A stretch of DNA of 42,919 nucleotides from an uncultured Verrucomicrobiales bacterium (GTDB lineage Bacteria; Verrucomicrobiota; Verrucomicrobiia; Verrucomicrobiales; DEV007). Position numbers and translations under genes: made by a program. Location: positions 1 to 42,919 of the forward strand of contig CALAHF010000157.1 in the NCBI GenBank assembly GCA_937891465.1. The letters are read 5' to 3'. Positions 1 to 42,919 of this stretch are shown here, in pieces. The first letter of the stretch is position 1, and every line of letters begins with the position of its first letter. The notes under the pieces were generated by a model. That model had not been told where the DNA came from and made no database searches. It was given only the letters and a program-made list of their open reading frames with translations.

Positions 1-1017
1 GCTGGACAAAGCCCGACCTCGGGGACGGCGAACACGTCGGTAATCTGCATGGGTTGCACGGCGAGTTTTGGCGTTGCCACAAGCGTGAACGTCACCCCGT
101 CCGCGGTGCGGTAGAGGTCGTGGTTCCACTCCTTCCCGATTCTGCGCACCCAAAGCAGCATGGCCCCGGTGGAATCCAGTCCCTTGCCGACAGTGACCTC
201 GCCGTAGCCCACTGTGTTCGCGACTACCGTTTCCGCCGTCTGTAGAGGTGCGCGCATACAGCGCGCGGGCGTCTTCACCGATCGTATGCTTTGTGCCCCG
301 GCTGTAGGTGCCGACCAACTTGTCGCCGATGGCTTGGGTCATCGGCCACGAGTTGTAGCCACTCACGTCCTGCACGACATGAGCCTCCTTGAGCGCTTTC
401 ACCGGCGTCACCTTCACCAGAGCTAGGCCCGTGGGGCGGGTAAACGTGTCGCCGGGGAGGCCGGGGTCCCGTTGAATCCGCACTGTAAGGGGCGCGTCGG
501 GAACTACCTCATAAAAGGATTCCAAAACGATCGTTCGCGAATGAAACGGAGCCGCAGGAAGCGGTGTGCGCACCGGCTTGCCCAGAGAATAACGATCTGT
601 AAACGGAGTATCCTCCACCATTTGCGAGAGGTGAACTCGGGAAACATCCTCAAAGTCGGGGCTCGTTTCCGCGTCGTTTTAAGTCACGACGATCTCGACT
701 TTTACCGCGACGCAATTCTCTGGGAGGCCACCAACGACGCCGGAGACAGACTGCCCCGTCGTGCCACCCGACAGCGACCACACCGGAATGTGAGTGGATC
801 CCTTCGACATGACTACCAGCGAAGGCTTACCCGTGGCGATCGACAGATCGTTGGCGGTCAGGTAGAGCGGAGACGCCTCTCCCTTGTTGGGATTTTGCTC
901 TTCAGCGGTTGGTGTGTCTTGCCCGATAGCTGACTCAATTTTTTCGCCGGACAGAATCGACAGGGCCAGGATCAGAAAGATTAGTGATAAGCGAAGGGAG
1001 GCGGGCGAAGATTTCAT
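1..1017 (-). pseudogene. Broken sialidase-like (BNR/beta-propeller) secreted protein, 3' end beyond window
   Basis: The reading frame starts at the ATG at 1017 with a clear signal peptide (MKSSPASLRLSLIFLILALS) and reads 112 codons to an in-frame TAA at 679-681. The same frame then continues openly for about 150 codons with sialidase-like sequence (YNSWPMTQAIGDKLVGTYSR, then ALYARTSTDGG). At about 228-240 the homology jumps to another frame (ETVVANTVGYGEVTVGKG, then MLLWVRRIGKEWNHDLYRT, ITDVFAVPEVGL) and runs off the left edge. The expected DGG-x-TWS-x-E Asp-box segment is collapsed there, which suggests a small deletion. It lies downstream of the DUF1080 gene on the same strand, so it was probably the last gene of that operon. 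One nonsense codon plus one frameshift argues for a real pseudogene, but two consensus errors cannot be excluded. The family call is by Asp-box style and overall pattern only. Confidence 0.72.
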
Positions 1018-1151
1018 GGCAAGGGATTGGGGGCAGGTGATAGAATAACACTTTTGGCGCCCCAAGGGCCAACATCTCAGGAAATGGAAGAAGCTGAAAT
1101 TTTAACATGTATCGACTGACCTCGGACCCCGCTTGTTATCAGACCTACCAA

Positions 1152-2612
1152 CTACTTCCGCTTTACCTTAAAGCTGCGGAACTCGACGGGATCGCTGTGT
1201 CCCGCGAAACCAATCAGGCCCTTGGTGTTATCAAGGCCTTTTGGCGGATTCTTCATCTGGCTGCGGTCGAATGTGGCGATGTCGGCGTCGAGAATTTTAG
1301 TTCCATTCAGCGTCACCATGATGCGCTGGCCCTGCACTTCGATTTCCTGGAAGTTCCACTCTCCCGCTGGACGCAGGTAGCCGTGCTTCGCGCCGACGCA
1401 GTGATAAATCGAGCCGTGGTATTGATGCGGCGCCAACCCGTTCTTGCCTGCGGCGGCCTGTTTCTCGTTGTAGCCATCGCTGTCGATGACCTGTAGCTCA
1501 AGTCCATCCGACGCTGAGTGGCCACCGAGCGGCGTGCGCAGTGCGATGCCGTTGTTGCCCGCTTTCGGGAGCTTGAATTCCACCCGAATCTTGCCGTTCT
1601 CGAATTCCTCCATCGTCAGCAGGTCACCCCCTTTACCTTTTTTACAGCGAATATTGCCGTCTACGACCTCGTAGCTGTCCTCTGCGCCCTGCCAGTTGCT
1701 GAGGTCTTTTCCGTTGATCTGCTCAACAAATCCATCGGCATCACGTTCGGCGAGTTCTTTGTTTGCTTCTTCGGCGCTGATCTCGCGGACATACACATTG
1801 CGCCAGCGAATCTCGCTGCCGTGGGTTTGCAGTTGGATCGGACCTTTGGCGAATGCAGGATCTTTCATCCAGCCGTTGGGCATTTTTTTCTTATTCGCCT
1901 CGTCGCCTTTCTTCTGTTTTCCGTAAGCGAGGTAGCCGGCCTTTTTATTGGCGAAGAAGTTCTCGAGCACCGCGTTGTCGACCACGGTCTCGCCGTTGAA
2001 GACGATGGTGACACGTTCACCGATCATCCGGATTTTAAACTGGTTCCACTCGCCAAGGGGCTTGTCCATTTTCTTGTTCGGGTCTTTGCCGGGAGCGCCC
2101 TTGCGGTTATTCCAGAGGCCACCAGAACCTTTGGCCCGACCGAGACCTTGCGGGTCGGGCTCGGCAGGATCCCAAATCTGCACCTGCGGGATGCCGCGGA
2201 GATACACCCCGCTGTCTCCTGCGGGCAATGCCTTGTATTCGACCCAAAACTCGAAGTCGCCGTAATCCTTGTCGGTCGTGAGATAGAGCCCCTTGCCATC
2301 ATTGACCAGCTCTCCGTCTTGCGCACTCCAATGGGCGTTGATGTGATTCCCTGAGTCCTTACCTTTTGCATCTGTCAGACCACCTTCGACCGATTTCTTT
2401 TTATACGTCGCCCGTTCCTCCGGCGTCATGTTCCAAAGCAACGTCGGATCTTTCGTGCTCCAGCCATACCAGCCGGAGAGATCCTTACCATTGAAGAGGG
2501 CTTGGAAGCCTTCCGGCGGGGCCGGATCAGCAGCAAAGGCTGATCCAGGCAAAACGCCTAACAGAACAGCAACGAAAAATGAGGAGGTCAAAATAGATAC
2601 GCAGGACTTCAT
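1152..2612 (-). CDS. Secreted protein with two DUF1080 (3-keto-disaccharide hydrolase / GH16-like fold) domains
   Basis: 486 residues. The N-terminus is a Sec signal ending in the AFAADP cleavage region. Two copies of the DUF1080 fold follow. The first, about residues 33-280, opens with GFQALFNGKDLSGWYGW and carries the GDFEFWVEYKALPAGDSGVYLRG strand pair in shortened form. The second, about residues 292-485, opens with FVEQINGKDLSNWQG and repeats the pattern as GKIRVEFKLPKAGNNGIALR. Each copy ends with an 'I.FR.V.V' type strand (EIRWRNVYVREI, PVEFRSFKVKRK). The family is abundant in PVC bacteria and has a concanavalin-like beta-sandwich; some members act on 3-keto-glycosides. It begins 11 bp after the stop of the MFS gene on the same strand, so it is probably the third gene of the operon that starts at 5319. 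Substrate unknown. Confidence 0.9.
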   Translation of the reverse strand: MKSCVSILTSSFFVAVLLGVLPGSAFAADPAPPEGFQALFNGKDLSGWYGWSTKDPTLLWNMTPEERATYKKKSVEGGLTDAKGKDSGNHINAHWSAQDGELVNDGKGLYLTTDKDYGDFEFWVEYKALPAGDSGVYLRGIPQVQIWDPAEPDPQGLGRAKGSGGLWNNRKGAPGKDPNKKMDKPLGEWNQFKIRMIGERVTIVFNGETVVDNAVLENFFANKKAGYLAYGKQKKGDEANKKKMPNGWMKDPAFAKGPIQLQTHGSEIRWRNVYVREISAEEANKELAERDADGFVEQINGKDLSNWQGAEDSYEVVDGNIRCKKGKGGDLLTMEEFENGKIRVEFKLPKAGNNGIALRTPLGGHSASDGLELQVIDSDGYNEKQAAAGKNGLAPHQYHGSIYHCVGAKHGYLRPAGEWNFQEIEVQGQRIMVTLNGTKILDADIATFDRSQMKNPPKGLDNTKGLIGFAGHSDPVEFRSFKVKRK

Positions 2613-2623
2613 GATGCGATATC

Positions 2624-3946
2624 CTATCTATTCAGATTCATCGGTCGAGAATCAGATTCGCCGGAGTCGCGCCGTCTAAGGTGGCGGGAAGGATCGACCA
2701 GGGCCCAGCAGACTGCCCCCGCCAGATAAATAGCGGCGAACAACAAGAGCACAAGATTCCAGTTGTCGGTGCGTTCGAACAAAGCCCCGACGAGAATCGG
2801 AGTGGCGGCTGCGGCGAAATTGCCCGTCATGTTCATGACGCCGAATACCTGGGGCGTGCGTTGGCCCCCAATGTCAATCGACGCTGAAAAAGCACAGGGC
2901 CCGGCGAGCGCTGCGAAGAACGATCCAAGCGCCAGCAGGGTCACCGCAAGACTGACGTTTTGGACGAACCACGCTGCGAGAATGAGCAAACCGCAGGCGC
3001 CGAGGAACACTGCGCCCACTCCGCTGCGACTGAGGCGTAGGCTTTTTGTCCGTTTCCAGATCCAGTCTGTCAGCAAGCCGCCAAACAGGCAGCCGGCGAG
3101 CGTGCCGGCGAAAACGAGAGACTGAAGGTAGCCGGAATCCTTGACCGAAACATCCCGGGTCTCCTGGAGAAAGGTCGGGAACCAACTCGCAAAGAACATG
3201 TATCCAGACGCCCGACAGATTTGCTGGCCACAGAGGAACCAGATCGCGGGATTTCGCAGCATCGCCAGCCACGGAGTCGGCACCTGTGATTCCGATTCGA
3301 TCGGCGTGGGATCGGACTCGTCGCGCTCGGACTTAATTATCGCCAGTTCAGATGGGTTCACCGCGGGATCTTTCCGGGGATTGTCGTGGAATCGCAGAAA
3401 AAACCAGATCGTCCAGATGATCCCCGGGATGGCGAACAGGACAAACACAAGGCGCCAGCCGATTGCTTCGATGAGCGGACCGGTCGAGGCTCCGGAAATG
3501 ATCGCACCCACCTGCATGCCGGTGGTGAGAACGCCGCAGGCAAAAGAACGCCGCGCGAGCGGGATCCAGTGGGAAATGGAAAGGCAGGATGCGGGAAAAA
3601 GTCCCGCCTGGGCGATTCCCATGATCAACTGAGCCACAATGAGCAACCAGAAGCCGGGAGCCGCGCCGAGCGCCAGGGTTGCAAGCGCTCCCATGAGAAC
3701 AAAAGCCGTCATCGCAACCCGAGTGCCACGTCGATGCGCCAGCAAGCCTCCCGGGACCTGAAATATGGCGTAGGTCCAGAAAAACGCGCCCATGAACCAT
3801 CCCGATTGCGTCAGGGTGAGATCGAGATCCTCGCGAATGGCGCTCTCGGCGACGCCGACGGCATTCCGGCACAGATAAGCCAGCGCGGCGGCTAGAGTCA
3901 GCCAGGTCAGCACCCGGTAGCGAACGAATGTGGGGCGCTCGTTCAT
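2624..3946 (-). CDS. MFS transporter, ACS (anion:cation symporter) type, probably sugar acid uptake
   Basis: 440 residues from the ATG at 3946. That ATG overlaps the ceramidase-like stop as ATGA (3943-3946), which argues for translational coupling and against the longer in-frame start at 4021. About twelve hydrophobic segments are visible, in two halves separated by a charged central loop (KSERDESDPTPIESESQ). The N-terminal half has the MFS signature region with AHRRGTRVAM after TM2, and the 'CRNAVGVAESAIREDLDLT' opening resembles hexuronate/galactonate transporters (ExuT/DgoT-like, ACS family). The divergent neighbour is a galactonate-dehydratase-type enzyme, which fits uptake of an aldonate or uronate. 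That substrate is inference; the transporter call itself is firm. It acts in the inner membrane. Confidence 0.9.
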   Translation of the reverse strand: MNERPTFVRYRVLTWLTLAAALAYLCRNAVGVAESAIREDLDLTLTQSGWFMGAFFWTYAIFQVPGGLLAHRRGTRVAMTAFVLMGALATLALGAAPGFWLLIVAQLIMGIAQAGLFPASCLSISHWIPLARRSFACGVLTTGMQVGAIISGASTGPLIEAIGWRLVFVLFAIPGIIWTIWFFLRFHDNPRKDPAVNPSELAIIKSERDESDPTPIESESQVPTPWLAMLRNPAIWFLCGQQICRASGYMFFASWFPTFLQETRDVSVKDSGYLQSLVFAGTLAGCLFGGLLTDWIWKRTKSLRLSRSGVGAVFLGACGLLILAAWFVQNVSLAVTLLALGSFFAALAGPCAFSASIDIGGQRTPQVFGVMNMTGNFAAAATPILVGALFERTDNWNLVLLLFAAIYLAGAVCWALVDPSRHLRRRDSGESDSRPMNLNR

Positions 3947-5319
3947 CGGATGGCGTGGAATGCTTCGGTAATAGCCGCTTCGAGGGCTTCGAGGCTGCCG
4001 CGATCGAATGGCGTCTGCCACTCCTGGTAAAGGTCTTCGTCGTAGAGATCCGACGGCGGCAGATAACCGATCGAACCGTTGGCCAAATTCAGGTAGGCCA
4101 CGGCAGCGTCAGGAAACGCGGCGCGCAGGTGTTGCTGAATCTGGGAATAGGCTTCCGCCATGTTCGCCGCGAGCAGGGCGTCACCCACTTTCCAAATCCA
4201 GATTGGGAAAGCGAAAGTCTCGCCATCCCCGAGCCCCTGGCGGATCGATATTTTTCTCCGAATCCGTTCCTGAATGACTCGGTCGATCGTGGCCTCGAAC
4301 TCGCGTTCCAGTTCTGCAGCTGTTGGCCAGTCCTTCACCGGCAAATCGACCGTGAGCCGGACAGCCTTCAGTTCCGTTGAAAGGGTGGCCTTTTCCCGAC
4401 GCCACATTGCCAGCGGCGCACCGGATTCCCGGACACCGCCGAACACGAGTTGTTCGCCCGGGGGTTCCATCCCCGCGAGCGTAGCAAGCACGGCGTGACC
4501 GAGTTCGCGGCCGTGAGCATCCGCGACGGATGGATCACCTACATACTGATATCGAGGCGACAGCTCGCCGGATGCGCCTTGAGTGAACAGGGTTAAGCCT
4601 CCGTTCAGACCCTGTTCGATCGTTTCACGCATCACGCCGATGTAGTCTGGCGAGATCAGGCGGTTGTCCCAAGCTAGAGTGGTTGGGTGACAGGCGTAGT
4701 TAACGATCGTCGCGAGCGTTTCGCCGGACTCCGTTTCCGTGACTCGACCGACCAGCAACGTGTCGTCCGCCGGCGCGTCGGGATTGAAACCGCACACTCG
4801 CCGCGCCGGATTATCCGGATCGCGAAGGTCCCGCGCCGAAGCCAAATCACAACGACCGGTGCGCCATTCGAGCACGGCGGGTCGGATCGCTTCGATAGCT
4901 CGCGTCACGGTATCGACAGTCGCTTGCCAGACTTGTTCGAGATAGGGTTCGAGCAAGGCGCCTCCTTCCCAATCGGGTTCGACTCGATCGGTCAGCGGCG
5001 GTGCGGAATGAGTATGTGTTAGGGCAAAAAGGAAACGCGACTCATCAAGCCCGAGGTGATCGAGGAGGCGCTGGCGAAAGTCACGCTCAGAGACCAGGGA
5101 GCGCCACCAGCCGAGATCGGCGTCGACGAGGACGACCGGGTTTTCGCCCTCTGCATTGTCACAGATTGCGAGCGCTGTCACCTGGAGTGGCCGGTGAATG
5201 CCCTCGGCGACATCGTGTTTCGCCGCGCCCCAGTTTCGCGCATAAATGCCGACGGGCGGTGTGATGTCCGACCGGGCGACACCTGCCCATCCTGAGAAAC
5301 CCGCGTGTTTGTATTGCAT
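3943..5319 (-). CDS. Neutral/alkaline ceramidase-like hydrolase
   Basis: 458 residues from the ATG at 5319, chosen because AAGGGG lies 5 nt upstream; an ATG at 5361 would add 14 residues without a ribosome site. Family features are the N-terminal [20 protein letters not shown], the histidine-rich [14 protein letters not shown] motif that matches the GTHTHSGP zinc-site region of neutral ceramidases, and [20 protein letters not shown]. It lacks the C-terminal Ig-like domain of the classical enzyme (about 650-750 residues), so it belongs to the shorter ceramidase-N-terminal-domain group common in Planctomycetes, whose substrates are not established. No signal peptide is visible, so it may be cytoplasmic. 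It is the first gene of the minus-strand operon and diverges from the gene at 5379 across a 59-bp shared promoter region. It could be an amidase or lactonase acting on a sugar derivative rather than a ceramidase. Confidence 0.78.
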
Positions 5320-5378
5320 TGTCACCCCTTCATGTTGTAGCGATTCAACTGACCGTTGCAAGCCCGCGAACGCCTACC

Positions 5379-6557
5379 ATGAAAATAACCGCCATCGAAA
5401 CTCACGTCTGTCATGCCCGGATGCGGAATTGGATCTTCGTCAAAGTCCTCACCGATCAACCCGGACTCCACGGTTGGGGCGAGGCAACGCTTGAGTGGCA
5501 TACTAAAAGTGTGACCGGGGCCATCGAAGACATTTCCAGTCTGCTCATCGGCGAAGATCCCCGGCGGGTCGAGCATCTCTGGCAGATGATGTATCGGCAG
5601 CACTTCTGGCATGGGCACGGTGTGGTGCGATCCACTGCCATTGCGGGGATCGATCTGGCGCTGTGGGACATCCTTGGAAAGGTAGCCAATCTGCCGTGCT
5701 CCCTGCTCTGGGGCGGCCCGGTTCGTGATTATGTCCGCACGTATTGCCATCTCGGCGGCGGCAAGCTCGAGGATTTTTACCGCACCTCAGCAGACGATGC
5801 GAAACGCTTTGCCGAACTCGCTCAGGAGTCAGTCGAAAATGGTTACACTGCTTTCAAGACGATGGCGGTGCCACCGACCATGCCGATCGAGGGACTCCAG
5901 CCGATCCGTGCCGCCGAAGCTGCCGTTGCCGCGATGCGTGAAGCGGTTGGTGATTCGATCGACATCATGGTGGATTGCCACGCGCGTCCGTCACCGGCGA
6001 TGGGACTGCAATTCGCCAAGGCGCTGGAGCCATATGGTCTCTACTTTTTTGAAGAACCCTGCTGGCCGGAAAGTATCGATGGGCTGGCGATGATCAACGC
6101 CGCCGTCTCAACGCCGATCGCTACCGGAGAGCGGATCACCCATTCCGCCGCCTTCCGTGATTTGTTTGCGGCGCGCGCCTGCGAAGTCTGCCAGGTGGAC
6201 ATCACCCACTGCGGCGGTCTCACCGAGGCCCGCCGCATTGCCGCCCTCGCCGATGCCTACCGTATCGCGTTGGCACCGCACAATCCCCAGGGACCTGTCA
6301 GCACCGCAGCGTCGCTCGAGTTCGGCTTTTCCCAGCCCAGCTATATCATATGCGAAACCGTCATGAACGACGTGCCCTGGCGCGACGACATTATCGATCA
6401 AGGTTTCACGATGGAGAAGAAAGGTCGCATCGTCCGTCCGAATACCCGTCCCGGACTCGGCATCGAGTTGAACGAAACCGAGATCAGGAAGCACCCGCCC
6501 GAGCCGGAGATCGTGGAAAGAGTGTTCTATCCCGATGGAAGCGTCGGAGATTGGTGA
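5379..6557 (+). CDS. Mandelate racemase/muconate lactonizing family dehydratase, D-galactonate dehydratase type
   Basis: 392 residues from the ATG at 5379 ([20 protein letters not shown]), the usual start of enolase-superfamily sugar-acid dehydratases; the frame is open 20 codons further up but without support. Metal-ligand candidates are D199 (MVDCHARPS), E225 (FFEEPCW) and E251 (ATGERI). Catalytic candidates are H201 and H301 ([15 protein letters not shown]), with E326 ([11 protein letters not shown]). This spacing is identical, with a constant offset of 16, to the D183/H185/E209/E235/H285/E310 set I recall for E. coli DgoD. The expected reaction is loss of water from an aldonate to give a 2-keto-3-deoxy acid in the cytoplasm. 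It diverges from the ceramidase-like/MFS/DUF1080 operon, which fits a small sugar-acid catabolic locus. The exact substrate (galactonate, gluconate or mannonate class) is not decided by sequence alone. Confidence 0.88.
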
Positions 6558-6678
6558 GGCGAATGTCGTCAAACCTGCTGAAAACACTTTCTCATCGCCA
6601 AGCGAGAACGCCTGCCTCTATGATCGCCAACTGAACATGGAAACGCCCCCTCTCGCCCCTTGACTTCGCACGCCGTGC

Positions 6679-7117
6679 CCGCCGCCTCTATGGCGACCCC
6701 GAAGCCACCGCTGCGAGTATCCGCGACGGCTGGTTTCACAGCGCCGATGCCGCAGTCGTCCATCCTGACGGCTACATAGAGATCCGTGACCGTTGGAAAG
6801 ATGTCATCATCAGCGGCGGCGAAAACATCTCTTCTGTCGAAGTCGAGGGGAGCCTCCTGCGTCATCCCGCTATTTAGGAATCCGCCGTAGTCGGCATGCC
6901 GCACGAAAAATGGGGTGAAACTCCCCATGCCTTCATCGTCCTCAAACCCTGGGCCGAAACGACGCCCGAAATCCTGCGTCAATTTTGCCGCGATCACCTG
7001 GCAAACTTCAAAGTGCCGCATGAATTTCAATTCCTGACGGAGCTACCCAAAACCGCGACTGGGAAAATCCAGAAATACATTCTTCGCGGCGGAAAGGCCA
7101 ATCTTGAGCGTCAGTGA
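6679..7117 (+). pseudogene. Remnant of AMP-forming acyl-CoA synthetase (C-terminal part)
   Basis: The frame shows the C-terminal part of an AMP-binding synthetase: RLYGDPEATAASIRDGWFH, then DGYIEIRDRWKDVIISGGEN (the A8 hinge region), SSVEVEGSLLRHPAI, a TAG stop at 6875-6877, then ESAVVGMPHEKWGETPHAF and the A10 region LPKTATGKIQKYILR up to the TGA at 7115-7117. The roughly 400 N-terminal residues with the ATP-binding P-loop are absent, and upstream sequence (6558-6678) holds no recognisable coding. The fragment is therefore a dead gene: truncated at the 5' side and interrupted by a nonsense codon where family members have a residue between 'HPAI' and 'ESAVVG'. Both ends of the decay are visible, so this is unlikely to be a sequencing artefact alone. 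It sits 120 bp after the dehydratase gene. Confidence 0.82.
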
Positions 7118-7223
7118 ATCGGGCTTGGTTACCTTGAGGAGTATGGTCGCGTCAGCCGACCGATGCATCCCTTACTGCTTTGTCATTCATTAATTTGGCA
7201 GCCTCATGGACAAAAGTTCGATC

Positions 7224-7676
7224 CTATTTCATGCCAAGGCCCTGAATGAATTTTCTCAACACCTGTTCGGGACAGGGTCGATAGTGCCGGTGTCCTTCCT
7301 TTCGGAAAAATGATCCGAGTTCGGCTTTAGTGACAACGAAATCAGCTTTTTCGAACGTGACTGTCATTTCTTCGTCGCGCATTTCCAGCGCGATTCGAAG
7401 TTTTTTGAGGATCTCATTATTACTAAGAACATCCACAGGCTCGGGAACCGTGCCATCGGGGCGAACCCCTCGTTTTTCAATAATGAATCCATCCATGAAA
7501 CGACAAAGTGTCTTATCTGAAATCGTCTGGTAGCCCTCCTCATCCTCGCGCTTCAGCCAGCGGCTCACTTGGGATCGGCTTGTTTCTTCCCCTGTTAGTC
7601 CAATGATCTCAGCCACCTTGGTGTCACTGATGTCCAGAGTGTGGCGCACGCGGCGCAAGATGTCGTTATTCGTCAT
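7224..7676 (-). CDS. DUF1456 (YehS-like) family protein
   Basis: 150 residues from the ATG at 7676, which aligns with the start of E. coli YehS (NDILRSVRYIL compared with NNDILRRVRHTLDISDTKVA here); an ATG 12 codons upstream (7712) is less likely. Two repeats of the DUF1456 unit are present. The first (residues about 3-70) has the diagnostic WLKREDEEGYQTISDKTLCRFMDGFI block followed by EKRG. The second (about 84-150) starts NNEILKKLRIALEMRDEEM and ends EQVLRKFIQGLG. The family is small, cytoplasmic and of unknown function; each repeat looks helix-turn-helix-like, so a regulatory role is possible but unproven. It stands alone, with no gene close on the same strand. Confidence 0.9.
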   Translation of the reverse strand: MTNNDILRRVRHTLDISDTKVAEIIGLTGEETSRSQVSRWLKREDEEGYQTISDKTLCRFMDGFIIEKRGVRPDGTVPEPVDVLSNNEILKKLRIALEMRDEEMTVTFEKADFVVTKAELGSFFRKEGHRHYRPCPEQVLRKFIQGLGMK

Positions 7677-8070
7677 GAGATTGTTCTTTTTAGAAGAGAT
7701 TGAAATTGGCATACCATGCCGCAGAGAACTGAAAGGTAAACTGGTAGATGATTTGAATCCGAATCCCAGGTTCCCTGCCGTCGGAGGCTTGTTGCCATCT
7801 CCATATCACGTGATGGTGGCGGGAAATCGGCACACGTTTCAACGCTCAAAAAGCTCCTATTTGTGCGGCATTTTCTGATACAGTCGGCGCTTTCACAAAT
7901 GCCAAACCTTAAAGAAAATCGTTGGCTACGACTCGGGTTCACCGTGCGTCTATTCGGTGTTGCGTCTACGTTCTATCGCGATCTAGCGGCCAATCTCATG
8001 GTTTTTTCCGCCATGGAGCGGAAGGTCAGCGAGATCATCAACAGTGGGATAAATGTGGAAACCCCTTCAA
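7677..8070. other. Intergenic stretch without a convincing gene
   Basis: About 390 bp between the divergent DUF1456 and propeller genes. An open frame of 62 codons from an ATG at 7901 (MPNLKENRWLRLGFTVRLFG...) ends at 8089, but it has no family resemblance I recognise, no clear ribosome site, and overlaps the upstream element at 8071. I see no hairpin terminator or tRNA. Promoters for both flanking genes presumably lie here. Confidence 0.4.
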
Positions 8071-8116
8071 TTCCGGCACGCCATTGAAAAACATTGAAGA
8101 AGGAAACCCAAATTAG
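8071..8116 (+). promoter_or_regulatory. Copy A (diverged) of a recurrent 45-bp upstream box
   Basis: Contains GGCACGCCATTGAAAAAC followed by ATTGAAGAAGGAAACCC. It aligns without gaps to the copy at 21885 (GGCGCGCCGTTAAAACC, then CCTTGAAAAATCAAACTCC), keeping GGC-CGCC, TT-AAA, TTGAA-AA and AAAC-C at the same spacing. It ends 19 bp before the ATG at 8136. This is the weakest of the four copies; its identity rests on the shared spacing. Confidence 0.45.
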
Positions 8117-8135
8117 TAACTTCTTTGGAAATGTC

Positions 8136-9206
8136 ATGAAGAACCCATTACGCCCCCCCTTTTATTTTGCTTTTTGTTTCGTCATTCTTCTGACGACACC
8201 CTTTATTCCGGCTCAGGACCTTCCTGCGGTCAAAGTCGAAAACATTCGACGCATTTTTCACAACGGGGAACACAACGCTTTTACTGATATGATCCGATGG
8301 AATGGGAAGCTTTGGCTTACCTTTCGTTCCTGTCCAGACGGTCACATGGTTTTCCCGACTTCCCGTATTATTGTCCTGTCGAGCGAGGACGGTAAAGACT
8401 GGAAACAATCTTTCGTGTTTTCGGTCGCTCAACGCGATACCCGTGATCCCCACTTTCTTGCTTTTAAGGATAAACTCTTCGTTTTTACCGGGACCTGGTA
8501 TAGTGGCGATTCGGAGTTACCAAGGGAGCAGTATGATCTGAATAAACACCTCGGTTATGCCGTCGCGACGGAGGATGGCAACAACTGGAGTCAGCCGCGG
8601 CCAATGGAAGGCACCTATGGTCACTATATATGGCGTGCTGCCACCGATGGGGAGACTGCCTACCTCTGCGCCAGACGTAAACGAGATTACACAGAAAAAG
8701 AAACCGGTGCGGGTGGCGCGCGAATCGTGGAATCAGCTATGTTGGAAAGTATCGATGGGTGGAACTGGAGATTTGTTTCTTTATTTCAGCAGGACCAGGG
8801 AAATGAAACCGCGTTCAAAGTTCTGGACGACAAATCCATTGTCGCGGTCAGCCGCGAAGGTTCAAAAACTGCCCAGCTGGCAAAGTCGCATCCACCCTAT
8901 CTCGAATGGGAAAGGTCGGAACTGGATGAATACATTGGGGGGCCTTTACTCGCGAAATGGGGCGATCGCTGGATCGTTGGTGGTCGGCGGAATACGAAAC
9001 AGGGCCCCAAGACGACTCTTTACTGGTTGAGTAAAGATACGCTGAATCCCTTCGCCGAATTGCCCAGTGGGGGAGATAATTCCTACCCCGGTTTTGTCGA
9101 AATTGACGCCAGTCACGGGCTCGTGTCCTGGTATTCCAGTCATGAAAAAGACGCTGAGGGGAATGTCATCACCGCTATTTACCTTGCAGATTTCACGGTC
9201 GAGTAA
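8136..9206 (+). CDS. Secreted sialidase-fold (BNR-like) protein
   Basis: 356 residues from the ATG at 8136. That start gives a compact Sec signal (MKNPLRPPFYFAFCFVILLT, ending around IPAQD); the in-frame ATG at 8094 would put the hydrophobic stretch too far inside. The mature part reads as repeated propeller blades: WNGKLWLTFRSCPDGH, IIVLSSEDGKDWKQSFVF, LGYAVATEDGNNWSQPRP and SIDGWNWRFVSLF, each with the S/T-x-D-G-x-x-W Asp-box type turn seen in sialidases. I cannot identify the full arginine triad and Tyr/Glu pair of true sialidases, so substrate and even enzymatic activity are open. It is the first of three consecutive secreted propeller genes on the plus strand and carries the 45-bp box in its leader. 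Confidence 0.78.
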   Translation: MKNPLRPPFYFAFCFVILLTTPFIPAQDLPAVKVENIRRIFHNGEHNAFTDMIRWNGKLWLTFRSCPDGHMVFPTSRIIVLSSEDGKDWKQSFVFSVAQRDTRDPHFLAFKDKLFVFTGTWYSGDSELPREQYDLNKHLGYAVATEDGNNWSQPRPMEGTYGHYIWRAATDGETAYLCARRKRDYTEKETGAGGARIVESAMLESIDGWNWRFVSLFQQDQGNETAFKVLDDKSIVAVSREGSKTAQLAKSHPPYLEWERSELDEYIGGPLLAKWGDRWIVGGRRNTKQGPKTTLYWLSKDTLNPFAELPSGGDNSYPGFVEIDASHGLVSWYSSHEKDAEGNVITAIYLADFTVE

Positions 9207-9304
9207 CGATCTTATTTCAATGATTTTGAATACGCTGCTGCACTTTCTCAATCTTGGAAGTTAAACGCGCGTGCGTAAATTATCCCGAAACCCGCGGGCT
9301 TCTT

Positions 9305-10822
9305 ATGAAACATCTTTGCCTGATCCTCTGTTCCACATTTCTGTCATTTCCGCTTGTTGCGGAACCGGAAAAAATTCAGATCACGATTGATCGCGGGGAT
9401 GATATTGGTCAGGTTTTTGGTTCTTTGTTTGAAGCTAAGAGTAAAGATGGTGCTTTTGTGATCGGAGCCGGGTTTCAAAATGCCTATAACACGCGCTACC
9501 GAGCCGATCGGCATGAGCTTCAGTTTTTTATCCGGCCGGTGAAAGAGGATCGTGAAATCGAGGTAACAGAACTGCCCCGCCCCAATGAAACCCTGGCGGG
9601 CTCTTATCTATTTAGTCGAGGAGGAGTGGTTTATTCGACATACGGAGGGGTCAAAAGATGGGATTCAGCGACTAATTCCTGGGAAAAAACCAGTGGCACG
9701 GGAGGCGGGACCAACGAAACCATGCAAGTCGGCGATGGAATTATGAAATTTGGGGATGGCACGGTTTCGTTTAACGATGAAGTCATCCTCGAAGCTCCGG
9801 AGGTTGGCAATTATCAACTCTTTTTCTATGCCAACGGCTATCTTTGTTTTTATCACGTCCAACGAAGGGACGGCCCTTATCGTCCCTGGAAAAATGATGA
9901 AGACGGATTCAGCAAGTTGTATGCCTGCCCCTGGAAACCGGGGCAGGGTGCAGTCGACTTGTCACGAGCAACCGTGAAAACCCTGCCCGTGGTCGGTGAA
10001 ACTACGTTTGCATGGGGGGTGCTTGGTGATCAAATTACAACCGGTTCGAATGTCGGAGGCGTCTATGTTTTTAACAATTCCATCTGGCGAATGATCGTGG
10101 AGCCGAGCCTTGGGTTCAGCTACCAACTTTATTCCAGCCTCGTTCTTGAGGATCGCTTGTTGATGGGGCACTACCCAACTGGCCGGGTTTTTGAATTTGA
10201 TGGCACTGCGATCCGGGATATCCCCGATTGGCCGCCGACTCCGGAAGGAGTTTCAAAAAGTGCAAGGGAAGCCCAAACCACGATTCTATACGCGGGCGAA
10301 GTGTTCGCGGGAGTGTGGCCTTGGGGCGAGTTGTGGCGCTTTCACCCGGACCGGAAAAGCTGGTCTCTTCAGCAGCGAATGTTTGATCATCCTGCAACCA
10401 CTTCCAAAACCGTTCATCCTTACGACATGGAAAATGCCAACCATAAACCGCGCAATCTTTGGGGGCAACGGGTTACCAGTCTCGTCGTAAATGGTTCCGA
10501 TTTGTTTGTCGCCACGTCTGCGAAGTCTCCCGTGGAATGGCGTTCTGAATTAGCCCCCTGGCTCAGTCTGGATCAGTGGAAGTCGTATGGAAAGGTATAT
10601 CGCATTACGATTCCGGGGCACCTCAGCGTGTCGACGAAATGGACCGGAAAGCCCACCACCTTTGCCTTTGAATTTGACGGAGGTGAAGTCAGGATTTCCC
10701 AGGATGACGATGAGCTGGGACGTTTCACCATTCCCGAAGCATGGCAATCAAGCCTCGAATTTCCCGAGATTCAACTTGGCAAGGGTATCTTTGGACCCCT
10801 TCGGGGAGAATTGGTTGAATAA
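9305..10822 (+). CDS. Secreted beta-propeller protein of unknown function
   Basis: 505 residues from the ATG at 9305, chosen because it begins the signal peptide MKHLCLILCSTFLSFPLVAE; an ATG 17 codons upstream would bury it. The body is a series of blade-like repeats with aromatic-rich beta strands, for example SYLFSRGGVVYSTYGGVKRW, YQLFFYANGYLCFYHV, SLVLEDRLLMGHYPTGRVF and AGEVFAGVWPWGELWRF. No catalytic signature is recognised. The C-terminal 80 residues (KWTGKPTTFAFEFDGGEVRI...) look like a small beta-sandwich. It lies 98 bp after the first propeller gene and 51 bp before the third on the same strand, so the three are probably co-transcribed and act together outside the cytoplasm, perhaps in glycan recognition. 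This role is inferred from context. Confidence 0.75.
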   Translation: MKHLCLILCSTFLSFPLVAEPEKIQITIDRGDDIGQVFGSLFEAKSKDGAFVIGAGFQNAYNTRYRADRHELQFFIRPVKEDREIEVTELPRPNETLAGSYLFSRGGVVYSTYGGVKRWDSATNSWEKTSGTGGGTNETMQVGDGIMKFGDGTVSFNDEVILEAPEVGNYQLFFYANGYLCFYHVQRRDGPYRPWKNDEDGFSKLYACPWKPGQGAVDLSRATVKTLPVVGETTFAWGVLGDQITTGSNVGGVYVFNNSIWRMIVEPSLGFSYQLYSSLVLEDRLLMGHYPTGRVFEFDGTAIRDIPDWPPTPEGVSKSAREAQTTILYAGEVFAGVWPWGELWRFHPDRKSWSLQQRMFDHPATTSKTVHPYDMENANHKPRNLWGQRVTSLVVNGSDLFVATSAKSPVEWRSELAPWLSLDQWKSYGKVYRITIPGHLSVSTKWTGKPTTFAFEFDGGEVRISQDDDELGRFTIPEAWQSSLEFPEIQLGKGIFGPLRGELVE

Positions 10823-10873
10823 GGCGGTGAGGCGTCTCTTGACGATGACCATCGAAAGATCGTTCATTCTCTC

Positions 10874-12109
10874 ATGATGCTACGTCTGCTCGCCATTCTC
10901 TTTCTACTTTCAATTTCGAACGAGCTGTTCGCGCAACAAGTCAACGACACGCAGTCAACCGTGGCCAACGTTCCCTTTGTGATTGAGCGAGATGTTGTTC
11001 TGCGCCGAGCTCCGGATACTAAAGATGGTTCCTATTGGATTCATCCCCGTGCCGCACTGATCCCCGCCACCGCCCTGAAAGATCAAACAACTCCGGCGGC
11101 GCTCATGGTGCTCTTTAAATTCCTCGGTCGCTCCGATTTTTATTCCGGCGTCTACACGATGCGAAGTGATGATTTGGGACAAAGCTGGAAAGGACCGCAG
11201 CTGGAGACCGAATTGGATTGGGTCAGTGACGGCGAGGTCAACATCGCGGTTGCCGACGTCACTCCGGGATGGCACGGGCCATCGAAAAAGTTGATCGCGA
11301 TTGGAGCCCGGATTCGATACAGCCCCAAGGGCAAGCAATTGGAGGATCAACCGCGGGCACATCAGACCTCTTACACGGTGTTTGATCCCGCCACCGGAAA
11401 ATGGGAAAAATGGCGTCGCCTCGAAATGCCAAAAGGCGTTCAGTTTAACTTTGCGCGATGCGCCTGTGCCCAGTGGCTTGTCGAGGAAGATGGTTCACTC
11501 CTGTTACCCTGTTACATTGGCCCCAAGGTTGGAGTGCCTTTTTCCTCTACAATGGTGCGCGCCAGTTTTGACGGGGATCAGCTTCGCTATGTGGAGCACG
11601 GCGATGTCCTGGCGTTACCTGTCAAAAGAGGCCTCTACGAGCCGTCGCTGGTTCGTTTTGAGGGACGCTATTTCCTTACGATGCGCAATGATCTACAAGC
11701 TTATTGCAGTGTTAGTGACGATGGCTTGAAATTCGAGCCGGTCCGGAAGTGGAAATTTGACGACGGCGAAATCCTGCGAAGTTACAACACCCAGGCTCAT
11801 TGGGTCACTCTGGGTGACGGACTGTTTCTCGTCTACACTCGCGCCGGAGCCGACAACGATCACGTGGTTCGGCATCGGGCACCCTTGTTCATCGCGCAAG
11901 TTGATCCCCGGAGAATGGTTGTGATTCGGGCGACCGAGAAAATTCTTGTTCCGGAGCGTGGCGCGACCCTGGGGAATTCGGGCGTCACCGTGATCAATTC
12001 CAACGAATCATGGGTCACTGTCGCGGAAGCCAATGTCGATCGCCCCGAAGCAATGCAGCGTGGTGCGGATGGCAGTGTTTACGTGGTGAAAGTGAAAGCG
12101 GCAAAGTGA
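10874..12109 (+). CDS. Secreted sialidase-like (exo-alpha-sialidase family) protein
   Basis: 411 residues with signal peptide MMLRLLAILFLLSISNELFA followed by QQ. The mature protein has sialidase-family landmarks: the early arginine region (ERDVVLRRAPDTKDGSYWIHPRAALIP), Asp-box turns (YTMRSDDLGQSWKGP; CSVSDDGLKFEPV), a central LVEEDGSLLLPCYIG segment and YEPSLVRFEGRYFLTMRND, which resembles the 'E...R' region contributing the nucleophile-side residues, plus NTQAHWVTLGDGLFLVYTR. The length suits a single six-bladed propeller. PVC genomes carry many members annotated as sialidases whose substrates are unproven. It is the last gene of the three-gene propeller cluster, and what follows (12169) is a decayed kinase fragment. 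Confidence 0.82.
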   Translation: MMLRLLAILFLLSISNELFAQQVNDTQSTVANVPFVIERDVVLRRAPDTKDGSYWIHPRAALIPATALKDQTTPAALMVLFKFLGRSDFYSGVYTMRSDDLGQSWKGPQLETELDWVSDGEVNIAVADVTPGWHGPSKKLIAIGARIRYSPKGKQLEDQPRAHQTSYTVFDPATGKWEKWRRLEMPKGVQFNFARCACAQWLVEEDGSLLLPCYIGPKVGVPFSSTMVRASFDGDQLRYVEHGDVLALPVKRGLYEPSLVRFEGRYFLTMRNDLQAYCSVSDDGLKFEPVRKWKFDDGEILRSYNTQAHWVTLGDGLFLVYTRAGADNDHVVRHRAPLFIAQVDPRRMVVIRATEKILVPERGATLGNSGVTVINSNESWVTVAEANVDRPEAMQRGADGSVYVVKVKAAK

Positions 12110-12168
12110 GCGGCTCTATTTTTCCTGGCTCTCTTGCTTTCCGCGGAGTGTACAAATCGTTGACTTAA

Positions 12169-12402
12169 CTCCTTAATATTCGTGATTACGGAACCGGTAT
12201 CCCTGAAGATAAAATCGAAAGGGTTTTTGAAGCTTTTTTCACGACCAAGTCAAAAGGTGAGGGCACCGGCCTGGGGCTTTCGGTAGCAAGTAATATCCTG
12301 GAGATACATTCCGGAGCGATCGGTCTCAACAACGAGGTGGATCCTCCCGGTTTAAGGGTGAAAATTTTACTTCCTCTCGCAAACGAAACGGGTGTATCCT
12401 AG
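12169..12402 (+). pseudogene. C-terminal remnant of a sensor histidine kinase (HATPase_c)
   Basis: After an in-frame stop at 12166-12168 the frame reads LLNIRDYGTGIPEDKIERVF, EAFFTTKSKGEGTGLGLSVA and SNILEIHSGAIGL, ending ETGVS with TAG at 12400-12402. These are the G1, F and G2 boxes of a kinase ATP-binding domain, in order. The N box, the phospho-acceptor His domain and any sensor are missing, and there is no start codon. It is directly followed by an intact receiver-domain gene, so the two were probably a kinase/regulator pair whose kinase has been lost. Confidence 0.85.
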
Positions 12403-12423
12403 CGGCAGAAGAACGGACAGGGC

Positions 12424-12448
12424 ACACAGAACCAAAACACAGAACCAA
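12424..12448 (+). repeat. Tandem direct repeat ACACAGAACCAA x2
   Basis: Two exact 12-bp copies (12424-12435 and 12437-12448) lie between the kinase remnant and the receiver gene, ending 18 bp before the ATG at 12467. It resembles the CACAGAG-type low-complexity repeat at 32931. A binding site for a regulator is possible; nothing in the sequence proves it. Confidence 0.6.
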
Positions 12449-12466
12449 GGGAATTATCCATATCTG

Positions 12467-12844
12467 ATGAAAAAATTATTGCTGGTCGATGATGAGACAG
12501 GGCTAACGACATTAATGAAATTAAATCTGGAGGCGACAGGACTTTACGAAGTGTTAGTGGAGAACCAGTCCGTTCTGGCGACGAAGGCAGCGAAGTCGTT
12601 TAAACCGGATTTGATCATTCTCGATTACATCATGCCCGAAAAAGACGGTGGCGATTTGATGATCGAGTTTCAGGCTGATCCAGAGCTTAAGAATCTTCCG
12701 GTGATCATGTTGACGGCGCTTGTCTCTGACCAGGATACTCATGGCACTGGTTTGCTCGAATCCGGGGGACAGACGATGCTGCCTAAGCCAGTGTCTCTTG
12801 ATGTCTTATTACGTTGTATCGAAGAAGAGTTGAGTAATGCATAG
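12467..12844 (+). CDS. Single-domain response regulator (REC only)
   Basis: 125 residues consisting of one complete receiver domain. The start at 12467 (MKKLLLVDDETGL) fits the first beta strand; the upstream in-frame ATG at 12392 adds non-homologous residues. Key residues are all present: acidic pocket D8/D9, phospho-acceptor D53 in ILDYIMPEKDGG, T83 in MLTAL, and K107 in MLPKPVS. There is no output domain, so it would act as a CheY/Spo0F-like phospho-relay or by protein contact. Its upstream partner kinase is only a remnant, and a second, different kinase remnant lies downstream beyond an insertion sequence. It is therefore an orphan locally, but the receiver itself shows no damage. Confidence 0.92.
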   Translation: MKKLLLVDDETGLTTLMKLNLEATGLYEVLVENQSVLATKAAKSFKPDLIILDYIMPEKDGGDLMIEFQADPELKNLPVIMLTALVSDQDTHGTGLLESGGQTMLPKPVSLDVLLRCIEEELSNA

Positions 12845-12936
12845 TTTAAAATATACCATTTTCTTGTGGTTTTAAGGATTGCAACGAGATCCGAATTCCG
12901 TCAAAGTAGCGAGTATCATGGGTCGTTTGTTTGTTC

Positions 12937-14236
12937 GGCCCTACACGATTTTGAGTGGGCTGACATCCAGATTACCGCAATAAAAGTAGACTGCGGTTTT
13001 AAAATTCTCCTGATTTCTAAAGCCGCCTGATTGGCGTTTGATTGACATTATTTTACTGTTAATCCGTTCCGCCACTGCATTGGTGATGCGATGGGTGCAG
13101 TATGTCAGGATATTTTCGATGTGACGTTTGACCAACTCGCCGAGCTTCACGATTGGACCTATTCCGCTGGTCGAGGCGATTTCATACCAGCGCTCAAAAT
13201 ACTTCCGCGCCCAAGTGACTGAGCGATACTCCCAGAGCTTGCGCAGCATCTCCTTCACCGCCCATGCCTGAGCCGTGTAAAGCGTGCTTTCAGTGAGTTC
13301 TCGGAATGCCTTTTTCCGGTGGAATTTCGGCGGCCCTTTCCGGTGCAGCCAGTCATATTTCGTTCCCTTAAGCCGATCATCCCCAAGCGCGCTCAACTCT
13401 TTATGTTCAGCGCGACGCACCTGATCCACCGCTTTCCCGGCGTGCTGCATCACGTGAAAAAATCAAAGACGATCTTTTTCTTTGCCTCCGGCACCGCTTC
13501 CAGCGTGCTCGTAAAATAGGCTTCCCACATATCCATTCCGATCGCCTCAATCGAGGCCAGTTATTCGTCTGAAAGCATGTCGTAGTAGGCTTTCAGGCTC
13601 GTCTTCTTGCGATCTTCATTGATAAAAAGAACACAACGCTCCTTCAAATCATAGACCAAGGTGTGGTAACGGTGCCCTTTTTTGTAGGCCTTCTCATCGA
13701 TTCCGATGTGAGTCGCTCCCATCTCCATGCGGCGGGAAAGCCCACGATCCACTCCGCGTTTCTCCACCGCCCAAACTGCATCCCAGCTGGCGCGGATGAC
13801 TTCGCCGGTGCCTTTAACCGTTTGGCATCGATGAAGGGTTCGCAGAATGTGTATCTCCATCAGCAACGTAAAGCGGCTCCCGTCCTCAGCCCATGGAGCT
13901 TCGATCTGACGCACCCCGCAATCACCGCAACGAACCCGCGGCAATCGAGCGACCAAAAATGTTTTCGCCTGACAGGTATCCAAATGCCGCCACTCGCGCT
14001 CCCGGCCATGATCGTGAAGCGGACAGGCTTTGCAACACTCCGGGCAATCCCATGTTGCATCGTCCCGATGCGCAAGACTCACACGAACTTCTTCGTTTTC
14101 CAGTTCATCGTTGCCCTCCACCCCGGTCACATACCAAGGCTCAACAACACCCAACAATTTGAGATGAAATTCTTCAAAATTCATACATCAACCTACCCAA
14201 GTCGAACCATCCACCCACTCAAAATCGTTTAGAACC
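12937..14236 (-). mobile_element. ISL3-family insertion sequence, inactive
   Basis: A 1300-bp element bounded by 23-bp imperfect inverted repeats. The left end is 12937-12959 (GG, then CTACACGATTTTGAGTGGG) and the right end, read inward on the minus strand, is 14236-14214 (GG, then CTAAACGATTTTGAGTGGG); 20 of 23 positions match. The single transposase gene fills the element. The family is known to make 8-bp target duplications, but the flanks here (GTTTGTTC on the left, ATAAAGGA on the right) do not match, so the element has taken part in a rearrangement or deletion after insertion. The right end abuts a histidine-kinase remnant directly. Confidence 0.85.
12941..14184 (-). pseudogene. ISL3 transposase with one nonsense codon and one frameshift
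   Basis: Frame 1 starts at 14184 (MNFEEFHLKLLGVVEPWYV). It has the N-terminal zinc-finger pattern CPECCKACPLHDHG and CGDCG, a helix-turn-helix region, and the first catalytic Asp in ATHIGIDEKAYKKGH. It stops at TAA 13561-13563, where DEQLASIEAIG would be expected; a single C-to-T change of CAA explains it. The same frame continues LASIEAIGMDMWEAYF to KKKIVFDFF (second Asp) and then fails at a six-A run (13457-13462 on the plus strand). A one-base indel restores HVMQHAGKAVDQVRRAEHK, and the C-terminal half runs to 12941 with the catalytic Glu region AVAERINSKIMSIKRQSGGF. Reconstructed length is about 414 residues, normal for the family. The last codons (SPLKIV) lie in the left inverted repeat. 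Confidence 0.9.
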
Positions 14237-14470
14237 ATAAAGGATAAAGGCCCGGGGATTCCCCCGGAAAATCTCGATTTGATTTTTGATGCGTTTTTCA
14301 CAACGAAGCCTACCGGATCCGGGACCGGGCTTGGACTGACCATTGCCCGGAAGGTAATCGATCTTCACGAAGGAATCATCCAAATAGACAATCGGCCTGA
14401 CCAGACCGGCACCATCGTAACCATCGCCTTGCTCCTTGACTCCATGATGGTGGGAAATGATATGGTGTAG
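14237..14470 (+). pseudogene. C-terminal remnant of a second histidine kinase
   Basis: The frame begins at the very edge of the insertion sequence and reads IKDKGPGIPPENLDLIFDAF, FTTKPTGSGTGLGLTIARKV, then IDLHEGIIQIDNRPDQTGTI to TAG at 14468-14470. It again contains the G1, F and G2 boxes of HATPase_c without the rest of the kinase. The sequence differs clearly from the remnant at 12169, so it is not a duplicate. The insertion sequence has removed or separated everything upstream. Confidence 0.85.
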
Positions 14471-14752
14471 GTAGGATGAAATGTTGCTAATTTCGAATTG
14501 CGATGGAAATCATTGAAATCCACCCGGCTGATACCACCAATGCTCCCCTCGATTCCGGAAGATCCGACGCGCCGTTAAAGAACCGTTGAAAAAGAAAATT
14601 CTTATCTGTCACCGGCGAAATTTTTTACGTTTAAGGATTTCGAGCCGTGTCAATTCTACCCGCAGATAACTACATGACCGGACCGCGATACATAAGCCAA
14701 GCAGTATTTAGCAAAGTTAGTCTGCGCATTGTTTCAAAAAGTTACGGGGCCT
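14471..14752. other. Intergenic stretch without a gene
   Basis: About 280 bp between the kinase remnant and the 3' end of the minus-strand heme protein. Only short unconvincing frames are present (20 and 61 codons). It holds copy B of the 45-bp box, the one copy without a gene directly downstream. Confidence 0.5.
14561..14607 (+). promoter_or_regulatory. Copy B of the recurrent 45-bp box
   Basis: Reads GATCCGACGCGCCGTTAAAG, then AACCGTTGAAAAAGAAAATT and CTTATC. It matches copies C and D through the CGCGCC-GTTAAA, TTGAAAAA and (C)TTATC blocks at nearly constant spacing. The next gene on the plus strand is more than 2.9 kb away, so this copy may be a relic of a lost gene, or the box may be something other than a promoter. 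Confidence 0.6.
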
Positions 14753-17344
14753 TCATTTCGAAGCTTCAAGAAATGCGAGCAGATCACGCAGTTCGCGATC
14801 CGTCATGGCCATTGGCAGGCCGGTCGGCATGAAGGACATCGGCAAATCCTCGATCGATTTTACATCGTCGCGGTTGAAGGTGTGATTTCGGCCCAGCGCA
14901 TCGCGGATCTGTTCGTTGATGTAGGAGCGCAAGCGAATGCCAACATAGGTGTTTCCGTCGTTGAGGGTGATCACTCGTGGCATGAACTGCGGGGCGATGT
15001 CTCGGTTGGGATCAAGGATTGCGCCGAGCAGCCAGTTGCTGTCTTCGCGGCCAGCGACATGACTGAGATCGGGACCGACGACGTTGCCGCGCCCATCGGA
15101 GCGATGGCAGTTGGCGCACAGGGAGATCTTTGGATTATGAAAGATACGTTCGCCGGCGGCGGGATCAGCGGGGGCTTTGATCGCGGCGAGACGCTGTTGC
15201 CAGGCAGCGGTATCGGTCAAGGCGGGGCGATCGGTGGAGAGGGAAGCCGGATCGGTCAGGGCTGCCACGAGGACTGCTGATTGCGGAAATTGCTCGGCGG
15301 TGGCGCTGAGTGTTTTGGTCTGTTCATCAGTGAGTTCAATTCGACGAAGTGCACGGAGCGCTTCCTCGCGAATGGTTGAATCGGGATTGACGGAAAGCTT
15401 CATAAACAGGGCGGTTTGCTTTTCTGCGACGGCGGAGAGTCCGAGAATAGCTTCAGCGCGGATCTGTAAATTTGCCGTTTCATCCGCTGCTGTCGCTGCA
15501 AGAATCTTTTGCGTGGCCTCCGGATTTCCGCCTAACACCCGGACGACTTCCAAGGAAAGCATGGGGTCGTTCACATCCAGCAATTCTTTTAAAAGCTCCA
15601 GTGTAAGCCCGGGCGGGAAATGAGCTTTCGGCGTCGATTGATCCTTCACCGGGCTCATTGAACGGATAGGGAGAAGCCGCAGGGCAAAGGCGCGAAGCGT
15701 CGGGGAACTTGAATCGTCTTTCACTCGCGCGAGGAGCAGCTCAGGATTTCGCAGACCTAATTCGGGCTGTCCGCTGAGGGCGGTGTGAGCGGCGACGCCT
15801 CCCTCGAAAACTTCGTATTCAAGATCGCTTCGGCTGAGCAGTTTATCGACGGCTGGAAGGTAAGCTTTCAAATCCTCATCAGCAATCCAGCGCAAGGTCT
15901 CGAACTGCACTCCGGCATTCTTATCGCCGAGCAATGCATCGATCCACGGCTGCGGGTCCACCCTAGCGAGCCTCAACGCCTGAACCGCCTCGATGCGTTC
16001 GGCGTCAGGCCACGACTGCAGATCAGCGACATTCCAGGCATCCGCGAGCCGACGGAGAGACGAAAGTGCTGCACTGGCAAGAAAAGGGTCCTCGTCCCGA
16101 CTCAACTCCATCAACTTGCTCCGCGGCAAATCAGTCTCGCCCCGTCGCAGTTCGGTGGCGAGCGAGGCCACTTCGTTGCTGGGCTCAAGATCGAGCGGGC
16201 CGACCCAGCCTGCTTTTTCGAGATCGATTTCCAACTTCCAAAGCCGCCCATAACCGTGCACCGGATAACGTCCGTCGACCCAGTCGGTGAGATAGAAAAC
16301 TACACTAGCATCGTCTTTTCGGTGGTCGTCCCGGGCAATGCCGACTGGCCTGAAATAGCGGGAACCGTGCGCCAGCGTAATTTGTTTCGCTGCGAAACTG
16401 CCACCCTTTTGCGTGAGCGGAAAAAAGTCGATCCGGTGATCCCCCCACGACGGCACCAGGAGACCTCGCCCGAGCGGAAGCAATCCGCAGGGAGCCTCGC
16501 CGGAAGGGTGAATCATCGGCAGCGTCCCGCGCATCTCTCCATTCCAGCAGACAAAAGGATGAGGTGTCGCTCCGCCGTATTTTCGCCGGTAACCGTAGTC
16601 TCCGTCTTCGACAATGTGGAGCACCTTGCAGGGCGGATATTCCCCGGGATCGTTTTCAGCGACAAAAATCTCCCCATCCGCGCGAACGGTGACGCCGAAC
16701 GGATTCCACAGACCTTCCGCCACTTTGCGAAGATCGCTTCCCACGGCACTGATCCTAAACACCCCACCTCGATCAATGCCTTTAATAGCAGAACCGTCTT
16801 TCGCCTTCAGTGTCCAGGCTTTCGCGAAGTTTTCCCCAAGCCCGAAAACGAGATCGCCATCCGGTGCCCAAGCCAATCCCGACAGAGCGTTGTGGGGGTA
16901 GACTGCCTCCGAGACGAGATCGACCAACGTTTCTTCGACATCACCCTTCCCGTCGCCATCACTATCGCGGACCCGAAGGATACGGTCGCGTTCGGAAAGA
17001 TAGACCCAGCCATCGGGACCGAGTTCCAGATCCATGGTTTGCTCGGTTGTGGCGTAGAACACGTGGCGCGTGCCGTCGGGATCGAAGATGAGAATTTCGT
17101 CCTGCTTCGGCCCCTGATAGTCCTTCGGCGGCAGGTGAGTGTGACAGGACACCACCCAGACTCGGCCCTTTTCATCGACATCTAGGCCCGTCGGCGTGGC
17201 AATGTCAGGGTGCTCGGCGACCACTGAGAGTTTGACGCCGAGTTGGAGGATTTCGATCTCAGCTGGACGGTTGTCCTCCGCTTTTACAAGAGAAGCGAAC
17301 GATAGAAGAATCGTAGTGAGAACACAGTGTTTTGTTAAAGACAT
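14753..17344 (-). CDS. PVC-type membrane-bound dehydrogenase-like propeller with HEAT repeats and C-terminal heme c domain
   Basis: 863 residues from the ATG at 17344, where the signal MSLTKHCVLTTILLSFASLVKAE begins (shortened: LTKHCVLTTILLSFASLV). The frame is open to 17509, but that extension would encode copy C of the upstream box and is rejected. Residues about 30-380 form a sorbosone/glucose-dehydrogenase-like propeller (TPTGLDVDEKGRVWVVSCH; LERGPDGWVYLSERD-like blade; WNPFGVTVRADGEIFVAEND). Residues about 420-700 are alpha-helical HEAT-type repeats with ALRALRRI-style units. Residues about 730-860 are the 'Pirellula/Verrucomicrobium-type' heme domain with CANCH at about 742-746, RGNVVGPDLSHVAG and a distal Met region. 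It is expected in the periplasm, passing electrons from a sugar-like substrate to heme c. Substrate unknown. Confidence 0.9.
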   Translation of the reverse strand: MSLTKHCVLTTILLSFASLVKAEDNRPAEIEILQLGVKLSVVAEHPDIATPTGLDVDEKGRVWVVSCHTHLPPKDYQGPKQDEILIFDPDGTRHVFYATTEQTMDLELGPDGWVYLSERDRILRVRDSDGDGKGDVEETLVDLVSEAVYPHNALSGLAWAPDGDLVFGLGENFAKAWTLKAKDGSAIKGIDRGGVFRISAVGSDLRKVAEGLWNPFGVTVRADGEIFVAENDPGEYPPCKVLHIVEDGDYGYRRKYGGATPHPFVCWNGEMRGTLPMIHPSGEAPCGLLPLGRGLLVPSWGDHRIDFFPLTQKGGSFAAKQITLAHGSRYFRPVGIARDDHRKDDASVVFYLTDWVDGRYPVHGYGRLWKLEIDLEKAGWVGPLDLEPSNEVASLATELRRGETDLPRSKLMELSRDEDPFLASAALSSLRRLADAWNVADLQSWPDAERIEAVQALRLARVDPQPWIDALLGDKNAGVQFETLRWIADEDLKAYLPAVDKLLSRSDLEYEVFEGGVAAHTALSGQPELGLRNPELLLARVKDDSSSPTLRAFALRLLPIRSMSPVKDQSTPKAHFPPGLTLELLKELLDVNDPMLSLEVVRVLGGNPEATQKILAATAADETANLQIRAEAILGLSAVAEKQTALFMKLSVNPDSTIREEALRALRRIELTDEQTKTLSATAEQFPQSAVLVAALTDPASLSTDRPALTDTAAWQQRLAAIKAPADPAAGERIFHNPKISLCANCHRSDGRGNVVGPDLSHVAGREDSNWLLGAILDPNRDIAPQFMPRVITLNDGNTYVGIRLRSYINEQIRDALGRNHTFNRDDVKSIEDLPMSFMPTGLPMAMTDRELRDLLAFLEASK

Positions 17345-17421
17345 GAGAAAGAAATGCGATTCACTTGATTGAAAACTCGTCCTTCGGATTCGGCAACTGC
17401 CGGAGTCGCGTAGGAAGGCAG

Positions 17422-17466
17422 GACCGATGCGCCTTTTAAAACCCTTGAGAAAGGAATTCCTATCAG
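17422..17466 (+). promoter_or_regulatory. Copy C of the recurrent 45-bp box
   Basis: Reads GACCGATGCGCCTTTTAAAA, then CCCTTGAGAAAGGAATTCC and TATCAG. It lies 49 bp before the ATG of the lectin-like gene at 17516 and in the divergent gap with the heme protein gene (17344). Blocks shared with copies B and D are GCGCC, TTAAA, CTTGA-AAA and CCTATCA. Confidence 0.6.
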
Positions 17467-17515
17467 TTGAAAGTGCCCCTTGCCGTGAGCATCGATCCGC
17501 TGTTAACAAGAGGGG

Positions 17516-18196
17516 ATGCGTCTCTTTCTTTTTCTCAGTATTTTCGTTTTTCTTTCGGCCAGTCTGTTTGCCGAAGATTCCCTAACTCTTTCGTCCAAAG
17601 GTGAATTAATCTATGAGGAAAATTTTGAAGAGCTAACGAAACGCCTCCAAGTAGGCGAGGGAAAGTGGCAGATTGTCGATGGGGCATCGATCAAGGGGAT
17701 GCAGCAGAAAGAGGATGGGCATACCGCTTTCCGGAAGATGTTTCTTGATCATCAAGATGTGATTTACCAATTCGACATCATGCTGGAAGACACGGCTTAC
17801 GCGAAGTTCTTGATCAACTACGAACGGGTCCATCTCGCAAACTGTATCATCAAGCCAAAGGAGTTTTCGATCTCCAAGCTCAACGAGGTGAACAAGCGCA
17901 AGCAAATGGAGGCTCTGGCGAAAGCAGAAGGCAAGCCGGTGGAAAAAGGCGATTGGCAAAAGAAAAATGTCGTTCTCGCCCGTGAGGAGATTTCGATCGA
18001 GAAGGGACAATGGTGCACCGTGACGATCGAGTTGGTGGGCGACCAGATGGTGGCTCACTTGGGCGATGTGACGTTACGCGGAAAGCATCCCGGACTGAAG
18101 GAGCGCAAAACAAACTTCGGAATTCAGGCAGCCGGGCTCAATGGATGGGTTCACTTCTGCAACCTCCGCATTTGGAAAGCTGAGCCGAAGGCTTGA
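17516..18196 (+). CDS. Small secreted DUF1080-like / concanavalin-like protein
   Basis: 226 residues with a strong Sec signal (MRLFLFLSIFVFLSASLFAE). The mature protein opens with LIYEENFEELTKRLQVGEGK and ends with GIQAAGLNGWVHFCNLRIWK, the first and last strand patterns of the DUF1080/LamG-like beta-sandwich, with WCTVTIELVGDQMVAHLGDV in between. It is shorter than a full DUF1080 domain protein and has a Lys-rich insert around residues 120-155 (NEVNKRKQMEALAKAEGKP). The gene ends 31 bp before the sulfatase start on the same strand, so the two are almost certainly one transcript. It may bind the glycan whose sulfate is removed. The fold assignment is moderate; the function is not known. Confidence 0.78.
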   Translation: MRLFLFLSIFVFLSASLFAEDSLTLSSKGELIYEENFEELTKRLQVGEGKWQIVDGASIKGMQQKEDGHTAFRKMFLDHQDVIYQFDIMLEDTAYAKFLINYERVHLANCIIKPKEFSISKLNEVNKRKQMEALAKAEGKPVEKGDWQKKNVVLAREEISIEKGQWCTVTIELVGDQMVAHLGDVTLRGKHPGLKERKTNFGIQAAGLNGWVHFCNLRIWKAEPKA

Positions 18197-18227
18197 TTCA
18201 GGCGTTCCATAATCCCGGCCCGATAGA

Positions 18228-19757
18228 ATGAATATGATGAAACCCCAAACCTCGATCTTCGCAATTGTTCTGCTTTTGCTGCTGGCACCCACCATTCAAG
18301 CAGCCGAAAAGCCCAACCTGATTCTGTTGATGGGGGACGATCACGGCTGGGAAGAAACCGGCTACAATGGTCACCCCGACCTAAAAACTCCGGTGCTCGA
18401 CGAAATGGCGGCGACGGGGCTTCGGCTTGATCGTTTCTACGCTGCTCATCCTTCCTGTTCGCCGACTCGGGGGAGTGTGCTTACCGGACGGCATCCGAAT
18501 CGATACGGCACCTTCTCTCCGGGATATTCTCTGCGCCCCGAGGAAGTGACGATCGCTCAACTGCTGGGGAAAGCCGGCTACCTTCGTGGCCACTTCGGCA
18601 AATGGCATGTCGGCACGGTGAAGGCGGGATCGCCCACCAATCCTGGTGCGATGGGATTTGATGAATGGGTGTCTCACGACAATTTCTTCGAGCTCGATCC
18701 ACCACTTTCGGACAACGGTGGACCTCCGGTGATCCATCCGGGCGAAAGCTCGGCCGTTGTCATCGACGAGACGATTCAGTTCATTAAAAAGGCGAAAGCC
18801 GGGGAGAAGCCTTTCCTCACCGTGGTCTGGTTCGGTTCGCCTCACGAACCCTACAGCGGGCTCCCGGATGATTTGGCCCTCTACGATCATCTTCCAGAGA
18901 AATATGCTGATAGTGGTACGGTGAGCCTCACTTCCAACGAAACCGGGCGAAAAACGAAGCGTCCTCTGGGCGATGTGCTGCGCGAACGCTACGCGGAGAT
19001 CACCGCCATGGATCGTGCCATTGGAACGCTGCGGGATTTTCTTGCAGCAGAAGGCCTCCGGGACAACACGCTCGTTTGGTACTGCGGCGACAACGGCACG
19101 CCGCCGAGCGGGGCCTTGGAAGCTTATTCGCCCTTACGCGCTCTGAAAGGTCAAGTCTATGAAGGTGGCATCCGAGTGCCGGCTGTGATCGAGTGGCCCG
19201 CCCGCATTCCCGAAGGGCGGACCTCGGAGTTCAATGCTGTCACCAGCGACATGCTCCCGACGGCCTGCGAACTGGCTGGCACTCCGATTCCTGACAATCG
19301 TCCGCTCGACGGACTGAGCCTGCTGCCTCTGTTCGAGGGAGAACTCGACGAGCGCCCAACTCCCATCTTCTTTTGGAATTTTATGTCGAAAGGAAAACCG
19401 AAGGTCGAGTCAAAACCGTGGATCGATCCAGAGTGGCAGAAGGGAACCACGCCGCTGGTGAAGCTGAGCGGCAATATACCGACGCGGAATTTCCGTAACT
19501 TTCATCACCCGGAAATTTTCCCAACCGACTACCTCGGCGGCTGCGTCATGTTGGGGAACCGTTACAAGCTGGTCATCCACGACGGCAAGAGTGCAGACGA
19601 CGCAAAAGTCGAGTTGTTCGATCTCAGTGTGGACTCAGCGGAAACCAAAAACCTCGCCGACAGCGAACCGGACACGGTGAAGTCGATGCAAAAAGATCTC
19701 AGGCGCTGGCAGGACTCTGTTCTGAAGAGTCTGACCGGCGAAGACTACTCAGAGTAG
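18228..19757 (+). CDS. Secreted arylsulfatase (formylglycine-dependent)
   Basis: 509 residues. A signal peptide (IFAIVLLLLLAPTIQAAE) is followed by the sulfatase core KPNLILLMGDDHGWEETGYN with metal ligands D37/D38, and by C77-S-P-T-R81, the C-x-P-x-R motif whose Cys becomes formylglycine. Further active-site segments are LRGHFGKWHVGTV, GSPHEPYSG and WYCGDNGTPPSG (the C-terminal Asp/Asn calcium ligands). Length and order match family S1 sulfatases, which are heavily expanded in PVC bacteria that use sulfated polysaccharides. An anaerobic or aerobic maturation enzyme is required but is not encoded in this window. The start could be 18228 or one of the in-frame ATGs two and three codons later (18234 and 18237). 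It is the second gene of the pair starting at 17516. Confidence 0.95.
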   Translation: MNMMKPQTSIFAIVLLLLLAPTIQAAEKPNLILLMGDDHGWEETGYNGHPDLKTPVLDEMAATGLRLDRFYAAHPSCSPTRGSVLTGRHPNRYGTFSPGYSLRPEEVTIAQLLGKAGYLRGHFGKWHVGTVKAGSPTNPGAMGFDEWVSHDNFFELDPPLSDNGGPPVIHPGESSAVVIDETIQFIKKAKAGEKPFLTVVWFGSPHEPYSGLPDDLALYDHLPEKYADSGTVSLTSNETGRKTKRPLGDVLRERYAEITAMDRAIGTLRDFLAAEGLRDNTLVWYCGDNGTPPSGALEAYSPLRALKGQVYEGGIRVPAVIEWPARIPEGRTSEFNAVTSDMLPTACELAGTPIPDNRPLDGLSLLPLFEGELDERPTPIFFWNFMSKGKPKVESKPWIDPEWQKGTTPLVKLSGNIPTRNFRNFHHPEIFPTDYLGGCVMLGNRYKLVIHDGKSADDAKVELFDLSVDSAETKNLADSEPDTVKSMQKDLRRWQDSVLKSLTGEDYSE

Positions 19758-19820
19758 AGGTCGATCGGGTCTACTTCGAACGCCTACATGGTGAGAAACG
19801 CTTTACTCATTGCGGCTTTC

Positions 19821-19837
19821 ACTCAGCGTAACTGAGT
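19821..19837. terminator. Short hairpin between convergent genes
   Basis: Perfect 6-bp stem ACTCAG / CTGAGT with a CGTAA loop, in the 92-bp gap between the sulfatase stop and the aspA-like stop. There is no clear T-tract on either side, so terminator function is tentative. Confidence 0.3.
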
Positions 19838-19849
19838 TGCTTCGTTCAT

Positions 19850-21712
19850 TCACTCGCTCAACAAGGGATTGGCCATTTTCTCCGGACTCAGCAAATCATC
19901 GAGCTGCGTCCTGGAGATCCAGCCTTTTTCCAACACGAGGTCATAGACGCTGCGATTCGTCGCGAGCGCTTCTTTCGCTATGGAGGCGGACTTCTCGTAG
20001 CCCAGCACTGGATTGAGCGCTGTGACGATTCCGATGGAGTTTTTGACGTAGTCGGAACACTTCTCGCGATTCGCGGTGATGCCGTTGACGCAGCGGGTCG
20101 ACAGGACAATGGCAGCGTTCTTTAGCAACATCAGACTGCTCAATAAATTGTAAGCCATGATTGGTTCAGCCATGTTCAACTCGAACTCAGTCGCTTCCGC
20201 CGCCATTGAGACGGTCAGGTCCGATCCGATAATCTGATAGCAGATCTGGTTCACCACTTCCGGAATGACCGGATTCACTTTCCCCGGCATGATGGACGAG
20301 CCCGGTTGCATGGCGGGAAGATTGATCTCTCCTAAACCGCAGCGCGGTCCCGACGATCCCCAACGCAGGTCGTTGCATATTTTGGAAATCTGAATCGCGG
20401 TGACTTTGAGAGCGCCGCTCATCTCCGCAAAGTCCGCTGCATCCTGAGTGGCTTCAACGAGATCGTGGGCAAGCTTCACGTGCAGACCACTCATCTCATT
20501 GATCTTGCGCGTGCAAAGGGCGGCGTAACCCTGTGGACTGTTGAGCCCGGTGCCGATCGCGGTCGCCCCCATGTTGACGACGAGGAGTTCTTCGGTGATG
20601 CGCTCGAGTCGACGGATCCCGTCATTCACCATGACAGCGTAGGCGGCGAACTCCTGGCCGAGAGTCATGGGGACGGCGTCCTGATTTTCAGTCCGGCCCA
20701 TCTTGATGACATCTGCGAACTCCTCTGCTTTCTCCTTAAGAGACTTCTTCAATACTCTCAGTGCTGATACCGTCTCGTGAGTTGAAGCCACCACCGCGAT
20801 CTTTACCGCCGTCGGGTAAGCGTCATTGGTCGACTGGGAACAGTTTACGTGATCGTTCGGGTGGCAGTGCTTGTAGTTGCCTTTTCGATGTCCCAGAATC
20901 TCAAGTGCGACGTTCGCGATAACTTCGTTCGCGTTCATGTTGGAGGAGGTGCCTGCCCCTCCCTGAACCATATCGACCACGAAATGCTCGTGAAATTCAC
21001 CGGCGAGGATGCGGTCGCACGCCACGCAGATCGCATCCGCGATTTTCGGATTGAGCACGCCGAGGATTGAGTTTGCAGTGGCCGCTGCTTTTTTCACATA
21101 GGCAAACCCATTCACCAGGTGCTGGAAGTGGGACAGTTTGATCCCTGAAAAGGTAAAGTTCTCCATCGCCCGAGTCGTTTGCACACCGTAGTAGTGGCTA
21201 TTGGATACCTCGCGGTCGCCCAAGGAGTCGTGCTCGCGCCGGTAACCGCTGATGTCACTCCGCTTGTTCTCACCTTGCAGTAACATTTCCGTCGTCTCCC
21301 GAAGTCGTGAGTTGGTGCGCCGCGCCGCCCTGCGTAGAAAATGGTAGTAGGTCTTCGGATTTTCCTGCCGAAATTTCTCGATAGCTTCTTTGGGAATCGC
21401 CCAGACGCTGGTTTCCTCCAGGGCGAGGCCCGAGACACTGTGGTCGAGGTCATCAATAAAAAGCGACTCACCGATGACCGCTCCTTCCTTCAGGCAGGCG
21501 ATCGTGACATTCCGCCCTGCGAGGCCGCGGTGAAGGTCGATTTTTCCATCCAGCACGATGCCGAACCATCGACGAGGGGCTGATTCATGGAAGAGGTAAT
21601 CGCCCTGAGGAAATGTTTTCTCCTTACCTAGCGCCGCGAATTTCTTCGACTCCTCGAAAGACACTTCCATGTCGCCTGCGACACGTTCGATAAGTTCTCT
21701 GGTGATTTTCAT
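19850..21712 (-). CDS. aspA: Aspartate ammonia-lyase with N-terminal cyclic-nucleotide-binding-like domain
   Basis: 620 residues from the ATG at 21712. Residues about 25-135 form a CNB/CRP-like beta-roll (FPQGDYLFHESAPRRWFGIV, LDGKIDLHRGLAGRNVTIAC, EGAVIGESLFIDDLDHSVSG). After a linker, residues about 158-615 are a full aspartase/fumarase-superfamily enzyme: EHDSLGDREVSNSHYYGVQT, GGAGTSSNMNANEVIAN, HVNCSQSTNDAYPTAVK and the catalytic serine loop GSSIMPGKVNPVIPEVVNQ, all matching AspA more than FumC. The reaction is L-aspartate to fumarate and ammonia in the cytoplasm. In the CNB domain the phosphate-binding cassette has Gly-Glu but shows His-Ser where cAMP binders have Arg-Ser/Thr/Ala, so canonical cAMP binding is doubtful. 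Ligand control of the lyase is inferred from the fusion. It converges with the sulfatase gene and has no same-strand neighbour. Confidence 0.93.
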   Translation of the reverse strand: MKITRELIERVAGDMEVSFEESKKFAALGKEKTFPQGDYLFHESAPRRWFGIVLDGKIDLHRGLAGRNVTIACLKEGAVIGESLFIDDLDHSVSGLALEETSVWAIPKEAIEKFRQENPKTYYHFLRRAARRTNSRLRETTEMLLQGENKRSDISGYRREHDSLGDREVSNSHYYGVQTTRAMENFTFSGIKLSHFQHLVNGFAYVKKAAATANSILGVLNPKIADAICVACDRILAGEFHEHFVVDMVQGGAGTSSNMNANEVIANVALEILGHRKGNYKHCHPNDHVNCSQSTNDAYPTAVKIAVVASTHETVSALRVLKKSLKEKAEEFADVIKMGRTENQDAVPMTLGQEFAAYAVMVNDGIRRLERITEELLVVNMGATAIGTGLNSPQGYAALCTRKINEMSGLHVKLAHDLVEATQDAADFAEMSGALKVTAIQISKICNDLRWGSSGPRCGLGEINLPAMQPGSSIMPGKVNPVIPEVVNQICYQIIGSDLTVSMAAEATEFELNMAEPIMAYNLLSSLMLLKNAAIVLSTRCVNGITANREKCSDYVKNSIGIVTALNPVLGYEKSASIAKEALATNRSVYDLVLEKGWISRTQLDDLLSPEKMANPLLSE

Positions 21713-21884
21713 GGGAAGCGTAAACAAAAAATTGAGATCAAAAGGGTGCGAGTATGGACAGTTCCACCCGCCTGACGAGTCATTTCGAACCGGGCGAGTT
21801 AGTCAAAGACTATGTAATCTAAAGATTCGAATGCCTCGATTTGCGACCTTCTAATCCAAAAGAGAAAGACTTTAAACCCGGCCG

Positions 21885-21930
21885 GATCGGCGCGCCGTTA
21901 AAACCCCTTGAAAAATCAAACTCCTATCAA
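21885..21930 (+). promoter_or_regulatory. Copy D of the recurrent 45-bp box
   Basis: Reads GATCGGCGCGCCGTTAAAAC, then CCCTTGAAAAATCAAACTCC and TATCAA. It is the cleanest copy, 70 bp before the ATG of the sialate O-acetylesterase gene. The region also contains an 8-bp GGCGCGCC palindrome. Confidence 0.62.
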
Positions 21931-22000
21931 TTCGCAGTAAGTCTCGAATACGCCGTTCCTGATCGTTGACTGGGCGCCTCTGATTTGGCAGGATCGGGAG

Positions 22001-23581
22001 ATGAAGTTTCCCATTCTAATCTTCGCGTTAACTCTCACGAGTTCGCTTTTTGTTCATTCGGCCAATGGCCTTGAGCCCGATTCACATTTCAGTGATCACA
22101 TGGTTTTGCAACGAGACATGGATGTCCCTGTCTGGGGAACTGCGGCACCAAATTCGGACGTCTTCGTTTCCTTTGCCGGACAGAAAGTCAATGCGAAAGC
22201 CGATGCAAAAGGCCAGTGGCGAGCTGTTCTGAAACCGCTCCAAGCATCCAGCGAAGGCCGTGTCATGACGATTTCGGGAGACGGGAAAGACCTGGAAATT
22301 AAGAATGCGCTTATTGGTGATGTGTGGGTTGGCTCGGGGCAATCCAATATGGCGGGACGTGTTGAAAGTTATGCGAAGAATGACCCAACGCTCGCCGAGT
22401 TGGTCACCAAGGCACCCTTTCCTTCGATCCGGCTAATGAATGGCGGGCCCAAACCAACGTGGCAGGAAGCAACGCCCGAGACGGTTCCGAAGGCTTCAGC
22501 GATTCTTTTTGCTTTCGGCGAACGACTTCATCGTGATCTGAATGTTCCTATCGGGTTGATCGTAGGAGCTGTCGGAGGAACCCCGTCGGGGATGTGGATT
22601 CCTGCCGAAATTTTGGCGGAGAGCGAATTGTGCCAGGCTGAAATTAAGGAATTTGCCAAGACGTGGGATCGAGAGAAGGCGCAAGCCCGGCTCGACGTCG
22701 CAGTTGCCGCGTGGGAAAAGCAGGCGGCTGAAGCTGAGGCGGCAGGGAAAAAGCCACGGGGGAGAAAGCCGCTGCCTCTGGTTGCACCCGGAGGGGCTTC
22801 GCGCGGAGGAAAGTCTGGCGGATTGTTCGATCGTTATATTCGTTCCAGTGTCGGCTACGGAATTCGCGGGGTCCTTTGGGATCAGGGGGAATCCGGCACA
22901 GGTGTCGTAGGGCTTGGGCAACACGCGACCATGACCGAACTTATTCGCGGGTGGCGTGAGCTGTGGGGACAGGGAGACTTTCCGTTTTTATTTGTTCAAA
23001 AGCCAAGCGGTTATGGCAATGCCTTTTCGAACGAAAATCCGATTACGCGCGAGGCTAATGAATTCTCAGAACTTCCAAAAACGGTGAGCGAAGCTCGCGG
23101 TGGCGAAGGTCGTTTTCTTTATACCCGACTCATGCTGGACAATGAAAATGCCTGGATGGTTCCCGCGATCGATCTCGGTTCTAGTGTTCATCCCATCAAT
23201 AAATGGGGATACGGAAACCGTGCCGCAGAAATTGCACAGCAGCGCGTTTACAAAAAAGCAGGCGTAGTCGGGTACGGTCCCATTTATAAATCCCACGCCG
23301 TCAGTGGAGACAAAGTCACTGTGACATTTTCTGACACAGGGGAGGGGCTTGTGACAAAACACAGCGATGAATTGCAAGGGTTTGCCCTTGCTGGAGATAA
23401 TGGCATCTGGCACTGGGCCATCGCAAAAATCGACGGGGACGACACCGTGGTAATGGCAAGCGAAGCGGTTGGTGAGCCGACACAAGTGCGATTCGGGTAT
23501 GCTCAGAAGCGACAGTGGGCAAACCTGTTCAACAAAGCCGGCTTGCCTGCTCTGGCATTCACCACTGAGAGCGCGAAGTGA
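22001..23581 (+). CDS. Secreted sialate O-acetylesterase (SGNH-type)
   Basis: 526 residues. A signal peptide (ILIFALTLTSSLFVHSANG) is followed by the usual DSHFSDHMVLQRDMDVPVWG opening and an Ig-like strand region. The SGNH block I is IGDVWVGSGQSNMAGR with nucleophile S115, the block around WDQGESGTGVVGLGQH matches the G-E-S/A-N region, and the C-terminal Asp/His pair is probably in IDLGSSVHPINKWGYGNRAA. An Ala/Lys-rich insert (EKQAAEAEAAGKKPRGRKP, about residues 235-255) is unusual. It is expected to remove acetyl esters from sialic acid or other acetylated sugars in the periplasm. AGGA lies 7 nt before the ATG. The following gene encodes a polysaccharide deacetylase, so both act on acetylated glycans. 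Confidence 0.92.
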   Translation: MKFPILIFALTLTSSLFVHSANGLEPDSHFSDHMVLQRDMDVPVWGTAAPNSDVFVSFAGQKVNAKADAKGQWRAVLKPLQASSEGRVMTISGDGKDLEIKNALIGDVWVGSGQSNMAGRVESYAKNDPTLAELVTKAPFPSIRLMNGGPKPTWQEATPETVPKASAILFAFGERLHRDLNVPIGLIVGAVGGTPSGMWIPAEILAESELCQAEIKEFAKTWDREKAQARLDVAVAAWEKQAAEAEAAGKKPRGRKPLPLVAPGGASRGGKSGGLFDRYIRSSVGYGIRGVLWDQGESGTGVVGLGQHATMTELIRGWRELWGQGDFPFLFVQKPSGYGNAFSNENPITREANEFSELPKTVSEARGGEGRFLYTRLMLDNENAWMVPAIDLGSSVHPINKWGYGNRAAEIAQQRVYKKAGVVGYGPIYKSHAVSGDKVTVTFSDTGEGLVTKHSDELQGFALAGDNGIWHWAIAKIDGDDTVVMASEAVGEPTQVRFGYAQKRQWANLFNKAGLPALAFTTESAK

Positions 23582-23594
23582 ATACCGCACGATC

Positions 23595-23627
23595 CAATAG
23601 GGTTGATTCGATGAACCTACCCTATTG
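23595..23627. repeat. Hairpin repeat R1 (CAATAGGGT ... ACCCTATTG)
   Basis: 33 nt that fold as CAATAGGGT/ACCCTATTG plus an inner TTC/GAA stem around a GAT loop; about 13 of 15 positions pair. It is followed by ATTCG and lies 39 bp before the ATG at 23667. It shares its unit with the repeats at 25799 and 32500. Confidence 0.75.
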
Positions 23628-23666
23628 ATTCGTTCTGCTCAGTTTGGAACCTAACCGTTCGTTTTC

Positions 23667-24437
23667 ATGATCAAAACATCCATTTATTTCGGCCTCGCCC
23701 TTTTGTCGCTCATTGTGCTCAGCAACTCTGGTGGCGGCAAGGAAGTAAAGAAGGCGGCAAAGGATAAGCCCATCGTCGTCCTCACTTTCGATGATTCGGT
23801 TGCCAGTCACGCGACATTTGTGGCTCCCCTGCTGAAAACATACGGCTTTGGAGCCACGTTTTTCATTACTGAAGGGTTTCAGTTTGTGATCGACAAAAAG
23901 AACTACATGACCTGGGAACAGATTCAGGTGCTCGACGCCGCAGGCTTTGAAATTGGAAATCACACCAAGCAGCACTCACGGGTCGGCGGCCAAACTCTGG
24001 AGCAGCTGACCGGGGACATTGCCTACATCGAAGAGCAGTGCAAAACGTATGGGATTCCGCACCCGACGAGTTTCTGTTACCCTGCCTATCAAACAAGCGA
24101 GACAGCAACCAAGGTGTTGCAGGAGCGGGGATATCGATTTGCGAGAGCCGGTGGAGCGCGGGCCTTTGACCCGGAAACTGATGATCCGCTTGCGATGCCT
24201 CAGGCCTTTGATGGAAAACCTGAGAGCACACTGGAGCAGTTCAAAGCGGCGGTAGCGATGGCTCGCGATGGAAAGATTGCGATCATGACCTTCCATGGAG
24301 TTCCCGATATCAAACATCCGTGGGTCAATACAGAACCTAAGAAATTCAAAAACTACATGGAACACCTTAAAAAAAGTGGTTGCCGCGTGATTTCACTCCG
24401 GGACCTTGGAATACATTTGGATGAGATTTCCCGCTAA
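23667..24437 (+). CDS. Polysaccharide deacetylase (NodB homology, CE4)
   Basis: 256 residues. A short hydrophobic N-terminus (MIKTSIYFGLALLSLIVLSN) suggests export. The NodB domain follows: motif 1 VVLTFDDS with D42/D43 (catalytic base and metal ligand), motif 2 EIGNHTKQHS with metal-binding H99 and H103, motif 3 in the shifted form TSFCYPAYQTS (the usual Arg of RxPY is not present), and motif 5 IMTFHGVPD with a His. The expected reaction is hydrolysis of N- or O-acetyl groups on a polysaccharide. It lies 85 bp after the sialate O-acetylesterase gene on the same strand and converges with the DUF1501 remnant. The altered motif 3 leaves substrate open. Confidence 0.9.
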   Translation: MIKTSIYFGLALLSLIVLSNSGGGKEVKKAAKDKPIVVLTFDDSVASHATFVAPLLKTYGFGATFFITEGFQFVIDKKNYMTWEQIQVLDAAGFEIGNHTKQHSRVGGQTLEQLTGDIAYIEEQCKTYGIPHPTSFCYPAYQTSETATKVLQERGYRFARAGGARAFDPETDDPLAMPQAFDGKPESTLEQFKAAVAMARDGKIAIMTFHGVPDIKHPWVNTEPKKFKNYMEHLKKSGCRVISLRDLGIHLDEISR

Positions 24438-24539
24438 AGAAGTCAATTCAATCTCGAGATCCGCTCTGCCCGAACTGGTCGCGAACCCGGTATTCGCCGA
24501 GCACCTGAAGTAAGGTTGCTCAAAGTGCTTAGAGCTACA

Positions 24540-25788
24540 TTAGATCAGTTCCGAGATAACTTTTCCGGAATCAGTCGCCGTCGTCATGCTGCCGAATTGA
24601 GTCTCGAATTCGTGGCCGGGTTTGATTCCGATTCTGGAAAACAAGGTCGCGAACAAATCGGGAACTGAATACGAATCGCCCTCGATTGCCGTTCCGTCTT
24701 TGTTTGTTGAACCGACGATTTCGCCTTTTGCAAAGCCAGCCCCGCCAATCACGATCGGCACCACCGTGGGAAAATGATCACGGCCCGCTGTGGAATTGAT
24801 CTGCGGGGTGCGACCAAATTCACCGATCCAAACGACGACGGTTTCATCCAGCAGCCCGCCCGAACTCAAGTCCTCCATCAAGGCGGCAAAAAGCTGGTCC
24901 AACTGCTTGCAGAGCCGACTGGTGGTGCTCGCGTTTTGCGTGTGGGTATCCCAACCTCCCTGCGCGACCTCGACAAACGGCACGCCCGATTCCAGGAGAC
25001 GCCTTGCCAGCAGCGCTCGTTGACCGAACGGATCGTCACCGTAGCGTTTCTTCTCCTTGTCGGATTCGATGTCGAGTGCTTTCGAAAAATCAGTCTCGAT
25101 GAGCCGCTCGATCTTTGAAAGGACCGCCAAACGCGCTTCAGGATCAGCAGCAGCCTGATGATTCTGACTGAAATGCTCGCTCAAATTTCGCGTCAGCTGA
25201 ATTCGCTTCCGGCGCGATTCGAGTGTCTGCAACAGTGCGCGCAATTCCTTCGGATTCTCGATCGCGAAGGGACCATTTTCCAATCCGAGAAACGCCGGGC
25301 CAAATCCCTGGCCCGCGCCGATACTTACGTAATTCGGTAGATCACTGATGGGCGATTGATTCGACATTACGGCACCGAGCGACGGCCGCGGAAATGCCTC
25401 TACAAACGGATAACCCGTGTGCAAAAAATAGCGTGCCCGATCATGATCACCTTCAGGCGAGGTCACGTTCCGCACGACGGAAAGCTTGTCCATTCGCTTT
25501 GCGAGAAGCGGCAGCTTCTCAGAAATTTCGATTTCTCTGGCGGCTGTTTTGATCGACTTTGTGCCGCCGCCTGTTGCCTGCCCCGGTTTGGGATCAAACG
25601 TCTCGAATTGGCTCGGCCCAGATCACGAGCAGCTTTTTAGCGCGGGATTTCTCATTCGCAAAAACCGGGGGCATTCCCAAATGCGACGCGGCAAATCCGA
25701 AAAATCCGGAGGCCGTTCCGCCAATAAATCCGCATCTCGAAACGAAGCGTTTCGAACGGCAATCGTAGTCAGGAAAAAATTCGTTCAT
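24540..25788 (-). pseudogene. DUF1501 protein gene with an 11-nt deletion (frameshifted)
   Basis: The N-terminal part starts at 25788 (MNEFFPDYDCRSKRFVSRCG, then FIGGTASGFFGFAASHLG) and runs through KSRAKKLLVIW to a stop at 25594. At 25611-25622 the homology moves to the frame reading GPSQFETFDPKPGQATGGG, EISEKLPLLAKRMDKLSVVR and on to the C-terminal DUF1501 signature (GEFGRTPQINSTAGRDHFPT) and the stop at 24540. The intact paralogue at 37423-38814 has IWLDGGPTQFETYDPKP at this point, and the broken gene is 11 nt shorter there, losing LDGG. The Tat-like motif is also damaged: SRCGFIGG instead of SRRGFIGG. A translation restart at MDKLSVVRNV (25493) could yield only a truncated protein without export signal. 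It follows the BlaI gene on the same strand and the R2 repeat. Confidence 0.85.
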
Positions 25789-25798
25789 AACGGTTTTA

Positions 25799-25841
25799 CG
25801 AAGCAACAGGGTAAGTTTGGCGAACCAATAGGGTTGGTTCG
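25799..25841. repeat. Hairpin repeat R2
   Basis: Contains CGAAGCAACAGGGTAAG and CGAACCAATAGGGTTGGTTCG in pieces, the latter a 7-bp stem (CGAACCA / TGGTTCG) with an ATAGGGT loop. The first part is the reverse complement of the ACCCTGTTGCTTCG end of repeat R3. It ends 10 bp before the start codon of the broken DUF1501 gene (minus strand). The string CGGTTTTACGAA at 25791 is also found, with one extra C, next to R3. Confidence 0.75.
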
Positions 25842-25854
25842 CAAAAGGCAGGGA

Positions 25855-26232
25855 TCAGTTTGTTTCGGCAGCATCGATGAATCTCTTCAGCTCCGCAATT
25901 TCCGCTTCGCTGAATTTTCGGTCGGAAAGAAGCTGGGCGACCAGCGGGACAACACTGCCTTGAGCCACGTTTTCGATGAGTTGTTCAAGGTGACCGGCGC
26001 TGACCGAATCCTGAGAGATGGCCGCTTCGTAACGGGTGGGCCGTTCAGCGGATTTTTTGACCGTTCCTTTTTCAGCCAGTCGATTCAGCCGGGTCTGAAT
26101 CGTGGTGTATCCGATCGGGCGATCGAATGCAGCGTGCGCTTTAGAGATGGAAAGCGGACCGTTTTGCCAGAGAAGATTCATGATCTCCATCTCGCCCTGG
26201 GAAAGTTTAATCGGTTTGGATTTTCCAGCCAT
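25855..26232 (-). CDS. BlaI/MecI/CopY-family transcriptional repressor
   Basis: 125 residues. The N-terminal winged helix (residues about 8-75) carries the family pattern LSQGEMEIMNLLWQNGPLSI, then GYTTIQTRLNRLAEKGTVKK, and the C-terminal half (SVSAGHLEQLIENVAQGSVV, FSEAEIAELKRFIDAAE) is the dimerisation arm. Such repressors bind TACA/TGTA-type palindromes as dimers and are normally inactivated by proteolysis through a BlaR1/MecR1 sensor. No such sensor gene is in the window. Two operator-like palindromes overlap its own promoter (26243-26292), so autorepression is likely. It diverges from the DUF1552-DUF1592 operon and precedes the broken DUF1501 gene, either of which may be its other target. 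Confidence 0.93.
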   Translation of the reverse strand: MAGKSKPIKLSQGEMEIMNLLWQNGPLSISKAHAAFDRPIGYTTIQTRLNRLAEKGTVKKSAERPTRYEAAISQDSVSAGHLEQLIENVAQGSVVPLVAQLLSDRKFSEAEIAELKRFIDAAETN

Positions 26233-26242
26233 GAGTCCATTT

Positions 26243-26292
26243 TTACGACAAACGTCATAAACGTCGAGCTTATTTTACTACAAGCGTCGTAA
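26243..26292 (-). promoter_or_regulatory. Double BlaI-type operator overlapping the repressor promoter
   Basis: Operator 1 (26243-26260) is TTACGAC-AAAC-GTCATAA and operator 2 (26275-26292) is TTACTAC-AAGC-GTCGTAA. Both are 18-bp palindromes with one mismatch each to the half-site TTACGAC, with centres 32 bp apart, about three helical turns. On the minus strand a promoter fits between them: -35 TTGTAG (26283-26278) inside operator 2, a 17-bp spacer, and -10 TTATGA (26260-26255) inside operator 1. The ATG follows at 26232. The half-site resembles known BlaI/MecI operators. Confidence 0.72.
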
Positions 26293-26481
26293 TTGGGTTT
26301 GAAGCTCGCGTTTTTCAGTCTTCACTGTTGTTTAAAAATCCGCCCTAAGCGATCCGACACGTTTCGTAGTGCTGACCTCGCGTTTTTTCAGTAAAATTGA
26401 TCTAAAAGAGACGCGAAAAGGCTACAATTTGCCTCGAAAGTGTGATTTGCTCTTCTCGAAAATTTCGTTTTTACTCTCTCT

Positions 26482-27801
26482 ATGATCAGTCGCAGAAAAT
26501 CATTACAAACGATCGCATCCGGCTTCGGTGCTGCCTTTGGAGCTTCGATGCTTCCCGATATTAGCCAAGCCGCTTCGACTGCATCGGGAGGTCCAAAAAG
26601 GGTGATCTTTTTCATGCAAAACCAGGGAATGGATCCGGCGACCTGTATCCCGGCTGGAATGAAAACTGGCGGTTCGCTGGCTAAGGCTGTTCTTCCGGAG
26701 CCGATCAAAGCGCTGGAGCCTTTCAAGGAGCAAATGCATATCATTGCCGGTCTGCACGGCAAGCATACGAGCCCTTCCCACAGTGCGTTCTTTGGTGCGC
26801 TCGGCGGTTATCGCGGCAGCGACGGTGTTGCTCCCAGCGCTTCCACGATTGATTACGAGTTGAGCAAAGCGCTTCCCGAGACGCTTTTGCCTCACCTGTG
26901 TGTCGGCATGGATTCCATCGAAAACATGAAGGCCAAGCCAACGGTTGCGAACCTTTCGGCGCGCGGCGCGGGTAGCCCGATCTTCATGCACTCGAATCCG
27001 AATCATCTTTATCAGATGCTCTACGGTGGGATTTCTCAGGGTGACATTCGTAACCAGCACGAGGCGAAGTCGAGTATGTATGATCGCATCGAGCAAATGG
27101 CTGCGACAGAGGGGAAAACGCTGCCGAGCGGCGACAAACAGCGTTTTGGTGAGTTTGTTCAGGGATTCAATGACATGAACGGTCTCCGCGAGCGGCTCAG
27201 CAAAGTGTCAGATCACCTCAAGAATTTTGCACCCACAGTTGATGACGCTTACACCAATCCCGAATTCGAAACGGATTGGCACGATCGCATTCTCGATCTC
27301 GGTATCTCTGCTCTAAAATCCGGCACCACCAGCGTACTCACGATCGGCTCGGGGCGGGGTGAAATTTTCGGTGCGTGGAAAGGTCTCGGCATTGAGCAAC
27401 AAGGTCACAATCTTGGGCACATGAAGCAGCCGGACAATCCGATCTGGGTCAAAATTCGCCAATACAATAGTCGCATGCTGGTGAAGCTGATGGAAGAGCT
27501 GGAAAGTGTTCCCGAAGGCAGCGGCACAATGATGGACAACACGCTGATCGTATACACGAGTAACAACGCTAATGCTCAGCACACCAATGGTGCGAACTGG
27601 CCGGTGGTGCTTCTAGGTAATTGCGGTGGCGCTTTCAAGACAGGTCAGTTCACGCAGCTCGACGGCACCCGCCCCATCAACGCACTTTACAACTCGATTC
27701 TGAGAACAACAGGTGTTGAGGCTGACCGTTTTAATATGAGTGATCAGATGGCTGCTAAGTTTGATTCTGGCACAGGTCCTTTGAAAGAGATTCTGGCATA
27801 A
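26482..27801 (+). CDS. DUF1552 family secreted protein (Tat-like signal)
   Basis: 439 residues. The N-terminus [20 protein letters not shown] has a twin-arginine pattern (SRRKSLQ) and a hydrophobic segment, pointing to Tat export. The body shows the DUF1552 pattern: [60 protein letters not shown] and the C-terminal [19 protein letters not shown]. This family is related to DUF1501/sulfatase-like folds and in PVC bacteria is typically encoded next to a DUF1592 multidomain cytochrome, exactly as here. The stop TAA and the next ATG share one base (TAATG at 27799-27803), so translation is coupled. The biochemical function of the pair has not been established. A divergent BlaI operator lies upstream, 190 bp from the ATG. 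Confidence 0.87.
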
Positions 27802-30392
27802 TGAGAAAGTTCACTTACACCCTCGCTGTGGCTGGTTGTACGATTCTTGGCAACATAGCCAGTGCTGCAGATCCCTACACACCGGGCGATCCGATCCACG
27901 GAGATTTTGAAACCTTCGCGCAGGGCTTTCTCGATAAGCATTGTTACGAGTGTCATGACGACCTCTCAACGAAGGGCGATCTCAATTTGCTCGACCTAGG
28001 GGCGGTTGACGAAACCAATGGGGCACTCTGGAAGGCAATTTGGGCACAGGTCGCGCTCGGCGAAATGCCGCCGAAAAAGAAGACGCAGCCGGAAGTCATC
28101 GAACGTCTCAAATTCACTGACTGGATCGTTAATAATCTTTCGCAGGCGATGGAGGACAAAGGCGGTTTTAGCGCCCATCTGGACCCAAACAAGGGTAATT
28201 TTATCGATCATGATTTGCTGTTTGGTTCTCTGCCCGAAGGTATCAAGCTGGTGCCGACATCTTCGCCAGCCCGTATCTGGCGAGTGACGCCGCAGGAGCA
28301 CATCACGCGGCTCAACGAATTGATCAATACCGAAGCGGCATTTGATCCGAAAAAACCGGGGCTCCGAACTCACGGCGATGTCGTTCCCACCAACCATGGC
28401 GGCGAGTTGAAACTCTACTTTGGCACCGATCGAATCACGAGTTGGGAGGGCGGAACGGTTGCTTATGCGACGGCTGTCAAAAGCGTGCCAGTGGTCCTCT
28501 CTTCAGCTCGGAAACATGGTTTCGAAAATTACCCTGACTTTTACTCGGTCAACAGTTCCGAGGCGACTCAGATTTTAAACAAGGCCGAAGACATTCTCGA
28601 ATACATGGCCTACGGGCCGCTGAGCTTGGTCGGCATGCCGGAGCAAATCACTGACGATCGCAAAACCTACGACGCGGTAAAACCCGAGGGCGATCTCCGC
28701 GGATTGCCCACTGCGATTACCTATAGCACGAAGGTGACACGTGAACTGACTCCGGTTTATGATCTGATGAAAGATCCTGAAGCGGAGGTCACGGGCAAGA
28801 GTTTGAGTGCGGCGATCAATTATCTTTTTGAAGCCCTCACCTTCCGACCTCCCACAGTAAAAGAATCCGCCGACTATCAAAAAATTGTCAGAGATTCTAT
28901 TGCCAAAATTGGAAGAGAAGACGGTATTTTCATGGGACTATCTGCCATCTTTCTTGACCGTGACGCGTTGTTTCGCCCAGAGTTAGTTGAGGAGAAAGAC
29001 AGCAAAGCCGACGAACACGGCCGGGTCATGCTGCAGGATTGGGAGCTCGGGTTGGCTGTGAATCATGCCCTGGGTTACCTCCAACCCGACGATCAGCTTC
29101 GCCAGGCGATTACCGACGGGCGCATGAAAACAAAAGAAGACGTCGAGCGTGAAGTCACTCGGATGCTTGCTGATGACACGATTCGCAAGCCACGCGTTCT
29201 GCGCTTTTTCCGCGATTACTTTGATCACGATCTCGCCGGCTATATTTGTAAAGATGACAAAGCGCAGGCCACCACTGGCGCTAAAGGAGGCACGGGCCAC
29301 TATCGCGCCATGTTCGATGCTGCCGCGAGCACAGATCGTTTGATCGAACTCATTCTCGAAAAGGACAAAGACGTTCTCAAAGAATTATTAACGACCCAGC
29401 AGCTTGTCGCTACGAATTCTGATAGCACCTACTTCGGCAGAAAACACACGCCAGAAGAACGAGATGTTGCGATCGCTGCGAAAAAGAAAGCAGATCAGGA
29501 AATTAAAGAAAAGATCGAGGTCGATTTGAAAGAAATCGCAGTACAACTCGCCGACGTAGAAGCCAAGCTCAAAGAAAAGCCAGAAGCTAAAATTGCGAAA
29601 ACGTTGAACGACGAAAAGAAGAAACTCGTCGCCAAAAAGAAAAATGCTGAGCGGGATAAGAAGCGGATGAAAAGCAACATCAATGTGGACGTTGCTCCGG
29701 CAAAACTGGCTGGTGATAACATTTACGCCCGCGTCAGCCGCAATTCCTTCGGCACAGGCTCGATGAAACCCGAGCGCAAACTCGCGACGGCTCCTGAAGG
29801 CGAACGCATGGGAATTCTCACGCATCCGTCCTGGCTCGTCTCGCATTCCGACGCAATGGACAATCACGCAATTCATCGTGGCATTTGGATTCGCACTCGA
29901 CTGCTCGGTGGCGGCATTCCTGATGTGCCAATCACCGTCGACGCCCAACTTCCCGACGAACCGAACACGCCCCTTCGAGAGCGGATGCGCGTCACCCGCG
30001 AGAAATATTGCTGGACTTGTCACGAAAAAATGGATCCGCTCGGCTTGCCTTTCGAAATGTATAATCACGCGGGGCTTTTCCGGACGACCGAGCTCGACAA
30101 ACCTGTAGACACGAGTGGCGAGATCATTGATTCCGGCGATCCCGCATTGGACGGTCCGGTTGAAAACGCAATCGACATGATTCAAAAACTTTCCGAAAGC
30201 GAGCGCGTTGAGCAGGTGTTTGTTCGGCACGCCTTCCGTTTCTGGATGGGCAGGAATGAGATCCTCAACGATGCTCCCGTTCTGCAAGCGGCTCACAAAG
30301 CTTACCGCGACAACGGCGGCAGCATGAATGCGTTGATAACTTCGCTCGTGACCTCCGATGCATTTTTGTATCGCCGTCGTGCAGAGAAGTAG
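27801..30392 (+). CDS. DUF1592/DUF1588/DUF1585 multidomain cytochrome-like protein
   Basis: 863 residues. After the signal ([20 protein letters not shown]) comes a planctomycete cytochrome domain with C48-Y-E-C51-H52 and LGEMPPKKK. Then follow DUF1587 ([20 protein letters not shown]), DUF1592 (about residues 330-520, with [19 protein letters not shown] and [15 protein letters not shown]), DUF1588 with a second heme motif CWTCH (about 737-741, followed by [20 protein letters not shown]), and C-terminal DUF1585 ([19 protein letters not shown]). Between DUF1592 and DUF1588, residues about 549-626, there is a Lys/Glu-rich coiled coil ([20 protein letters not shown]) that I do not expect in every member. 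It should be periplasmic and able to bind heme c. It is coupled to the DUF1552 gene. Substrate and electron acceptor unknown. Confidence 0.9.
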
Positions 30393-30397
30393 ATGTT

Positions 30398-30425
30398 TTG
30401 CCGGAAAAAAACCTCATTCCGGCAA
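30398..30425. terminator. Shared hairpin between convergent genes
   Basis: Perfect 9-bp stem TTGCCGGAA / TTCCGGCAA with a 10-nt loop containing a run of A (T on the minus strand). It starts 5 bp after the DUF1592 stop and its right arm encodes the last codons (L-P-E) of the PQQ dehydrogenase. It may stop transcription from both sides. Confidence 0.5.
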
Positions 30426-32480
30426 CGCAAACACCACCAAACTCCCGCCTTTTGGCCTTCCGGATTTGCCTCCGCCTGCTGAGATCGCAACAAACTGCCG
30501 ACCGTCTACCATGTAGGTGCTTGGCGTTGCGTTCCCGCCAAATGGCAGCTTCGCTTTCCACAAAACCTTGCCGGTTTCCTTATCGAATACTCGAAAAGTT
30601 TCGTCAGCCGTCGCTCCGATAAATAGTAAGCCGCCTGCAGTCACCAGCGGGCCGCCGTAGTTTTCGGTTCCGGTTGGTGGAATACCGCGCGCGGTCAACT
30701 CAGGATACTCACCCAGAGTCACCTTCCATTTGATCTCGCCCGTGTTCAGATCCACCGCATTGAGCGTTCCCCAGGGTGGCTTGATTGCCGGGTAACCTTC
30801 TGGATCAAGCCAGCGCCGAAACCCACCGAAGGCATAATCCGTCGGCTGATCCGATTTCGCTGCCGATTCGGGAATACCCGGCTCCTTTCGATTCGCGGTC
30901 GGAGCCTCCGCTTCTTCGCTCACGAGATATTTGATAATCGCGTTCCGCTTCGCCTCCGGCATCGTTGCGTAGCCGGGCATCCGCCCCCCTCCCACGCGCG
31001 TGATCTTCTCGATTTCTTCGAGCGTTTTGCGTTTAATGATATCGGTGAGCGGAGGAAACTCTGCGGCCGCATTTCCTTTTCGATCCAGTCCGTGACAGGC
31101 ACCACAATAAACCATGTAATCTTTTTCGCCCGGCACGAGCTTCGATCCATCGGCTCGCCGCGTTTCGATCATCTGCAGCAGCCACGGCATTTCATTGATG
31201 TTTACATAATAGATTCCATCGGGATCAGCCGCGCCGCCGCCCCATTCCATGCCACCGTCATAACCGGGGAACATCACGGTTTCATTCAAGCTCGGTGCGG
31301 GGAACGGTCCATAGTTTGGCGATGCACGAATGCGATCCAGCGTCAGTTGTTTCGTCTCGGGGGAAATATTTGAAACATCTGCTTCCGTATATTTTTGCCG
31401 CATCAACGGCTTCGGCTTGGTAGGAAAAGGCTGAGTCGGCCACGCTTTCTCACCCTTCAAATCTGATTGCTGAACCGGCCGCTCCTCGATCGGCCAGAGC
31501 GGTTTACCCGTTACCCGATCAAACACAAACAGCAGGCCATGCTTCGATCCCTGCGCGACCGCATCGACTTTTTTGCCTTCATGAGTCACCGTCAACAGCA
31601 CTGGAGGACACGGTAAATCTTTATCAAGCAGATCATGATGCACGATCTGAAAATGCCAGATTCGCTCCCCGGTTTTCGCGTTCAGGGCGAGCACGCAATT
31701 CGCGAACAGATTCTCGCCATGACGTTTACCTCCATAGAAATCAGGCTCGGCCGTCTTCGTCGCGATATAAACGATGCCACGTTCCTCATCGAGTGATTGA
31801 CCGCACCACGGCATCAAGCCCGTCGCCGTTTTCCACGCATCTTCCGGCCAGGTGTCGTGTCCCACTTCGCCCGGTCGCGGGATCAGATGAAAAATCCATC
31901 GCTGTTCACCTGTCCGCACATCAAATGCCCGAACGGCGCCTTTTCCGCCGACCCCACCGACGATCAGTTTGTCTTCAAAAATCACACCCGGCGTATTCAG
32001 ACCCGATCCCAGCTCAATCGAACCGTTCTCTCCAAAACTCCGAATTGTTTTGCCGGTTTTCGGATCTACCGCGAACAAAATCCCCGCCACCGCTGTGAAG
32101 AGTCGCGCTTCCCCGCCTTCGTCATTTTCCCAATAAACGAAGCCGCGTTGACGGGCCCGCCCTTTTCCTGATCGCTCCTTCGCCGGATCCCACGTCCAGA
32201 TTTCCTCGCCCGTTGCTCCATTCAACGCCACAATTTTTCGAGTCTGTGTCGGCGTAAAAAGGACGCCATCCACGATCAAGTTATTCGCCTGATACTCCGC
32301 CTTCTCCCCCGTTTCAAAAGTCCACGCGACTTCAAGTTTCGAAACCGTCTCGCGATTGATCTGCTCCAAATTTGAATACAAATTTCGCTCCTTGCCACCG
32401 AGATAAACCGGCCAGTCAGCATCCTGACCAAACGCTACATTCAGCGAAAACACGCCCAGTAATAAAGAAATCAGTTTCAT
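30414..32480 (-). CDS. PQQ-dependent dehydrogenase with inserted cytochrome c domain
   Basis: 688 residues from the ATG at 32480, where the signal MKLISLLLGVFSLNVAFGQD starts; the longer frame to 32528 would run into repeat R3. It is an eight-bladed quinoprotein propeller with typical W-motif blades (LEVAWTFETGEKAEYQANNL, IVALNGATGEEIWTWDPAKE, VLALNAKTGERIWHFQIVHH, VDLNTGEIKWKVTLG) and the HHDLLDKDLPCPPVLL segment resembling glucose dehydrogenases of the PQQ-GDH group. A cytochrome c module sits inside the propeller at about residues 450-540, with CGACH at about 457-461 and distal Met in GGGRMPGYATM. It oxidises a sugar or alcohol in the periplasm and passes electrons to its own heme. It converges with the DUF1592 gene, and no PQQ biosynthesis genes are visible. 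Confidence 0.93.
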   Translation of the reverse strand: MKLISLLLGVFSLNVAFGQDADWPVYLGGKERNLYSNLEQINRETVSKLEVAWTFETGEKAEYQANNLIVDGVLFTPTQTRKIVALNGATGEEIWTWDPAKERSGKGRARQRGFVYWENDEGGEARLFTAVAGILFAVDPKTGKTIRSFGENGSIELGSGLNTPGVIFEDKLIVGGVGGKGAVRAFDVRTGEQRWIFHLIPRPGEVGHDTWPEDAWKTATGLMPWCGQSLDEERGIVYIATKTAEPDFYGGKRHGENLFANCVLALNAKTGERIWHFQIVHHDLLDKDLPCPPVLLTVTHEGKKVDAVAQGSKHGLLFVFDRVTGKPLWPIEERPVQQSDLKGEKAWPTQPFPTKPKPLMRQKYTEADVSNISPETKQLTLDRIRASPNYGPFPAPSLNETVMFPGYDGGMEWGGGAADPDGIYYVNINEMPWLLQMIETRRADGSKLVPGEKDYMVYCGACHGLDRKGNAAAEFPPLTDIIKRKTLEEIEKITRVGGGRMPGYATMPEAKRNAIIKYLVSEEAEAPTANRKEPGIPESAAKSDQPTDYAFGGFRRWLDPEGYPAIKPPWGTLNAVDLNTGEIKWKVTLGEYPELTARGIPPTGTENYGGPLVTAGGLLFIGATADETFRVFDKETGKVLWKAKLPFGGNATPSTYMVDGRQFVAISAGGGKSGRPKGGSLVVFALPE

Positions 32481-32499
32481 ATCAAAAAATCGGTTTTCA

Positions 32500-32596
32500 C
32501 GAACCAATAGGGTTGGTTCGACGAACATACCCTATCACTTCGAAACGCCTTTTCGAACATACAGGGTATGGTGGATGAACATACCCTGTTGCTTCG
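32500..32596. repeat. Hairpin repeat cluster R3 (two to three units)
   Basis: The first unit is CGAACCAATAGGGTTGGTTC followed by GACGAACATACCCTATCACT (32500 on). The second is CGAACATACAGGGTATGGTG followed by GATGAACATACCCTGTTGCT to 32596. Each unit can pair AGGGT with ACCCT across a GAY/GGAT loop. It begins 19 bp upstream of the PQQ dehydrogenase start codon on the minus strand. It shares sequence with R1 (23595) and R2 (25799). Confidence 0.78.
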
Positions 32597-32981
32597 TTTT
32601 GACCAGAGACGCGATTTTGGGTTCGGCTGCTCGCTCACGCTCGCTGCTACGTGCGGGGAATGTAGAAGCGAGCGTGAGCAAGCATTCCGGTGCCCAAGGT
32701 GGTCAGGAGCTGATTTGCTCGTGCGTCATGCGTAATGCGAAGGTCTCCGGCCCGAGCGACAAGTCCTGCCGGTGGGTGTGCTGCGGTGCGTTGGGTGATT
32801 GACGCGCGTGCTGGCTTGATTGCCTGCCGATGCATTGTCAGGACTCGTCGCCGGGGGCGGAGACCCTGGCGTTACGTTCGGATGGGCTTTGTTCGGCTCT
32901 GCTGCTGAATCTTTGAACTTAAAAGGGGCGCACAGAGACACGGAGAACACAGAGGAAGATGAGGGCTTCTTTCGGGCGATC
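32597..32981. other. Non-coding, structure-rich stretch
   Basis: 385 bp with only short, overlapping, low-plausibility frames on both strands (75, 62 and 90 codons, no family resemblance, no ribosome sites). It contains a perfect inverted repeat (32633-32679) and a purine-rich CACAGAGACACGGAGAACAC run at 32931-32950 continuing to 32958, of the low-complexity type found dispersed in many PVC genomes as far as I recall. Either a dispersed repeat or a structured RNA could sit here. Confidence 0.5.
32633..32679. repeat. 13-bp perfect inverted repeat with 21-nt loop
   Basis: GCTCACGCTCGCT (32633-32645) pairs with AGCGAGCGTGAGC (32667-32679). It lacks a T-tract and stands in the non-coding region upstream of both flanking minus-strand promoters and 3' of the DUF2490 gene. 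Confidence 0.8.
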
Positions 32982-33641
32982 TCAGAAGAAAAACAACACA
33001 CCCGTCACCAATTGATGCCGGTGGCTCCATTCGTCGCCGAACTTAAACGCCTGCCAGCGATGTCCGAGTTTGGCGATGACGCCGGGTTTTAACTCCCAGC
33101 GAAGACCGTAGGTGAGCCAGTTAAAGTTGAATCCGTCGTCGGTGAACTCGTAGAAAAACTCTTCCTCGATGAAGAACTTTGCGTCCATCGGTCCAAACTC
33201 CCAGGGGGCGATGAGCCGGGTTTCGTTCCGGTAGCGGATTCGATCGTTGGCTCCGCTGCCGCTCTCGAACATCCGGTATTCGAGCCGGTGCCGATTTGAA
33301 AAGGACCAGTCGCCGAGCTTTGTTCGATAGCTGACAATCCCGGAGGGCCGGTATTCGTCCCGCCAATCGTCGCCGATTTCGAGCCATGCATGGCGATAGC
33401 CGGCTTCCGCAGCCCAGCCGTCGCCGAGATCGTAGCCAAGGTTTATATCCAGGTAGCCGAAGAAAAAGTCGTCAAAACCATCCCGCGACGTGAACAGATT
33501 CCGCGAGGAGAGAAACCAACCGTCTTCGAGTTTGTGTTTGAAGATGAGGTTGTGAGCCGAGCCCGTATCGTTCTCTGCCCGCAGGTTCCCTAAGAGGAAA
33601 CCCGAGGCGACGATCGCAGCGATGAATCGGATGATGAGCAT
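32982..33641 (-). CDS. DUF2490 outer-membrane beta-barrel protein
   Basis: 219 residues with an N-terminal signal (MLIIRFIAAIVASGFLLGNL, then RAEND). The mature protein is an alternation of amphipathic strands rich in Trp, Tyr and Phe with charged turns: HKLEDGWFLSSRNLFTSRDG, FGYLDINLGYDLGDGWAAEA, GDWSFSNRHRLEYRMFESGS, IRYRNETRLIAPWEFGPMD. It ends in a terminal aromatic (GVLFFF), the outer-membrane barrel insertion signal. This pattern and length match DUF2490, a family of predicted small barrels of unknown role. It stands alone between the repeat region and the beta-helix gene, with 60 bp to the latter's stop. Confidence 0.85.
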   Translation of the reverse strand: MLIIRFIAAIVASGFLLGNLRAENDTGSAHNLIFKHKLEDGWFLSSRNLFTSRDGFDDFFFGYLDINLGYDLGDGWAAEAGYRHAWLEIGDDWRDEYRPSGIVSYRTKLGDWSFSNRHRLEYRMFESGSGANDRIRYRNETRLIAPWEFGPMDAKFFIEEEFFYEFTDDGFNFNWLTYGLRWELKPGVIAKLGHRWQAFKFGDEWSHRHQLVTGVLFFF

Positions 33642-33701
33642 GTCCGGATGTTGTTTCGGGAAGTAGCAAAGGTCAATACAATGTGGGATATCGAGGGGAA
33701 T

Positions 33702-35717
33702 TCACGGCTTCTTCCGATCCTGTGCCAGCTGCCACGATTGGCCTGGCTTATCGACGCGAAAACTGACGATCCGTTTTTTCTCTGATTCGGTCACGTAGAC
33801 GGTTCGACCGTCTTCGCCCCCGAAACAGAGATTTGTAGGGCCGGATCCAAACACATTGATCTCCTTCAATATTTTGCCTTTGGGGCTCAACTTCACGACC
33901 TTTCCTTTTCCGTGACGCGTCACGTAGAGATCGCCATCGACATCGCATCGCATGCCATCGAATCCGTGATCCGGAAATTCTTTGAGCAGTGTTTTGTTTT
34001 CAATATTCCCATCCGCAGTCAGATCGAATGACCAGATCTTTCGCTGTGCGGACTCATTGACATAGAGTTTTTTCCCGTCAGGAGAAACTTCGATTCCATT
34101 CGTGGTTCCCATGTCACCGGCAAGTTTGGTGACTTTTCCGTCCGGGGTGATTCTCCAGAGTTGGCCCGTTTTTTCCTTCCAATTCGGATCGCTCGCATAC
34201 AACACATCGTCGGGGCCAATTGCCAGATCGTTTGGCTGATTCATCGCTGGTTCATGCGCGAATAATGTAATTTCTTTGGTTTTGGGATCGATTTTCCACA
34301 CATTATGCTGCGGATAATCCGCCACAAACATCATCCCTTTGCTATCGAATCGAATTCCGTTTCCGACGCTTTTTTCCGGCAGATTCACAAAAATGGAAGC
34401 TTCGCCGTCTGGTTTTACCAAGCCGATCGCGCCTTGTTTCTCGAGATTCACGGCGAATAAATTTCCGTGTGTGTCGCAAGCTGGCCCTTCAACACCGCTG
34501 GTGAATGAGCCCTCTTCCGTCAATATTTTCGCAACGAAAAGTGGTTCCTTCGCTACCGCTTTAGATTCGCGAATTTCAATTCCTTCCGCGCGACTTATTT
34601 TGACGGATTTCTCAATGGGCAATTGATTCAAATTATCACGAACCAATCCATTTTCGGCACCGTTCAAAACCACGGGCGTTCCGTGAACCCGAAACAAATT
34701 GTCCGCGATCAGAACATGGCGAGATGGATTCGGGTTGTAGCGGGACGCACCCCACACGTAGACCCCGTTTGCTTTTTCGTTCCCGCTGGAAATAACGTTG
34801 TCCCGAAAAATCAGCCCATCGCAGTAGCCAAACTGAGCCACTGATTTCGTCTGTTTAGCAAAACCACGAATGATATTCCCCTGGACCACGGCGTCTTTAT
34901 TTCCATTCCCCTCGAGCCGTCCATCGATCACATTGTCACGGATGATTATTCCATCAACTCCGCCAGCGAGAATTGATTTCCGGCAGCGATTCCCAGTGAT
35001 GATGACATTCTTCAATCCACGAGCGTGCTCTACGTGAATCGTCGATCCGCCCGGCTGAACGTCGTGCTTCAAGTCCTGGCATCCTGTCACCAAATAATCC
35101 CGCGCGTTTTCATCGCCGCCCATTTGGATTCCCTGCCGAACGAAATTTCTCAGCGAAATATCGCGGATCGTGATATTCCGACAGCCACGACCGACCGCGA
35201 CACAATCGCCGCTAAAATTCTCGACCAACAAATCGCGAATCATGATGTTCTCGACCACACCGTCTTTGCAGTAAAAAAAGATCCCGTGGTTGTGCTCCGG
35301 CGTTTCGCCCTTCACATACTTTTCGTGAGTATTGCTTCCATCGAGGCGCAAATCACGAATCGTCACATTCTCGCAACCCTCGGGCGGCGCTCCCAGCATT
35401 CTCCAAAAATTGGTAACCGTTGCAGCAAACTTCAGAGTCGATGTCGGTCCGTTGCCTCGTAAAACGGTGTTCGAAGGAATCTCCAATATAGGGCTCTCGG
35501 GTCCTTGCCGTGTCACCGTGAACGTTCCCGAAGGCACAAAAACGACGCCGCCGCTCGCCTCCTTCGCGGCGTCGAGAGCTTTTAGAATAGCAAGCGTATC
35601 GTCAGAGTCGTCGTTGGCAGTTGCTCCAAACGTGGTGATATCAAAGACGCGCTCCTCCGCAAACGAAGTGAGGGTGAACGTAATAATCGAAAAGAAAAAA
35701 AGTGAGGCCCGTTGCAT
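33702..35717 (-). CDS. Secreted fusion: pectate-lyase-like beta-helix plus SMP-30/gluconolactonase-like propeller
   Basis: 671 residues with a signal (ASLFFFSIITFTLTSFAEE). Residues about 22-390 start with VFDITTFGATANDDSDDTLA, the classic opening of Pectate_lyase_3 right-handed beta-helices, followed by ladder repeats (NVTIRDLRLDGSN, NITIRDISLRNF, NVIITGNRCRKS, GLIFRDNVISSG). Residues about 400-660 are an SMP-30/gluconolaconase-like six-bladed propeller (GVEGPACDTHGNLFAVNLEK, GNGIRFDSKGMMFVADYP, NQPNDLAIGPDDVLYASDPN, TNGIEVSPDGKKLYVNESA, DGMRCDVDGDLYVTRHGKG), including the N-D and E-x-x-x-D metal-ligand patterns. A lyase/isomerase on a polysaccharide coupled to a lactonase would make sense, but no catalytic residue is certain in the helix part. 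It is divergent from the metallophosphoesterase gene across 111 bp. Confidence 0.88.
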   Translation of the reverse strand: MQRASLFFFSIITFTLTSFAEERVFDITTFGATANDDSDDTLAILKALDAAKEASGGVVFVPSGTFTVTRQGPESPILEIPSNTVLRGNGPTSTLKFAATVTNFWRMLGAPPEGCENVTIRDLRLDGSNTHEKYVKGETPEHNHGIFFYCKDGVVENIMIRDLLVENFSGDCVAVGRGCRNITIRDISLRNFVRQGIQMGGDENARDYLVTGCQDLKHDVQPGGSTIHVEHARGLKNVIITGNRCRKSILAGGVDGIIIRDNVIDGRLEGNGNKDAVVQGNIIRGFAKQTKSVAQFGYCDGLIFRDNVISSGNEKANGVYVWGASRYNPNPSRHVLIADNLFRVHGTPVVLNGAENGLVRDNLNQLPIEKSVKISRAEGIEIRESKAVAKEPLFVAKILTEEGSFTSGVEGPACDTHGNLFAVNLEKQGAIGLVKPDGEASIFVNLPEKSVGNGIRFDSKGMMFVADYPQHNVWKIDPKTKEITLFAHEPAMNQPNDLAIGPDDVLYASDPNWKEKTGQLWRITPDGKVTKLAGDMGTTNGIEVSPDGKKLYVNESAQRKIWSFDLTADGNIENKTLLKEFPDHGFDGMRCDVDGDLYVTRHGKGKVVKLSPKGKILKEINVFGSGPTNLCFGGEDGRTVYVTESEKKRIVSFRVDKPGQSWQLAQDRKKP

Positions 35718-35828
35718 CCGATTAGTCTGTACGAAGTCTGGCTATTTTGGATTCCCGTATTCACGTTCGTCGTCTGGAGTGCGTGACTGCGGATTTGTGA
35801 TTGATCGATTCCTCGCGTCTCCTTTGAA

Positions 35829-37415
35829 ATGAAGCAGTCGCCCTCACGAATCCTCAAATGTGGAATGATCGGGTTAGTGCTGATTTCAGTGACGGTTCGT
35901 TCTCAATCGAATGAGAGTTGGGCTGAGAATTTCGAAACCTATGACTCTGGGTATCTCATGATAGAAAGCGAGGGCTGGACTGGATTTGCTGGCTTTCGAG
36001 GGGATACAAAACCAACTGCAGCGGTGCTGACCGGCAAGGGAATTGATGGTTCAAAAGCGCTGGGAATTTTGCATAGCGAAGCATTCCGCACAGACAATTG
36101 GGGCCTGCAGTTTGAACTTCCACAGGCTTACGAAAAAGGCGCCGTCTGGATTCAGTTTAGATTCAAGCCACCCAAAAAGTGGGCTGGCGGTCTCACGTTT
36201 GACGCGCGCGGACCGAAACGCGGTGAAATTCTAACGCGCCTCGCTGCTTCTCCTTTCCAAAATCCATCAACACGAAATACCGAGCTTCGTTGGCATTGCA
36301 CCTGGTCACGACCGCATTGGCGTCTCTACACCTTGTCAGAAATGGACGCCGAGCGTTGGTATACTGTCACCGCTCGACTCGATCTCGATGGCCGAACGTG
36401 CGCTGCCTGGCTCGACGATCAGGTTCTCAGTGAAGAAGCGCCACTTTCTGCCGCAAGTGGATTCTCACAGTTTTATATTGGCTTCGGTGGGCTTGCCGAC
36501 ACGCCCGCATTTATCGATGACTTAATCGTAACGACTGAGGCTCCCAAAGGATTTAAAGCGCCCAAATTGCTGCCTGATCCAGAGGAAAAACTTATCTTTC
36601 GCTTCGCTGGCCTTGGCGATCCACAAATCGGATTTGGCGGCTACGATGCGGACAAAATTCGCTTTGGCCTTGCCGTAGATCAGATCAACCAAGCGGGCGT
36701 GGAGTTGTCGCTGATCCTGGGCGACATGGTTCATGATAACAAAAACGAGCAAGCGTATCAAGATATCGCGGATCTCGGAAAAGGACTGAAAATTCCAAAC
36801 TACGTCCGGGGAAATCATGAAGAACTCGATTTGTTCCTGAAATATTTCAATGAGAAGTCAGACTACTCGACAGTTCACAAAGGGCTTCGGTTTGTTGTCG
36901 TCGATGCGACAGGAAATGAGCGTGGTCTCACCGAAGAACAGCTTGCCTGGATCGAATCGGAGTTTTCTGCTGCATCAAAAGGCGGTGAAGAAATCATTCT
37001 GGCACTTCACGTTTCACCCTGGCAAGACAACAAAAAGGGAAAGGGGAAATACAACCAAATCGGTCCCGGTCGTGACAAACTCCGCGAACTGATGAAAGAA
37101 CACAAAGTTCTGCTGTGCCTAAGTGGGCACTATCACACGGGATTGTGGGGCGCCAAAGAGGAGGAAACGAATTATCTGGTTCTCGGCGGTACAGCCATCG
37201 TGAAAGGCGGAACCTTTGGCTGGTGCCTGTTCGATGTTTATCTGGATAAAATTGTGATGCATCAAAAACCACTTTTCTTCGGCTACGAAAAAGAGGGTGT
37301 GGCGAAAGTTCACGGGCTTCAAAACTGGATTCCCTACGAAACGCTTCGCGACATGTATCCATACGTGCAGCAGGGCCCGCTCACGATTCCGCGCCATCGG
37401 CCTGCGAAAGACTGA
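35829..37415 (+). CDS. Secreted metallophosphoesterase with N-terminal concanavalin-like domain
   Basis: 528 residues with an N-terminal signal (CGMIGLVLISVTVRSQS). Residues about 28-240 form a LamG-like beta-sandwich (WAENFETYDSGYLMIESEGW; RWYTVTARLDLDGRTCAAWL; FYIGFGGLADTPAFIDDLIV). Residues about 255-480 are a calcineurin-like phosphoesterase with motifs in order: GLGDPQIG (motif 1, with DPQ in place of DxH, as in the CSTP1-like group), LILGDMVHD, VRGNHEEL, LALHVSPWQ and LSGHYHTG. All metal ligands except the first-motif His are present. It is expected to hydrolyse a phosphate ester outside the cytoplasm; a phosphodiester substrate is equally possible. It ends 7 bp from the convergent DUF1501 stop. 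Confidence 0.9.
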   Translation: MKQSPSRILKCGMIGLVLISVTVRSQSNESWAENFETYDSGYLMIESEGWTGFAGFRGDTKPTAAVLTGKGIDGSKALGILHSEAFRTDNWGLQFELPQAYEKGAVWIQFRFKPPKKWAGGLTFDARGPKRGEILTRLAASPFQNPSTRNTELRWHCTWSRPHWRLYTLSEMDAERWYTVTARLDLDGRTCAAWLDDQVLSEEAPLSAASGFSQFYIGFGGLADTPAFIDDLIVTTEAPKGFKAPKLLPDPEEKLIFRFAGLGDPQIGFGGYDADKIRFGLAVDQINQAGVELSLILGDMVHDNKNEQAYQDIADLGKGLKIPNYVRGNHEELDLFLKYFNEKSDYSTVHKGLRFVVVDATGNERGLTEEQLAWIESEFSAASKGGEEIILALHVSPWQDNKKGKGKYNQIGPGRDKLRELMKEHKVLLCLSGHYHTGLWGAKEEETNYLVLGGTAIVKGGTFGWCLFDVYLDKIVMHQKPLFFGYEKEGVAKVHGLQNWIPYETLRDMYPYVQQGPLTIPRHRPAKD

Positions 37416-37422
37416 TTCGAAT

Positions 37423-38814
37423 TTATGAAACAAGCTCCCGGATCGGTTTCCCGCTATCGAGGATTGGAATAGGACGTCCTGAATAATCGTGCAGCATAGT
37501 ATTCAAATCGATCCCGAGCACATGGTAAATCGTCGCAAGAACATCGGAGGGCGCGAGGGCTCTTTCGACAGGATGTTCCCCTTTAGCGTTCGTCGCGCCG
37601 ACTATCTGACCACAGTTTAATCCGCCTCCGGCCATCACGACGCTCATCGAATTGCCCCAATGATCCCGCCCTGGAATAGGTATCCCAGGTTGGCCGCTGT
37701 TTAATTTTGGAGTCCGCCCGAATTCCCCCATAATCACCACCAAGACATCATCCATCAAAGACCGCTCTTCCAAATCCTGCAACAAAGCCGCCACCGCCTG
37801 ATCATAGACCGGGAGACGTGTCTCCATCGCTGACTTGATTTTCGAATGGGTATCCCAGTGAGGCATATCGACGGTTACAAATCGCGATCCGTTCTCCACG
37901 AGACGACGGGCCATCAGGGTGTAATGCCCCCAAGGGCCCCGTCCATAACGGTCCCGGGTGGCATCTGATTCCTTCTCAATATCAAATGCCTCGCGGGAAT
38001 TGGAACTGAGCATCATTTCAATGGCCGACTGTTGGTGGGTATCCATCGCTTCCATGAGCCCGGATTGATCCATCCGCCGGTTGATCCCGTCAATATTCTG
38101 TAGCAACTGGTCGCGCTCGGTAAGACGTTTGGCAACACTGTCGTCCATGCCCCCCAGAAATGGCGGTGGCTTGATCGCCGCCTTGTAGTTCGAAGCGAGA
38201 TACTTCTGCTTCATGTTCAACTGAAACGGGTTGTAGCTTGCGCCAAGGTAAGCAGCGCCCTGGTAGCCGGGGTACAAATAGACGCTTTCGGCTGCAGGAA
38301 GCCCGATGTAAGGAGGGATTCCTTTGACCCTTTCACCCGTCAACTTTGCGACGCAAGAACCTACCGAGGGCGACTTCTGAGCCTTGTTCGCCGAAGTGCT
38401 TCCAAATTTTCCAGTCAGCATCCAGTGGGCTCCGGCAAAGTGATCACCGGTGGAATGATGAACCGAGCGGATCACCGCCATTTTGTCGGCATGTTTCGCC
38501 TGAAGCGGTAGCATTTCCGAAAACCGCATCCCCGGAACGTTGGTTTTGATGTCGCCCCACGGGCCGCGATATTCACTCGGCGCATCTGGTTTAGGATCGT
38601 AGGTTTCGAATTGAGTCGGCCCGCCATCGAGCCAGATTAGGATGACCGATTTGTCATTGAGCTTTGATTTCTGCGACGGCTGGGACGCCTTGAGACTCAT
38701 CAGATCAGCCAGGGAAAACCCGAACGCGCCGAGAGTTCCCACTTTGATAGCGGAACGCCGGGCGAGGTGGCGTTCGTTTTTGCGGGGCCGCCCCCCATTC
38801 GTCAAGGTTAGCAT
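37423..38814 (-). CDS. DUF1501 family protein (Tat-like signal), intact
   Basis: 463 residues. The N-terminus has a twin-arginine pattern (HLARRSAIKVGTLGAFGFSL). DUF1501 landmarks follow: VILIWLDGGPTQFETYDPKP, MAVIRSVHHSTGDHFAGAHW, RYGRGPWGHYTLMARRLVEN, VDMPHWDTHSKI and the signature VVIMGEFGRTPKLNSGQPG with GRDHWGNSMSVVMAGGG. The family has a sulfatase/alkaline-phosphatase-like fold and usually follows a DUF1549/DUF1553 gene in PVC genomes. Here it is divergent from such a gene at 39005 rather than downstream of it. Its function is not established. It serves as the in-window reference that shows what the frameshifted paralogue at 24540-25788 has lost. Confidence 0.92.
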   Translation of the reverse strand: MLTLTNGGRPRKNERHLARRSAIKVGTLGAFGFSLADLMSLKASQPSQKSKLNDKSVILIWLDGGPTQFETYDPKPDAPSEYRGPWGDIKTNVPGMRFSEMLPLQAKHADKMAVIRSVHHSTGDHFAGAHWMLTGKFGSTSANKAQKSPSVGSCVAKLTGERVKGIPPYIGLPAAESVYLYPGYQGAAYLGASYNPFQLNMKQKYLASNYKAAIKPPPFLGGMDDSVAKRLTERDQLLQNIDGINRRMDQSGLMEAMDTHQQSAIEMMLSSNSREAFDIEKESDATRDRYGRGPWGHYTLMARRLVENGSRFVTVDMPHWDTHSKIKSAMETRLPVYDQAVAALLQDLEERSLMDDVLVVIMGEFGRTPKLNSGQPGIPIPGRDHWGNSMSVVMAGGGLNCGQIVGATNAKGEHPVERALAPSDVLATIYHVLGIDLNTMLHDYSGRPIPILDSGKPIRELVS

Positions 38815-39004
38815 AGCGTGATTCCTCTAAGGTTAAGAAACAGCAAAATGATCTCACGTCTTGCCGGATTGGAGAATTGAATTCTGATCACGCAGTTGCG
38901 GCTGCCATCTGAAGCGGAATGGTCCCGTTAAAGCCACCGTATCAACGTATCGATTAGGTCGTGATCGATCCCAAGAAATTCGATACAGTGGCTCGAAATA
39001 TAAA

Positions 39005-41737
39005 ATGCGTTGGCTTTTTCCATTCTTTGTTCTTCTCCCTGCGACGATTCCGGCGCTGGCCAATGCTGTTGATTTCGAGAAATCCATCGAGCCGATCTTT
39101 CAGGAACGTTGCATTGAATGCCACGGACGTGAAAAGCAGAAGGGGCAGCTCCGATTGGATAGGCGCTGGGGGCTATTGAAGGGAGGCAATTCAGGCGAAG
39201 CGGCAGTCATCCCGGGTAATGCCGCAGACAGCTTTCTGATAAAACTGGTTTCTCATAACGAACCGGATCTTGAAATGCCGCCGAAGGGCACGCCATTGTC
39301 GCCGGATGAAATTGAACGAATCAAAAAATGGATCGATGACGGGGCAAAGACTCCGGAACGGCTTGGCGGTGACGTCGAAAAAATCGAGTTGACCCACTGG
39401 TCATTCATTCCGCCGAAGCGCGAAAAATCGAATCAAACGATCGATGACTTTGTCCGCAAGAAACTAACTGCCGCGAATCTAGCTCTATCAAAAAAAGCAG
39501 ATCGAAGAACGCTGATTCGCCGTCTGTATTTGGTCATGCACGGCCTTCCTCCTTCGCCGGATGAAGTTGAGGATTTTACCAGAGATGAACGCCCGGACGC
39601 CTGGGAACGACTTATCGATGACGTTCTCGCGAGCCCACGATACGGCGAACGCTGGGCCACCCACTGGCTCGATATAGCTCGTTACGGAGACACGAATGGC
39701 TTCGAAACCAATCGGGAACGGCCCAACGCCTGGCCGTTTCGTGATTGGGTGATTGAATCTTTTAACTCCGACAAACCATACGATCAATTTGTTCGTCAGC
39801 AGATCGCGGGGGATGCGACCGGGGCGGATATTGGAACTGGATTTCTTGTGGCGGGTCCCTTCGACACTGTTAAAGGGCAGGACCCAAAGCTCCGCCAAAC
39901 GCAGCGGATGAATGAGCTGGATGACATGATCAACACCACCGGGACGGCATTTTTGGGGCTCACGTTAGGGTGCGCCCGATGTCACAATCATAAATTCGAT
40001 CCAGTCACTCAGGCTGACTATTATTCGATGCAGGCCGTTTTTGCAGGCGTGCAGCATGCTGAACGGGCACTTCCTCTCCCCGTTCTGACCAAAGAAAAAA
40101 TTGCGGTGTTTGAAAAGGGCATGAATAAATTGCTCACCAAATTGAAGCCCTACGAGACACCGGTCGACCCGAATTCCAAACCACCTGTGAACTTCAAGGA
40201 GAACATCGAGTCTTTTGAACCCGTCTTGACAAAAGTCGTCCGGTTCACGATCGAAAAGTCGAACGGAGCGCCAGCGTGCATCGATGAGATCGAGGTGTTT
40301 GATTCGAAAAATAAGAATGTCGCTCTCGCCAGCAGAGGTGCAAAGGCAACATCCAACGGAGATTTTGTACATCCGCTTCACAAGCTCGAACAGATTAACG
40401 ACGGCAAATTCGGAAACGCGAACAGTTGGATTTCGGGCAAAAATTCTGACGGGTGGGTGCAGATCGAGTTGGCAGAGCCGACAAAAATTCATTCAATCAA
40501 ATGGGGCAGGGACCGGCTGGGGAAATACAAAGATCGACTCGCCATTGGCTACCGGATCGAGGCCTCTGCGACATCGAATGGCGATCTCAAGTCAATTTCC
40601 AGTTCCGCTACAAGAAAACCGTTTTCCGGTAAAAAAGCGGATGAGCCTGTCTATGATTTCACGCGCCTCGGCCCTGAAAAAACCACCTTCGGAAAAGAAT
40701 TGAAGAAGCGATTCGACAACGCTGCTGCGGAAATCAAAACATTGTCGGCTTCCACTAAAATCTATGCCGGGAGTTTCAATCAGCCGGGACCGACTCATCG
40801 CCTTTATCGTGGTGAACCGGACGCGAAACGCGAAGAAGTCAGCCCGAATGCCATTGCAGTTTTTACAACGCTTGATTTGGAAAAATCAGCTCCAGAACAG
40901 AAGCGCCGCGTTTTGTTGGCGAATTGGATTGCCTCCCCGGATAATCCGCTGACCGCACGTGTTATTGCGAATCGAATCTGGCAGTTTCATTTCGGGGCAG
41001 CCATCGTGGATACTCCGAGTGATTTTGGAAAAAACGGAAACCTTCCCAGCCATCCTGAACTGCTCGATTGGCTTGCCCTCGAGTTAGTCGGAGATGGATG
41101 GTCGCTCAAGAAGCTACACCGTAAGATTCTACTTTCTGAGACCTGGCAACAAGACAGTCGGCCTGATGAAACTGCGATCGGCGTCGATGCGACCTCTCGA
41201 TTTTTATGGCGCTTCCCGCCGCGACGACTCGAAGCCGAAGGGATCCGCGATTCGATCCTTGCCGTCACAGGATCCCTGAATCTAAAGAAATCAGGCGGCC
41301 CTGGATTCTCGCCTTTCGAAGTGGAGATGGAAAACGTACGCCACTATCATCCAAAAAAAGTATACGGACCGGAAGACTGGCGCCGAATGATTTACATGCA
41401 AAAGGTGCGGCAGGAACGGGATTCGGTTTTTGGCGTGTTTGATTGTCCCGATGCTAGTCAGGCAGTCCCGAAACGCAGCCGTTCAACCACGCCACTACAG
41501 GCGTTGAATCTACTCAATAGCAGCTTTGTGATGCAGCAGGCTGATGTTTTTGCGAAGAGCCTGAAGGCTGAACACGAATCAATAAAGAGTCAGGTCGAGG
41601 CGGCGTATCAACGTTGTTTCGGTCGATCCGCATCTGCCTCAGATATTGAAAGTGCATCTGAATTTATCGAAGCTGAAGGCCTCACCCAGTTCGCCCGGGC
41701 TATGCTGAATGCTAATGAATTTGTATTTCTCCAATGA
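39005..41737 (+). CDS. PSCyt1-DUF1549-DUF1553 multidomain protein with F5/8 type C-like insert
   Basis: 910 residues. After the signal ([17 protein letters not shown]) comes the PSCyt1 domain with C36-I-E-C-H40 and [23 protein letters not shown]1549 (about residues 140-345) shows [40 protein letters not shown] and a second heme-like motif [20 protein letters not shown] (about 323-327). A discoidin/F5-8C-like beta-sandwich is inserted at about residues 408-520 ([60 protein letters not shown]). DUF1553 follows (about 630-890: [60 protein letters not shown]). It should be a periplasmic heme c protein able to bind a glycan. Its stop overlaps the next start (ATGA, 41734-41737), so the two products are made together. 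Confidence 0.93.
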
Positions 41738-42919
41738 ATCCTCTTCTAAATCGCCGTAATTTTCTCGATCACACCGCTCGCGGGCTCGGTGGAATTGCGC
41801 TTGCCAGTCTCCTGAAGCAGGAAGGTCTGCTAGGTTCGGAGGGACCGATGCGTCCGGTGATTAATCCCGGAAGTCCATTTTCGCCACGGCGGACCCATCA
41901 ACATGCCGCCGCTAAGAAAGTGCTCGTGATTTTCTGCTCAGGTGCTGTCAGTCAAGTCGACACATTTGACTACAAACCGGAGTTGGTGAAACGCAATGGT
42001 GAGCCGTTGCCGGGCGCCGAGGGATTGAAAACATTTCAAGGGGAACAAGGGAATTTGACTAGGAGCCCCTGGGAATTTCGCCGATATGGAGAGTGCGGGA
42101 AAATGGTTTCTGATCTGGTTCCGCACCTTGGTGAATTGGTCGACGACATGTGTTTCATCCATTCGCTGACGGGGAAAACTAATACGCACGGACCGGGTGA
42201 GAACTTTATGGCGACGGGGAATACGCTTGATGGTTTTCCCAGTATGGGCGCATGGGTCACATGGGCGCTCGGTTCGGAAAACGATAATCTGCCTGCCTAT
42301 GTGGCAATTCCCGATCCACGCGGGACGCCGCAGTCGAGCGTTAACAACTGGGGCCCCGGTTTTCTACCTGCGGCTTTTCAAGGGACTGACTTCAACGCAT
42401 CCAATCCGCTTCGAAATCTGATTCGACCACCGGGAGTTAATGCTGCAACCGACGTCGCGACTCGGGATTTTCTGAAAAGGATGAATGAAAAACATCTCGA
42501 GGAATTCCCCGGCGATAGTGAGTTGGCCGCCCGGATCTCCAGCTACGAACTGGCCGCAAAGATGCAGTTGTCTGTGCCGGAAGTCAGTGATCTCTCGACA
42601 GAGCCGGCTTCCATCTTGAAAGAATACGGAGCCGATGATCCGAGCAACCCACTCAAAGCGGCGTTCGCGAAAAACTGTATCCTGGCTCGTCGGCTTTTAG
42701 AAAACGGCGTGCGTTTCGTGCAATTGTTTAACGGAGCCTACCAAACTGGCGGGGAGGGCGTCAGTAATTGGGACGGCCACAAATCGATTGAATCACAATA
42801 TAAGAAACATGGACCGGTTTTGGATCAGCCCTGCGCAGCCTTACTCCGGGACATGAAGCGACGAGGCCTTCTCGAAGACACCCTGGTGGTCTGGTGCACG
42901 GAATTCGGCCGCATGCCGA
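41734..42919 (+). CDS. DUF1501 family protein, partial at the right edge
   Basis: Open from ATG 41734 to the end of the window (395 codons) without a stop. The N-terminus [20 protein letters not shown] is a clear twin-arginine signal. The body has [24 protein letters not shown] (shortened: [20 protein letters not shown]), [56 protein letters not shown] and, at the edge, [13 protein letters not shown], the start of the C-terminal DUF1501 signature. About 60-80 more residues are expected. Its start overlaps the DUF1553 gene stop (ATGA), the usual partner order for this gene pair in PVC genomes. It belongs to a different subgroup from the two other DUF1501 proteins here (CSGAVSQVD rather than LDGGPTQFE). 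Confidence 0.92.

Follow-up and report, generated by a model that had tools for sequence, protein, structure and literature searches.

The gene described here, in the window (the whole stretch of 42,919 nucleotides that was analysed), encodes an aspartate ammonia-lyase preceded in the same chain by a CNB domain. Across phyla, two columns of this CNB domain that hold Arg and Gly in cAMP binders have changed jointly, to His and Arg. As it recurs in several bacterial phyla, the fusion is probably a real candidate switch for aspartate breakdown, and we give roughly even odds (about 0.5) to its being an aspartase gated by its CNB domain, with a signal other than cAMP or cGMP bound in the canonical way. 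A CNB domain fused to an enzyme is a known kind of protein; this enzyme, the paired residue change and its constancy appear to be new. Among the matches listed in searches of the PMC literature, a body that leaves most subscription papers outside its scope, none links aspartate ammonia-lyase to a CNB domain, and the table of 30 CNB families in PMC2246266 names no lyase fusion.

Table 1. Positions of the fusion gene and its parts in the window
Feature	Position	Strand	Basis or remark
CNB-aspartate ammonia-lyase fusion gene	19850..21712	-	620 aa + stop
N-terminal CNB domain, residues 1-152: beta-roll with a short helix in the cassette (82-85), then a long C-helix (119-150)	21257..21712	-	PF00027, AlphaFold2 model, fold match to 3gyd
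Arg47, beta2-beta3 loop, column of the coupled Gly (Gly169 of PKA)	21572..21574	-	counts in fused proteins vs CNBs outside the fusion
Phosphate-binding-cassette segment, residues 77-95	21428..21484	-	alignment to 2pqq; conservation
Glu82, cassette Glu	21467..21469	-	Glu in 95/100 fused proteins
His91, replaces the phosphate-binding Arg	21440..21442	-	His in 98/100 fused proteins, Arg in 0
C-helix and junction to lyase, residues 119-157	21242..21358	-	model helix 119-150
Aspartate ammonia-lyase domain, residues 158-620	19853..21241	-	NF008909 score; match to 6wng
Thr341-Glu342-Asn343 (TEN), Glu at the AspB His188 position, Gln in others	20684..20692	-	sequence alignment
Catalytic SS-loop GSSIMPGKVNP, residues 471-481	20270..20302	-	sequence, AspB alignment

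The gene runs on the minus strand from an ATG at 21712 to a stop codon ending at 19850, with an alternative in-frame TTG start at 21727, and its 620-aa frame is intact and without internal stop. The CNB domain (residues 1-152) is followed by a complete AspA-type lyase (158-620). Three Pfam domains exceed their cut-offs: PF00027 at residues 32-118 (52.3 bits against 27.5), PF00206 (Lyase_1) at 166-496 (310.8 against 27) and PF10415 (FumaraseC_C) at 562-614 (81.9 against 32.5). The intact frame and these domains bear out the initial annotation, which had placed an AspA catalytic region and a CRP-like beta-roll in one frame; in the aligned relatives, too, the two halves are joined without a stop or a break of frame, and the domain is absent from the known aspartase structures found, in keeping with its statement that standard AspA has none. 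A chance or assembly join is ruled out, since the architecture is present in 100 distinct fused proteins, one of them encoded in the complete genome of Desulfosarcina alkanivorans.

The lyase domain scores 706.8 bits with NF008909, the AspA subfamily model of NCBIfam (cut-off 510). With the aspA equivalog TIGR00839 it falls narrowly short (667.8 against 681.2), and we therefore do not claim that it equals E. coli AspA in function; with the class II fumarase model of NCBIfam it is far below the cut-off (494.7 against 664.75). A misassigned fumarase is ruled out: within the window's order, matches of at least 53% identity lie in long frames, and the others, at 39-45%, in frames of mostly about 460-560 aa. 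Among solved lyases 6wng comes nearest (E 2e-166); the two share 56% identity in an alignment of 464 residues, with a Z of 55.0 and an rmsd of 1.7. When the domain is aligned to AspB (offset 154 residues), 10 of 11 active-site positions are identical (T101, S140, T141, N142, T187, S318, S319, M321, K324 and N326), the exception being His188, which is Glu342 in the fusion. T101, S140, T141, S318 and S319 also count among the active-site positions of AspB. The AspB pocket residues given in PMC11744663 are T187, M321, K324, N326, H188 and N142, of which His188 and Asn142 are placed in the carboxylate pocket and also contact the amine. We infer that the fusion lyase is an aspartase converting L-aspartate to fumarate and ammonia. 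Asp162, just behind the CNB domain, aligns with Asp10 of E. coli aspartase, a residue linked to activation by aspartate and magnesium; a literature search on this Asp10 as an allosteric residue yielded nothing of use. In the window's genome there are three Lyase_1 genes, and only the fusion matches the AspA query at E 1e-90.

The substituted position divides the family. The active-site motif is GRTENQDA in one branch (Verrucomicrobiota/Desulfosarcina), in which Glu stands at the amine-contacting position, and GRTQLQDA or GRTHLQDA in the other lyases compared, which have Gln or His there. By this motif, the 100 fused proteins comprise 54 of the EN type and 46 of the QL type. A further 88 lyase frames, counted without removing duplicates and with fumarases among them, have no CNB match; just one of these carries the EN motif, L070, and its upstream side is cut by a contig end; among the frames read, the EN branch is fused wherever the N-terminus is visible. 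The replacement of His/Gln-Leu by Glu-Asn behind the substrate Thr may alter amine or carboxylate contacts. A separate locus (L016, genome G023) starts as a CNB-aspartase, diverges from the fused proteins after the SS-loop and ends at a contig edge; its C-terminal part looks fumarase-like by eye, as in a recombinant or an assembly chimera.

The N-terminal region belongs to the CNB superfamily both by the profile cut-off and by the predicted fold with its cassette helix. In an AlphaFold2 model built from 20 sequences (mean pLDDT 87.3) the roll is complete, and both the cassette helix (82-85) and a long C-helix are formed, so that at the level of the fold, cavity aside, the pocketless model named in the initial annotation as a refutation was not obtained. 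VIA-align matches the model to 3gyd (Z 17.8, rmsd 3.0, 152 aligned), and the fold matches of the model are CRP, GlxR, PKA, PKG, HCN and similar proteins, many of them cyclic-nucleotide receptors; families missing from the VIA-align list are not counted as excluded. A viral fold search added nothing. In the full-length model pLDDT drops below 50 at the junction (147-154), and the C-helix is predicted to lead into the lyase N-terminal beta-hairpin within about 20 residues. Arg136 of the C-helix and Arg158, where the lyase starts, are spaced by 20-23 residues in 65 of 68 fused sequences.

The cassette, GESLFIDDLDHSVSG, aligns with the CNB structure 2pqq without gaps within the cassette and within the beta2-beta3 loop, with one gap between the two segments; the cassette Arg of 2pqq is matched by His91 and its loop Gly by Arg47. 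Over the 100 distinct fused proteins, position 91 is His in 98, Tyr in one and Ala in one, position 47 is Arg in 97, Pro in two and Ser in one, and position 82 is Glu in 95; in the 54 proteins of the EN (TEN) branch all three residues are invariant. Of the features of canonical cAMP/cGMP-binding CNB domains, the fusion has the cassette Glu and lacks the cassette Arg and the loop Gly. The initial annotation had noted a cassette without Arg, which holds in all 100 proteins and can be refined, because the Arg is not merely lost; it is replaced by a nearly invariant His. The further suggestion of a ligand other than cAMP or cGMP is plausible. The exceptions to the signature are L047 and L205, which deviate, and L022 and L118, which have Pro at position 47.

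The comparison set consisted of 36 CNB rows (33 distinct) outside this fusion, taken from related genomes as the next-best query matches and hence non-random; 31 of the 36 lie in frames of at most 273 aa and five in frames of 404-667 aa, so that they are outside this fusion and not necessarily standalone. The cassette Arg column of the 33 distinct domains holds Arg in 14, Ala in nine, His in five and other residues in five. Of the 14 domains that have cassette Arg, 12 also have loop Gly, as against none of the 19 that lack it; loop Arg occurs in none of the 33. PMC2246266 describes co-evolution of the cassette Arg with a Gly of the beta2-beta3 loop, whose C-alpha touches the Arg side chain, and the tie between the two residues in our comparison set supports the identification of column 47 with that Gly. 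A CNB domain without the cassette Arg, even with His in its place, is not rare, since by position the FnR and Flp consensus sequences tabulated in PMC2246266 have His at the Arg column, as do five of the 33 controls. What distinguishes the fusion family in these data is the fixed pair of cassette His and loop Arg.

Two sets of exceptional loci deserve mention. L205 (genome G627) has a degenerate CNB domain (30.5 bits; Arg at the Glu column and Ala at the His column) with an intact lyase frame, and may represent loss in progress. L022 and L118 (genomes G092 and G309, both of genus g19) combine loop Pro with a retained cassette His, and class III cyclases were not found in their genomes. Genus g19 has fused QL-type copies in these two genomes and, among the matches listed, in none of its other sampled genomes.

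Conservation, as mean weighted bits over 68 fused sequences, is highest in beta2 and the beta2-beta3 loop (2.81) and in the cassette (2.59), followed by beta3 (2.52) and beta4 (2.27); the helices lie at 1.45-2.01 (N-terminal helices 1.45-1.85), and the linker at 1.23. Because beta3 and beta4 are nearly as conserved as the cassette, conservation does not sharply single out the pocket. Taken with the model, the pattern favours a working pocket, and a re-tuned pocket is likelier than a dead one because the cassette Glu is kept in 95 of 100 proteins and the cassette helix is kept in the model.

The alternative that survives best is that the CNB domain is a silent scaffold, free of ligand and with side chains filling the cavity, that serves only dimer or tetramer assembly, stability or docking; a role confined to assembly had also been raised in the initial annotation. 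Such filled, ligand-free cavities are described for CRP-family proteins (PMC12937710). Of the 36 CNB rows from outside the fusion, 22 likewise lack the cassette Arg; conservation extends to beta3 and beta4; and unfused lyases nested among fused ones indicate that the lyase can evidently dispense with its CNB domain. A scaffold does not, however, account readily for the beta2-beta3 loop and cassette being the best-conserved segments, or for retention of an identical Glu/His/Arg set across phyla, and we consider it a rather unlikely explanation.

Somewhat less probable still is that the domain continues to bind a cyclic nucleotide (cAMP, cGMP, cUMP or cCMP), with His91 and Arg47 substituting for the Arg. 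Glu82 and the cassette helix are retained, and a cUMP-bound domain, 8jsk, is among the fold neighbours of the model (Z 15.6). Class III cyclases occur in 49 of 54 fused genomes (50 of 55 genome records, G502 being the same as G583), and the window's genome has five copies; most fused genomes are therefore likely to have cyclic nucleotides available. However, the cassette Arg is present in none of the 100 fused proteins, and in PKA a change of this Arg to Lys alone is reported to cut cAMP affinity nearly ten-fold (PMC2246266). In addition, the fusion persists in genomes in which class III cyclases were not found: five of the 55 records (G092, G309, G518, G547 and G595), in a search that covered class III among the cyclase classes and genomes that are possibly incomplete (the CNB domain of G547 was not read).

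A CooA-like haem or gas sensor, with His91 as haem ligand and the anaerobic enzyme tuned to oxygen, CO or NO, is very improbable: a conserved His analogous to the PKA Arg ligates haem in CooA (PMC2246266), His91 occupies that position and 17 of 55 loci have anaerobic-type gene neighbours, but haem binding by CooA requires absence of the region equivalent to residues 72-82 of EcCRP (PMC12937710), which is present in the fusion with its Glu and helix 82-85, and no second axial ligand was identified, residue 42 being His in only 53 of 68 sequences. A nucleoside site of the trypanosomatid type is rejected, because its diagnostic Glu is absent in the alignment, where the column is Leu84.

For the preferred reading, a CNB-gated aspartase with another ligand, we propose the following scheme. 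Glu82, His91 and perhaps Arg47 would hold a small ligand in the pocket, a metabolite or nucleotide that is probably anionic, in place of the canonical Arg-mediated binding of cAMP or cGMP; that Arg47 reaches the pocket is a guess. Ligand binding would shift the C-helix, which runs into the lyase N-terminal beta-hairpin, and the shift would set the activity or the tetramer state of the lyase. Aspartate deamination would thereby answer to carbon/nitrogen or energy status; that the ligand is a carbon/nitrogen metabolite is again a guess, by analogy. The role suggested by neighbouring genes in related genomes would be to supply fumarate for anaerobic respiration, or to release ammonia.

Several known systems are comparable. 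Bd1971 (CNB-EAL) and the acetyltransferase Pat, both cAMP-regulated, likewise join a CNB domain and a catalytic domain in one chain, with a different enzyme; both were weak matches in a sequence search of solved structures (E 0.08 to 0.91). AspA (6wng, 1jsw) and AspB (1j3u/3r6v) have in common with the fusion the whole lyase domain, the SS-loop and the substrate residues, but their chains of about 470 aa have no CNB domain, and the TEN branch differs from them by Glu at the AspB His188 position. With the cAMP-binding CNB domains of CRP, the PKA regulatory subunit and GlxR the fusion shares the fold, the cassette helix and Glu, and the C-helix, whereas it has cassette His for Arg and loop Arg for Gly, and neither a DNA-binding nor a kinase partner. 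A precedent for a non-nucleotide ligand is the CRP-family nitrogen regulator NtcA, whose CNB domain binds 2-oxoglutarate at the site equivalent to that of cAMP (PMC12937710); this reuse of the fold is also tied to nitrogen metabolism, although NtcA, unlike the fusion, keeps the cassette Arg and has a DNA-binding domain. In the PKA regulatory subunit of trypanosomatids, as in the fusion, the cassette Arg has been replaced, and there the ligand has changed to nucleosides (PMC10959531), so an Arg-less CNB domain can still be a high-affinity receptor. That protein differs in having an extra Glu in place of PKA Ala202, where the fusion, by alignment, has Leu84.

The gene neighbourhood offers some indication of physiological role. 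In 17 of 55 distinct loci the next gene upstream, read from the same strand and separated by 16-119 nt, encodes a DcuA/B C4-dicarboxylate transporter (four of the 17 assigned by Pfam scan and the remainder by similarity). All 17 are among the 39 EN loci, and none of the 16 QL loci has this neighbour. Such adjacency is the classic setting of anaerobic aspartate use, though not in the window's family: no Dcu neighbour occurs at the window's gene, which is flanked by a sulfatase gene and an esterase gene, or at the seven wide-flank loci of its family (L231-L237). E. coli has an aspA-dcuA operon in which L-aspartate is the fumarate precursor for fumarate respiration (PMC10634366), and PMC10634366 and PMC11617674 cite work whose title concerns control of E. 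coli L-aspartase through GlnB and the nitrogen system. A succinate dehydrogenase/fumarate reductase membrane-subunit-like protein is encoded in the fetched flank of four of the 17 Dcu loci (one scanned, the others by similarity).

In five of the 17 Dcu loci, a CNB domain, acetate kinase and PduL-type phosphotransacylase follow in one chain (two Pfam-scanned, five by similarity). This triple fusion lies just downstream of the CNB-aspartase, at L038:7895-10207 and L039:7863-10178 and also in L220, L222 and L224, so that two adjacent CNB-fused metabolic enzymes share one gene cluster. A signal common to both enzymes is rejected: in two of the CNB-acetate kinases, read by eye, Ala or Met replaces the Arg and the loop column holds Val or Ile, and the signature is therefore not shared.

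A search for the combined CNB and lyase architecture, as the initial annotation had proposed, finds it to be recurrent. The 100 distinct fused proteins come from Verrucomicrobiota, relatives of Desulfosarcina, Acidobacteriota and Bacteroidota/Ignavibacteria, with single hits elsewhere. With the names taken as given in MAG titles, fused loci among the matches listed are from Verrucomicrobium, Chthoniobacter, Akkermansia, Desulfosarcina, Desulfobacterales, Geobacteraceae, Acidobacteria, Thermoanaerobaculales, Vicinamibacterales (contig-cut), Anaerolineae, Myxococcota, Ignavibacteriales, Melioribacter, Draconibacterium and Bacteroidetes. Within the window's order, 41 of 239 genomes yield 44 matches of at least 53% identity, every one in a frame of 593-767 aa (that of G511 with a stop inside); the CNB domain was confirmed for the ones read as loci only. 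Across a set of genomes sampled from the phylum, the CNB-plus-junction profile matches at E 1e-45 or better in six of 387, all from the window's order, and, at E 1e-120 or better, another 11 genomes out of 288 have unfused H-type lyases. Full-length fused matches are present in 18 of 147 genomes of the Desulfosarcina class and in 11 of 198 genomes of the phylum of the Ignavibacteriales genome, and fused matches in 22 of 199 genomes of the phylum of the Acidobacteria genome, two of them cut at profile position 496. The expectation in the initial annotation that similar fusions may exist in other PVC genomes finds no support in that form: the fusion is not chiefly a PVC trait, since in the phylum sample it was seen only in the window's order, while fused matches also occur in the Desulfosarcina class and in two other phyla.

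The trees bear on how this distribution arose. An 89-row lyase tree made by a quick method unites the EN rows in a single branch (support 100), which is nested within a Q-type lyase branch in which fused and unfused rows alternate. A more careful 45-row tree contains no single clade of fused lyases; the fused label requires six changes (seven if the cut row is scored as unfused), at least four of them on well-supported branches. Unfused Endozoicomonas groups with fused rows of the Desulfosarcina class (98/91), and unfused Bacteroidales/Phycisphaerales rows group with fused Ignavibacteria/Bacteroidetes (100/98). In the CNB tree, 41 fused domains lie on one side of 24 others, weakly (70/86, long branches flagged). 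Because of this grouping and the shared signature, one old fusion followed by several losses would suit the trees better than many gains.

A broader and more tentative version, which we regard as possible yet doubtful, is that the CNB-aspartase is ancient and its CNB domain a new class of metabolite receptor. The Q/E-type branch, which takes in unfused enzymes of Campylobacterota, Flavobacteria and the gammaproteobacterial Endozoicomonas, would then derive from a sensor-gated ancestor and have shed the sensor in several lineages. The receptor would have a Glu/His/loop-Arg site in lieu of the Arg/Gly pair and would couple carbon/nitrogen or energy state to aspartate deamination.

If the CNB domain gates the lyase, aspartate breakdown would answer to a signal within one protein, without a transcription factor. 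The joint change of cassette Arg to His and of loop Gly to Arg, which is held constant from phylum to phylum, amounts to a natural experiment on ligand change in CNB domains, and for enzyme engineering the family may offer a naturally regulated aspartase with an altered amine-contact residue. Elsewhere in the window, two adjacent minus-strand frames (12941-13453 and 13561-14184) look, from their sequence, like the halves of a broken ISL3-like transposase.
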